The notes below the pieces were generated by a model, which saw only the letters and a program-made list of their open reading frames with translations, did no database searches and was not told where the DNA came from. Source: Lasiodiplodia sp. COLG20 (lineage: Eukaryota; Ascomycota; Dothideomycetes; Botryosphaeriales; Botryosphaeriaceae). Taken from it: a stretch of 64,000 nt of DNA. The position numbers and the translations under genes were made by a program. Location: the NCBI GenBank assembly GCA_009801085.1, contig VNWV01000007.1, positions 1,984,001 through 2,048,000 on the forward strand. The letters are read 5' to 3'. How positions within the stretch are numbered: the stretch's first letter is position 1; each line of letters opens with the position of its first letter. Positions 1-64,000 of this stretch are shown piece by piece.

Positions 1-165
1 GTTTTAATGTGACGCCTCTCTCGCACTCTGCCTTTTCACAATCTTTTGCGAATAAGCAGCCTGTCATTCACCCATCCCCGAGCCGCGCCAAGAGTCCCAT
101 GTCTCTCAGGACGCTCTCATTCGTCTCATAGTTCACCACACCTCACCCCCCTTATTTCCCTCTCA

Positions 166-2033
166 ATGACGGTGCGTCAGAAGCAGCGGGATGTTGAGGC
201 CGGCCTTCGTGACCAGACCAACCTTCTGCCCAAGCGCGAACTGATCATTTTGTTCTCCACGCTTGCTGCCAGCTTGTTGGTCTGCTTCATCGACCAGAAT
301 GGCATCGGCGTGCTCCTCCCCTCCATTGCCAAGGATATAGATGCCGAGAACACCATCAGCTGGGCTGGAACGTCCAACCTGATCGCCAACACAGTCTTTC
401 AAGTCCTTTACGGACGTTTGTCTGATCTGTTTGGCCGCAAACTCGTCTACGTCTCCGCGCTGGCCCTGCTATGCATCAGTGACCTGCTATGCGGCTTCGC
501 CGTCAACTCGACCATGCTCTACGTCTTCCGTGGCCTGGCTGGTGTGGCTGGCGGGGGCATCACAAGGTAGGTTCGGCTCGCACCAACACCTGCAGGAACC
601 ACTGACACCTTTAGTCTGTCCATGATGATCGTCAGTGATGTTGTCACCCTTGAAGACCGTGGAAAGTACCAGGGTATCCTGGGAGCCATGGTTGGCACCG
701 GTAACCTCATCGGCCCGCTTATTGGTGCTGCATTTGCGCAGCATGCCACCTGGCGTGCGTTATTCTGGTTTATCGCGCCCGTGGCAGCAATCTGCTGCAT
801 CGTCAACTGGTTCATGGTCCCGGCCACCGTTCCGACCAAGGACTTCAAAGGCAACGTCAGGAAAATCGACTTCTACGGCCTCTTCACTGGATCTCTGTCC
901 ACCATTCTGATCCTCATCCCCATTTCTGGCGGTGGCTCCTATTTCGAATGGGACTCGCCCATGGTCATCGCAATGCTCACGGTGGGAGGCGTGCTCGGAT
1001 TGGCCTTCATATTTGTCGAATGGAAGGTTGCCCCGCTTCCCATGATGCCGTGTAAGTGATTGCCGATCCACTTAGCACCCCCGTGTAAGCTGACTGAAAT
1101 ACAGTGGGCTTGTTCAAGAACATTCCAGTCGCCGTGCTGATCATCCAAAACTTCTTCTATGGTGTCACTTACTATGCCTACCTCTACTATCTTCCCATCT
1201 ATTACCAGAATGTCCGCAACTTCTCACCGCTCATCAGCGCATGCTTGACGATCCCCATCGTCTTCTTCCAGTCCTTCTCCTCAATCATCTCCGGCCTATA
1301 CATTTCGCATTATAAGCGTTACGGCGAGGTCATTTGGGCTGGTTTCATCATCTGGACGATCGGCGCCTCGCTAACGACGCTCTTCTCGCGCACGCTGCAC
1401 ATTGCGGCTATCGTCATCATCAGCTGCCTTAATGGCATCGGCGTCGGCTTTGTCTTCCAGCCGACCCTGGTAGCGATGCAGGCGCACGCGACCAAGGCAC
1501 AGCGCGCCGTTGTCATCTCCAACCGCAATTTCCTCAGGTCACTCGGCGGCGCCTTCGGCCTCGCCATTTCCGCCGCCGTGCTGCAGAACACGCTCAAGAA
1601 GAACATGCCGGCGGCCTACGCTGACCTCGCCCGCTCAACCTACTCGACCCCCGATTACAGCCGCTACAACGCCGCCGATAGCGACGCCATCCATGACGCC
1701 TATGCCAAGGCCAGCCGCGCCGTATTCATCACCCTGGCACCGTTCATCGCGCTCTGCCTGTTCGGCTGCTTCTTCGTCAAGGATCGCGGCTTGACTCGCC
1801 CCGACGAGGTGGGCCAGCAGACTCCGGCAGAGTCGCAGGTGCAATCCCAACATGTCATGTCGCAGGATTGTGACAAGGAAGATGAGAAAGATTGCGCAAG
1901 CTTCATGGCCGTACCCGCGCCGGTTGAGGATGAGATCGAGGAAAAGGAGAAAGAGAAGGATGATGACGACGGTTTGGAAGAGAAGAAAAAAGAAGATGGC
2001 ATTAATGTTGAAGAGAAGAAGGTTAAGGTTTGA
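166..2033 (+). CDS. MFS drug:H+ antiporter, DHA2-like family
   Basis: Three exons, 166-566, 615-1051 and 1105-2033, join in frame to 588 aa; both introns (48 and 53 bp) have GT...AG ends. The start at 166 is chosen because residues upstream in the same frame look like untranslated leader and the ATG directly precedes the usual charged N-terminus. The protein is almost entirely hydrophobic segments. It carries the MFS motif A-like loop GRLSDLFGRK between TM2 and TM3 and an antiporter motif C-like GNLIGPLIG in TM5. Length and layout suit the 14-TM DHA2 exporters of fungi, which pump drugs, toxins or metabolites out of the cell in exchange for protons. The cytosolic tail is unusual: after about residue 520 it becomes a run of Glu, Lys and Asp. 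The substrate cannot be told from sequence. The neighbours are housekeeping genes, so no metabolite cluster is implied. Confidence 0.9.
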
Positions 2034-2427
2034 AGGGCGAGCTTCAAGGGTAGGTGGTCAGGGCCCGGCTGAGAGATGAGGTTGAAGAGTGAAGACTTGA
2101 ATGAGAGATGAAACTTAAACGGAAGGGGATGAAAATACGAATGAGGGATGATATGCTTCGGATTAATGATAACGGGATATAAATGGACGTAATGTTTTGC
2201 TAAGACTAGATTGAAAAGACAAATTAATGACACGAACTTCGCTTGGGTTAAATTAAAGCCTCCATCCATCAAAACCGATAAACTCGAGAATCACGATTGG
2301 CTGATCACGGCTGTAGCATCTGAGCTGTTGACTCACGTCAATTTGAACATGTGCTTATCAAATTCGATCCGTTGGGGTAACCTATTACGGATATCGCATT
2401 GCTTTGCAGTGTACTGTCATGGCAACG
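2034..2427. other. Convergent intergenic region
   Basis: This is the 3' space between the MFS gene (plus) and the NTR1 gene (minus). It is AT-richer than the flanks and must contain both 3' UTRs. I see no further gene in it. Confidence 0.6.
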
Positions 2428-4617
2428 CTATTTTCCTTCGGCTCTCTTGATCAGACCCTCCTCTAGTCCAAGTGGCTCCCTGGTTTCATCCTTTCTGTTG
2501 ATTGCCCAAACAACATCGCCCTTCAGATACACTATAGCACCACCCTTACCAGATGCGCTCGCCGTGATCCTGAACAGCGGCAAGCCTGTTGTTTTATCTG
2601 CTTCTCGGAGCGGGATCATCAGGAGGTCATTCTCACCACACCAGTCCTCAACGACATCCTTGAAGGTAGTCTCATCCTCCTCGGCAGCCCTGCTGGCTGT
2701 CGATGCTGCAAAGTTTGGACGCTTCTCTTCTTCTTCTTCAACAACGCCAGACGGCACGTCAGGGAGCGGTAGTTCGTTCTTTGCATCATCGCCCAAGTCG
2801 AGAGCGGTATTCATCATCTCCAAACCTTGCTCCCATGCCTGCGCAACGGCTGGAACTGCATTGATGGTGTCTGAAAACTGTTCTTTCCACCAGCTGAACC
2901 ACCGACCGACCTCTTCATAATCAGGGTCCGACGTAAGCCACAAGTGCAGAACGTTGTGCCATTTTGGAAAGAATTCTGCCAACATGAGCTGGCCCATGGT
3001 GCTGGGCTTGAAGAATTCAGTCCAGGCGAGGACATGCTCAAGCGGGGTGAGGTCCTGATCAGAAGGATCGACTGTAAAGTTCGTCGATAGGTGCATGGCT
3101 AGGCGCGGCAGAAGATAGCGGACGAGGGTGTGCTCCAGATGCGGAAGTACTTCCCTCCAGCTGTCAAGACCAGGCATGACGCCACGAGACAAGTCCCAAG
3201 ATTTCAACGCAGAACCGAACTTGTGGCGCACATCCGTCAGCAAGCCAGTGGAGGACTTAGGGTTAGTGTGCTCTTCAGCGAGGTATTGTAGCCAGGGGAA
3301 CAGCCAGATGTGGGGAAGAGGCTTGGCGTGCTTTTTCCTGAGAGAGCTTCTGGGGTTCCAGTCGTGCAGGGTGTTCTTAAGTTTCTGCACGATGAGACTG
3401 TTGAGAAGGCTGTAGCGGACAAAAGGAGGCAAGATGTCCTTCCAGGCTTCGACGAGCGCAATGAGCGGGGTTGGCGAATACGGATCCCATGCGTTGGTGA
3501 TGGTCGTGCGTACTCGAGGGAGCCAGAGCGAGTAGATGAGCGACTCGTACGGAGTGGTCGACTTGTGTCTTCTGTAGCCATAGAGGTCATCATGTCCGCT
3601 GTGAAGCACAAGATCATCCTTACCAATGCCCAGAATTGTGCGCAGGCGGTGGATGTACGGTACGAGATGCATAGGCTTCTCCAGGGGCTCCCAATCAAGC
3701 ATTTCCTGCTTGAACAGCGGGGCAATGGCGGCCACAGCGGCCTCCTGCAGACCGAACTGCATGAGCTCATTGCGGAACTCAAACTGCAATGTCTCGAGCT
3801 CAGAGACGACCTGTTCCCAGCGGGCCGATGCGTCGTCAGCAGTGCTGGGCCTGTTCAGCTCCAGGCGGCTGAGTCTTTCGACGGCGTCCGTGACCCCCTG
3901 CAATTTGCGACTAGCTTGCTCCTGCTCGTCGATCTCCCGCTGAAGCTGCTCCTCTTCGATCTCGATGAACTGCTTGCGCTCGGTCAATTCAGTCCACGAG
4001 TTCGCAAAAGCTTCGAGCTCGCGGCGGGCACGCGTGGCGATTTTCTCAGCTTCGGTAGCTGCCGAGGGGGTTCCACCCAAAGGCGTCATCAGCCCCGCGG
4101 TAGACGTAAGCAGCTTCGTCTCCTTGCCGGTAGCATCGATCAGATTCTTCAGCACATTCGGCACCTCGAGGCCCTCGGCGGCAGCCTCGATGTCGGCAAC
4201 GGTCCTGTACTTCGTCTTTGGGCGGGTGAAACCCGAGGGTGTGCTGGCTCCGCTGGTACCACTTTCGGCGGCCTTCCTGCGCTCTGCCTTCCTGCGCTGG
4301 CGCGCCTTGCGCTCCTCCTCGGACGAGTCCTCATACTCCTCACCGCGACGTTCGGCGGCGCGGCGGGCCTCCTGCTTCGCCTGCTCGGTCTTCTCCTTCA
4401 CGGCACCAACACCAGCGCCCTGGGGCCGCAGCTTGACCTCGATGGGGTTGAGGATACCCTCGCCGGACTTTCCCAGGCCCTGGCCCTCCTTGTAGCCCAT
4501 CTTGGCCATCATGCGCTGGGCGAACGACATCTTGGGCTTGTCGGCGGCCGTCTTCTGGTTCTTGCGGGCGCTGGCATCGTCGCTGTCCAACTTGCGCTTG
4601 AACGACGGGCGGTCCAT
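2428..4617 (-). CDS. NTR1: G-patch spliceosome disassembly factor (Ntr1/TFIP11 family)
   Basis: A single exon encodes 729 aa. A G-patch begins near residue 30 (MSFAQRMMAKMGYKEGQGLG) and is followed by a charged region rich in Arg, Lys and Glu. The GCFC-type helical domain then covers roughly residues 230-560, and the conserved C-terminal region follows. This order is that of TFIP11/STIP and yeast Ntr1 (Spp382), which recruit and activate the DEAH helicase Prp43 through the G-patch to take apart the intron-lariat spliceosome in the nucleus. The N-terminal TIP_N region of animal TFIP11 is very short here, so the protein resembles yeast Ntr1 in length. The gene is divergent from the 1137-aa protein gene, sharing 471 bp upstream. 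I am confident of the family; the exact orthology rests on domain order. Confidence 0.88.
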   Translation of the reverse strand: MDRPSFKRKLDSDDASARKNQKTAADKPKMSFAQRMMAKMGYKEGQGLGKSGEGILNPIEVKLRPQGAGVGAVKEKTEQAKQEARRAAERRGEEYEDSSEEERKARQRRKAERRKAAESGTSGASTPSGFTRPKTKYRTVADIEAAAEGLEVPNVLKNLIDATGKETKLLTSTAGLMTPLGGTPSAATEAEKIATRARRELEAFANSWTELTERKQFIEIEEEQLQREIDEQEQASRKLQGVTDAVERLSRLELNRPSTADDASARWEQVVSELETLQFEFRNELMQFGLQEAAVAAIAPLFKQEMLDWEPLEKPMHLVPYIHRLRTILGIGKDDLVLHSGHDDLYGYRRHKSTTPYESLIYSLWLPRVRTTITNAWDPYSPTPLIALVEAWKDILPPFVRYSLLNSLIVQKLKNTLHDWNPRSSLRKKHAKPLPHIWLFPWLQYLAEEHTNPKSSTGLLTDVRHKFGSALKSWDLSRGVMPGLDSWREVLPHLEHTLVRYLLPRLAMHLSTNFTVDPSDQDLTPLEHVLAWTEFFKPSTMGQLMLAEFFPKWHNVLHLWLTSDPDYEEVGRWFSWWKEQFSDTINAVPAVAQAWEQGLEMMNTALDLGDDAKNELPLPDVPSGVVEEEEEKRPNFAASTASRAAEEDETTFKDVVEDWCGENDLLMIPLREADKTTGLPLFRITASASGKGGAIVYLKGDVVWAINRKDETREPLGLEEGLIKRAEGK

Positions 4618-5088
4618 TGGGCGGGCGCGAGGGCAGACGCGCAGTCAGCGCAGGGTGAGCGGCAGGGCGAGCAAAGGGACGGTGGGTGTCGGGTTGGATG
4701 CGGCGGGTGGTGGTGCAGGGTCGTTTTCGGTAGATTGATACGAAGGCTGACGCCGGAGGCACGGGCGTGAAGGGCAAAAGCACGGCTTGGCGCGTCGCTG
4801 GCAGGGGGGCGGGCGAAGCTGCAGCCAAACGGGGCCGCGCCGTCTAATCCGTCGATCCTTTTATTTTTGGGGGGCTCCTATCGCGTGTACCCGCCGCGCG
4901 CAAGCGTCGTTCGCCCAAGCGTCGCTCGCCCTTTTGGTGGCTCCTTGCTGCTGTCTCACGACTCCGCGATATAGCCTCCCCCCGTCCCTCGCTGCCGCGC
5001 CCTCTCCCCGTCCTGCTGTGTCCCTAAAACGCCGCCGCAAGCTGCACCCCGCCCGCCGCCGCGAAGGCGTGTTTCTCATTGAAACGCC
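4618..5088. promoter_or_regulatory. Bidirectional promoter region, NTR1 / 1137-aa protein
   Basis: These 471 bp lie between two divergent start codons. The region is GC-rich, and its right half has C/T-rich tracts on the plus strand, as is common just upstream of fungal transcription starts. I see no clear TATA box and no small gene. Confidence 0.5.
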
Positions 5089-8000
5089 ATGGCCACCAAG
5101 CCAATGGTCCGCACCGTCTCCGCTGAGGGCTCGCTCCCGCTGTCCCAACCCACTCCCGATCTGCATTCCCCCACCGACGGCTTCGCGACTCATGTTGAGC
5201 GCCTCGAGAAGCACGCCGAGCGCATGAGCTCCAGCGGCTCGGACATCGGCGAGGAGATCCGCAAACTGCAGCTGGAGGAGAAGGAGCAGAGCCGCCGCTC
5301 GTCGCTGGCTTCACACGCTGATAACGCTAAACCCGTGCCCGCAGGCAGGTCGCGCAACACGTCGATAAGCTCCTTTGCCAACTCAATCGTCGATGTCAAC
5401 TCGCAGGCCCGCTGGGGTGGCTATTCGCCCAGCGCCTACATCACCTCGCCCAAGGGCTCCATCCGCTCTGGCTCGTGGTCGCACCGCTCCGGCGTGCAGC
5501 GCCAGCACTCCGTCTCCAAGATGTCCCAGACCAAGGGCTCGCTCCTCGACGAGTTCCCCGAGAACGTCGACGAAGCCGAGACCGCCACCGTCCACAACGA
5601 CCCGCCGCCCGCAGCCGAGCTGCACGCCCGCAACGCCTCGCAGTTCAGCCTCGAATACGATCGGATTGTGCAGGACATTGAGAATGAGCTGGCCACCGTG
5701 CCCAGCCAGGAGTCAGCTCCCGCTGCCGGAGCCTACGGACGCGTTGCCTATGGAATGCTGGACCCCGATGAGCTCCCCGACCGGCCTGCTACCGCCGACA
5801 CGTACCAGCAGGCCCAAACCGCCTTTCGGGACTTTGATGGCGTACACTGCGCTCCCACCCTGATGGGCCTGCGCGAGATATCCGAGAGCAGTGAGCACGC
5901 AATGCTACACTCCCTTCCACATGGCCACCACCCCGGAGTTCCCCCGCCTGACGACGGCATGGTATACTATCCCGCGCCGGTCCCGAAGATGCTGAATCTG
6001 CCAAAACGCCTCTCCCAGCTCCCCTCTAGCGATTTGCGCAACAAGCGCCGAAGTCAAGTGCTGGGGGGTATGGTTGCCGAAGCCAGGAATTCCGCGCTGT
6101 GGCTTGGTGGCACTACCAAGCCCGACAATCGCAAGAGTGTAGACCCCCGGCAGAGTGTCAACATGGATAAGCTGCCGCCTCAGCTCCGCGCCAGCGTGTA
6201 CTTTGACCAGCCAAACGTGCCGCATGACGTCGAGATTAAGGGCGAATCTGCCCGGGCAACGCTTGACGACATCCTGGACGCATCAACCAACGCTCCTGTT
6301 GGTGCTTTCACTGACCATCCCGTAGCTGGTCCAGTTGGGAAGGCCGTCTATGGTAGGGAGACCAAGCGGAAGAGCATGCTAGAAAAGCGGAAAAGCTCTT
6401 CATCATTACTTGACATGGATAAGCGAAAGAGCTCAGCGACCATGCTGGGTGACGATGAGAAGACCGAGAAGGAAACCAAAAAAGAAAAGAGGAAATCGTC
6501 GTTTGGATTCTTGTTGGGGCGCCGCTCTAGCACGGACGAGGTGTCGAAGCAGCTCAAGAAGAAAAGCAGCAGCGGAAAGATGAACAAGCTGCAAAAGCGG
6601 AACAGTCAGATGAGTCTGTCGAATGCTCTGGAGCAGAGCGAAGCCGCGGGGCAACAAAAGAGACGAGGCTCTACCTCCAGCCAGGGATCCCACATCAATG
6701 AGTCCACTGCACTTCAATCAGGCGACCATGATGGCAACGCTTACAACGGCATGGAGACCCTATCCCGCGACGGAAGTGACGATTACGATGACGAGGGACA
6801 ACTTGATGATGATGAGCAGTTCATCGGCCAACCTACGACCCTCCTTGCGGAATTGCAGATGCGTAAGGCCCAGCAGCGTGAGCGAAACCGTACCGCAGCG
6901 ACTGCATTCCCGAATGGTATGCACAGCACTCTTCTTCAATTGGACGCTGTTGCGGAGATCGAGAAGAAGAAACGCCAGAACCAGCGTGTAAACCTTGCCT
7001 GGGAAGCCCCTAATCCGGATGAGGAGGATGACGATGTGCCGCTCGGCATGCTCTTCCCTGGCCAAAACGGCCTTGCCAGCAAGGCTGGCCAAGGAGTAGG
7101 TGGTCGTGGTGATGACTGGGACCGACCTCTTGGCCTGCTTGAGAAGAAGGAGTTGGAGGACAGCGAACCTCTCAGCAGGCGGAGGAACCGTCTGCGTGGA
7201 CTCCACCCTGATACACCCTACACTCGTGACGTCAGCCCTGGCCAGGGTATGACGATGCTCAGCGCACACTCTCAAGACCAACGCAATAGCAACAACCCAA
7301 CACCAGAACCCCCACAGGCAGAACAGGAGTCGGAGGATGAGGAGGAACCTCTGGCAGCAAGACGGGAGCGCCTAAAGCGTAAGGAAGCTTTGAACTCAGC
7401 ACTTGGTGACATGGGCACGCGCCCTATTAGCGGAGATTTCGCGAGTGAGATGATGAGTCAGTTCGACGGCCTTAAAGATGGGGACGAGAAAGGCGGGGCC
7501 AAGAAGGACGCAACCCCAAAGACGCCAGGGGCTGTAAACGAAGAGGAAGAGACCCTCGGGCAACGCCGCGCCCGTCTACAAGCTGAAGCCTTGGCTCGTG
7601 GGAATACGACGCCCTCGGGCCTATCCCCAGGAAACCCCTTACGCCCGCCGCTTAAAGCTTCTCGTAGCTTGGCAGACATCCTTTCGGCTCACCCCACTGG
7701 CAACCAGGCTGAGAAGATTAGCAACAATGCACTGCTTTCCAGCCTTCCGCAAGGCAGTCTACTACAGAAGAGTGAGCAGAAGACTGCCACTCGTCAGGCC
7801 CACATCCGCGAGGGCAACAAACGGAGCACGAGCTATGGACTAGAAAAGCCACTTCTGGACGTAGGTCCTCCAGCTGATGCCCGTACGAAGAGCATGGTCC
7901 TCGATGGTTCAAGCGGAGAGCGCGGTCTTCTCGGTAAAGATTACGGCACCGGGCTGGCCGCCGCCCGCAGAACGAGCGGCGCCCGACAACTCGACAAGCG

Positions 8001-8502
8001 TGCCAGCATGATGACCCTTGGCGCTAACAACATGAACACGAGTACTGCAAACCTTGGCATGAGCATGCCGGCCATGAACCAGAGCGGCTTAATCAACCCA
8101 CAAGCTGGCATGGTGGGCATGGGCATGCCGATGCAGCAGCAGCCCATGATGATGGGTATGGGCATGCCTATGCAGTCACCTATGCCCCTGACCATGCCCA
8201 TGAACATGAATATGAATATGAACATGGGAATGGGCATGAACATGGGTATGGGTATGAACACGGGCGCCATGGGCATGGGAGGTGCAGGCATGACTGGCTT
8301 TCCTGCCGGCCAAATGATGATGGGACAGCCGTACGGTATGCAGCCTATGGGTGGCATGCAGATGGGCATGCCGGCGGCAGGGATGGGCATGGGTATGGGC
8401 ATGGGCATGGGCATGGGCGTCGGCAACCAGATGCAGATGGATCCCAGTATGGATTCAGGCCGCAGAGCAGCTATCGACCGATGGAGGCAAGACGTCTCCT
8501 AA
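5089..8502 (+). CDS. Large disordered protein with Met/Gly-rich C-terminal tail
   Basis: One exon gives 1137 aa starting at the ATG in gccATGgcc. I do not recognise the family. The protein is mostly low-complexity Ser, Lys, Glu and Gln. A Lys/Ser-rich stretch lies near residues 425-520, followed by an acidic stretch near 560-585. Repeated short motifs of the type EPLxxRRxRL (near residues 700 and 750) and ETLGQRRARLQ (near 825) look like spaced copies of one small helical motif. From about residue 985 it turns into a Met/Gly/Pro/Gln tail with long alternation of Met and Gly, then ends in a charged segment RRAAIDRWRQDVS. No transmembrane segment or catalytic motif is visible. The pattern suits a scaffold or RNA/condensate-associated protein, but that is only inference. 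Confidence 0.75.
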   Translation: MATKPMVRTVSAEGSLPLSQPTPDLHSPTDGFATHVERLEKHAERMSSSGSDIGEEIRKLQLEEKEQSRRSSLASHADNAKPVPAGRSRNTSISSFANSIVDVNSQARWGGYSPSAYITSPKGSIRSGSWSHRSGVQRQHSVSKMSQTKGSLLDEFPENVDEAETATVHNDPPPAAELHARNASQFSLEYDRIVQDIENELATVPSQESAPAAGAYGRVAYGMLDPDELPDRPATADTYQQAQTAFRDFDGVHCAPTLMGLREISESSEHAMLHSLPHGHHPGVPPPDDGMVYYPAPVPKMLNLPKRLSQLPSSDLRNKRRSQVLGGMVAEARNSALWLGGTTKPDNRKSVDPRQSVNMDKLPPQLRASVYFDQPNVPHDVEIKGESARATLDDILDASTNAPVGAFTDHPVAGPVGKAVYGRETKRKSMLEKRKSSSSLLDMDKRKSSATMLGDDEKTEKETKKEKRKSSFGFLLGRRSSTDEVSKQLKKKSSSGKMNKLQKRNSQMSLSNALEQSEAAGQQKRRGSTSSQGSHINESTALQSGDHDGNAYNGMETLSRDGSDDYDDEGQLDDDEQFIGQPTTLLAELQMRKAQQRERNRTAATAFPNGMHSTLLQLDAVAEIEKKKRQNQRVNLAWEAPNPDEEDDDVPLGMLFPGQNGLASKAGQGVGGRGDDWDRPLGLLEKKELEDSEPLSRRRNRLRGLHPDTPYTRDVSPGQGMTMLSAHSQDQRNSNNPTPEPPQAEQESEDEEEPLAARRERLKRKEALNSALGDMGTRPISGDFASEMMSQFDGLKDGDEKGGAKKDATPKTPGAVNEEEETLGQRRARLQAEALARGNTTPSGLSPGNPLRPPLKASRSLADILSAHPTGNQAEKISNNALLSSLPQGSLLQKSEQKTATRQAHIREGNKRSTSYGLEKPLLDVGPPADARTKSMVLDGSSGERGLLGKDYGTGLAAARRTSGARQLDKRASMMTLGANNMNTSTANLGMSMPAMNQSGLINPQAGMVGMGMPMQQQPMMMGMGMPMQSPMPLTMPMNMNMNMNMGMGMNMGMGMNTGAMGMGGAGMTGFPAGQMMMGQPYGMQPMGGMQMGMPAAGMGMGMGMGMGMGVGNQMQMDPSMDSGRRAAIDRWRQDVS

Positions 8503-9224
8503 ATCACGACAGCTGCCAGGAGGTAATCAGCACGTACAAGTGCAAAGATCTTTTGTGGCCGAATCCCATGGATAGTATGTATGATTGGATGGAGCGGAAG
8601 TTGTATCAAATCCGGGATGGCAGTTGACTGTCGGGCCCGAGCCTTCTCTTGTCTTTTCTTATCTGTCGCCCTACTCCTCCTCCTTTTCCTTGAGTCCTCT
8701 CTTACCTCTTCTTTCTTCTTCTCCGCTGATCGTGCATCTGTGCACATTTCTCAAACATATCTACAGATTTGTAATTTCATACAGCTCTCCCATATCAGAG
8801 GGCGAGATGGGGGCTGGATAAGGTGTCATAAGTAGCAACAGGCAATAAGGAACATGGCTTATCAAAAAGTCTGGGATCTTTGCAAGGCGCGCGATTGGAC
8901 GGGCATTGGACGGGGACATGGGGTTTTGAGATTTGGAAAGCATAGGTTCAATACTTATTGGGATATTTCCGTACCATGAAGCGTTTCATCTCTGAAGTCA
9001 TATAGATAACCTAATACTCTTGATTTTCCCTGATGTCATTTGCGTTCATCGAAGCTTCAGTAATTTGAACCCCTCGTTTGAGTACTGCCTAGGGCATCAA
9101 CTGTGCCCTCGTGCGGACTTTCCTCGGACCGGCGTTTGCTCTTCCCCCACGCGTTCCAGAAATTGCTGGTGCTAAGCTTCGTCCTCAACCAACTCTCGCT
9201 GGATCGATCTGACGGCGGACAGAC
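8503..9224. other. Intergenic region
   Basis: This contains the 3' end of the 1137-aa gene and the promoter of the next gene. A C/T-rich tract lies near 8650-8725. No gene is visible. Confidence 0.5.
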
Positions 9225-10115
9225 ATGGCATACGTCCCACCCGCTCTTCGCAAGAAGCAGCAAGTCGCCGATAGCGGCTCTGGCGACAAGCCTGTCTCTA
9301 CCGCCGGAAACGGATTCCATTTAGAGCGGCTGCCACGCGCTGAGGACGTGCACGATTATTATTGGCCGCCGGTGGAACTCGAAGCAGGCGAAGGCATGCG
9401 CTCGACCGTTCACAGCACGCTCAACTCATCCACCTCTGAGCCCGACCGGCTGAAGTATATCATGCTCTTCAAGGAAGCCAATCCGCGTTGGGAAGCCGAT
9501 CACCTCATCTACGTCAAGACAAACCTACATTACCTACCCGGAAGCGAGAGGTTCGTCAATGCATCCGTCAGCAGCGAGCAGCCTGCCGGGAACGGAGAGC
9601 TCGATGGTAAGACGGACGACCACTCTGGCAAGAAGACATTCCAGCCTGTGGCACCATCGTCGGCTCACCAACCTTCCGGCTCTACTCACACCCCGGACCT
9701 GGCTGACTACCAGATGGAACCGATCGCCGTCTTCGAGCAGGTCGGAAACCGAAGCGGCGGGTTTCGCTTCATCGGCTATCACAAAATCGCCCGCTTGCAG
9801 TTTCTTGAGCCCGGAAGCCCTGATCTCGTCCGCATGCTAGAGCAGAAGTTCAGCGTCGCTGACAAGTTCGGTCGCGTGGTCCAGCAGCAGCGTAGCCAGG
9901 CATCCTGGAAGGCAAGTCTCGAACATCGATGGGCAGTCATGAAGCTGGAGAAAGATGAGGGCGCGGAGAAGAGTCTGCATGCGCCGGATGTCGAGATCCA
10001 TGACAAGAAAAAGAAAAATACCCCGCGGAAGAGCGTCAATGAGCTGCTGAAGGAGATGAGACTGGGAAATTCGGAGGCCCAAGCCGAGAGCGAGGGTGCG
10101 CAGCATCCAGCCTGA
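9225..10115 (+). CDS. Conserved-looking hypothetical protein, 296 aa
   Basis: A single open exon from ATG at 9225 to TGA encodes 296 aa. I do not recognise the family. The N-terminus MAYVPPALRKK resembles short basic leaders of RNA-associated proteins, but that is not diagnostic. Residues about 30-110 and 165-250 look folded, with mixed hydrophobic and aromatic content; the second block includes FRFIGYHKIARLQFLEPGS. A Ser/Lys-rich linker separates them. The C-terminus is Lys-rich, DKKKKNTPRKS, and could be a nuclear localisation signal. There are no transmembrane segments and no signal peptide. Codon use matches the neighbours, so it is probably a real intracellular protein of unknown role. 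Confidence 0.75.
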   Translation: MAYVPPALRKKQQVADSGSGDKPVSTAGNGFHLERLPRAEDVHDYYWPPVELEAGEGMRSTVHSTLNSSTSEPDRLKYIMLFKEANPRWEADHLIYVKTNLHYLPGSERFVNASVSSEQPAGNGELDGKTDDHSGKKTFQPVAPSSAHQPSGSTHTPDLADYQMEPIAVFEQVGNRSGGFRFIGYHKIARLQFLEPGSPDLVRMLEQKFSVADKFGRVVQQQRSQASWKASLEHRWAVMKLEKDEGAEKSLHAPDVEIHDKKKKNTPRKSVNELLKEMRLGNSEAQAESEGAQHPA

Positions 10116-10610
10116 GGTTGAAGATGAAGACAATCGACATCATTCTTTTCATCAGAAGGTTGGCTTAAACATTTCCTTCAACGGGAGTTGGGCATTCCGT
10201 CTATCGTCTATCGATTCAAGTTACTTTCAAGAGAGGAATGCCCTCTATTCAAAGGAAGCGACTGCAGACGGGAATAAATACTATATCCCTAGTTGCTTGG
10301 GATAAGACTGACACAGCTCCAATAGATCTGGGCTAAAGCGACGGCTCTGAGCTTCATACAAGCCACTGAATCCCCCTTATACGCTCGTCAAATTATTTTT
10401 CCATCATGGATCATGGAAGCAATAGGAGCCTTGCATGCTGCTCATACCCGAACGGCTGCAATCCTTTTTGCTGGCAGACTGAACCTTCTCGGCTCCTTTA
10501 TCTAAATCCAATACCTGAAATTGAAATAGCTTGTCGTGTCTCCTCATATTAAATGCACATCACACATTGAGCAAGTGAATATCTTCATCAACTTCGTTAC
10601 AACTAGTAGG
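10116..10610. other. Convergent intergenic region
   Basis: This 495-bp space lies between the 3' ends of the 296-aa gene and the UstYa-like gene. It is AT-rich and I see no coding potential. Confidence 0.5.
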
Positions 10611-11932
10611 CTAGAATGTTGCTTTTTCCGCAACTTTGTTCGAGACGGCCCATTCCCGGACCTTGTCCCAGTTCCTACACACGTGTTGTGTTTGATAATC
10701 CGGCTCGAACTTTCCATCATCGCCCGGCTGCTCCTGGTACAAGATCACGCCGACATCGGCTTCGCACATGATCTTCATGCGGAGGGCCTCTATGCAGTGG
10801 TCTTTTGTTTTTCCCGAATCACAAGTCAGCAAAACTGCAATTTTTCTCGCCTCTTGTTGCATTTTTCTTTTGGGGCAAGGCGAAAGGATTCGTATCACTT
10901 ACCCAGATGACCAGCCAACTTCTCTTCTGATACGGCGAGGTCGCCGTGGTCCAGCGACTCGTAGTGGTCCTTGTGCACGACCTTACGGATCAAGTTCAAG
11001 CAATGCAGCTGGTGCACGACTGCCAGCTCCATGCGCCAGCCGCTCGCACCTGTCGCTGCGTCCGTCACGCGCAGCCGGTCGTGAGGCTTGCCAAGTTCCG
11101 CCATGTCGGTTTCATCGACCATCTGGTCACCCACTGATTTCGCTTCGTCAGCTATGTTTTCCTCTCACTCGCCAGGGAGCAACCAGGGAGTGTAGTGTGA
11201 CAGAAAACAGAGTGTATGATCATTGATCCTGTGTGGTAGTGTTCATGGGGGTCTAAAAGGGCATCTTACTGTGCATAGTCACATGCTCCCAGGCCTTATC
11301 GGCCTCTGGCCCTGCGCCCACGTAGGCGGTTTTGGCGCCTTTGGTATTGTTGAATGTTACTGTCTCGTATTCAATTGCGCTCAGCGCAGGAGCTGGTGAG
11401 AGTTGGATGGTTAGCAAGCGGTTTCATTCATTTCCGAGAGCGAACGATGAGAATTCATCAACGACGGGGTAAGATACACGGGATGCTCTCGAAACGGGAA
11501 TACAATGCCCCTGTATAGAGTCCTGATCTGGAGGGAGCATTGGCGAGATGGGCTTGACTCACAATATGCGGAGAACTGTTGCACAAATGTCCTGGTCGAC
11601 GGTCCCATGGTCGCGCCCAAGACGAAGAACATCAGCGACATAAGGAACAACCCCGTATGCAAGGCCCACAGCCACACTGGGCCGAGCCTCACACGCCGCC
11701 GTCTGCTGCCATTGCTGTGAGAACCGCCGCTTTCGCGCAGATCGTCGTCGTCTTCGCTCAGGTCAACCTGGTCTAGTAGCGTGGAGTCGGTCTCTTCCGA
11801 CAGCCGGGCATGAACCATGGTAAGGCCTCCCTTCTCGTTGGAATGGCGGAACTGCCCCTGCTCGTCCGAGCTGATAATGTGAGAGTACTTTGCCGTTGAT
11901 GCGTCATTGGTGGTATTGTGCCGCCTGTCCAT
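10611..11932 (-). CDS. UstYa-like protein (DUF3328 family)
   Basis: Four exons on the minus strand, 11932-11563, 11392-11270, 11133-10903 and 10801-10611, join in frame to 304 aa; all introns are GT...AG. The protein has a cytosolic Ser/Asp-rich N-terminus and one membrane segment near residues 84-106. A lumenal domain follows with the two diagnostic motifs: HQLHC at 205-209 and DHCIEALR at 242-249. These HxxHC-type motifs define the UstYa/DUF3328 family. Characterised members oxidise, cyclise or chlorinate peptide cores in fungal RiPP (dikaritin) pathways and act in many secondary-metabolite clusters. The second motif is only assembled when exon 4 begins at 10801, which supports the splice model. 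It is divergent from a secreted repeat protein 1.4 kb away. The substrate is unknown. Confidence 0.92.
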
Positions 11933-13343
11933 GATGGGAAAGTCTGGGATGTCGTGCTGATGCTTGAGATATTGGCAATGTCTTGGAATTACGTGGTTTG
12001 GAGACGAAAGACAGGAAATGCAGACGTGTTGAAAGAATATGCGCAAGTTTGGGTAGGTTTGAGCCAAGACAGAGGAGGCGCCCTTGGCAGGTGTTTCTGG
12101 GGCGGAGACGCTTATGCAGATATACATATCACTTCCTCGTTGCTGGACACACCTGGGCCGACACCTCGCTTGTCATCGCTGCGTCTTTCGATCGTGGCTC
12201 ATTGTTGGAACGCCGATCAACCATGGTTTGCTGCCCGAGTAGTTTGACCCTGGATGCGTGGTCGCTCGAATGGTTTCAGCGCCCGAGAGAATTTGGCAGG
12301 AAGAGGAGCGCGCTGTTGAGTGGCTGATACCATGACCTGAGTGGTCGGAGGAGCTTGGTGTTGTGAGACTGAGCGCAGACGGTACTGAGACAGCTGCGGT
12401 TGTGGATGGACAGGGGTCTGATACAGGGGTTGCGTTGCATCTTAGCGGAGACCCCATAAGCTTATTTGCAACCTCTAGGATCCGCAAGCCAAGGCTGTCT
12501 GCCTGATAGCCTGGGTTTGTATGACTGCGGGTTGCAGTTGGCCGAATTAACAATATCGGTGGCCTTGAAAACAAAGTATTTGGATTTGCACTTGGAGAGT
12601 CCCTCTGCGAATTTCCCACCGGCTCGGTTCCAACCAGCCTCTCCGGGCCGACGCTGGATAGCAAAAACAAAAAATCGCTAGTTGCATAAGGATGTACATT
12701 GTTCAGCGCTTAGTATCATGGGTAGGACTAAACTCTGAGACATCGGTAGGCTGCCCGCCGATTTGCAGATTGGGTTCCTGGAAGCCAAAGCTTGGCTTCC
12801 GCTGCGATCTGCACGGATTATCGAGACCCGAATGATACTTTATGCATCATATCTTTTGCCATATATGGGCACACCTTCGGCTTTCTGGTGCGCCCCCGGG
12901 GTCAGAAAACTGGAGACCTGCTCTCTTGGCAGCTGTTGGCTGTTCGAAGCCCACAGACCCTCGACCCGTAGTGCACGGCATCACCTTAACGAAGTGTGCT
13001 CCTTACCGCGATTGATTGGATCGTCAGCCGCCGTTGCGCTAATCATCGTCACGTCGGCAGCCGCAAGGCCTATCGTGATTACTGCAGGCCTAGCCGGTGT
13101 TCTTACCGTTTTGGAACGAGTCAAGAATGACATAGCCACGGTGGGGAGAACTAGACTTAAGAATGCTGTCTCTCCAACAGTTTCCTCTCCAGCAGCAATC
13201 AAGTTGACCTTGTTCTGTCTCAGTGGCTGTTCTTTGCCCCACCTCGCCCGACTTTACTTACCACTTTATTTTTTTAGGGAGACGTATCCCGATATTCACT
13301 CACTGCGGGTCAGATCCTACTTTTCTCTCTTTTCTTAGAAACC
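11933..13343. promoter_or_regulatory. Divergent intergenic region, UstYa-like / secreted repeat protein
   Basis: These 1.4 kb separate two divergent start codons and must hold both promoters. A C/T-rich tract with TTTATTTTTTTAG lies just before the right-hand ATG. The short reading frames here have no protein-like composition, and I see no extra gene. Confidence 0.5.
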
Positions 13344-15103
13344 ATGAAGTTCCTCGTTACGCCTAATTTGCTCGCTCTGAGCCTTCTTACGGCTCCTGGA
13401 AACGCCCTTCCACATGGTAACGCCGTCGAGAGGCGCTTCGTGGTACGTTTGCTTCGTTATAGGAGCTTTATTCTAGTCTCTAATATCCAATACAGGATAC
13501 TGCGAACAAGGCCGTTCCGTCCCTCGTCGCAAGAGAGCCTCTCGTACGTCGTCAGAATACAACCTCGAACGCGTTCCAGGGTTTCCCTCGGGCTGCTTCC
13601 GTGGCTAGATCTCCCCAAGATGCCACCGACAGCAGTGCCAACGATTTCCAGAATGTTACTCCCGAAGAAGGCCTCGAGGCGAACCGACAAGCCCTCCATG
13701 TCCGCTACCCGGGCGGTGCCGCTGGAGCCAACGCCGCTGGAGCTGATGCCGCTGCCGCCGACTCTGCCGCCGATCCTGCCGCCGACTCTGCTGCCACCGC
13801 CGCCGGTGCCGACTCCGCAGCCAACCCTGCCGCTGCTGACCCTGCCGCTGCCAACGCCGCTGCCGCAACCCCAGCAGCAGACGCCGCAGCCGCCGCCGCT
13901 ACTCCCGCCGCCGCTGCCGTCGCCACTCCTGCTGCCGCTGCCGCTGCAGAGACTCCGGCTGCTGCTGATGCAGGAGCAGGTGCTGACAGCCAGGCTGGTG
14001 CTGACAGCGGCAACGGCGGAGGCCTTCTAAGTGGCTTGCTCGGTAAGCTCACTGGTGGTGATGCCGCCGGCGGTGATGCCGCAGCTGGTGGTGATGCCGC
14101 AGCCGCTGGTGGCGATGCGGCTGGAGGCGACAGTGGCGGCCTCCTTAGTGGTCTTCTGGGAGGACTGACTGGCGGCGGCGGTGGTGGTAATGGTGGTGGC
14201 CTTCTGTCTGGCCTCGGACTCAAGGAGCGCTCTCCTTCGCCACAAGACGGAGGTAACAACGGTGGCCTCCTCGGCGGCGTTGGTAGCCTTGTGGGAGATG
14301 TGACGGGAGACCTCGGACTGAAGCAGCGCTCTCCTTCGCCACAAGACGACGGCAATAATGGCGGGCTTCTCGGTGGCGTTGGCGATCTCGTCGGAGGACT
14401 AACCGGCGGAAATGGTGGTGGTAACGGCGGTGGTGGTCTCCTGTCTGGTCTTGGGCTGAAGGAGCGCTCTCCTTCGCCGCAAGACGGAGGTAACAGTGGT
14501 GGCCTTCTCGGTAACGTTGGCAACCTCGTAGGGGATGTGACAAGCGACATCGGACTGAAAGAACGCTCTCCTTCGCCCCAAGGTGGTAACAACGGTGGAC
14601 TTCTTGGCGGTGTTGGCAACCTCGTGGGAGATGTGACGGGCGACATTGGTCTGAAGCAACGTTCTCAAGGCGCTGATGCCGGCAATGCCAACGCCGCAAA
14701 CGCCAACAACAACGCCGCCAATGGTTTCCCGAAGGTCAACGTAAACGCCGCCGGCCAGAACGCCAGCCTTAACGCAGCCAGCAACAACAACTTTGGCAGG
14801 GCGGCAGCACCTCGTGGTGCCAATGTTGCCGCTGCAAACAACGGCAACTCCACCGCGAACACGAACGAGAACAAGGCGCGGGCCCCGACTCCGAATTCGA
14901 TGTGCACCCGATCTCTGAAGCTTTTCGAACGCGACCCTAGTAGGGATCACATTGCCGCTGCTGCCATCAACTGCGCTCGGTCAGTGCCGGCCTCCTCCTC
15001 GGAGAGCATCGTTGACGTCCTGAAGAGGGATGTTATGAGCCTGAACAAGAGGGAGGCGGAGCTTACGACGGGTACAGCTGCACCTGCCGACAATTCAGCC
15101 TAG
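13344..15103 (+). CDS. Secreted Ala/Gly-rich tandem-repeat protein
   Basis: Exon 1 (13344-13442) encodes a signal peptide; after a 53-bp intron, exon 2 (13496-15103) completes 568 aa. Cleavage is likely after APGNA near residue 21. Dibasic RR pairs follow in VERRF and VRRQN. Residues about 110-215 are almost pure Ala with Asp, Pro and Ser. Next comes a Gly/Leu-rich zone with repeats of about 34 aa, built from GLK[E/Q]RSPSPQ followed by a GGLLGGVGNLVGD-like segment: four full copies and a fifth junction. An Asn/Ala-rich segment follows, then a C-terminal part with two Cys, DVLKRDVMS and NKREAEL. KREAEL looks like a kexin plus dipeptidyl-peptidase processing site. No enzyme domain is present. 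It could be a cell-wall or surface protein or a processed precursor; the UstYa-like neighbour makes the second idea worth testing. Confidence 0.85.
14210..14670 (+). repeat. Coding tandem repeat, K[EQ]R-SPSPQ units
   Basis: The word GCTCTCCTTCGCC recurs at about 14229, 14329, 14465 and 14565, each starting a unit encoding K[E/Q]RSPSPQ and then a Gly/Leu/Val-rich segment. A fifth K-Q-R occurs near 14655 without SPSPQ. Spacing is about 100, 136 and 100 bp; the long unit carries an extra Gly-rich insertion. Confidence 0.85.
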
Positions 15104-16196
15104 ATGATGTTGGGATATGGCCCAACGCGAATAGTTCGGCTCAAAGCAACGGCGCTGCCCTGTCGACCAGCGCACAGGGTGAAGCTGTTCGTTGACTGCA
15201 TTTGTGGGGATGGTCAAGATCATTAGTGTAATGAATGGTGGAACTCATATATGTTGTAGTGAAGATCAAGTAGGGGTGTTGGGAAAAGATTGCACGGTCG
15301 TTACAACTCGAGTTCTTGTATCGTATCTCAGAACAGACAAGATGTCGGCAATGTGCAAAGTTTTTTTTTTTTTTTTCCTTTGGCAGGTTTATGCGACTCC
15401 GCATGTATGTAATCATACGCGAGCAAAATTGGGACATCTGGTTGAATTAGCCCTCTCAACACACATTTGAACGGAAGCGCCAGCAAAAAGGTTTGTGGTT
15501 TAGAGTGGACCTCCTCCAACGTGCTAAATTGTCGCAATCATATTCCATCTCGTTTTAGCGCACGTCAAATCGGATATCGCTGCGGCATATGTCCGTCCGG
15601 ATAGGATACGGATGCTTAGCTGAGGCGCACACATTACGGCCCGGTAAAGCAGCCTTGCTTGGCTTTGGGACGGGAGAAGAGAAGAAATTAAGCGGCGAGC
15701 CGATCTTACAAGGTGACGCTCGCGTTGTAGATCAGACGGGAGTGCAACGGCGGCATCGACCGATGAGAGCAGAGACGGTACGGGCGGTGGGGCGGATCAC
15801 GTGAGTGATAAGAAATCACAAGACGTCAAGCGGCCAGGAGCATCAACGAACCATGGACGGTGGAATAATATGGGGTCAGCAACGCGGAGGGGAAAGGCTG
15901 TGGTCGGGGTTAGACAGGCGCAGGCCCGGGCGCCCGGTGAGGGCACGCTTATTTTTCGGAAGGAGCCAGGCGGAGCGCCAAGGCCGGTGGCACGGGTCTC
16001 CGGTGGTGCTATCGGAGCCGCGACGGCAACTCTTCCAGTCTCCTTCGTCACCACATCACACCCGCCCTGTGCGAGTGGCCACCCTCTCACTACTCTCTAA
16101 TTCCATCAATTCCGCTTCCACCGTACTCCCACGCTTCTTTCTAGCCACTGTCTTTCCTTATTTTCCCGCGGCATCGGCCGCATCCTCTCAACAACC
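15104..16196. other. Intergenic region upstream of YME1
   Basis: This region holds the 3' UTR of the repeat protein, a 16-T homopolymer at 15361-15376 and the YME1 promoter. A C/T-rich tract precedes the YME1 start. No gene is supported. Confidence 0.5.
15797..15804. promoter_or_regulatory. Palindromic E-box TCACGTGA
   Basis: This perfect 8-bp palindrome lies about 390 bp upstream of the YME1 start. Cbf1/bHLH factors bind TCACGTG in fungi and regulate sulfur and mitochondrial genes. Its function here is inference only. Confidence 0.3.
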
Positions 16197-18828
16197 ATGG
16201 CTTTCCACGCTCCGGTCAGCCTGCAGGTGCGCTCAAGATCTCCCGCCCCAGCCCTACTCTTGAGAAATCCTAACTTAACACGTCATAAAGAGTGTCGCCT
16301 CTGCTGCCACCGAGGCCTGGCCGTCAATGTTTGCTGCTGCGCAGACTCCCTGGCGACTCTTGGGACGTCGCGCGTCGCCTTCGGAACCCGCACGAGACCG
16401 CCGGCCACTGCTCGATGGACCCAAGTCAAACGTATATCATGGAACGCTTTCGGAACCTTCGGTTGCTGATGGAAGACAGGCTGTCGTGCCTGAGTGCTTG
16501 GCCTCCGTCCCGCTCTCCGCCCTCCGCTTTCGCCCGTCGCCCGAAGCGCTCGGTGCCCCGCAAACAGTAGCTGGCATGTTTGCTCAAGGCAAGTGGTTTG
16601 GATGGCATTCGCTGCGCGCGCAATACCACTGGCAGCTTGCTAACAGTCTCACAGTGCCGGTTCATACCCTCCGGCGCTTCAGTCCTCTGTCTCGCACTTT
16701 CCCTTCGGTTTCGAACACTTCTCGGCAATACTCCACTCTTACCCGGCTCGCTCCCTTCAAACTCAACCCCATCCCGAGACCCGGAAACGTTGGTTTGACC
16801 CAGCAGCGCAGTATCTTCGGCGGCAATACTTCACGGAATCTTTTGGCTCACATGGAACAAACGGCAAACAACAATCCTGGGAGTGCTAGCGCTCAGAATG
16901 CCTTCTATGCTGCGCTTCTCCGCGCTAACCTTCCCCAAATCGTCGTTGAACGCTATGAATCAGGCAGATTTGCTACAAACGCGGCATGCGATGCGCTGTA
17001 TACTCGGGCTTTAGAGAGGCTTGGTCAGTCGGATAAGGCAGCTAGCCTTCAAGGCAACAATGGCACTGCCGGGCAAGCCTCTAGTCTTGGAATGGACCAG
17101 ATTTCGGCTATTGGTCAAGCAGTCGGTGCACGCGTCCGTGGCGGCAACATCGCGACTGCCCGTACCGGTTCTGGCGAGAGGGCTAGTCCGTTATACGTCG
17201 TCGTCGAAGAATCCACCGGCAGCACTATCTTCAAATGGGTCAAGTTCTTCTTGTGGTTTGGTCTTCTGACCTACCTTTCCATGGTTTGCGTAACCATGGT
17301 TATCGAAGCTAGCGGCATGCTGCAAAGGCGTGGTGCCAAGCAGGACATGGAAGCGAAGCCGGAACTCCAGACTACCCGATTTAGTGATGTCCATGGCTGC
17401 GAAGAGGCCAAGGAAGAACTCCAGGAGCTCGTCGATTTCCTCAAGGCCCCGGATAAATTCAACGCCCTTGGTGGTAAGCTTCCCAAGGGCGTTCTCCTTG
17501 TTGGCCCCCCCGGTACCGGTAAGACTTTGTTGGCTCGCGCAGTTGCCGGAGAGGCTGGCGTTCCGTTTTTCTACATGTCAGGCTCGGAATTTGACGAGGT
17601 GTACGTCGGTGTCGGTGCCAAGCGTGTTCGAGAGCTCTTCGACGCGGCCAAATCTAAAGCGCCTGCCATCGTCTTCGTCGACGAACTCGATGCCATTGGT
17701 GGTAAACGCAACGACCGCGACCACGCGTACGTCAAGCAAACTCTCAATCAACTCCTCACGGAATTGGACGGTTTTGAGCAGAATTCTGGCGTGATCTTCA
17801 TTGCTGCCACAAACTTCCCGGAACTTCTCGACAAGGCCCTTACCCGCCCTGGGCGGTTTGATCGCAACGTCGTTGTCCCTCTTCCTGATGTTCGTGGCCG
17901 TTCTGCCATCCTCAAGCACCACATGAGGAATGTTCAGATTGGCACGGATGTCGATGCCGATGTCATTGCTCGTGGTACTCCCGGATTCAGCGGCGCCGAA
18001 CTTGAGAACATTGTGAATCAGGCTGCAGTACATGCATCCAAGAACAAGCAAAAGCGTGTTTCCATGATTGATTTCGAATGGGCAAAAGACAAGGTTCTTC
18101 TCGGCGCCGAGCGCCGCTCGGCGGTGATTCAACAGAAGGATAAGATTGCGACGGCTTACCACGAGGGCGGTCACGCGCTCGTTGCCATGTTCACAAAGCA
18201 CGCGGATCCCCTCTACAAGGCCACCATCATGCCTCGTGGCCACGCTCTCGGCATCACCTTCCAGTTGCCTGAGATGGACAGGGTCAGCCAGACAAAACTG
18301 GAGTATCTTGCTCATATTGATGTGTGCATGGGCGGCAAAGTTGCAGAGGAACTCATCTACGGGCCCGACCACGTCACTTCTGGCGCTTCCAGCGACATCC
18401 AGAAGGCCACTGCCATAGCCTACTCGATGGTCACTCAGATGGGCATGAGCGATGAGCTGGGCAATATTGACCTCTACAGCAACTTCTCTCGGCTGTCTTC
18501 GGAAACGAAGAACAAGATTGAGGATGAAGTGCGCAAGATTCTGGACGCGTCGAGAGAGCGTGCCAAGAAGCTCTTGACAGAGAAGCGTGAGGAGCTCGAC
18601 CGTCTTGCCGGAGCGCTGGTCGAGTTCGAGAGTCTGACGAAGGAGGAGATGGAGAAGGCGGTGAGGGGCGAGAAGATTGGAGACAAACTCAAGGGTGAGT
18701 TCCAGTTGCCAATCAAGCTTCCAGAGAGCTTCATGCCACCGGCATTACCAGGGAGCGGCGAGCAGCCAGGCAGTTCGCCAGCTCCGGGCTCGGGCATTCC
18801 CGGAGCCAACGGCATGAACGAGAGGTGA
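16197..18828 (+). CDS. YME1: Mitochondrial i-AAA protease (FtsH family)
   Basis: Exon 1 (16197-16226) and exon 2 (16291-18828) flank a 64-bp intron with a CTAAC-like branch point and give 855 aa. The N-terminus is basic, Ser-rich and acid-poor, as in mitochondrial presequences. One membrane segment lies near residues 320-345. The AAA domain has Walker A GPPGTGKT at about 415-422, Walker [12 protein letters not shown], and an SRH with the arginine finger in RPGRFDR. The zinc protease motif HEGGH is near 634. A single TM segment and sequence type indicate i-AAA (Yme1/Iap-1), which faces the intermembrane space of the inner mitochondrial membrane and degrades unassembled proteins. A further 66-bp GC-AG intron at 16589-16654 would keep the frame and remove 22 residues from the presequence region, giving 833 aa. 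Confidence 0.93.
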
Positions 18829-19833
18829 GGGGAAGCTGCAGGTAGACTGTAACAGCGACTTGTACGAGCACGATATAGGAAAGGATGAAACCAGGGCACA
18901 GGGCCGTGGTCTCGCTCGTGGCGAGCGTGCGGCTAATGCAAGGCGCGTGGCGTTTGCGGGTACAGGGAACAGTGGTGGAAAGGCCTTCGCTCCCAGTGAC
19001 GAGGAAGAGTGACCTTCTCTGAGCATCGGTTTCCTTAGCGTTTGACGTACTGCATTGGGACTCGTCAATGGGATAATCAGATAGCATAGCATCGCAAACG
19101 ATAGCGTGCGTCAGTAGACACAAGCGGGAACCGGGGTCTGTCACGTCAGTTCTGCACGCCGGGCGGGTGGATGGGTCCGACCGAAAGTTCTCCCGGCTGT
19201 GACGATGATGTGCATGGTCGCACGGAAGCAGCTGGAAGCGAAGCATCCGGGGAAGGCGCTCGTGGGCGCAACCCGCACCCCTGCCCGCCAATGAAGTCGG
19301 CGTCGTCGCATTCTTGTTGAGACGCGCTGCGCGCCTCGCCAACACTTCTTTTCCAGTCTGCGATGCTGGTCGCGTCTCCGCAAGCCTGCGTCCGGCCCAC
19401 TGCGTTTCTCCAGCTCCCACACCTCGGCGTGCAGGGGCCTCTCCGGGCGAGCGCGTGCGTGCGTCGCATCCCGCCGTGGCGCCGCGATAGACAGAAAAAA
19501 CACAGCACATGCTCTCTGGTGGGGTACCGTGATCCTGCCATATTTAAGCCCAACTCTCGATACCGCCTCGCGCCGTGCCGCAAACCCCTCCTCATCCGGC
19601 GCTGCTTGCCGTGCCATTCCTCTCTTCGCCTGCCCTGGCGACCTTAGGCCGCTCTCCGATCCTGGAATCACACAATATCTCGCCACAGCACCTTGCGCTC
19701 GGCTCCCGCTAACAGGCCTCGTTCCCGCGTCCGCCGCTAAGCGCGCCGCCGGGTCCTCCTATAACAGGTAGCTTTCCCCTGCGCCGCTGAATCAGTGAGA
19801 AGCTTGCCATTGCTACGGACTACAGTCGGCATC
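18829..19833. other. Intergenic region, YME1 to acyltransferase
   Basis: About 1 kb of GC-rich sequence. A TATTTAA element at 19541-19547 could serve as a TATA-like box for the acyltransferase gene. Reading frames here are Arg/Pro-rich on both strands and unlike proteins. I see no gene. Confidence 0.45.
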
Positions 19834-22322
19834 ATGCCGCAAAACAGCTCGGCCAAGAGCCGGAGGTCGGTTAGCCAGACACTGGCACCGATGAACAACT
19901 TTATATACGACCTGTTACTCTGGACCTTCTCCATTCTCGTCGACCTGTTCTTCAGGGAAGTCCACCCGCGGAGCTCTTGGAAGATCCCCCGCAGCGGTCC
20001 CGTCATCTTCGTGGCTGCTCCTCATGCAAACCAGGTAAGCAAGCAAGCAAGCAGCTTCGTAGCAGGAGCTCTGGGCGAGCTGACGAGGACCCAAGTTTGT
20101 TGATCCCCTCATCCTCATGCGCGTCGTGCGCATGGAGGCCCAACGCCGCATCTGCTTTCTTATCGCCGAGAAGTCCATGCGGAGAAAGTTCATCGGATGG
20201 TTCGCTCGCAACGTTGGTGCTCTGCCCGTGGGGAGAGCCCTGGACAGCACGAAGCCCGCCCAGGGCAGGGTCTATCTTCCCGACCCCGTCAACGACCCCA
20301 CCCTCGTCCGCGGCGTGGGGACGAACTTTGAGAGCAAAGATTTCCAGGTCGGAGGTCTTGTCGTGCTCCCTTCGGTGAACAATACTGCGGCAAGCTCGGA
20401 GATTTTGGAGATACATGGGCCAGAGGAGCTGCGTGTCAAAAGGCCGTTCAAGGGTGGAGTCGCTTTGCGCCAGCTGACGGGCCGTGAGGATGTCAGCGAT
20501 GATGGCAAGATTATGAACGGCGATGGAAAGATCGGCCCGGCAGAGGGATTCGAAGGAATCAACTTCAAGGTTGCGCCCAAAGTGGACCAGAGCAAAGTGT
20601 ATGATGCTGTTTTCGCGAAGCTCAACCAGGGCGGCTGTGTTGGTATCTTCCCTGAAGGTGGTAGCCATGACCGCACCGAGCTCTTGCCCCTCAAAGGTAG
20701 AGTCAATCCCCGCCCGTTTGGGCGAGCAATCACTAATTCAGTTGCACAGCTGGCGTGGCGATTATGGCTCTCGGCGCTCTTGCTGCCAATCCGAGCAGCG
20801 GTCTGAAAATCGTACCCGTCGGTATGAACTATTTCCACGCCCACAAGTTCCGTTCCAGGGCCGTCATCGAGTTCGGTACGCCAGTCGAAGTCTCCCAGGA
20901 GCTCATCGAGCTATACAAGAAGGGAGAGCGCAGAGAAGCTGTGGGCAAACTCTTGGAAAATGTTTACAACGCTTTGGTCGCCGTCACGGTGACTGCACCA
21001 GACTACGATACGCTGATGGTACGTATCTCATTTTTCACTCTTTCGGAAATTGCGGCGTCTAATTCTTCCTGCAGTTGATCCAAGCTGTTCGCCGTCTTTA
21101 CAACCCGAAGGGCAAGAAGTTGCCTCTTCCCATGGTCATTGAGCTCAACCGTCGGCTTGTGAAGGGTTACGAACGATACAAGGACGACCCTCGGATCGTC
21201 AGCCTGAAGCAGTCGGTTCTCGCGTACAACAAGAAGCTGATGATGCTGAACATCCGCGACCACCAGGTGGAATACGCGAAGTTCTCGATCCACAAGGTTG
21301 TTTTCATGCTGGTATACCGTTTCAGCAAGCTAATCTTGCTGTCCATTGGTGTTCTGCCCGGGCTTATTCTGTTCGCGCCGGTGTTCATCGCCGGAAAGCG
21401 TATTTCTATCAAGAAGTCCAAGGAAGCACTGGCAGCGTCGACGGTCAAAATCCAGGCCAGAGACGTCGTGGCGACCTGGAAGCTGCTTGTATCGATGGCT
21501 TTCGCCCCGCTCCTGTACAACTTCTACACGATCCTCCTCGCCTCCTGGACATACCGCAACCGTATCCGAGGCCTCGTGCCGGAATCGGTGCCGATTTGGG
21601 CCGTCTTCATCTGCGGCTGGATCCTCTTCCCAACCATTACGTATGCAGCTCTCCGCTTTGGCGAGGTTGGAATGGACATCTTCAAGTCGCTGCGGCCACT
21701 TGCACTCTCGCTCAACCCTTCGTCCAGCAACACGTTGCACAAGCTGAGAGAGATGAGGGCGGCCCTGGTGCACGAGGTCAACGACGTGATCAACGAACTG
21801 GGGCCGGAGATGTATCCCGATTTCGACCATGCCAGGATCGTCGCGGATCCTTTCCACGACGAATCTCCGAAGCGCGAGCACTTCAAGCGGCGCGACAGCG
21901 AATACTCTCTCGAGTCGATGCCCTCGTCGCCCAGCCAATCGAACATTCACGTCACGGACACGAGCATGGGCGGAGGCTTGACGGCGGATGGACATCTGCC
22001 GCGGAACGAGTCGTTCAAGAATCTGGGCAACATTGCGTTGTTCGCGACGCGGCCGACGACGCCAAGCAAGCCGCGTTCAAGAACAAACTCCAGCGGGGGG
22101 CTTGCGGGCAGCGGGGGGTTCCCGCTGCAGGGCTTCAGCACGCTGGAAAGCCAGGGCGGATTCGAGGAGGTGAGCAAGAAGATCCGCGGAGCGATGCGCG
22201 AGCGAGGACAGCGGCGGAGAAGCAGCAACCCTAACAACGATTGGGAGCTGGGCAGCGGCAGCGGGGCGACAACGCCTGGCAGCGAATTCAGTGGGTTCAC
22301 GGACAGCAAGAAGGAAAAATGA
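19834..22322 (+). CDS. GPT2: Glycerol-3-phosphate/DHAP acyltransferase (Gpt2/Sct1 type)
   Basis: Four exons, 19834-20034, 20096-20696, 20750-21018 and 21075-22322, join in frame to 772 aa. Splicing of exons 1 and 2 assembles HANQFVD (residues 64-70), the family form of the catalytic HX4D motif. GIFPEGGSHDR begins at residue 250 and runs into LLPLKAG across the second intron; this is the glycerol-3-phosphate-binding block. Two or more hydrophobic segments lie near residues 400-510, and the C-terminal 200 aa are Ser/Arg-rich and probably phosphorylated. The protein is the ER enzyme that makes lysophosphatidic acid, the first step of phospholipid and triacylglycerol synthesis. Length matches yeast Gpt2 and Sct1 (about 740-760 aa); filamentous fungi may have a single ortholog of both. 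Confidence 0.93.
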
Positions 22323-23004
22323 GGGGGGCATAGATATTCAGCATGGCGTCTGGCGTTGCGTTTGTTTGGGATAGCTTGGTACATGTACACCGTAGGATTC
22401 TAGAAATATGGAGCTGGGTGTCTCAGGCACGCACCGGCGGGTGGCGCTACGCTTGTGCGCGCCGTTTCATGTCCCGGACGCAGGGCAAGCCTGGCACATG
22501 TGAAGACGGGTGCATGTGAAATTGGAGCGCTGCAGGAATGCAACTCGGGGCTTGCAGTCGGGAAGCGTGTGCGGCGCATGCACGATTCGGGCGGGCGCGC
22601 AGGCAGGCAGGCAAGGCAGGGCCAGTCGACGTCGTCCACCACACGACGGCGATCTCGTTACCCACGGACCCGACATCAATGACGCCGCAGCCCGCGCCCA
22701 GCGAGTGATAAGTCTCCGCTCGGACACACAAGTCAATCGCCGTTACAGCAGTTTGCCAGCAGGCGTGGCCGGTCCCGCAAGCAACACCACCTGCGCACCA
22801 TGATTGCGTCTGGCTCCGCGCTCCAGCCCACGCCGAAGCCGCGCTGAGCACACGAGTGCGAGACCCGGAGGCCCCGCCGCCGGAACGAGACAGACAACTT
22901 CGCGGCGCCCTGCATCAGGCCCGCGTTTCAGGCCGCCCGCGCGAAGACGTGTGTTGGCTGCCATCTGTTTCTGCTCCCCGAGCAGACTGCGCAGTTCAAG
23001 AGGC
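22323..23004. other. Intergenic region
   Basis: This region contains the acyltransferase 3' end and the promoter of the 1357-aa gene. The frame upstream of 23005 stays open to 22804 but has no ATG and an Arg/Pro-rich composition, so it is treated as leader. Confidence 0.5.
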
Positions 23005-26000
23005 ATGGCGCCCTCCAGCAGCGTATTCCGGCTACTTCAAAATCGCCCCCATCATAGACGCGCAGCCTCGCAACCAAACTCACCTGAGCCGCCGCTGTCC
23101 GCGTCATCGCAGATCTCGCCCACCAATCCCCAGGACATCCAGCTGCCGAACCCCCACCGCTTCCACTTCGCAGAGCAGAGCAGCCCTCAGAGCAGCTCTC
23201 CCGTCTCCCCCTTCCCGCCCGTCCTCCCGCCCATCCCGCGCATCGCTAGCCGGAACGACCCGCCTGCGCCCCAGAGACAAGTCCGAAAAGAGCGGCGTTC
23301 AGCACCTCCGCCCGCTGCCACCGCGGCCCAAGAGTTTGGGAGACCACCACAGCAGCAGCCCATCGGTGGTTCTGCGCAGCAAGCTGGCACCAGTGGCGGT
23401 CAACACATCCTGTCACCGCCGCCTGATCCGTCCAGACCCTCTCCGGACCCGGCAGACAACTGGCGCGACACAAGCAGGAGGGTGAGCGCTCCAACGGGAT
23501 TCAGGTCAAGAGGCCAGAGAGCGCAGTCAAGCGCTGGCCAAAATGGCCCGTTGATAGACCAGGTGCCGTCCTTCTCGCACGGCGACACGTCCTCACATTC
23601 TTTCCAAAGCCCGTACATGATGAGCCAATCCTCGCTATCCTCCTCCGGGCTGTCGGAGAAGATGTCCAGCTCCGGAAAGCCTTCTGCGTCGACGCAACAT
23701 GGGAAGAGCGGCAAGAGAGGGCTGAACTTGCTGAATCCCATGTCGTTACTCCTCAGACGGAGGTCTGCCCAGGCGTTACAACATCTTTCGGAAGAGAGTC
23801 TTGTCTCCCACCGCAGCAATGTGGTCCCGGCCATGACCATGGGCGACGACTTTGATCCGAGTATTCGAGGTCACATTGTGCACGACTTCAGTGCCCCCAA
23901 GCCTCGGAGAGCAGTGTCTTACGATCCCGCCGCCAAGGTTTCGTTCGGCGCCAGAGATATTATTGCCGCCGGTCTGCACTCTCGGCGAGCAGATGACGAA
24001 AGCCCATCGAGACGTGACCGCTCGCACACTCCTGTGTTCAAGGAAAATTTCGACGATGGCACCGAGGAAGACGATGAAAGGAGAAAATCGGCGATTCGTG
24101 CAGAAACCCTTGCGAACCATGACTTTCTTGCACGAAATGCAGTTCCTACCTTAGAACCAGAACCGCCCGCACCTCCCTTCGCTCGCACAGCTGCCAACGT
24201 GCCCCACATTGCGCGGAAATCAATACCGCCACCGCTCGACCAAGTGCCGATTCGCGACGATGCCCCGGGAGGGTTGGCAACGGTCCCAGAGGCAAGCCCA
24301 ACTTCTCCGGTCTCGGTTGAGTCGAAACTATCAAGCGCCGCGAAGACGTCGCCAAAAACCCGGTCAAGAGCGACATCCGGAGCCGATTCTGGCTTCCAAC
24401 CAGCAGGGCTTCCGACACACATGACGAGTAGGGCTTCCCGCTTCAGCTTCCAGATTGCAGGAGTGGATTCTGCGGCACAAGAGAAATTACTCGAGGAGAA
24501 GCACCGGCAGAAGGTTGCGGCACGGGAGCAGAACAGCAGTGCCGGCAACGACTATGGCGACGATGAAGATGATATGTTTGACTACGACAACATAGATGAT
24601 GATTTGTTCCCCGGATTTGAAGAGGAAGTCCCAGTAATAGGTGAAGATTATGATGACGATTACGGATATGGAGGCTACGGTAGCGTAGGCACAGCACCTG
24701 GTTTGGCATCATACGACTTCAACTCTTTCAATGGGAAAGTGCCGTTCAACAGTACTCTCAGTCCAATCAGCGCGGGTGGAGAGTCGCTTGCTACACCAAG
24801 AGATGCTTTTGGCAACGTCATTGGTTCGGCAACCGCCGACGATCACCAGAAGATCGCACCCGCACCAAGCCCGCTGGGTGCTCCTCCCGTAAATGGCAAT
24901 TACCAGGAGAGCCAGGGAGCCGCTGGACTCGGGCTCATCGAGCCTGAACAAGTTGCCGATGAACTCAGCCGATCACACCTCAGCCCTCCTGCTAGCTCAA
25001 CTTTGGCACAGCAACCAGCGTTAAAGCAGCCGATTGGGAATGACATCCTCGGAGACGACGACGATTTGTATTTCGACGACGGTATGATTGGGGAGCCAGA
25101 TGCACCGGATGATGGTGAGAAATTCGATGAATCCGTTTTCGACGATCCGAATCATCCGCTTTACGAACGTCCCGCACCGGTCATGAAATCTCCGCCTCTG
25201 GAGAATGCCGGATCAGAGTCCGATGAACTGGGTCCCGAAGATGAGCATACCTCCAAGACTGGGCTGGCACCACACCCATCCATGCGTGGAAATGGGGTGC
25301 CGTTCCAGACCGCCAGCGATCCTTTGGAGTTCAGCACCAGCACGGATTACTTCAGTGCCCTGGTTCACGCTACTCAGAAAGCCGAGGCGGATGGCCGGTT
25401 TGTGCGGAAAAACAGCGTTGCTACAACCAATCTGTCTCTCCCAAGCAAGGATGATGAGGATGACGAGGGGGTACAGGCGCAGCAGACCAGAATTACAGTT
25501 CGCGACTCACAGGATACTGCGCCAAGCTTGATTGCCGACTCTAGCCGTGTGAGTGCTGCTACCGAAACGTTCTCATCCAATATGATGAACGATATTGGAG
25601 ACATGGGCTTCGACCCGAACGCATACGAGGATGATTTCGGTGATGGATTTGATGACTATGACAGTGCTCTCGAGGACGATCCGATCATTGCTGCCGCAAA
25701 CGCTGAGGCTCTGGCAAACGACTATGAGGGCGAGTATGGCTCAGAATTCGGCTTCTACGCCTCTGCGAGTGGTGGCGCGGAAGCTGTTTACGGAGGTTAC
25801 TTCGGCTCTAGAGACATGATAGGGCGTAGCGTCAGCGGGCGCTATGCAGTAAGAGAACCCAATCTCACGCCTATCACGGAGCGCTCAGAGTACAGCACCC
25901 GCAATTCGTTCATTGGCATGGGCCCATTATCTGCGGGTCCCACAAGCGCTGGGATTCCGGGTCAGCATACCTCCGCCGGCGCGCTTCCGTCTCCCGGGAT

Positions 26001-27078
26001 CGCGCAATTAGCACGAATGAGTCCTTACGGCTTTCCGCCAGGTTCCGAGGACGACTATGACTACGACTACAGCTTCGAACAATTGATGAAATTGCGAAAG
26101 GGGGCGTTCGGCGGTGCTGGTGCCGCAAGTCCTGGTGGAAGTGCAAATAGCAGCCCAAGAAACTCGAGCCCACTAAGCTACTTCCCAGGCAGCTTTCCTG
26201 GACGAAGTAGTCCCGTCGCAACAAGAGCAAAGAGCGCTTTGGATACCTACACTGACCTTCCTGAGGTTGAAGAAACACCAAACGAGGGCTCTGGACTTAC
26301 TGAAGAGGATGAAAACGAAAAAGAGCAGAGCGATAATGAGGGTATGCTCTCAGAGGTCAACAGAGCAGACTCTGCTTCAGATGTCAGTGGATATGACAGC
26401 AAGCGCAGCAGCCTACAACAGGAGAAGGGCAGCGTGACGAGCCCTATCCCGCCAGCTGAGAAGAAGGTGCCTCATCAAATCAATACCAACTACGATTACT
26501 TCCTTCCCGATCATCCCGGCAATATCCCCGTCTCCGTACCCGCCTCAGCCATCTCCACCACTTCCACGAACTCTCTCCCGATGAGCCCTACGTCCGCAGG
26601 CGGGGCTCACTCCAAGTCTGCATCCGTACCAAACATCCCATCGGCTCCGCTACTCGCACCAACCTCTCCACAACAGTTGCAGTCTAACTCTTCATCAGTA
26701 ACTCAACCTCGCCCGTCGTCATCCGATCAGCCTCACCATCCCAACGGCTTCCCTTTCGGGTTTCACACTAATACCGCCATCAACCGCGACTCGTCCCCAT
26801 CCATCGCTGTTCTTTCCCCGCTGTCTCCGACTCTCCCATCCCCAGCGGCCAACCTCGCAGACCATCCGCACCGCAAGTCCGCCGGTGGAAGACACAGCAG
26901 GACTAGCAGTGCGGGTATGGATAGCGTGGCTTACGTGAGGGAGCGCATCGAGACAGATGCTGACGGGTCGGACGGCCGTCCGCCGGAGTTCCGGTGGGTA
27001 CTGGAACGAAGGCGGACAAGCGAGACTGGGGAGGTTGAGGTCATCGGAAGGGAAATCGTCGAAGGAGGAAGAATATGA
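23005..27078 (+). CDS. Large disordered acidic protein, 1357 aa
   Basis: One exon from the first in-frame ATG at 23005 encodes 1357 aa. I do not recognise a named domain. The N-terminal half is Ser/Pro-rich with a basic segment SLLLRRRSAQALQHLSEESL near residue 250. Several strongly acidic patches follow, including DDEDDMFDYDNIDDDLFPGF near 530, DDDDLYFDD near 690 and FDDYDSALEDDP near 890. A Ser/Pro-rich zone then leads to a compact charged C-terminus with RWVLERRRT and VEVIGREIVEGGRI, which looks like the best-conserved piece. There is no signal peptide or membrane segment. Acidic patches beside Phe and Tyr resemble short linear docking motifs, but no function can be assigned. Confidence 0.75.
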   Translation: MAPSSSVFRLLQNRPHHRRAASQPNSPEPPLSASSQISPTNPQDIQLPNPHRFHFAEQSSPQSSSPVSPFPPVLPPIPRIASRNDPPAPQRQVRKERRSAPPPAATAAQEFGRPPQQQPIGGSAQQAGTSGGQHILSPPPDPSRPSPDPADNWRDTSRRVSAPTGFRSRGQRAQSSAGQNGPLIDQVPSFSHGDTSSHSFQSPYMMSQSSLSSSGLSEKMSSSGKPSASTQHGKSGKRGLNLLNPMSLLLRRRSAQALQHLSEESLVSHRSNVVPAMTMGDDFDPSIRGHIVHDFSAPKPRRAVSYDPAAKVSFGARDIIAAGLHSRRADDESPSRRDRSHTPVFKENFDDGTEEDDERRKSAIRAETLANHDFLARNAVPTLEPEPPAPPFARTAANVPHIARKSIPPPLDQVPIRDDAPGGLATVPEASPTSPVSVESKLSSAAKTSPKTRSRATSGADSGFQPAGLPTHMTSRASRFSFQIAGVDSAAQEKLLEEKHRQKVAAREQNSSAGNDYGDDEDDMFDYDNIDDDLFPGFEEEVPVIGEDYDDDYGYGGYGSVGTAPGLASYDFNSFNGKVPFNSTLSPISAGGESLATPRDAFGNVIGSATADDHQKIAPAPSPLGAPPVNGNYQESQGAAGLGLIEPEQVADELSRSHLSPPASSTLAQQPALKQPIGNDILGDDDDLYFDDGMIGEPDAPDDGEKFDESVFDDPNHPLYERPAPVMKSPPLENAGSESDELGPEDEHTSKTGLAPHPSMRGNGVPFQTASDPLEFSTSTDYFSALVHATQKAEADGRFVRKNSVATTNLSLPSKDDEDDEGVQAQQTRITVRDSQDTAPSLIADSSRVSAATETFSSNMMNDIGDMGFDPNAYEDDFGDGFDDYDSALEDDPIIAAANAEALANDYEGEYGSEFGFYASASGGAEAVYGGYFGSRDMIGRSVSGRYAVREPNLTPITERSEYSTRNSFIGMGPLSAGPTSAGIPGQHTSAGALPSPGIAQLARMSPYGFPPGSEDDYDYDYSFEQLMKLRKGAFGGAGAASPGGSANSSPRNSSPLSYFPGSFPGRSSPVATRAKSALDTYTDLPEVEETPNEGSGLTEEDENEKEQSDNEGMLSEVNRADSASDVSGYDSKRSSLQQEKGSVTSPIPPAEKKVPHQINTNYDYFLPDHPGNIPVSVPASAISTTSTNSLPMSPTSAGGAHSKSASVPNIPSAPLLAPTSPQQLQSNSSSVTQPRPSSSDQPHHPNGFPFGFHTNTAINRDSSPSIAVLSPLSPTLPSPAANLADHPHRKSAGGRHSRTSSAGMDSVAYVRERIETDADGSDGRPPEFRWVLERRRTSETGEVEVIGREIVEGGRI

Positions 27079-28086
27079 AAGTTTTGAGGAAGAATATCAA
27101 AATAGACCTGGACTTGGGGTTTTTCCTTTTTTTCCTTTTTCTTTTCCTTTCCTACTTGATACCATGGAAGAATGCGAAGTCCCGTTGGATTGAATACTTG
27201 GATTATCAGGGACCCGAGCTGGACGCGCTGGGGCACGCTTAATGTCTGGAGACGCTTGATGGTGGAGGGAGAGAAAGCAAAAGATTGAGCGATGGGTCCT
27301 GGTACACAAACTTTTTTTTGGCCTCCTAAAGGGTGGATAAGATCTTGGGTTGCATAGCAATGGCGTTTCCAAATCCTCTCCGGCCTTATCATCATTCACA
27401 CAGTCCCCCTCCTCTTTGGGATTTGCATTTCGGCGGCAATTTGAGGTCAACCGTGTTCGTCTCATATCTTTCACCATCTTCCTCTTCTTCTTTCAAGAAA
27501 GAAAATTGCTCCTGGGGCTCGTTTTCTTCTCGGGTTGGCGGGCACCGTCTGCTCTTTTTCATCATAGACGAGCACCTCGTTAGTTTTTTTTTTTTTTTTT
27601 TAGCCCCTTGCTCCAGCTTGAGAATGCTAATGATAATGGCCTTGCCTTTATTATGTTTCAAAACTGCTGCTTGCTTCGCTATCAAGACATGCAGAAATTT
27701 TGATGTTTCTGGTAACGTGTTGCTGTTTTCACGTCCAGTTTATGAGAGAGAAAACACTTCACTTCAAAGGTAAGAGACAGATAACTGAGGGTTCGTCTTC
27801 ATATCCAGCAGTACTCAGATGATTTCAATGCCACAGCATGGCAATCACGAACCCCTCACATGTCCAATTCTCAGAGACGACGTCGTCATCTTCGAGTCTG
27901 AAATCAGGTACAGAAGGGCTGCAGTGGCCTTTCGTCGCTCCGGCTATCTCCATTCAATACGGACAAACTTGAAATGTGTGCATCCATTCATTTTCCAGAC
28001 AACCGAAGAGATGAGCAGCCATCACAGAGACGTATATATCTTTCATTCAATACACATACATAAGAAGAATTAAATAAAAAAAATCT
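27079..28086. other. Convergent intergenic region
   Basis: About 1 kb between convergent 3' ends. An 18-T homopolymer lies at 27584-27601. I see no gene. Confidence 0.5.
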
Positions 28087-29358
28087 TTACTCGGCAACCC
28101 AAACGGCCGCCATGCCCATACCGGTACCCACGCACATGCTCGTCACGCCGATCTGCTGCTTCCTTCTCTTCAGCTCGTACAGCAGGGTGCTAACCTGCCT
28201 GGCGCCTGTGCAGCCGAGCGGGTGACCGAAGGCGATGGCGCCACCCTTGGGGTTGACCTTCTCGACGTCCAAGCCAAGCTCCTCGATGCAGTAGACGCAC
28301 TGGCTGGCGAATGCCTCGTTGATCTCGTAGATGTCGACCTCCTGCTTGTCCAGGCCCGTCTTCTCCAGCACGACGGGGATGGCGGCGGCGGGACCGACGC
28401 CCATGAGCAGCGGCGGCACGCCGACGACGGACGCCTGCACGAACTTGCCCAGGATGGTCTGGCCGAGCTTTAGCGCCGTGCTGCGCTTCATGAGCAGCAC
28501 CGCGGCGGCGCCGTCGCTGACCTGCGACGCGTTGCCAGCGTGGATGCTGCCGTCCTTTGCGAAGGCCGGACGGATCTTGCCCAAGCTCTCGGCCGTCATG
28601 CCCGGCCGGATGCCGTCGTCCTTGGCCACCGTGATGCGCTTCTCCTCGTCCGTCTTGGGGTCCTGCCACAGGATGTTGTGCAGCGGCACGATCTCCTCGT
28701 CGAACAGGCCCGCCTTCTGCGCCGCCTCGGCCTTCTGGAACGATTTCGCGGCGAAGGCGTCCTGCTTGGCCCGTTGCACGCCCTTGTCCTTGGCCATCGC
28801 CTCCGAAAGGACGCCCATGGCCACCTTGCAGTTCTTGGCCTCAGGGACGGAGTCGAGGAGCTCGGAGAATTCGCTGACGGCTTGAGGGCTGTGCGTTGTT
28901 TCCCATGTCAGTTACGAAGTCCGACGCCCAAGGAAGGCAAAAGGCATGTGAAGCCCCTGTCCCGCCGTGGCGATGATTGTGGATGATTCCACTTACCCAT
29001 ACTGCGTGCTCATACTCTCGACACCCGCACCCACACCGACGTCGATCATGCCCGACTTGATCGCATTCGCAATGTCCACGCACGCCTGCAGGCCGGAGCT
29101 GCACTGGCGGTTCAAGCCCTTGACGCCAGCGGAGAGCGGGAAGCCGGCGGCGATGGCAGCGGCGCGGAACTCGGTGGCGCCGCCGCCAGGTGCGAGCACG
29201 GTGCCGACGGCGACGTCCTCGATGAGCTTGGGGTCGATCTTGGAGCGGTCGATCAGAGCCTTGAAGGCGCCGACCAGCAGGTCGGACGCCTGCGTGTCCT
29301 TGAAGCCACCCTTGCCGCCTTTGGTGATCGGGGTGCGGAGAGCGCAGGTGATGACGAT
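28087..29358 (-). CDS. POT1: 3-ketoacyl-CoA thiolase, peroxisomal type (5' exon not located)
   Basis: Two exons, 29358-28997 and 28888-28087, are clear and encode 387 aa from IVITCALRTP to WVAE. The acceptor before 29358 has the form CCATTAAAACAG with a CTAAC branch point, and the frame just upstream is closed, so an upstream first exon of about 25-35 codons is missing from this model. Catalytic features are complete: nucleophile Cys in NRQCSSGLQA, NEAFASQ, the His block GHPLGCTGARQ, and the second Cys in CVGTGMGMAA. These are of the ACAA1/Pot1 type, the last step of peroxisomal beta-oxidation. There is no C-terminal SKL-like signal. Targeting would have to come from an N-terminal PTS2, which would lie in the missing exon. 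Confidence 0.88.
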
Positions 29359-31691
29359 CTGTTTTAATGGAAGAATGGGATGTTAGACCAGTCGGTTTAA
29401 ACAATAATGGCGTCACATAGGTGGTGTTTAGGAGGGCCCCCCCCCCCTATCCACACAACACACCGCAAATGCATGAGCCCGCGCTCCCGATCACGAGCAA
29501 ATCGTGATTGCTGCAACAGCAGCGCAGCGGTACCTGCGCCGCGGCGCGGGCGGGCGGCAGGCGCCGCCGCCGCCGCCGTCACCGTCACCGCCGCTCCGTC
29601 CACCCGTCCCGCGCGCCCACCGGTCACGAGCGTAAGAAGTCAAATACCACTTGGCAGCATTGCGCGCGCGGGGCGCCGGCGGCACGACGCGGGAAAATCG
29701 GGATCTATGTGTGTGGATTCGCGATACGGGACGGCGGACATGGGCAAAAGCGTTGTCTCGGTTCGTCACTGCATTTTGCATATGTGCGTTCCTTTCTTCC
29801 GCGGCCGGAGGATTTTCCAATGGGGCCCCCGGCTGCTGCAGAGGCAGGCAGGGGACGGAGACGGGGGAGGTGTCGGAGATAAGCCACCACATCTGAAATG
29901 ATTTGAAGATGGCCGAGAAGGGCAGGTCGAGCACGTGCTCTCTCTTTCCTCCTTCCTGCCCAGTTTTCTTTGCTCTTTGGTTGTTGTTGTGTGTGTGTGG
30001 GTGTGCGCGGCGGTTATTGTGTATTGCATGCGTGCATGCATGCGTGCGTACATAGGCGAGAAGGATGTACCACAGTTATGTATTGTATACCGCTAGTTAT
30101 GCGCGCGCAGTCTGGAGGTCTGGGGGAACAACGGGGGGGGCAACTGGGATGAGCGATTGGCCCTGTCATGTCAGCGGTGAAGAGGGGCAGAAGAGGGTCA
30201 TCAATCACAAGGCTCCGAAACGACGGATGCCCGAAGATCGAGGGGAGAAAAAGTAAAAAAAGCAAGGAAAGCGATTGGTAACACCCGACCAGCCGCCAAT
30301 CCGGCGGGTACAAAAAAGGAAAAAAATAGGAAAAAAACAGCGCATGAAGTGGATCCCCAGAAAACAAGATGAGAGAAAAATCTCCAGCCCTCATCGTCGG
30401 TGGGACCAAGATCCAGATGGGAGAAAAAGCAATATACAACCTCCGGCGCTCCGTTTGCAAGGGTGCTATCCCGGCTGGCGGGAGAAATTTCTGATCAATC
30501 AGTACCTAGGCGCCGGGAATGCCAGGGAGAGTGAAAGGGCATGGCATTGCGCGCGCATGTGTGTGTACCGTTACGTCCGTTAAGCAAGCATGCAGCCGTG
30601 TGGGGATAGTGATGTGGTTTCGTACCGGCAGCTCGGAACGCCCACGCATTTTACCTAGCCTCTTGGAATGCTGCTCAGCTCAGCTCGACATGTGCCTGAC
30701 CGCCATGTTGCGAAAGCTGCAGGAAAACCTCCGGCAAAATCCGCCCATGCCCGGCAATTCCATGGGTGATGCCTTATGAGCATTTTCAAGGGTTCGTGTT
30801 GGTTACTTGCTATTTGCGGTAAATGCAATCACCTTCACCGTTTGTGGGGGCCGAGACATAGGGTTTTGTGGAACAAAGCAGGTCCCCGAGTAGCCGAAGG
30901 GACGCTGCTTGCTAATTGATTCCGGTTCTTTACTTTTGCTTGCTTTGCGACAACAACACTACTACTATGCGCGCGCCGATTGAGCGCTGCGCCAATACAA
31001 CAAACGATATTATGCCATCGATCCAACACCTTGCTCAAAATAGACAATAAAACGACGAGTAGCCCACGTCCACTCTAGTATGCAGGCAATCCCGCCGAGC
31101 AAAGCCCAGCTTTGCGTATGAAACAGCAAAGCCCTGGGCCTTTCAGACTGGGAAAGGAGACAGACTCGGGAGATAGATGGAGACAGTAGGAAAGATGGAG
31201 ATGAAAATCAAAGGAAATTGCGATTTCGAGGAAAGCAACGCCAGTCCCGTCTTTTTTTGTGGTAACCAGGGACGCGGGGAGTTCAGGCAAAGGAAATAGC
31301 AGAAAACCACCCACACGCCAAGAACATCCTATAGCTCCTGACCAAAAGAAACTCCTCTCCTGAACGCAAAGAAACTCCGAAGAAAAAGCACACCTGCTTT
31401 TTGTGATATGACCGGTACCGCCCCCTTTGAACCAACCTTCCCTACTCCACAACCACGTGGAGACCAACCGGTCATAGATAATACATAGCATCATCAAATG
31501 CTCAGAATTGTAGGAGCAAGAAGAAACGCAAAGAAAAGGAAAAAATGCAGCGGTGGCTTCAGAAAAATAGCACACCATGTAGACAGTTGAAACAGTGAAA
31601 AGAAACGGCGCGGAAAGCAGTGTTTATACAGTTCGGGTGAAGACAAACGCAAGATGATCATCTACATCTGCAAGCAAACTCACAGGAAGAT
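29359..31691. other. Intergenic region with thiolase 5' end
   Basis: These 2.3 kb must hold the first exon and promoter of the thiolase gene and the 3' UTR of the CRIB gene. There is an 11-C run at 29437-29447. I could not find a convincing start exon whose donor has the phase required by the 29358 acceptor. Frames in the right half have no protein-like composition. Confidence 0.5.
29981..30052. repeat. Simple-sequence tract (TTG, TG and TGCA words)
   Basis: The tract runs from TTG triplets into TG dinucleotides and then TGCATGCGTGCATGCATGCG. It is a microsatellite-like tract in intergenic DNA. Confidence 0.8.
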
Positions 31692-34280
31692 CTAAAGGTT
31701 CTTGGGAGTCTTGGGAGGCGCAGGAAACAAGCTCAGAGTGTGAGGCTTGCTGGGCCTACGCTGAGCCGTGTATTCAGTGCTGGCTGTGCGAACGTGTTGC
31801 GCCTTCACTCCGGCCTTGGCCAAGAGCTTCGCCGCACCTTCGGAAGCGGAGCGGTCATGGTAGGAGGAAGTGGTGGGACGGGACGCATATTTCTTGTCAT
31901 CCTCGGTATCTTCGTCCGAACCATCCTGGTCGTCGGCGAAGAACGTCGTCTGCTGCTGCGTCGACGCACCGTCATAGTAATCCTCCTCATCATCTGCGAA
32001 CGTCATCTCCTTCGAGAGACGGTTGATGCTCTCCATAGTCCGTCTGGCGGCGCGGCGGCTGTGAACAAGGTCGGGCACAGAACCGGTGGAGCTGCGCGAG
32101 CGACGTGCTGGGCTGGCGATCGAGATGGACGCGGAGCGGAGGCTGCTCTCGTAGGAGCTGCCCATGCTGTAACGCGAAGGGCCGCTGCGGCTCGATTCGG
32201 CAATGCTAAGCGTGTTGTCGGAGCGAGCGTGCACGAGAGGGTAGTGCCTGTCGGACTCGTAGTCGTTGAGCATATCCTCGTACATGTCCTCCTTAGCAAC
32301 CTGATCCTTGAAGTCCTGTGGGACAAGCAAAGATGGGGTATAGGCATCATGATCTGGGTTCGGGTATGCGACATTGCTACGGTCCTTGAGGCTGTTGGCA
32401 GCATAGGTATCCACAGGGGTCAGAAGGCTGTTCGTGGAGGTGGACACCCCGGAGCGGTAGTCCAAATCAGGAAGAGAACTCTTGCTGGGAGCTGTGAGCG
32501 ACGGAAGAATCGAGTTGGGAATGAAGCCATGCGTGAGCTTCTCCTCCGTGCCGCAGACACCGCTCCGCTCATCCTCATCCTCCTCTTCCAAGACAGTTGG
32601 CGTGCGGAATGCAAACGGAATTTCACTGGGAGTGTAGCCACCGTTTTCACTGGAGACACGGTCCCATTCAAAGTCGCAGTCGGCATCGGCGCCAATGTCG
32701 TAGCAGTAGTCGATATCGTCCTCCCAAGTGTTCGTCTCCTCCAAGCTCTTGAAGAAGGTCGAGCGTCTCCTCATCGTAGCGGACCTCTGAAGCGCGCCCA
32801 TCGCACCGGGAGTCTTTTTCCCGGAGCTGGGTGGACAGAAGGGGGCTCCAAGAGTATCCGACATCTGCGACAGGGGACGCGGCCTTGTGGGGCGGTGGTT
32901 CGCAAAGGACTTCAAGTGCTCATGGGGACCCATGTTGTCCGCACGTAGAGGGAGATCTGACTGGGCCTCGGGCTTCTGCGTCGGCGACATTTCGGGCGAA
33001 GGAGAGTAGAGCATGCTCTGGTCGTACGACTGGCGACCAAAATAGCTGCCTTCCTCCTCCTCTGCGATGTGCTCCAGCTCGACGTTCCAGGATGGAGACA
33101 TGGCAGGAATGGCAGAGTCGTCGGGAGTGGTGACGGCGTGTGCGACGAAGGGTAGATCGTTGACGAATTCGTTCGAGACGGATGGGCGATGGAATGCTTG
33201 GTTCCAAATGCCAGATTGGCGGCGGTTGCTAGATAGCGCTTGCGCAATAGGGGTATCTTCACCCCGTGCTGATGCCAAGCGCGAAGATATCCTAGGAGCA
33301 ACCATGGGCACGTGGGAGTCCTTGGTCCTGGGCGACTTAGGCGAGATGGGAGGGATGGGCTGGGAGAAGCTGCCGGCAGATCGCGTATGACGAACAGCCT
33401 GTGCATCCGACTTAGGCGAAGGGGATCGCGGGTTCGGGACGTCACGAGTCTTCGGGCTGATAATCGAGGAGCGAGAGAGGGACGAAGTGTCGCTGCCAGC
33501 TTGATTGGGAGCGTCCTCGGGGTTGGGGGAGCTCAGGTCCTCGACCTTGATTCCGCGCAGCTCCTTGTTGGGCATCTGCGAAGCGCGGTGAGCCCAAAAC
33601 TCGGCAACAAGCTCATTCTGGCTGCTCTCGAGCGCCTGCTGGAGATGCTGGGAGTTGGTGTGGGTTAGGTGTTGGAAGTCGAAAGGCTGGGAGATGTGGC
33701 GCATCCTGAGGTTGTCTGAGGCAGCAGTGATCAGCAAAGGCGCAGCTTGTGTGACGTGAGGGGACTTACACTGCTCAACCGTCTCGTAGGTGCTCCGCTT
33801 GCGTTCCTTGCCAAAGACCGAACCTCTACGTGCGCTGGCCACCTCTTCAACGTCGTCGACACCGGTGGCGGAAGTGAGCTTGCTGCTTTGGCGGCGTAGC
33901 TTCCTTCCTCTCGAGGCGAACATGGAGGAGGAAGAAGACTTTTGCTTCAGCGACGGAGGCTCAGATATGCTGGCCGAGCTTTGGTGGTGAGTGGCAGGCA
34001 TTTCCCGTGACGACCTCTTAGCGGCGCGTTCCTGGGAGTCGAGATTGGGTTTCGTCATGGAGCTTCCAGTATTGCTCCGGGAGCGGAGGGTGAAGACGGA
34101 ACTCCTGCGTGCACCACTCTGGTCTCGAAGGTGACGTTCAGGCGGAGAGGGCAGGTCCGGATGGAAAGCCTGCGGCTGCGAGGGCGGCCGCGAGTCGGAA
34201 TCGGAAATGGAGGCGTCCACAGAGCCTTGGCGAGATCTGGGGAGCCCACCGTTGTTGCGTTTGAAAAGGTCCATAGCCAT
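31692..34280 (-). CDS. CRIB-motif protein, probable Cdc42/Rac effector
   Basis: The frame is open for 862 codons from ATG at 34280, but I favour two exons, 34280-33770 and 33715-31692, giving 844 aa. The removed 54 bp begin GTAAGT, end CCTCAG and keep the frame. Removal brings TYETVEQY directly beside NLRMRHISQPFDFQHLTHT (residues about 172-190), which fits the CRIB consensus ISxPxxFxHxxH[TV]. CRIB motifs bind active Cdc42 or Rac. The remainder is disordered Ser/Pro-rich sequence with no kinase domain. Fungal CRIB proteins without a kinase act in polarity (for example yeast Gic1/Gic2). The C-terminus ends KPHTLSLFPAPPKTPKNL, resembling a proline-rich docking tail. Role in polarised growth is inference; the motif itself is clear. 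Confidence 0.82.
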   Translation of the reverse strand: MAMDLFKRNNGGLPRSRQGSVDASISDSDSRPPSQPQAFHPDLPSPPERHLRDQSGARRSSVFTLRSRSNTGSSMTKPNLDSQERAAKRSSREMPATHHQSSASISEPPSLKQKSSSSSMFASRGRKLRRQSSKLTSATGVDDVEEVASARRGSVFGKERKRSTYETVEQCKSPHVTQAAPLLITAASDNLRMRHISQPFDFQHLTHTNSQHLQQALESSQNELVAEFWAHRASQMPNKELRGIKVEDLSSPNPEDAPNQAGSDTSSLSRSSIISPKTRDVPNPRSPSPKSDAQAVRHTRSAGSFSQPIPPISPKSPRTKDSHVPMVAPRISSRLASARGEDTPIAQALSSNRRQSGIWNQAFHRPSVSNEFVNDLPFVAHAVTTPDDSAIPAMSPSWNVELEHIAEEEEGSYFGRQSYDQSMLYSPSPEMSPTQKPEAQSDLPLRADNMGPHEHLKSFANHRPTRPRPLSQMSDTLGAPFCPPSSGKKTPGAMGALQRSATMRRRSTFFKSLEETNTWEDDIDYCYDIGADADCDFEWDRVSSENGGYTPSEIPFAFRTPTVLEEEDEDERSGVCGTEEKLTHGFIPNSILPSLTAPSKSSLPDLDYRSGVSTSTNSLLTPVDTYAANSLKDRSNVAYPNPDHDAYTPSLLVPQDFKDQVAKEDMYEDMLNDYESDRHYPLVHARSDNTLSIAESSRSGPSRYSMGSSYESSLRSASISIASPARRSRSSTGSVPDLVHSRRAARRTMESINRLSKEMTFADDEEDYYDGASTQQQTTFFADDQDGSDEDTEDDKKYASRPTTSSYHDRSASEGAAKLLAKAGVKAQHVRTASTEYTAQRRPSKPHTLSLFPAPPKTPKNL

Positions 34281-37200
34281 GGAGGAAGAATGGATAATGG
34301 TGCTGACCGGCAGCTACTGTGTCCACTCGCACAGCAGGGCCGTTGGCAGAAACAAATAGGCGACGGTGGGATTTGCGAGCTAGTGGAGCGGGAGATCAAA
34401 TTGGCGGAGGGTTGACGCGGTGGCCGGCGGATGGCAAGCTAAGGGCAGCTAGAGGGAAATTAGTTGGACGAAGCTCAGAGCAAGCAGTCGGCAATCTCAG
34501 GCGACAAAGATAGCAGCAATGGTTCAGGAGGCGGCAGATTGCTAGTATGTACAGGTGCAATAATAGCAGAGAAGAGTCGTACCTCGCGGCGGCCCACCAC
34601 TTACGTCAGACGCGGGAGTTGGGGCGGAGGGAATGCAGGAACTAGAGAGCATGGAGGGGAACAAGAGTGGCTGATATGCAGCAATCCTCAGCATGGGCGA
34701 GAGAGGGCTTGGAGAGCACGGGGCCGGAAGGGGCAGGACAGGCGCAATGTATACGGCAAGCGGCGATTCTCGTGGCACTGCAGATCTGTGACACTGCGCT
34801 CTGAGGCACGGAGCTGTGGGCGAGCGCGCAGTGGAGAAAGCGCAGCGCAGGGCCGCAAGCACACGCGCGACAGGGACCAGCCGGCCTGCAGCCCACGATT
34901 CGGGCGCAAGCCGGGGGGCATCGTCTGACAGCCCGTGCAGACAGCCAAGGGGCAACAGGCACATCCGCCGTTGTGGTTCCGCAATTTGTGGGCAAGGGTA
35001 CGCGCATGAGCCCTTCAGCCCAGTGCCTGCAGCGCATGCCGCCCGAGTCCTCACGCCTGCTCGCCGCCCTCGCCGTCCACCGCCTTGCGGCGCGCATACC
35101 CGCCCGCCTCAGGCTCGCGCCCGTCACGTTCATGCGCGACGCGCGCGCTCAACCTCAAACCTCACCTCGAGAGCGGGCGGGCGAATCAGGGACCCGCACC
35201 CCTGGCGGCGCAGGACGCAGCTCGGCGGAGAGGGCGCGCCGGGGCCTGTCCGCCAGCGCTGCCGCTGGTGCTGCTCGTGTCTGCCGCGGCCCACGACGTC
35301 GAGCTCGGAGGCACTCGAAACAGTCGACGCGGCCGAGGCCCGCTGCGCGCTGGGCGGGGGAGCCTCATGGAGGCCGTCGATCCCGGCGGGCACGAGAGCT
35401 GCTCGCTGGCCACCAAAGCGGCCGCCGGAGTGTTTGCGCGTTTCAGCAAACATTGGTCCTGCGTCGAAACACAGCCGCCATGAGGCCACCACCGCCGCCG
35501 TCGAACGCCTCCCTCGCCTCCCTCTCAACACAACGCGCTCTCACGCGACGCACTAGCGGAGGGTTGCGGTGCCGCTGGAGCTATTGCTGACGTTGCAGCA
35601 GCATCAATGCCGGCGTGCAGTGATGCAACCGACGCACTGCCGACCAAATAAAGCCACGCGACGGGCGAAGGCGGTCTGCATGCTGTGCAACCCGACTCTC
35701 TTGGGAGTTGTTTCCGCGCGCTGCGAGTCGCTGACGAACCACCGTTGCTTGGAGCATTGCGAACGCTGCTCTAGACTATCGTTTCAGGCGCGCCGACGGC
35801 GAGCTCCAGCCACCGATCGTCGTCGGGGCAAGATGCCGCTGGAGGGGTCCTTTTTTCTCCGCAGCTTCGTTGCTTCAGATGGCGTTTCACCTTTCCTGGC
35901 CAACCGTTGCTTTTCTCGCCCGCCGAATTTCTCGAATCCAGCCAATCGCCGATTTCTGCGCCCATCTCTTCAACGTCTCTTCCGCGCGGGCTCACCCGAC
36001 CCGCTGCGTTGCACGCGCGCGTGCGCGCCAGATTTGCCTGCCGGCCGGCAGTGAGCTCATCTCGAGCGGCGGCCGGCCATGCAGTTACGCAGCTTGCACA
36101 GCAAACGGGACGACTCGATTCCGGAGGGCCGTGCGCTCCAGTTCCCGCGCATCCGCATCTCCTGGCTGTACCTGCAGCATGCCTGCAGCGCTCAAAATAG
36201 GTTTGACATCACTGGCGCCCGACAACCACTGCGTTCCGCGCCCGGCCACGGCTCTGCACATTGCGCGGCTGCACAAAGAGACTTCTTTGGCTGTTCCTGG
36301 CCAGCGGGCGACAAGCTCTCCACCGGCCACGCAGATTTGCGCTGGGACCTGGGATGATCTCTCACCGGCCTCTCCACCCCGTAACCCGCCCAGTCCACCC
36401 CGAGATCGCTTTGCCAGAAACTTCTTGTGCCACTGACTCTTGCCATCTCTCCACGCCGCCCGCCGACGACTTACGTACATACCAAGATCTTATCGTCGGC
36501 TCCGAATTCTATCGGCTCTTTGGACGGGCTTGCTTTTTCTGTCTACGTCATCCCGTGTCTTCAAATTTCGAAAAGAAAAATGACGAGGCGGCATCGGATG
36601 ACCAAGAAAAAGTGGACGAAAATAATACCACACATCACCAACAACACGGTAATGATCGTTGACATCCTGGCCTCCCAATTGCCCAGTCCCGGGTAGTCCA
36701 GGTACCCGGAACATCGATGTCAATCTTGCTCGTATTGGCAGGCTGCCGAGCATCGTCCGTTGAGAAGCAGATGAAGTGCGGGTGATGCTCCGCCAGTGGC
36801 GCTCTGCTTTTGATGAGGGCTGCGCAAGCGTTCTGGTCCGCTTACAATACGAGCAATGCGTCCGCAAACCCGAGAGAGGGCCCACATTCAAAACCACGGT
36901 CGCTCTGAGCGAAAAGGCCGGACAGTCCGGAGTGTCGAGACTCGCCCGGGTAGCGGCTCTACTTCCCCTCAATGACAAAGATCTGTGGCGGGCCAATGCC
37001 AACTGTAACTGTGGGGATGCGTGGAGCTCGACGCGCAAATTGCTGACTGCTTGCAGCCGACGCACGAAGGGACATCGCTGCTTGCTGAACCTTTTTTTTC
37101 TCTCTCCCTCGTCTCTACCAAAGTTAAGAGTGACAGATGTCGCCATCGGATGACCCTGATTTGCACTTCGTCGCCTCGCCTGCCGCACGGCTATTCGAAG

Positions 37201-40200
37201 AGCATGCTTTATCCTTGCCGCGAGCAAGAGACACCGTCTACGCTTTTTAGCTCCGCAAAGCTTCTGCTGATACCTGACGAGCATACATCTGCCTTATTTC
37301 TCAGCTGAAGCCACTCAGCTTCTACTTGACAACACTAACACAAACACGTCAACATTTATCTTGATAAAGAAGGGGGCGTCGTCTTCAACGTAGGTGCACT
37401 TTCGTATAGTCATACTTTGCATTTTATACTCGAAGCCTCATTCGTTACGCCGTCCAGCCCACACTGGGCCCTCTTATTCCTCATCTTTCATTCCGTATCC
37501 GTCAGGCTATGGTGGTCAGAAGAGGAAAGGCCTGGAAGTCGACTCGTGCACAACGCGCGGCAACGGTTTTGGATCCATGGAGGCGTCTCTATTCGCCAGC
37601 ACCGTTGCTGTTCCCAGCATGGCGCATCCTTCCGGCGTCGTGTGCTCATTTCACCCCGTTTACGCGATGAATTTACACGAGCCAGCGGGCTTGCTCTACG
37701 CCGCACACCTATCTTTCGTGGGGTGTAGTCCCGGCCAGATTAGGGTTCCGTCATGGCGGCACAGTGGACGCCGAGCTCAGTTGAGTCGGCGGCGATGATC
37801 TCCACCGCCCACCATGGACACAACTATCCCACAGCAAATCTCGATGGTGTTGGTCCAGGCGCTTGCCAGCGAACGGGATCGCGCGTAGAGCGCCGTATCT
37901 GATTCGCAATCTCGCGCTTCTCGCTTGCGCCCCTTCTGGCCGCGCGCAATCCCTGAAGATCTCAGCCTTTTGCATATTCCCTGGCAATTGACCGCGGCGC
38001 ACCTTCTGCTTCGGCATTGGCTGCGACCCTTGGATCCAGGGCGGCGAGACGGCCAGGTCGGACATTTTGCGCATCTTGGGGCTAGCTGCGCATCACATCC
38101 CGTACGCCCCGAAACTGACGTTTAGGCTCAGGCGCGCCGCCTGGCACTGCGCTAGCTCCTCCCGCGCTCTCACACCAGGCTCGCCCGACTCCAGCCTTCA
38201 CCCATTACGCAGGCAACGATCTGCCCATCACCTTTCCCCTTCACATGGCCTCAAACGGCGCCGCGCGATTCGCTCATTACCGCTGCCACGGACCTGCTCA
38301 GATCGCTTCTATCCGGCGCTACGGTTAGCCTCGCCCGCCCGCCGCTGCCGCCTCACTTCGGCAGTTCCTGCGCGCTCCTCCGCTGTGAGGAGTAGTTACA
38401 GCGGCGGCCGCTCCCCCCCGGTGCGATACCACTCTGCGGACTGTTCCAATGAAGAGGGCATGTCGATATCCAGCCCGCCGGATGGACCACCCACGCCAAG
38501 AATAGGCCGCTCGGCCGCGCTGATCCGGAGACCAGAGCCAATGGTGCCGGTGGAGTAATGCAGCAACAGGTGTGGAGGCCTTGCCTGGACCTTGCCCGGG
38601 CCCGGGGAACGGCTTCGGACCGCCCGCAGCTTGTCGTCCAGTGCGAGCATAGCCGGCTTCATGCACCGCTCCAGACTCTGGGCGATGAGTGCGGGCGGTT
38701 GCAGGTCTGGAAGAGATCTAACCATGAAACCAGAGGGTTCACCTGAATTTCATGCGACGGGTCAAGCCGTTGCTGCCTGAGAGACACAGCTCTGCTCGCA
38801 GCGCGGGTTTGGCGGCAGAGGGGCATTCATTTGATCATCAACCTCGCTCATGCGGATGAGGATGCCCTCGATGTTCCCCTACTGGTAAACTCATAGCTAT
38901 CGCGCTGACGATCGCCCGATGCAGCGGCGATTCCTCGTATGGACTTGACTCTGCTCTTGGGTTTCCCCGCGGGGCTATACACTTCTGGCGGTTAATGATC
39001 ACAGTACTGCGTCGCTTCAGCATCGATATTCGCTGCGTCATTATTGACGAATTTCATCAGCACCAACCCGCGCACAGGGTCGAGACCGCACTCTCCCTTA
39101 TCCACCGATCCCCCTCGCAGCGTCCAAGCGCCTCTCGGAGCAACGGCACCTGCTGGCTCGACGTATGGTAGCGCTCTCACGTGCCTAGGAAGATAGAGGA
39201 ACCACAACGGCCCCGTTGCCATACGTCCCGATACACGGCACGTGCAGCTGGCGGTCCGGGCTCGACATTTAGGAGGTTTGACCACAGGTCCTTTTGGCAC
39301 TGTGAAACGATAGACCCGACCATCGCACGTGGGTGCATGTGTGAGGACTCCACTCCGACCCCATCACCGTGTCAAAGCACGGCTGGCGGAGGAGAGCAAT
39401 GAAGCTACGCCCGGCCGTCGGCACGGCTGCGTATGCGATAGCATCGGCGCACGCATTTCTATAGGAAAAGGGCGATCATCACACGACCGGTCAGAAAGCA
39501 AAAAGATGCAGTGGCTCACAAACGAGGCCTGCTGCGCCGTGTGCAGGCGTTGGTGATTGCTGTAAGCGCGCTAGTTCACCCTTTTTCGGCAACGCGGAGC
39601 TTCGGTGCTACTCTTTGGGGCAAGAGGATTTTCGAGGGCGGCGTGAGTCGTGCACCGCTGATTGGGCGGCTGTCGGCGAGCTGCAGTTCGGTCTTGCACG
39701 AGGAGGGCAACGATGTGGTTGCGGTCGTTTTTCCTGCATGAAGCACCGGCTATGCTAATGGGGTGTTATAGCTTACTTGCAGGGCTCGGCTCGCTCGGCT
39801 GTTGGTCTGCTCGGGTATTATCCGACTCGGAAGCAGGCCTGACAGCAGGACTGGCCGGCCGCTAAGCATCGTTGCATGAGCTTGTAAAAGGCCGACACCG
39901 GTCGGAAGGGTCATAATTCTGCAGCTTTAAGCACAGTTCGCGTCAGCTTTCCTCCCGCCGTTAGAAGATATTCATCCCTCTTCCGGGCCTGGCTCGGTGC
40001 GTTTGAGGGAGCAGGCCACGCCGGACATTATCACAAGCGAACGCCCGTCCTCTGAACCATGTCCGGAAAGTCATCTCATTGGCAGATCGCTCGCTTTCTG
40101 CTGCTGTTCACTACGTGCTCTCACGCGCGATGGTGGAGAGAGCAGAGGGAGGCACTTCGCTTACTGTGGGCAGGCAACCGCTGTCAACACGCTCGCACAC

Positions 40201-41975
40201 ACCTCTTGTTGGCTCCCGCGACGCTCTGTGCCGCTCTTGAGAGCTCCGGGCTAGTTTGCTTTCGCTTCGACGAGTATTGCTTCTCCACATTACCTCCGTT
40301 GCAGCGACTCTGTTAGTAAAGAGAGACACAAGCCATCATTCTGGTCGGACGGAACCCTTTTTCAGTGCCGACAAGACCATCTCCATGGTGAAAAAAGACA
40401 ACAACAGCACGAAACTCGGCGAAATTGGGTGAGATGGCCAGCGCTCCATACTTACATGACCGGCTGACAAGCGGCGCGAGTGTGGGAGCCTCATCATTGC
40501 CCGCGCCCAAGGAACTATTCATCTTGTTCGCGCCCAGTCGTACTCGTCGTATTATTGTCCGTCCGCGCGATAATTTTTCGACCCAACAGCCCAATTTCCA
40601 GCGCGACTGCCTGGTTCAGTTGGAAACACGGTACACTACGGCCTCTTAACGGCGGCGCACAAGCGGCGTCGCGTCAAAGTCTGGTGTGACCGGACCTTCT
40701 GAGCCGAAGACCCTTTTTTGTTTTTATTTTTTTGTCGTTTGCCGCTCCCTCGATCCTACAGCGTTGGAGGAGGCGCTTCGGCATCTAGCAGCCGCACCAC
40801 GTCCGATATGCGGCGTAGATCCGTGGCTTGATGGCTTGAAGGAATCGAGGGGGCGGCAGCTCGGCGCTTCTCCGTGAAGGAAGAGGGGTAAAGAAAAAGG
40901 AGAGGATCAGGCGCTTGCGCTTGCTTTTGAGGCGCGTGTTTGATCACCGAGATCCGCCGCGCCACAACAACGCCAAACACCACACAACAGAAAGAGCCGC
41001 CAAGTATATCGAAAACGCCCGCCCTTCGAACCCACGCCACGTCGCCTCCGTGTGGGGGGTAGGGGCGTTGTTTGGTTTCGCGCTGGACGAGACATCGTTT
41101 TCACCATGGTTCTGTCCTCTCCCCATGGTCATGCTTCAACATCGCCAAACATTGGTACGAAACGCGGCAAGCTATCAGCTCAGATCACCCGTTCGTTCGT
41201 AGATGCTCCGACAGCATACCCACCTGGTTTTAAGGCTCCATGGCCGTTTACGTTTCATTTTGATATTTTTTTTAAGCTTCTTTTCTTCTCCTTCTTCTCT
41301 CTATTCCCTGAAACCCTTGCCGTCGCATCCCCTTCCCCGGTTTCAACTATAAAGAGGGGGGAAGGGGGCAATGAAGTTTTGGTTGGATGGTAGACCACGA
41401 CCTCCGCGTGCGCGAAACGTGGGATGGACAGCAAGCCACGGCGGCCGCTCCCGAATACGTGCATAGCTCCATGTTTTTCCCTTGAACTTGCTCACAAAGA
41501 AGCGCTGCACCATTCAACACGCGGCGCCTGCGCTAAAGAGACGCTTCGGCTCCTGGGCTGAACTCGCCTCGCCACACCGTCGTCGTCGTCTACTCGCAGA
41601 AAAGCCATAACCCAATCGCTAACGCAGTCCGGCTTGGTTTGCATACGCGTGCTGCTCCATGGCTGTCCATCATCATTCAGCTCTTACGAACGCACCGCGG
41701 CGGGGTCTGCGCACGGCCTGGGGTCTTGGTGTTTTTTTCTTCTTGCTTGAGGCCACTTCCTTGTTCCCTCTGTGTTGGCCTGAAGCTAAGCATTCTTTAG
41801 TCGACTTCGGGAGGGTTGCTCCGAACGGCGCTACCACAGGACCTCGTTCGTTTAAGGGATTATCCGAGAGTTTCCTGTGTCTAGACCACAACGGGACTAC
41901 GGCACAAACACCGTCCGTTCGTATGGCGTTGTCGCTAGTCATCTGTCACAGAGTTTAGAGAAAAGAAGGTTGGAA

Positions 41976-42028
41976 ACGCAACGCACGCACACGCACTTGC
42001 TACTCACGCACGCAACGCACGCACGCGA
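41976..42028. repeat. Degenerate ACGC-repeat tract
   Basis: Repeated ACGC and ACGCACGC words in imperfect tandem; a microsatellite-like tract in the gene-free region. Confidence 0.8.
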
Positions 42029-44160
42029 ACTATATCGCGCAGGCGATTGAGTTGGAATCCTTTGGGCTGCCATACCTAGCTTCCGAATTGTTTGGGTTCC
42101 TCGGCCGATGCGCCGTTAGCTGCGTTGCGTTGGTGCGTGCCGTGGTCCCGGCTTGTGGGATGAATGAGGGTCACGATGGCAGGGTTCTGCCTGCTTTCGT
42201 CTCGCTGCTTCTTTTCTTGCTCCGGGCCATGAGTTCCCGCCATAGGATCGTGAGGAAGCTTTGACCGCACTTAGCTTCGTCGTTCGTTTGTTCTGGCCGT
42301 CGTGCTGTGTTGTTGTTGGTTTTTCCCGTTGTTGCTGACGAAAACCGGTTCACACAACAACCTAATGACGATCGCGCGCTCTTTGGCGTTTTACCATTCA
42401 GACATGGCGCGTTCATATTTCCGACAGGGCGGACGAGGCTGAGATCTGTCGTTCGGACGGGAGGAGGCGCGCGCGAAGGAATCGGAGTCAGGGCAAAGGG
42501 TCACGTTGCCAGTTCGGAGAAACAAGAGACAGGAATGGGAGTCAGATGAACGCTGCTACATGGCTGAGTGAGTCGGTCTCCTCGGCGTGACAATCACCTA
42601 ATCACTCCTTCGGAGACAATGCCGCGCCGATTACTATCTTCTGATGTGTTGTGGGGGGTGTGGTGATCTTGACCTTTGCTTTTTTTCTACTCGGTTCCGA
42701 GGCATCGGCGATGGTCGTTCATGCTAAGCGGTCCCGGGACAGAGCTGCAGCATGATGTGATCGAGGATCTGTTGCTTGTGTCGCGCTAATGGAGGAAGGC
42801 CACCAACTTTACGTAGATCTGCAGCTTCTTCTTTTTGTTTGGCAGAAAAAAAATAAAGAAATTGTTCTGGCCCGTTCAACTACCGGAGTGCTGCGCGCAT
42901 GTACGTGATTGGACGTCAATGCATCACGGCCGCTGTACACGCTGGTAAGGCGGCTGAAATTTACTAGCTCGCCCCGCTCAATGACGTAGAATACATGCCT
43001 GGCGTATACCTGCAAACCGTTTACTCATGCTAGGTATGTTCTTTTGGAGCCAGCGGCTGTTCTTTGAGCCGATGATCGAGACTTTGCTTTTCGTGGCGTC
43101 TGAGTTTTTATTTGAAGTAGTCTACGTCTACTGCTCTACCACTAATTTTACAATGCCCGCTTCATTGAATTGAACCTTTCGTTGACGTTGGAAAAGCTTT
43201 CTACCTTGGTCCAAGACAGCCATGGAAAGAGTGCCGACTGTGGATCAGCTAAATCAAAAGCCTCTCTCGACCCGCTTCCTCTGCAACGCTGAGCGGAACT
43301 CCACTGCAGTTAAAAGCCTCATGGTGGCGTATATCGTGCTACACCAAGCGGATGGTTACGTACGTACTTCTGTGGGGGATGGAGCGCTAATACGCGTGCC
43401 GCCCCGCCTTTCCGCATGAAGCTAAAGGGTAGCTTGATGATTATCTACCACGGATGCATTTACATGTAGATGATCCTGCTATCCCCGGCCTTCGTTCTCC
43501 ATATTTCCACATTTCAGCCGTGTCTTAAATTAAAAGTGGGATCATTGTAGGCAATGCATCGAGCCCTTTTGTCTGCAGGAACGGCTGCCCCGTGGTACTG
43601 CTTACCAGACCGTATCCTTGACCCTGCCTACATAGGAAAAAGGTTGGCAGTTTGTCCGTTGTAGCCTTTGCATAGACTGTATTGAGGTGCTTGTTGCTGT
43701 CTACCCACCACTTACCGCTTCTATTTGCAGCCATGACCATGTCTTATTGTCCTGCATGAAGTTTAACTCGAATGTTCTGCAAATCATAATTTCGTGTCCG
43801 GGATCTAGAATCAACCATTTTAAAGTATCATGCGCGAAATATCTATCTTGGACTATAAACAACCTCTGCGAGAGGTGTAGTTCGGCCGAGCAATGTAATT
43901 AGAAACTTACACAATACGGAGTTTAAAGTGTACCGCTTCAGCACCAATCTTATCAGCTAAAATACACGGCGCAGGCAGATTCGCAACCTAGATTTGGAGT
44001 CTCTTATCCACGTGAACTAGTATGTTTACGTTATTCAGCACACATCTGCGCCTTCACACCCATGCAAGTTCATATAAAGGCTCTTTTTTAGGCATCCTAT
44101 CACACTCCATAGCAGCAAAAGGGGGGGATGTTCAACCGCCGTACCATGGAGCATAAGTGA

Positions 44161-44182
44161 TTTTTTTTTTTTTTTTTTTTTT
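44161..44182. repeat. 22-T homopolymer
   Basis: An uninterrupted run of 22 T in the gene-free region. It could be the poly(A) end of a minus-strand retroposed sequence or simple slippage. I see no flanking target-site duplication that decides it. Confidence 0.85.
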
Positions 44183-45540
44183 ACGGAGGAAGTTATCTAT
44201 TATGTCGTGGATGATAAAGCATATTTTTTTCACCTGTGGTTCCTAGAAAGAAAAATGTAGTGGTCCTTCAAAGTTTAACGATGTTGAAAAGCAGCACCTC
44301 TACGTCAATAGGAGGCGCAGCGCAACATCAACATGCTAGTACATTTTGTTTTCGTCACGTAGAAGGCCTGTAAAGAACGACGAAGTGTTCAAAGGAGACT
44401 CCTCAAAGTGCTGTCTCTCCAGGAGACACAAAGTAGCGTTTATGTGCGGCCTTGGTCACATACAGTGTATTGTTTGAGACACTTTAGCACAGGGAATATT
44501 ATGTTCTAAATCTTTTCGCAATTTAATGCGTAAGTTGCTAGAGTACACCGAGATGTCAAATGACAGAGTCTGCTGCTTCGCCCTTGTCACGTTCACACTG
44601 AGGCGCACCTCAGTCTCGTGGTCACCTCCCAAACCGGAAGCATGGGTTATGCCGAAAAACCTCACCACTCACCTCGTCCCGGACAAACACCTTCTCAGCA
44701 CCGCCCCTCTCTACCGGCCGAACCCATCAACCAGACCCGAAAGAATCCATGCTCGAGCCGATCCCTCGGCGTCGGCTCGTTCACGCACCCGGCAAGGCCC
44801 CACCATCGCCGGCAACTCCCAACACTGGAATCTTCCCGTGCTGTTTTCCGTTGCCCTTTCCCTCCGCTCCACCGATGCCGATGGCCGGCTACGTACGATC
44901 CCGATGGCCCAATCGCGCGGACCCCGATGTAAATCGAGTCGGCTGCTCCGGATGGTGAGAAGTAAGGGAAACCCAAAAAAAGCGCCGTGGTTGCGATATC
45001 GGCTTCCCGTCTGGGGAATTGATTAGCGAGACCATCATTGTATCCATGTGGGCGGAGATTAGAAGGCGATCCGTAACGGTGTGATAGATGGCATTCGCCG
45101 TGAGCGGAATGTAGAGGAAGAAAAAAAAGCCGCGGTAAAAGGTTCAAATGGAAGGGGTGAAGTTGGTCCGGTTCATGGTGGAGTCGTTGCGGACGAGGAG
45201 TCGAGAAATGGAAGATTGAAGAAACAGTTTTTTTTTATTATTCAAATTCGATCAGCGGCTTTCATTAGAACAAGTGCTGAGCATGAAGGTGAACATAATC
45301 AAGTAAAAATGGGAAGTGACTGGTGGTCCGAACTCAGCACAAAATGGGACATGCAAGACAAGGATATCAGCCTATCAAATCAAAGGAAAATCAAATTCAT
45401 GCTCTTTTGTCTACCATTTTCTAGCTCTCCCTAAGCTATCCAAACCTTCATGATCTAACGGTTTCCGTTTTACTCATGCAATACTGAAAAAGAACAAAGA
45501 CTGGAAAACACCGAATGAGCCGTCGCGTGTATACATACTT

Positions 45541-47842
45541 TTAGTTCCAGGCCTGCATGTTCTTAACCTCGCAGCCCTCTTGGCCCTCAGTCCTCTTCAC
45601 CAGCTCACCAACCACGTAGACCTTCTCACCAGCCGCCTCAAGCGCCTTGGTCGCCTCGGCCACCTTGCTCTTCTCAACAACGCACACCATGCCGAGACCA
45701 GTGTTGAACGCACGCGAGAACTCCCTGTCCTCGACACCGCCAGCCTGCTTGAGCCAGCGGAAGACGGGCGGCACAGGGTAGGTTGCGGCATCAACAACGG
45801 CTTGGAGGTGGTTAGGCAGCATGCGCGGGATGTTCTCGAGCAGACCACCACCAGTGATGTGTGCCATACCCTTGAGGAGGCGCTGCTGCGCCGCGGCAAG
45901 AAGCGGGCGGACGTAGATGCGAGTGGGCGTGAGGAGAGCAACGCCAACAGACTCGCCGGACTGGCTCCAGGGCGCGGGCGAGTGAAAAGAGAGGCCGGCA
46001 CGCTCGACGATCTTGCGGATGAGGGAGAAGCCGTTAGAGTGCGGGCCGCTGGAGGCGAGACCGATGAGGACGTCGCCCTCGACCATGGAGGCCGTGTCAG
46101 GGAGGATGGGCTGGTTGCGAGCGAGGGCACCAATGGCGGCACCACCAGCGTCATACTCGCCAGCAGAGTACAGACCAGGCATCTCGGCCGTCTCACCGCC
46201 AACGAGAGTGCAGTTAGACTGCTTGCAACCTTCAGCAACACCATGGACGAAGGCGGCAGCGGCGTCAACATCCAGCTTGCTACACGCATAGTAGTCGAGG
46301 AACATGAGCGGCTCAGCACCCTGAACCACAAGGTCATTGACGTTCATGGCGACGAGATCGATACCAACGGTATCATGCTTGCCCATTTCGAATGCAATCT
46401 TGACCTTGGTGCCAATGCCGTCAATGGCACCGACAAGGATGGGTGCCTCCTTGTAGCCGGCAGCAGCAAGGTCGAAAGTGCCGCCAAATCCACCAATCTC
46501 GGCGTCAGCACCAGCTCTACGTGTTGACTTGACTGAGGCCTTGATACGCTGGACAAGCTCGTTGCCGGCATCAATGCTTACACCAGCAGAAGCATAGGTC
46601 ATGGCCTCTTGCTGGGCAGGCGTTTCCCGGGTGACAGTGGTACCATCCTCAGCGGGCTCAAGGAGTTTCCAGATGCAAGTGATGTTCTCCTTCTTGAATT
46701 CGTTGATGAGGTGGTTGGCAATGCCGTCAAAGTTGTGGGTGGCTAGTGCAAGGATGGTAGGGCCAGCACCAGACAAGCAGATACCAAGCAGACCGGGATG
46801 CGACTTGGGGGTGACAGATTGAAGGATTTCAGTGAGACCGGGAATAAGAGTCTTGCGGTAGGGCTGGTGGATCTTGTCCTGCATACCCTCGTAGATCATG
46901 TCAGGGTCTGGGGGGGATTCACCAAGGGCGGTGGTCAGGAGGGCTATTCTCTGCAGGTTGAAGACCAGGTCGGCGCGGCTGTACTGGGCCGGCAGAACAC
47001 CTCTCGCCTTGGCTGTCGAGACCTCGAACTGAGGAATGATGGCAATGCACTTGATCTCCTTAGCCCACTTGAATTTCTTGTAGTGACCAATGTTGTGCGG
47101 CGGCTCCGGGGGCTGGAGGCCGGTGTCGATACCACCAGCAGGCTCAGGCAGGACCTCGGCCAGCGGAATCTCCTTACGGGCCATATCGGCGGGGTCGAGT
47201 TCGTTCAGGTAGGTACCGACGAAACCACCGTACAGAGCGGCAGCGACGTTGTCAGGGTGTCTTTCGATCATGAGACAGTAGTCGAGCATTCTGGCCTTGG
47301 ACAGTCCCAGGTTTCCGACCTCATTTCCGAGACTCACACCAGCAACCTAGACATGTATCAGCCGGTACAATGCATGTTGATATCTTGCCGCCGCCAATGG
47401 CCAGCCGAAACCCAGCGGGTGCAGCGGTGATCATACGATATAGCCGCCTCTCTCGCGCCCGCCAGGTCCAGGCTAGCCACAGCTCGCAGCAAGGTCGCAC
47501 AGTTCAGGCGAGTCCTACCACTGCGGCACCGCTGCTTCCCAAGCCTCTTCCCAAGGGAATTGGGTTCTTGATGTGTACGTGGGTGCCGGGGAACTTTCGC
47601 TGGCCATGGCACTTGAGGACGTAGAGGGCGACGCGGGTGACGAGGTTGACGTCGGGGTCGAGATCTATTTCGTCCGCGCCCTCACCTTCGTATGTGATGC
47701 GGCAGGCGAGCGAATTGAGCTGCTCAGCGGAGGGGTCGGGCTTGACGTGCAACTCGAGGTAGACGGAGAGGGCGAGGCCGATGACGTCGAAACCGGGGCC
47801 AATGTTGGCGGACGAGCAGGGGACCTTGATAACGCACGCCAT
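45541..47842 (-). CDS. THR1-ADE7: Fusion: homoserine kinase + phosphoribosylformylglycinamidine cyclo-ligase (AIRS)
   Basis: Two exons, 47842-47519 and 47346-45541, flank a 172-bp intron and give 709 aa in one frame. Residues 1 to about 350 are a complete GHMP-type homoserine kinase: [14 protein letters not shown] near the N-terminus, the ATP loop [12 protein letters not shown] at about 95-106, and the C-terminal motif [11 protein letters not shown] near 298. It phosphorylates homoserine for threonine synthesis. With only a short linker, an AIR synthetase (PurM/AIRS) follows from Met357: [37 protein letters not shown] and [12 protein letters not shown] are all present. AIRS is step 5 of purine synthesis and in fungi is normally the C-terminal half of ADE5,7. 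No stop or splice site separates the two enzymes. The reading frame is certain; that the cell makes one bifunctional protein is inference. Confidence 0.9.
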
Positions 47843-48080
47843 GGCTGCGAATGGCTCGCTGGGTACCGCTTCCTCGGACTGAGGGGTCGTCTTTTGTGTA
47901 GTTTGTGGGCGAGGGGCGCGGTGGTTCGAGTTGGAGTCACTGTCGAGCGGCGGCCGCTCAGCCCTACGGAAAAGTTCCCAGAGCCTGCCCCGCAATCGGC
48001 CCTGCTCCACCAAAATTTCAAGTCGGCCGCCGCGGGGCACTCGCAGAACCAAGCATCAACACGAACCCCCAGACTCCACA
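47843..48080. promoter_or_regulatory. Bidirectional promoter, homoserine kinase-AIRS / GARS
   Basis: Only 238 bp separate the two divergent start codons, so both genes probably share control elements. One TGACTC lies on the minus strand at 47939-47934. TGACTC is the core bound by Gcn4/CpcA and by yeast Bas1, which control amino-acid and purine genes. A single 6-bp match is weak evidence by itself. Confidence 0.55.
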
Positions 48081-49472
48081 ATGGCTGACGTCCGTGTCCT
48101 TCTCGTTGGAAATGGCGGCAGAGAGCACGCCCTCGCCTGGAAGCTCTCTCAATCGCCCCGCATCGACCGCATCTTCGTCGCTCCCGGCAATGGCGGCACC
48201 GCCCTCCTCACCAAGGCGCAGAACGTCGAGTCCGTCAAGGCTGACGACTACCCGGGTCTCGTCAAGTTCGCTGTCGAGAACAACGTGAACCTTCTCATTC
48301 CCGGCCCCGAAGCCCCGCTTGTCGACGGCATTGTTGATGTTTTCAACAAGAATGCTCCCCAAATCAAGTGCTTCGGCCCCTCCGGTGCTGCTGCCCGCAT
48401 GGAGGGCAGCAAGACCTTCTCCAAGGACTTCATGGACCGCCACAACATTCCCACCGCCGCGTACAAGAACTTTACTTCCCACGATGAGGCTCGCGCCTAC
48501 CTCGACAGCGTCTCGCACCCTGTCGTTATCAAGGCTTCCGGTCTCGCTGCCGGCAAGGGCGTCATCATTCCCACCACCAAGGAGGAGGCACACCGCGCCC
48601 TGAGGGATATTATGCTGGACCGCGAGTTTGGTTCTGCTGGTGATGAGGTTGTCATTGAGGAGTTCCTCGAGGGTGACGAGCTCAGCATCCTGACCTTTAG
48701 TGACGGCACCTCTATCCAGAGCCTGCCTCCGGCTCAGGATCACAAGCGTATCTTCGACGGCGACAAGGGCCCCAACACTGGCGGCATGGGTACCTACTCT
48801 CCTACGCGCATCGCACCCAAGGACGTCGTGGACAAGATCAACAAGGAGGTGCTGCAGCCCACTGTCGACGGCATGAAGGCTGAGGGTATGTCATGTCTTG
48901 ACATGCTTGGAACTGCGAGCGGCTAACAATTACCGTCTCAGGCTACCCCATGATTGGCTGCCTGTTCACTGGTCTTATGATGACCAAGAACGGCCCCAAG
49001 GTGCTCGAGTACAATGTTCGCTTCGGTGACCCAGAGACCCAGTCGCTGTTGCCGTTGATGGACAGCGACCTTGCTGAGCTCGTGCTTGCCTGCACTGACA
49101 GCAAGCTTGCCAACTTTGATCTGAAGGTGGGAGAGAAGAGTGCCGCTACCGTGGTGGTGGCTGCCGGTGGCTACCCCGGCTCGTATGCAAAGGGCACCGA
49201 GATGAAGCTCGACCCTGTTCCGAATGGTGGGTGACTTTATGCGGATGGAATCCGCCATAAGCTAACTTATTGTAGATACCGTTCACTTCCACGCTGGCAC
49301 CGCGTTGAAGGATGGCGTGCTGCGCACTTCTGGCGGTCGTGTCATTGCATCAACGGCATGGGCACCCACGCTTGAGGAGGCCGTTCAGAAGGCCTACAAG
49401 GGAGTTGAGGCCATCCACTTTGAAGGCATGCAGTACCGCAAGGACATTGCAGGCCGCGCGCTGAAAAAGTAA
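48081..49472 (+). CDS. ADE5: Stand-alone phosphoribosylamine-glycine ligase (GARS)
   Basis: Three exons, 48081-48885, 48942-49226 and 49276-49472, join in frame to 428 aa; introns are 56 and 49 bp with GT...AG ends. The protein has the PurD N-terminal VLLVGNGGREHALAW, the ATP-grasp lid HPVVIKASGLAAGKGVII, GPNTGGMGTYSP, and the metal/ATP segment LEYNVRFGDPETQ. It makes glycinamide ribonucleotide, step 2 of purine synthesis. It stops right after YRKDIAGRALKK, where the fungal ADE5,7 protein would continue into AIRS. The AIRS domain is instead fused to homoserine kinase on the other strand, across a shared 238-bp promoter. As a monofunctional enzyme it has bacterial PurD length and should be active. 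The missing AIRS half is the oddity. Confidence 0.93.
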
Positions 49473-50254
49473 ACGAGTAAGTAGGTAAGTGGGATGAACA
49501 TTGCAGGGACGTGGATATGATCGTGAATACAAAACTCAGGAGACAAAAAGGTATGTGGATCGGTTACGAAATGGGATATCCAAAAATAGAATGCATGTCT
49601 GGCAGAAAATACTGCTATTGGTAGAGTCGCATAGTCTCGAGAGTCGTCCCGCTCGAGTAGTCGACAGTAGAGTCGTCAGAACGAATGGCTCAATAGCTGT
49701 TATTGCTGCCATCTCCGGTTATGCATAAGGACCATAGTGAAAAGCTGTCAGTGCTGCTAATAACTGGCTGGCACCATCTCATTAAATATGCAACAAGATG
49801 AACATCCAATTCCCGAAGTGAAGTCAACACACCGCATGGTATCACTAGCGTGTTTGCGTAGCATCCCGCGGTCAGCTGGGCGTGTCATAGCTAGGCCCCT
49901 TCAATCGAGGGCGTCCGGGCGGAACATCGTCACCACCGAGCCAGAAGCTCGAAGGATTGCGTTGCGTCGCAGCCCGCCGCCGCCAAGAAAGTAGGCCGCC
50001 TCATCAACCAACTTCAACCTCTCAGCACCCCGTCGTCACACTACCTCTAACCCACCTCTACCGCGCCATAGCCATCAACGGCCTGCTCTCCCCTCACAAC
50101 AGCCGCCGACTACTCGCCCGTTGCGCTACCCGCCCACTGCAGCAGCGACTGCCGCCGTCTTCTCCGCGACCGCAGCCGACTTCGCCGAAAGCGAAAGCTC
50201 CAACCAGCAACCGCCCACCTTTAACGAAAGGCATCATCGCCCACCGCCGACATC
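49473..50254. other. Intergenic region, GARS to V-ATPase subunit f
   Basis: This contains the GARS 3' UTR and the promoter and C/T-rich leader of the next small gene. A GTCGTC/CTCGAG-rich patch lies near 49625-49680. No tRNA fold or gene is seen. Confidence 0.5.
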
Positions 50255-51136
50255 ATGAAGCCCGTCGTCTCCGCTCTCAACGCATGGACATGGTACGCCA
50301 CGCCTTCTCTTCCGCACGCGCTTGTTGCCGTCCCCGCTGCCTGCCTGGGGCGCGGGTGAGCGAGTATAAGCGCCGCATGGCTTGGCTGGGAGCTATGGAC
50401 ACCGGGTTGAGCTGACTGCTGATGCGTTTTGATTGAACAGCATCGTCGTGTCCGTCTTCGCCATCGTCATCCTCTCGGTCATCGGATCGCTGTTTAAGGT
50501 GCGTTTTGGATCTGTCGTCATATGCATGGCTCTAGCTCCCTCGGATGCTGGATTGCATCGTACATCTGGAGGCTATGGTGCGAGCTTGGCTACTCAACTC
50601 CATGAGCATGGCACTATGGAGGAGAGATGGATGCTGCATGGAGCGGCTGCACAATTGTCGAGGTGTGGTGGACAGCGTGGAGCTGCGCAAAAGAGCCCGC
50701 TAAGGAGCCGACGGCGTGCTTCCCGCTACTGCATTGCGCCGCACTGCCCGCCACATCCACGTAGCTATCGCGCCTCTCAGCTATCCTACTCCGGCCTACC
50801 GAGAGCATTGCCTGCATTGTCCCCATCCCCTCTACACATGCACAACAAAGGAAAGCAAATCTGACGATCCGCGTTTCTAGTCCAACAACCACATCATGAT
50901 GGGCTCGACCGAAGACCCGGAAGACGGCAAGGCCGTCGCAGGAGCCGTGTTCGGAGCTGTCGCTGTCTACGGTGTACGTATCATCCCCTTCCTTTCTAAC
51001 ACGAACACATCACTTCAACAATGGCAGGAAGCTGACATCGGATTGATCACATGTATAGGTCTTCCTGATATTCTGTTCCGGGCAAGCATTCCTGCACATG
51101 CGTGAGAGCAGGCGCGGTGCTATTGCGCTCTCGTAG
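50255..51136 (+). CDS. V-ATPase Vo subunit f / RNaseK-like small membrane protein
   Basis: Four tiny exons, 50255-50292, 50441-50498, 50881-50973 and 51059-51136, join in frame to 88 aa. Introns are 148, 382 and 85 bp, so the gene is easily missed by gene finders. The product begins MKPVVSALNAWTCIVVSV and has two membrane segments (about 12-31 and 51-72). Between them is an acidic loop with GSTEDPEDGKAVA, and the basic tail is HMRESRRGA. This closely follows the small yeast protein YPR170W-B, identified as V-ATPase subunit f, and the animal RNASEK family. It would sit in the Vo membrane sector of the vacuolar proton pump. All four junctions are in phase and GT...AG, which supports the model. 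Confidence 0.85.
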
Positions 51137-52106
51137 AAACCCCCTCCGTTACTCGAACTCCACCCGCGTACTCGACTACCTTCATAACCGCGATTCAAGC
51201 CGATAGCCGAGAGATCGTGAACAATCAACTCTGAATGGTGGAGCATTTCATTTTATGGAGAGGGCAGTGACAAAGGATCGGACGGGATGGAAGGGGTGGG
51301 AGAGGCGCATTATGATACCTGCATTCTTCTCCTTCTCCACACGCCCGTGCCCGGTTCTTGGTTGCGAGGGGGGAAACAGACACGATCTTATACAACCACA
51401 TTCCATTGCCGTTCCTCGTTCCCCTCGACTCTACATTGTCCGCGGAGCGCATGAGGGAGGGATGTATTTCTGGCGTTCCTTTTGCAGGACATCTTAAGTA
51501 CCATAGTTGATTTTTGTTTCTCGTTAGCTTGGGTTGGTTCAGACTCTTTGGCGCACAACGGAATCTGTTCCTTTTTTGTTTCGGGCCTGAAGATGGCTGG
51601 AAGGGGTGGGCGTAATCGTCTTAGAGAAAAAGAATATTCTCTGGGAGGGCAATTCTTTCAGCAGGACAAGTCTCGTATGAAAGTGTTCGAATAGGAGAGA
51701 AGTCGTTAAGCGTTCAATGTGAGGGCTGTAAATTTGGAAATAGCGTCGTCTCGCGCTTCACATGTTCAAACACCCTTTGACCGTCAAGTATTAAGTTCGT
51801 TCATACTAGCTTCCGGATATCACCGCTCAGAGCGTTTCTGCGTAAAGACGAGAAACTTTATAACTGGATGTGGGAGAAGAAAACAGAATCAAAAGTTCCC
51901 AGCAAAGAAAACACCAGCCCAATGCAAGCCTGGAGGGTTCTGTGATATCATCCCAACCATGCAGACAGACATAAACGACTTAAAGGCTCCAGGCTCCTCT
52001 CTCCAAAACGCCAAGACCTGCCCAGCATTCCCCCCCTTTCCCGTCTTCTTCCAAACGTTATGTACGAATTTCCGCCTCTTTACATGTTCACTGCCTTTTC
52101 TCTTGT
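51137..52106. other. Convergent intergenic region
   Basis: About 970 bp between the 3' ends of the V-ATPase subunit gene and the AP-2 mu gene. I see no gene. Confidence 0.5.
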
Positions 52107-53622
52107 CTAGAACCTGATCTCGTAATTTCCAGCACGCGTCATGTACCTGACCCACTTGACGCTGCTGTAATTGCTCTTCTCGAAGACCTTCAGGTAGCGG
52201 ACGAGCAGGCCAGAGCTGGTGAACATGAGGAGGGAGAAGTTGAGGCTGAGCGGGGGCCTGCTCCAAGCCTTCTGGTTGGTCATGCTGGTGAGGGTGGCCT
52301 CGGCGCTGAGGACGTACTCGCTCTGGCCGGTGAAGCGGGGGATCTTCCAGACGATGTTGTTGTGCTCGGGCTCGTACTTGGCCTTGCCCTGGCTGGTGCG
52401 GGAGTTGATGCTGGCGGTGTTGAGCGGCGTGGGGATGCGGACGACGACGTTGGTGGCGAAGAGCTTGGAGCCGTAGTTGGCGCGGATGGCGATGCTGTAT
52501 TCGACCTTGGTCTTGCCCACCTCGTTGACGATGGCGTGCACCTTGAAGGGCAGGTTGACGTTCTCCGTCGCGCGGTACCGCATCAGCTCGAACTCGCCGT
52601 CCGGCGGCACGAAGCTGATGATGCGGTCCGTGTCGAACTTGCCCAGCTTCACGCACTGGTGGAACTGGCAATCCTCGAGCGTGACGGAGCCCGCGGCAGC
52701 GCGCGTCGCCTTGGTGCCCGCTCGGTTGCCTGACGGCGCCGAAAGGCTGTCCTCGCCCAGCGTCAGGCGGTCGTTCAGCCCGAACTTGCATTCCGGCGTA
52801 CCGGAGAGATAGGCGCGCATGACGATCTGTCCGTTGACGTCGGCACGCAGGACGGTGCCCGTAGCCGACATGAGCAAGTTCACGTCCTCGATAACATCCA
52901 CAAAGGCCTCGTTCTTGCGGTATTTGATGTCGGCGCGTCGCCAGGAAAGCGCACCGGTGGCCTGCATCGTGATCTTGGACGAGTCCTCCTGCATATCTGT
53001 GGTCAGCCCTGCGTTCCAGCCTTCATCCCGATATCGTGCGTACCATTGCCCGTTCTGACTTGACGCCTTCGGTCGTAATGTACATCTTCAGCGTCTCCGT
53101 CTCCGTGTTCTGCGGGTATCCGAAGTCGAGAATCTCTGCTCCGCTCGTCAGTCCCCGCGTGTCATGCCGCCCGCTGTCAAACTAGGCGGGTGGATTATGT
53201 TCCCCGGGTCCAGCATACCGTCTAGCAGCTCGTAGACTAGCACGAAGTTGTTCTTGACGGCCTCCTCATCGAACTTGCCGAAGTAGGCCTTGCCTAGGCC
53301 GACCAGGCGGTATAGGAACTCGAAGACGAGGGCGGCGTTGGCATTGCTCTTGGTCACGGCGACGATGTAGATGTTCTCGTGCTTCACGTGGCTGAAGGTC
53401 GTCGAGCCGAGCGTGAGGATGGGCGAGCGCACCTGCGCATTGCTGATCACTTGGATGCGGAAGACATCGGCGAGGCGTGGGCGGCAGTCGTTGCGAAAGG
53501 CGCGGAAGATGAGGTTCTCGCCCTTTTGGTTGAAGATGAGAATGCCGGAGAGCCTGCGGGAAACACCACGGGAATTAGCTGTGGGCGCGATTGTGCGCAG
53601 TGACGAAGAGAGCGACACACAT
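52107..53622 (-). CDS. APM4: AP-2 clathrin adaptor complex subunit mu
   Basis: Four coding exons, 53622-53621, 53553-53219, 53135-53044 and 52988-52107, join in frame to 436 aa. The start codon is split: AT ends exon 1 at a GTGTGT donor and G opens exon 2, giving [20 protein letters not shown]. Residues 1-140 form the longin-like mu N-terminal domain. [13 protein letters not shown] links to the mu homology domain from about residue 165 to the end ([16 protein letters not shown]). The extreme C-terminus [13 protein letters not shown] is typical for mu chains. The AP-2 complex selects cargo with YxxPhi signals and links it to clathrin at the plasma membrane; in filamentous fungi it also acts in apical endocytosis. 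Length equals that of AP-2 mu in animals and fungi. Confidence 0.93.
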
Positions 53623-54033
53623 TTTCACGGACCGCGGCGAAGGAAAGCAAAAGGAGGACGGAGGGGTGTTGGGTAGGAGGACCGATCGAGGGGTGATGGT
53701 GATTACAATAATCCGGGGCGGAGCGGGAGCAGGGATCACCGCGGATCCCACAGCTGCATCCACCCGCCAGCCGCTGTCAAGCACAAGCTCAAGTACACAC
53801 ACAGCGCGCCATTTCAACCAATTCGTCGTTTTTGTTCGCGGGTATTTGGAATATCAGAGCCAGAACCGCCGTATTGCCGCCATTCTAAAATAACTGTACA
53901 CCAGCGAGCAAAATCGCCGCCGGAGATGATGCAGGTACATCCGCTAGAAATTCCAAGCTTTGCTCCGGCATTAAACAAATATCAACTCAAGCCTCCCTAC
54001 CCCACCTAGCTTTTCCGTCTCCTTTGCAGAGGT
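53623..54033. other. Intergenic region
   Basis: 411 bp between the AP-2 mu start and the succinyl-CoA ligase stop, both on the minus strand. It holds the AP-2 mu promoter and the ligase 3' UTR. No gene is seen. Confidence 0.5.
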
Positions 54034-55237
54034 TTATATCAGGTCGCGCTTGACAAACTCGGCGTGCAGAGACTTGCCAAGAGCAGCGGGACTCCGCTCG
54101 ACAACGACACCAGCCGCCTCAAGAGCGGTGATCTTAGAGTTGGCATCACCCTTGCCGCCGCTGACGATGGCGCCTAATGTTCGTTAGTGGCAATGCATAA
54201 TTGAGCTCAGACAAGATGATAACATACCGGCGTGACCCATGCGCCTGCCCGGGGGCGCGGAGATACCAGCAATGAAGCTGACGACGGGCTTGTTGGCAGT
54301 GTTGTTGGCCTTGAGGAAATCCGCAGCATCCTCCTCAGCGCTACCACCGATCTCACCGATCATGATAATACCATCGGTCTCCTCGTCCTTCAGGAAGATG
54401 TCGAGGCAGTCAATGAAGCTGGTGCCGGAGAAGGGGTCACCGCCAATGCCGACGACGAGGGACTGGCCAAGGCCGGTCTGGGTCGTCTGGTTGACGGCCT
54501 CGTAGGTCAGGGTACCCGAACGAGAGACGATACCAACGCGGCCGCGCTTGTGGATGAAACCAGGCATGATACCGATCTTGCATTGACCCTGCTCCAGCTG
54601 TCAGATACACATACCCCAAGCTAGAGGTGGGGTATAGTTACCGGAGCAATGATACCAGGGCAGTTGGGGCCCAGCATGCGGGTCTTGCTCTGGGTCTTGA
54701 GCATATCGGTGATGCGGACCATGTCGTGCTGGGGAATACCCTCAGTGATGGTCACGACGAGGGGAACCTCGGCGGCGATGGCCTCCTCGATACTGGCGGC
54801 AGCAAGCGGCGGGGGGACGAAGATGGCCGAGGCATCGGCACCAGTGGCCTTGCGGGCCTCCTCAACGCTGGCGAAGACGGGCTTGCCCAGGTGCTCAGTG
54901 CCGGCCTTCTTGGGGTTGGTACCGCCAACGACATTCGTGCCTTAATTCTTTTATCAACGTGTTGCGTACGCGACTATCTGGGTCGGGAGCTGCATACCGT
55001 ACTCGATGGCCTGCTGGGCGTGGAAGCTGCGGGAGAATTAGCGTCGCATTACTACAAGGCAGATAAGGGGCTGACGCACGTTCCCTGCCTGCCAGTGAAG
55101 CCCTGGAAAAGGACCTTGGTGTCCTTGTTGATGCGGAGGTTGACGTTGGTGGAGGCATAGGGCGAGGCGGTCGAGTAAGCCTGCCTGCGGCTGGCGGCGG
55201 ACAGAGCCGCTTGGGCGGGACGGCGGAAAGCCTGCAT
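54034..55237 (-). CDS. LSC1: Succinyl-CoA ligase alpha subunit, mitochondrial
   Basis: Five exons, 55237-55080, 55026-54998, 54940-54642, 54588-54228 and 54173-54034, join in frame to 328 aa. The second exon is only 29 nt and encodes FHAQQAIEY. The N-terminus [19 protein letters not shown] is a mitochondrial presequence. [19 protein letters not shown] is the CoA-binding block, and [20 protein letters not shown] spans the third intron. The active-site His281 lies in [15 protein letters not shown] and is the residue phosphorylated during catalysis. The enzyme converts succinyl-CoA to succinate in the TCA cycle with substrate-level phosphorylation. It is divergent from ELP3 with 268 bp between starts. 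Confidence 0.95.
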
Positions 55238-55505
55238 GGTGAGGTATGAGAGAGGGGAGATGGAAAAGGACGGGGTGTTTGGTGTGGTTGCTGGGTTCAA
55301 GCAGCTGCGACGCGGAGGTGTTGCAAGCGCAGGGACCGATTGGAGGTTTTCATCGGCGCAACGCCGCCCAGAATCCGATGACCATCCCGCCTCCGCCCAC
55401 ATGCACATGCCCGCCATGCCCATGTCATAAGCTCCACCTCCGCAAACGCACTGCAGAGCACAGGACGACCCCAGACATCTCAGCTGACCCTGCAGTCAGT
55501 CCACC
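55238..55505. promoter_or_regulatory. Bidirectional promoter, LSC1 / ELP3
   Basis: These 268 bp separate two divergent start codons. There is no obvious TATA box, and no specific factor site is claimed. Confidence 0.5.
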
Positions 55506-57412
55506 ATGGCCACCACCACCATGACCGAGGCCATCCCAAAGGGCCGTCGGCTTCCCAAAAATGTCAAGCTGCCGCCGGAAAACGAGCGCTACATGCGCGC
55601 CTGCGCAGACATTGCCAGTGCACTCATCCAGGACTATGAGGCCTCGCTGGATGGCTCCAAGCCCAAGAAGGATATCAACCTCAATGCGCTTCGCGGCCAG
55701 ATGGCCAAGAAGCACTACTTGAGCACCCAGCCGCCACTCACTGCTATTATTGCCGCTGTGCCTGAACACTACAAAAAATATATTCTACCAAAGTTAATAG
55801 CAAAGCCGATCCGTATGTCCCAACACAGTAATATTTTTCAGCGGCCCAAAAATCTAACTGAAGCGCTGCAGGCACCTCATCAGGCATCGCTGTGGTGGCG
55901 GTTATGTGCAAACCCCACCGCTGCCCTCACATTTCCTATACTGGCAACATTTGCGTCTATTGCCCTGGCGGTCCCGATTCCGACTTTGAATACTCGACCC
56001 AGTCATACACCGGATATGAGCCCACCTCGATGCGCGCTATCCGGGCGCGGTACGATCCTTACGAGCAAGCGCGCGGCAGAGTCGACCAAATTAAGGCGCT
56101 AGGACACAGTGTGGATAAAGTCGAGTACATTATCATGGGCGGCACCTTCATGTCTCTACCCGAGAGCTACCGTGACGAGTTCATCTCCCAGCTTCACAAT
56201 GCGCTGAGCGGATACCAGACCACCAATGTGGACGAGGCAGTCATGGCGGGCGAGATGAGCAACGTCAAGTGTGTGGGTATCACAATCGAGACTAGGCCTG
56301 ACTACTGCTTGGACCAGCATCTGAGCGCCATGCTGCGGTACGGATGCACGCGTTTGGAGATTGGTGTACAGAGTCTGTACGAGGACGTCGCGCGCGACAC
56401 CAACCGCGGCCATACCGTCGCTGCTGTGGCGGAGACGTTCAAGCTGGCCAAGGACGCAGGCTTCAAGGTCGTCTCGCACATGATGCCCGACCTGCCCAAT
56501 GTCGGCATGGAGCGCGACCTCGACCAGTTCCGCGAGTACTTTGAGAATCCGGCCTTCCGCACTGATGGATTGAAGATCTACCCCACGCTCGTCATCCGTG
56601 GAACTGGCCTCTACGAGCTGTGGCGGACGGGCCGTTACAAGAACTATACCCCCAACGCGCTGATTGACCTCGTTGCCCGGATCCTCGCCCTCGTCCCCCC
56701 GTGGACCCGTATTTACCGCGTCCAGCGTGATATTCCCATGCCCCTTGTCACTGCCGGTGTTGAGAACGGTAACCTGCGCGAGCTGGCTCTGGCCCGCATG
56801 AAGGACTTCGGCACCACCTGCCGCGATGTTCGCACCCGTGAAGTCGGTATCAACGAGGTGAAGAACAAGATCCGGCCCAGTCAGGTCGAGCTCGTGCGCA
56901 GAGATTATGTTGCCAATGGTGGCTGGGAGACGTTCCTGGCGTATGAGGACCCGAAGCAGGATATCTTGATCGGTCTGCTGCGTCTGAGGAAGCTCAGCAA
57001 GACGCACACTTTCCGTCCGGAGCTTACAGGCCAGCCTACCAGTATGGTGCGTGAGCTCCACGTCTATGGAACCGCGGTGCCCATGCACGGTCGTGATCCG
57101 AAGAAGTTTCAGCACCAGGGCTACGGTACTCTGTTGATGGAGGAAGCGGAGAGGATCGCGAGGGAGGAGCATGGCAGCAAGAAAATCAGTGTCATCTCGG
57201 GCGTTGGGGTGCGGGATTATTACCGGAAGCTGGTAAGTGTTTTTTATGCCTTGGGGGCCTGTTGTCCCTTTTCTATTTCCCTTTTATGACTTTACGCATA
57301 TGGCCGTCTTCAAAAGTGCTAATAGGACACAAAGGGCTACCGCCTTGACGGCCCCTTTATGAGTAAGGAACTCCATCCGTTGGACGATGATGAGAGCAGT
57401 GACGAGGAGTAA
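55506..57412 (+). CDS. ELP3: Elongator complex catalytic subunit Elp3
   Basis: Three exons, 55506-55812, 55872-57232 and 57326-57412, join in frame to 584 aa. The radical SAM domain has the Elp3 cysteine pattern C-x4-C-x9-C-x2-C at residues 111, 116, 126 and 129, and TIETRPDY lies further on. The C-terminal GNAT-type acetyltransferase domain contains [13 protein letters not shown] near 515-530 and ends with [17 protein letters not shown], assembled across the last intron. Elp3 makes the cm5U-type modification of wobble uridine in tRNAs using acetyl-CoA and SAM chemistry, acting in the cytoplasm within the six-subunit Elongator. The acidic C-terminus DDDESSDEE is of normal type for fungi. All catalytic residues I can check are intact. 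Confidence 0.95.
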
Positions 57413-58413
57413 AGATGAACGGACTAAGGGGGCGGCGTTGGATGCATTCGAAGGCGTTTTGGGTGATACGCACTCGGAAAATGACTACACGGGACTGGGA
57501 CATCAAAAAGATATGGGAAATATAGACGCTCTCGAACCTGAAGGGTATGTATATGACACTCGTGCAAGAACGCGACTACGACTGTGATGTGGAAGCACCT
57601 AATTGCAAGGTTTATGTAATCACACTGTAACACTTGAAAATTGCGAAATGGGTACTTGCAGCACTGGTACGGATGGAGATGTACTGATTGATTTCAACAA
57701 AACTTCTGGGCAGAAGCTTCAACTCACCTCGTCGCTGGACTACACTCGTCAAGCTTGCCAAAACCGGTCTGGAGCCTGTAACACCAAAAGATGACAATTC
57801 GCTATAGCACGGATAATTACTTGTTCTCTATAGCAATCGAGCTGTACGAATAGTAGAAATTACTAAAAGCAGATATCGGGTTCAATCATATGGAGCGGTA
57901 CTACAGCCGAAGCCTAGCGCGAAGAATAACAGGGCCCTGGAATACAGCGTAACTATACCTCAGTTCCTTTTTAATGAAAAAGAATATGCCATGAGTAGTT
58001 GAAACTATCGTCCGGGCGTGAATGTATAATTATTAATTCTACATTGACATCCGGATGATAGCTTCAACTACCCATGGCATGACCGAAAATAAATCCACGC
58101 TAGCCGTCGGCTGCAATGCCCGTCTGTATTATTCATATGCATTGCACTTTTCCATTTGGAATCAAGGCTGCAGCACACCCCCGGCCAAAAAATGTCGACC
58201 AATCAAGACGGTGGGGCGGAGTGGGTACAACTTCCGATGGCAGTTTTGCGATCCTACCTCCACTGTTGCCTTTGCATCAACTTTGCAAGGTCCTGACCAT
58301 CCCAACACCAAACCGTCTCCTCCATGCAAAACAAATTTCGCTTCCGTACATGAGACAGTTTTAGTGAAAGCTCCCGCGTCAAGGAGTGGCTGGCTCGTGG
58401 ACTGGTGGTCGAC
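57413..58413. other. Intergenic region, ELP3 to NLR gene
   Basis: A 1-kb AT-rich region containing the ELP3 3' UTR, the 95-bp inverted repeat described separately and the NLR promoter. I see no other gene. Confidence 0.5.
57986..58080. repeat. 95-bp inverted repeat (hairpin, MITE-like)
   Basis: Two 40-nt arms (57986-58025 and 58041-58080) are reverse complements at 34 of 40 positions and flank a 15-nt AT-only-but-one loop. The outer ends read ATGCCATG and CATGGCAT. Of six mismatches, five are transitions. It may be a foldback element or MITE remnant. I do not see a clear target-site duplication. Confidence 0.85.
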
Positions 58414-61400
58414 ATGGCTACAAACACAGCTATCACGTATAGACTTCAGGGCATACCCAGGGCTTACAACAGGCATGACACCCAAGACCTGGCATGTCGC
58501 CTATTGGGCGTCGGCAAAAGCAAAGTCTCCGTACGATCGCTTGCTTTGCATCCGTTGAAATGCGACTCAAAGATTGCTACACTCTCTCTTCTGGAAACAC
58601 CCGCACCCGTTGCTCCGAAGCAGAAGACCAGCGTGTGGTCCTTTAGAGAACCGGATCAGATCATTACAGGAAAGTTTCTTGATTTCACTCTTGACACTCA
58701 CTTCCACGGTTTTACCCCGTTGCATGATGGGGAGGATGAGCAATGCAACATCGAGTAAGTGTACCCGAGCCCCCACAAGATGTTTGGGCAAATGACTGAG
58801 TTCTTTCTGACGTTTAGCTTGATCGCTCTTTCTGGTCTAAATGGGCATGCCTTTGGATCATTCAAAGCTAAAGGGCTGGATTTTATGTGGATTCGAGATG
58901 CCCTAGCTGCAGAATTTCCGGGCTGTAGATTGTTCATCTACGGGTACGATACGAAAATGGTCCACAGCACCTCACATCAGTCCATTCTAGACCTTGGGTC
59001 ACAGTTAGCGTCCAGCGTTGAAGGTCTCATTTCGGCTACACCTACAGGTTCTCAATCCGGTAGATCTTTAATATTCCTTGGTCATAGCCTTGGTGGACTT
59101 GTTGTTGAGCAGGTGAGAACTCATATTTGTCCTAGTTCTAAAGCGGGAGCGCCCTCTTAGTGGCAAATCTGCTGATCGTGCCTTCAGGCACTCGTCGAGC
59201 TGTATTCTCATGGCGCAATTCACTCGAGACATGAGTCTATTCTTCAAAAAATCACGGGCGTACTTCTTTTTGGTGTCCCTCAAAAGGGGATGTCGGTTGA
59301 GGCACTGATTACGATGGTCAACGAACAGCCGAACAGAGACCTCATTGCGAGTCTGGGTATTGATTCTGCTTTTCTGCAGCTTCAGCAATCAAACTTTCAG
59401 AAAGCCCGCTTGGGAATGAGAAATGCCTCTGTGGTCGCATTTTTCGAAACTCAAGAGACGCCAACTGTACAGAAAAATGTAAGTCTGAGCTTTGGGCTGA
59501 CACATGAGTCAATTTCTGATAGTCCTGGTAGGCGTTAGGAAAATGGGAGATGTCGGGTCCACCAAAACTTCTCGTTTCGAAAACATCAGCAACTTCGATA
59601 AGCGATACCTCCATTGCCGTAAATCGCAACCACTCTGAAATTGTTAAATTTCAACCAAATGACGCAGATTACGATCGTGTGCTCTCAACACTCCGGCTCA
59701 TGAGGAGAAGAAATGGACAGCTCTACACCGAAGCAACCCTGCCAACCGACAAAGAAACTGAGGCCCTTCAATCACTGGGCTTTCCGGAGCAACACTGGCG
59801 CCGAGATGAAATTAGCCCTGGCGAGGATACATGCGAGTGGCTTTCCGAAAACCCGACCTTTCAAGAATGGTTCCGCAATCCAGATAACCCCGAACTGCGG
59901 AGATTATGGATTCGGGGACACCCTGGATCGGGGAAGTCAACGCTGATGAAGTACGCCTGGGAATTCCTTACCCACCGTCTCCCCGCCAACGTGACACTTG
60001 CGTCTTTCTTTTTCCATGGTCGTGGGACCTCTTTACAGCAGAATCGTATGGGATTACTGCGTTCTATCCTCCACCAAATAGCGTTTCATCTGCCAGAAGC
60101 CCGTTCCTACCTTATGCGGCGCTACGCCGAAAAACGCACAGCCACCCCGAAGGTACAATGGTCAGAAGGCGAATTACAGCAGCTAGTTCGGGAGGTCTTA
60201 GCTGCCTGCACAAAGCCAGTATGCATCTTGGTAGATGCACTTGATGAGGCTGGAAAGCAAACGGCAGAAGATTTGGTCAAGTGGTTTGGAAGATTGACAA
60301 ATTTGCCGGACGTCCGGGTTATTTTCTCATGTCGATACTACCCAGTCCTTCCAACTATCAGCAAGTTTGCCATATCTATGGAACACGAGAACGCGACCGA
60401 TATTGACCGGGTCGTGAGGGCTGAGCTTCGCAGCGAGCTCAACAAGGACGAAGCCCAGGCTCTGGAGAACATCATCATCCAAAAAGCCAACGGAATGTTT
60501 CAGTGGGCTACCCTAGTCACGAACTCAGTGGTGGAGACATACCGGGAGACGGGTCAGTCTGTTCAGATTCTTCTCAGGATGATCCAACAATTACCGCCAG
60601 ATTTGCACGCCTTGTATGACTCCCTTCTCAGTTCTATCAAAGCTTCAGAGAGGAATCAGACCATAAAGCTCTTTAACTGGATTCTGTTCGCCGACAGACC
60701 GCTTAATCCGTCTGAGCTCCAACATGCTCTCGTCATCGATGTGGAGATGACGGCTCGATCTGTATCCGAGTTCCCCACTAGCCCATTGTTCGTCGACGTG
60801 AAGCGGGCCATCAAAACACTCTCACGAGGCCTAGCGGAATTTAAAACTCACGTAGGCATTCAAACTGCACAATTCATCCATCAGTCTGTCGTGGACTACC
60901 TTAAAGCAGAAGGTCTCGCGAAGCTTGTCGAACTTCAGGGAGAAAACGCCGTTTTTGGTCACGCTCAACTCCAACTGTCTCGCTCATGTATCCGATATCT
61001 CCTGCTGAAGGATTTATCAAAAGCTGTAGAGGCTCTTGATAACTTCTTGTATCTTTCAGTAGAATACGACTTACACGAGGAATTTCCTTTAGCAGAATAC
61101 GCGCTTCACTTTTGGATCATTCACACTATTCACGCCGAGTCGTACGGAATTGATCAGCAAGATCTCCTAGACATTCTTCCATGGGCACGGATGGATAAAG
61201 TGCCTCCCACGTTTACAGTGGCCTGGGCTGACGCTGAGTATCACGGACACCAATTATTGAGACGCATCCACGAAACCAAAGCTATTGGAAATTTGCAACG
61301 AACATTTGACTGGGACCCCGTGCTATTTGATATTTCCGGCATATATGAGTGTATATGGAAATTACCTGAAAATCGTGATTCACTCGAACTGCCATTTGGT

Positions 61401-62921
61401 CTGTTTGCAATTGCCGGTATCAGCAGCGTATGGCGGCAATTACTGGCGGAGATCGAAGCGGACCACCACGCAATTACCGGCGACAACATTCGGGAGACGG
61501 GCTCCTCTCTACACAAACAAAGCTTTGATAAGGCAAGAAGCGGCAAACTAAGTTCACTCTTAGCCATTCTTCATGGAAATCCAGACGTCAAGCTCGAGGC
61601 AATTCCTGAAAGTCTGATCAAAGCTCAGGTCAATGACAGCTACCATGTTACGCCGCTTTTTCTGGCGGTTGCAATTCAGCGCGAGGATCTCGTTCGCGCA
61701 TTTATCAGTAACGGAGCTCGAGGGACTGATATTTGCGATGATGACAACGAATGGGATGAGCCAAGGTTTCTCTCAATCTTTGAGCTCGCGATCCTCATTG
61801 ATAACATAGATATCATGAGCCAGCTGATTGATGCATACGGTAAAGGCCCTGGACCTACCGTGAACGATATATCAGCACTACACTTTGCTATCAGACATGG
61901 CAGTGACGCCGTTTTTGACATGTTGATCGATCGGTGCTCAAGCCGATACACAGCGGAGGAGTTCATTGATTTCGGCGAGGATTCTCAGACTCCACTACAG
62001 ACTGCTATTTCATGCGGAGAGATGACGAGATGCCGAAAACTTGTTGATGCCGGGGCAGATATCGAAAAAGCTAATGGACGCCCTCTTCTTCTCTGGTACA
62101 TATATGTAGAGGATGCAGACCCAAAAATGCTGGAGGTGTTGTTAGAATGCGGAGCTGACCCTAACCGCGGACCCCCCCAATGGCCGACACCTCTTATGAG
62201 CGTTATGTCCTCCTATATATGGATCGATGCTATCGAAGTCCTACTCAAAGATAGACGGACAGACCCAAATCTCGCTGATAGAGAAGGGCTGACAGCACCA
62301 ATGCGGCTGCTACTTGATCGCCTTTGGGGAAAAAGCGATAAAATCGAGGTTATAAAGTTATGCACTTTGTCAGGGAGGTTCGACATGGAGATCAAAGATC
62401 CAATGGGTGAGGCCATCCTCACGAAAGCAGTCACTACTATGCAACCGGATATTGTCGACATCCTTCTCACTGATGGAAAAGCCGATCCCAACACTCGTAG
62501 CGCTTGCGGCTGGACGCCCTTGATGAGAGCGGCATTTCTGGGCTATTGGACCATCACAAAGCTTCTCCTATCTTGCACTAACATCGACATAGAAGCGCAA
62601 GACTCATGGGGAAAGACAGCCCTTTATTACGCCATAATAAAGGGAAACATGGATTGTGCAAACCTCATCCTGGGCCATGGAAAGACTGATCTCCAAAGTT
62701 TGAAGGCTCCGCTGGGTTCAGCTTGTTTTGAGGCTGCTGAGCAGGGAGAAAAAGAATTCTTGGCTCATTTACCGGACGTGCGACCCATGTGGTTTGGTCA
62801 CTACCTTATTTCTGAGATTTACAATCGAGCCCGACGAGGGAACCGGCGTTGCATGATCCGACAGCTGGAGGAGGCAGGCTTCCGTCCGCAAGAGGATATT
62901 GTCATGACAGATGCCTCTTGA
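58414..62921 (+). CDS. NLR-type STAND protein: alpha/beta hydrolase - NACHT - ankyrin repeats
   Basis: Four exons, 58414-58754, 58818-59112, 59188-59478 and 59532-62921, join in frame to 1438 aa. A short N-terminal domain opens with ITYRLQGIPR. Next is a lipase-like alpha/beta hydrolase (SesB/DUF676-like) from about residue 114 with LSGLNGHAFGSF and nucleophile Ser204 in GHSLGG. A linker SGPPKLLVSKTSATS leads to the NACHT-type NTPase: Walker A GHPGSGKS at 438-445 and Walker B CILVDALDEAG near 540-550. The C-terminal third carries ankyrin repeats (for example GWTPLMRAAFLGYWTITKLL). This is a classic fungal NLR layout; relatives act in non-self recognition and programmed cell death. The reading frame and all checked motifs are intact. 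Ligand and trigger are unknown. Three of the four exons encode only the N-terminal domains. Confidence 0.9.
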
Positions 62922-63390
62922 ATACTGTAAGGTTCCCTGCCCAATCTTCCCGACCCCGCACCAAAAAATGGCAAGTCTTTCCGGTGTGTTGTTTCACCGT
63001 TGAACTGACAGAGCGTATACAGTAAGTTGATAGTCGCTTGCAAGATCTCCGCACATATATCCCCGGGTTGGAAGCTGTGTAACTGGATCGAGTGTTCGCG
63101 TTACTAACTAAAGCGGAGTTCGGCAACTGCTTCCATATTCACATAGCACGGCTGGTATGCGCTGACGTCATTGTCGCTTAAGGCGTACCCGTGTTCGTAT
63201 GCGCCGTATAGACGTATCCGTGTAGTGGTTAAGGACCAGTCCCGGACAAGAAATCCGACAAGCCATATTGGGATGCACGATCATCACGCAACTACCTTTA
63301 CGGATCGGCATCGACTCAAGTATAAAGGGTCTGAAAGGTCCCGTTTCGTGGAGGACCCAACCTTCAAACAAGCTTGAAGGCCCAATCAAA
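62922..63390. other. Intergenic region
   Basis: 469 bp with the NLR 3' end and the promoter of the next gene. A TATAAAGG sequence near 63321-63328 lies about 65 bp before the next ATG and is a plausible TATA box. Confidence 0.5.
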
Positions 63391-64000
63391 ATGCGCCTTG
63401 CCGCTTCCACCACCGCCACCCTCCTATATGTGGCTGCTTTGGCTGCCCCAACTCTACAAACGCCAATCACAAACGAGGAGGCGATCCCACCGCCGCCGGA
63501 TCCTGAGCCAATCTCGGTCAGCGAACTTCCTCTGCCACCGGTCACTTCGAGCACCGATGAGGGCTCCTGCACGCCAGACATTAATCCGCGAAGGACGGGG
63601 TGCATAGCTCAGACCAACGGACTGATTCAGTCAGGGAGTTTCTTGCCAGATGGTAACCATGTGACTGCTGCCGTTACCTTCGCGGGTGCGCCCGCTGCCC
63701 CGGACTCGGCCAGCATCTACAACGGCAGTCAGATCATTCTGGTCAAAACAGACGGCAGTTCGTTCCCGAACGGGGATGCGTGGAAATGCATTACATGCGG
63801 AGTTCCGGAGGAGAACGCGGTGGGAAAGAGCGAGACTGTGGACTACCCTCAAACCTTCAGTGATGGCAAGAGGCTGTTGGCTGGCACAAACATCATCGAC
63901 TGCGGCGATAGCTACCTCAACAGCACTGATTGTACTCCGGAGAAGGTCCACATCTACCCCATCCGCTGGAACGTCAAGTCAGATGGTTCCGGTGCCAGTG
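63391..64000 (+). CDS. Secreted saponin-hydrolase-like protein (5' part, runs off window)
   Basis: From ATG at 63391 the frame is open to the window end, giving 203 aa of an incomplete protein. Residues 1-19 (MRLAASTTATLLYVAALAA) form a signal peptide. A Pro/Glu-rich propeptide-like linker follows, and then a domain with SCTPDINPRRTGCIAQT, NGDAWKCITCGVP, FSDGKRLLAGTNIIDCG and VHIYPIRWN. These blocks match my recollection of fungal saponin hydrolase precursors and related TolB-like beta-propeller proteins, which are secreted and deglycosylate plant saponins. The six or so Cys in the folded part suit an extracellular protein. The catalytic part lies beyond the window, so the activity is unconfirmed. 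Confidence 0.75.
   Translation, partial: MRLAASTTATLLYVAALAAPTLQTPITNEEAIPPPPDPEPISVSELPLPPVTSSTDEGSCTPDINPRRTGCIAQTNGLIQSGSFLPDGNHVTAAVTFAGAPAAPDSASIYNGSQIILVKTDGSSFPNGDAWKCITCGVPEENAVGKSETVDYPQTFSDGKRLLAGTNIIDCGDSYLNSTDCTPEKVHIYPIRWNVKSDGSGAS

What the first reader, a model, noticed from the sequence alone, without database searches (positions are those of the whole stretch)
45541..47842. Homoserine kinase fused in frame to AIR synthetase
One continuous frame encodes a complete homoserine kinase (through [11 protein letters not shown] and the C-terminal [10 protein letters not shown]) followed directly by a complete AIRS domain ([33 protein letters not shown]). In fungi and animals AIRS is normally joined to GARS. 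I know of no described enzyme joining threonine and purine synthesis this way. Both domains keep their motifs, so a working bifunctional protein is plausible. An alternative is internal initiation at Met357 just before AIRS.
Basis: partly seen in the sequence, partly recalled or inferred. Interest (0 to 1): 0.92.

Follow-up and report, generated by a model that had tools for sequence, protein, structure and literature searches.

The report
Threonine enzyme welded to purine enzyme
In this fungus the purine enzyme AIR synthetase is not joined to its usual partner but to homoserine kinase of threonine synthesis, and the same odd join is found in many related fungi, probably because a small piece of DNA spanning two neighbouring genes was once flipped.

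Summary
On the minus strand, 47842-45541, one gene (one 172-nt intron in the kinase part) encodes 709 residues: full-length homoserine kinase (HSK, 4-348), eight linker residues, full-length AIR synthetase (AIRS, 357-692). No other HSK or stand-alone AIRS was found in the genome. The protein matches Lasiodiplodia hormozganensis at 708 of 709 residues. All 120 listed best hits (of 4226) carry the same fusion; the organism names shown are dothideomycetes (nine orders looked up, the rest by recall). So it is a conserved trait, not an artefact. Internal initiation at Met357 cannot be general: 69 of 120 fusions have no Met near the AIRS start. AIRS trees put the fused domains in one clade within fungal GARS-AIRS; HSK trees do not resolve one clade. 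In 8 of 12 species found in both lists, separate HSK and GARS-AIRS report contigs of identical length; in Diplocarpon coronariae their locus tags are consecutive. Most likely one ~2.8-kb inversion of a divergent HSK/GARS-AIRS pair moved AIRS onto HSK. Bifunctionality and inversion are inferred. My open-access literature searches found no description.

The parts
47519..47842 (-). Exon 1 of the fusion gene: start codon and N-terminal third of homoserine kinase (residues 1-108)
   Evidence: splice model; coordinates
47347..47518 (-). Single intron, 172 nt, GT..AG, inside the kinase part just after [11 protein letters not shown]
   Evidence: one donor and four acceptors tried; only this acceptor gives an open frame to the stop
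46627..47842 (-). Homoserine kinase domain (residues 1-348, intron included in the span)
   Evidence: TIGR00191 residues 4-348; GHMP_kinases_N and _C
46603..46626 (-). Linker, residues 349-356 (ETPAQQEA); its end (EA, then Met357 and TYA) resembles the tail of GARS-AIRS linkers of other fungi (mostly EAL before TYA)
45544..46602 (-). AIR synthetase domain (residues 357-709; profile match 357-692), followed by the stop codon at 45543-45541
   Evidence: TIGR00878; AIRS and AIRS_C
47843..48080 (.). 238-bp region between the two start codons, shared by the divergent fusion gene and GARS gene
47934..47939 (-). One TGACTC (recalled core of Gcn4/Bas1-type sites) in the shared region; weak evidence, the motif occurs 14 times in the window
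48081..49472 (+). GARS gene, standing alone: 428 aa, introns 48886-48941 and 49227-49275, stop directly after GRALKK, no AIRS domain

Best explanation
The gene encodes one bifunctional protein in which homoserine kinase (threonine synthesis) carries AIR synthetase (purine synthesis) as its C-terminal half; each half works as its own enzyme. It most likely arose once, in an ancestor of the Dothideomycetes, when HSK and the usual fungal GARS-AIRS gene lay head to head around a common promoter region and the block HSK-promoter-GARS was inverted, with one breakpoint at the 3' end of HSK and the other in the GARS/AIRS linker. That single event took AIRS off GARS and put it in frame on HSK, leaving GARS alone and divergent. 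Shown: the architecture, one copy found of each of the three enzymes, wide conservation of the fusion, the fungal GARS-AIRS origin of the AIRS half, and HSK/GARS-AIRS linkage in several species of other classes. Inferred: enzyme activities, head-to-head ancestral orientation, and inversion as the mechanism.
For: One HSK, one GARS and one stand-alone-type AIRS found in the genome (the other two AIRS_C matches lie in one 1435-residue frame on contig C1, by recall the PurL-type enzyme). 120 of 120 listed hits carry GHMP + AIRS + AIRS_C. Columns nearly invariant in GARS-AIRS and bacterial PurM: 74 of 78 kept in fused AIRS; in standalone HSK: 114 of 121 kept in fused HSK. Fused AIRS is one clade: 119 of 119 in the quick tree, support 0.985, with GARS-AIRS around it and bacteria outside; 26 of 26, support 99/94, in the careful tree. 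Linker arithmetic: about 6 residues of HSK tail plus 10 of GARS-AIRS linker (63 of 114 measured) gives 16; 70 of 108 measured fusions have 16 or 17, and 74 of 120 end EAL or EAM. Window GARS stops two residues past the point where the linker begins elsewhere.
Against: Orientation of HSK and GARS-AIRS in other classes was not seen. 4 of the 12 species (Sarea, Xylona, Peziza echinospora, Trichoglossum) do not share a contig length, and for five of the eight that do, the contig is over 1 Mb and no tags were seen, so close linkage is not shown there. No HSK tree unites the fused domains: FastTree does not; the careful tree needs 3 changes with 26 fused rows, AU p 0.038; without Aulographum (P0045) still 2 changes, but one clade is not rejected, p 0.43. 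In one search the chosen outgroup did not hold together and the fish row was very long, so the root there is unsure. The AlphaFold2 model is confident for HSK but poor over much of AIRS 387-505. No activity, transcript or protein data.
Confidence: 0.75

Rival explanations
1. The two enzymes are made from one gene but as separate proteins, by internal initiation at Met357 or by cleavage in the linker.
For: 49 of the 120 listed fusions, P0001 included, have Met at this position, as the window does; residues 349-354 of the linker are the most variable near the junction.
Against: Position 357 is not Met in 71 of 120; 69 of 120 have no Met from 25 residues before to 3 after the AIRS start, and in 62 of those the first Met lies 71 residues inside AIRS. 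Cleavage is not excluded.
Confidence: 0.08
2. Same fusion protein, different origin: duplication of GARS-AIRS followed by complementary loss of domains, or a multi-step local rearrangement, rather than one inversion; or more than one origin.
For: Orientation in non-dothideomycetes was not seen; 4 of 12 species do not show HSK and GARS-AIRS on contigs of equal length; HSK trees do not unite the fused kinases.
Against: Needs more steps than one inversion, and the present head-to-head layout with GARS cut at the linker is what one inversion predicts; fused AIRS is one clade.
Confidence: 0.22
3. The AIRS part was acquired from bacteria and joined to HSK, replacing the old AIRS.
For: Bacterial and archaeal AIRS match this half at 41-51% identity.
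Against: Fused AIRS nests inside fungal GARS-AIRS with the 8 bacterial and archaeal rows outside.
Confidence: 0.01
4. Assembly or annotation artefact.
For: None found.
Against: Unbroken frame across the junction in the window and 120 of 120 listed homologues with the same architecture from several sources.
Confidence: 0.005

Closest known systems
Fungal GARS-AIRS bifunctional enzyme (yeast Ade5,7; ade1 of Pezizomycotina)
   Same: AIRS is the C-terminal half of a two-enzyme protein, joined by a short linker mostly ending EAL (fusions: EAL or EAM) before TYA; same AIRS lineage
   Different: Here the N-terminal half is homoserine kinase and GARS is a separate, divergent gene
Animal trifunctional GART (GARS-AIRS-GART)
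   Same: AIRS as one domain of a multienzyme protein (P0121, named trifunctional adenosine-3 of a stickleback)
   Different: All three domains of GART belong to purine synthesis (established knowledge); here the partner belongs to threonine synthesis
Standalone fungal homoserine kinase (yeast Thr1 type)
   Same: Full-length kinase, 71-79% identical to the 120 relatives listed
   Different: Carries a C-terminal AIRS where most standalone kinases shown end 5-7 residues after PA(E/D)xG
Bacterial PurM (1CLI and others)
   Same: Full-length match, conserved columns kept
   Different: PurM is a free protein

Membership tests
Homoserine kinase (ThrB/Thr1, GHMP superfamily) | Full-length match above the curated cut-off of TIGR00191 | tested here: met
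   353.4 bits against cut-off 168.25, profile 2-303 of 304
Homoserine kinase (ThrB/Thr1, GHMP superfamily) | Columns nearly invariant in standalone fungal kinases are kept | tested here: met
   114 of 121 columns kept at 95% or more in 120 fused proteins; the 7 others are N46, G105, V108, L114, F200, Y230, P253
Homoserine kinase (ThrB/Thr1, GHMP superfamily) | ATP-dependent phosphorylation of homoserine | not testable with these tools
   no assay
AIR synthetase (PurM/AIRS) | Full-length match above the curated cut-off of TIGR00878 | tested here: met
   412.2 bits against cut-off 236.35, profile 1-331 of 332
AIR synthetase (PurM/AIRS) | Columns nearly invariant in GARS-AIRS and bacterial PurM are kept | tested here: met
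   74 of 78 columns kept at 98% or more in 119 fused proteins; the 4 others are 423, 487, 506, 631; P0100 was left out because its GGETAEMPG motif reads GGETAEMSG
AIR synthetase (PurM/AIRS) | Predicted fold | tested here: inconclusive
   C-terminal half mostly confident; 387-406, 408-466 and 487-505 below pLDDT 50 in a model from a 67-row alignment; no fold search was run
AIR synthetase (PurM/AIRS) | ATP-dependent closure of FGAM to AIR | not testable with these tools
   no assay
GARS-AIRS (Ade5,7) bifunctional enzyme | GARS domain N-terminal to AIRS in one protein | tested here: not met
   GARS is a separate gene on the other strand

The most novel reading that the evidence does not exclude
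A single small inversion around a shared promoter swapped the 3' halves of two neighbouring metabolic genes, and the product was kept for the whole history of a fungal class because it is useful: homoserine kinase supplies threonine, a source of glycine (recalled threonine aldolase route), glycine is the substrate of GARS, and HSK, GARS and AIRS are now made from one divergent promoter, with HSK brought physically into purine-enzyme assemblies through AIRS.
Probability: 0.2. Interest if true: 0.8.

Novelty: new variant of a known kind. Interest (0 to 1): 0.62.

Why it matters
Enzyme fusions usually join steps of one pathway (general knowledge). This one joins two pathways, is the only copy found of either step in this genome, and is conserved across at least nine orders of a fungal class that includes many plant pathogens (recalled). 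It may be a clean shared derived character for Dothideomycetes, a rare case where the mutational origin of a fusion can be read from gene order, and it asks whether a fusion without an obvious functional reason can simply be locked in once both halves are essential.

Tried and rejected
Bacterial origin of AIRS was rejected by the tree. Assembly artefact was rejected by independent homologues. Internal initiation at Met357 was judged unlikely from Met conservation. Searching prokaryotic genome contigs for a fusion or for stray fungal contigs gave 37 loci, whose matches start at residue 334 or later, that is AIRS alone; viral contigs gave none. A first alignment mixing GARS-AIRS with fusions was dropped because GARS aligned to HSK meaninglessly; an alignment of 52 fusions and 15 standalone kinases was used for the model. 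FastTree of the kinases does not unite the fused ones and is poorly supported in places; careful trees of subsets were run instead and do not unite them either. TGACTC in the shared promoter region is no more than a lead.

Literature. Searches of the held open-access library: (homoserine kinase + AIR synthase: 1 paper, on maize; + cyclo-ligase: 9 papers, by title none on fungal fusions; + aminoimidazole + fused: 3; 3 of 4 terms: 4; three Parastagonospora locus tags: 0) were listed in full; searches matched 45, 94, 95 and 36 papers, of which 20, 15, 15 and 15 were listed. No listed title or abstract start describes the fusion. Only listings were seen, except passages of PMC9925542 (nothing on this fusion) and PMC6874960. 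Leonard and Richards 2012 on fungal gene fusions (recalled) is not held, so mention there or in other subscription papers cannot be excluded.

Not settled: presence in most Mycosphaerellales/Capnodiales, because only the best 120 hits are listed and one name (Oleoguttula) belongs there.

Full report
What is there. On the minus strand a gene runs from ATG at 47842 to a stop ending at 45541. One 172-nt GT..AG intron (47518-47347) lies in the kinase part; the spliced product has 709 residues. Pfam finds GHMP_kinases_N (66-149), GHMP_kinases_C (258-312), AIRS (412-515) and AIRS_C (531-696). NCBIfam finds full-length homoserine kinase at 4-348 and full-length AIR synthetase at 357-692, both well above their cut-offs (query P0001, which differs from the window's protein only at residue 666). 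So eight residues separate two complete enzymes.

238 bp from the fusion's start codon, on the plus strand, begins GARS (48081-49472, two introns, 428 aa, all three GARS domains, no AIRS). In the genome held (88 contigs) the searches found one HSK and one GARS, each as two exon matches, and AIRS_C only here and, twice, inside one 1435-residue frame on another contig, which by recall is the PurL-type enzyme. No GARS-AIRS gene was found; its two halves stand back to back, one of them on HSK.

How widespread. A search of 5.8 billion proteins gave 4226 hits; the 120 listed all have GHMP, AIRS and AIRS_C domains. The best is named Lasiodiplodia hormozganensis. Ten names were looked up; they fall in nine dothideomycete orders, Botryosphaeriales, Mycosphaerellales (one label), Dothideales, Myriangiales, Pleosporales, Venturiales, Aulographales, Gloniales and Microthyriales, plus Coniosporium of uncertain place. 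A query of window GARS joined to window AIRS listed 120 GARS-AIRS proteins, one of them a fish trifunctional enzyme and the other named ones, by recall, from Leotio-, Eurotio-, Xylono-, Pezizo-, Geoglosso- and Coniocybomycetes and relatives; I saw no dothideomycete name among them, and none of the 120 falls in the fused AIRS clade. A query of the kinase alone (candidates of 191-609 residues by the tool's length rule) listed 117 entries without an AIRS domain or fusion name and 3 short entries that carry AIRS pieces or are named as partial fusions (P0261, P0295, P0322).

Domains intact. Of 78 AIRS columns at 98% or more one residue in 120 GARS-AIRS plus 8 bacterial or archaeal PurM, 74 are kept at that level in 119 fused proteins (P0100 left out because its motif differs by one residue); of 121 HSK columns at 98% in 116 standalone kinases (4 of the 120 were dropped before this count: P0322 and three of 400 residues or more), 114 are kept at 95% in 120 fused ones. 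Fused AIRS shows no clear speeding-up (mean depth 1.145 against 1.105). Solved relatives by sequence are PurM/AIRS structures for one half and homoserine kinases for the other, with two weak thiamine-phosphate kinase matches. The AlphaFold2 model (67-row alignment) has mean pLDDT 77 and pTM 0.54; HSK and most of the C-terminal half of AIRS are confident, residues 387-406, 408-466 and 487-505 are not, which I put down to a narrow alignment and an obligate dimer (recalled), not to decay; that is a guess.

One protein or two. Position 357 is Leu in 70, Met in 49 and Phe in 1 of 120 fusions. 69 of 120 have no Met within 25 residues before to 3 after the AIRS start; in 62 of those the first Met is 71 residues inside AIRS, in the other 7 it is 40 or 45. 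Internal initiation therefore cannot make a full AIRS in those species. Cleavage is not excluded.

Origin. Fused AIRS domains form one clade in both AIRS trees: 119 of 119, 0.985, inside GARS-AIRS with 8 prokaryotic rows outside; 26 of 26, 99/94 (where the outgroup did not hold together and the fish row was very long, so the root is unsure). The HSK trees are weaker and partly against. FastTree does not unite the fused kinases. With 26 fused rows the careful tree needs three changes and one clade has AU p 0.038; without Aulographum hederae (P0045), whose kinase groups with Xylona, Pseudogymnoascus and one unnamed row at 99/94, two changes are needed and one clade is not rejected, p 0.43. I dropped that row after seeing the first result.

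Where HSK and GARS-AIRS lie elsewhere. The protein listings give the longest contig of each entry. Comparing all 120 GARS-AIRS with all 120 kinase entries, eight pairs have exactly the same length, and by the names each is a pair from one species (Chaenotheca gracillima, Xylogone, Phlyctema vagabunda, Venustampulla, Glutinoglossum americanum, Diplocarpon coronariae, Tricladium, Bisporella). Reading the names by eye I count 12 species in both lists, so 8 of 12; Sarea, Xylona, Peziza echinospora and Trichoglossum do not match. The contig is 27,399 bp in Glutinoglossum and 197,642 bp in Chaenotheca; in Diplocarpon coronariae the tags are PZA11_002542 and PZA11_002543. In the other five the contig exceeds 1 Mb, which shows the same contig but not closeness. 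So HSK and GARS-AIRS were probably neighbours before the fusion.

The inversion. If they stood head to head, inverting the block from the 3' end of HSK to the GARS/AIRS linker (46627-49472 today, about 2.8 kb) gives exactly today's order: lone GARS, shared promoter region, HSK-AIRS. The junction fits: most standalone kinases shown end 5-7 residues after PA(E/D)xG; GARS-AIRS linkers are most often 10 residues (63 of 114 measured) and end EAL in 64 of 114; fusions have 16 or 17 residues there in 70 of 108 measured (12 of 120 did not fit the pattern) and end EAL or EAM in 74 of 120; window GARS stops at GRALKK, about where the linker starts elsewhere. The orientation elsewhere could not be read with these tools.

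Function. Most likely both halves work in one ~75-kDa protein. Nothing seen here links the two steps directly. Two indirect links: threonine can be a glycine source for GARS (recalled), and a review lists yeast Thr1 in punctate foci and Ade5,7 in foci with other purine enzymes (PMC6874960, passages seen). A locked-in accident is at least as likely: once both essential halves sit in one frame, a new promoter and terminator would be needed to part them.

Known or new. Databases hold the proteins under names such as homoserine kinase, AIR synthase or ADE1. No description of the fusion was seen in the open-access searches (listings only, some capped, see Tried and rejected). Subscription papers were not searchable.

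Noticed in passing
P0045 (Aulographum hederae), residues 1-350: Its kinase half groups with Xylona, Pseudogymnoascus and one unnamed kinase (99/94) while its AIRS half sits with other fusions; possible replacement of one half or a tree artefact.
   Followed up: partly
listing, e.g. P0250, P0256, P0257, P0283: Many fungal homoserine kinases are named 'Trihydroxynaphthalene reductase' in public records, apparently a propagated misannotation.
   Followed up: no
P0100 (Tothia fuscella), AIRS domain: The otherwise conserved GGETAEMPG motif reads GGETAEMSG, and the row is among the longest fused AIRS branches.
   Followed up: no
window 47934-47939: One TGACTC in the 238-bp shared promoter region; the window as a whole has fewer such sites (14) than shuffles (mean 36).
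   Followed up: partly
window 59550-62921 (+): 1123-aa open frame that by eye looks like a NACHT/ankyrin-repeat protein of the fungal NLR kind.
   Followed up: no
window 13601-15103 (+): 500-aa open frame with a repeated LK.RSPSPQ..GGLLG unit and long Ala-rich stretches.
   Followed up: no
window 16327-18828 (+): 833-aa open frame that by eye is an AAA+ metalloprotease of the mitochondrial Yme1 kind.
   Followed up: no
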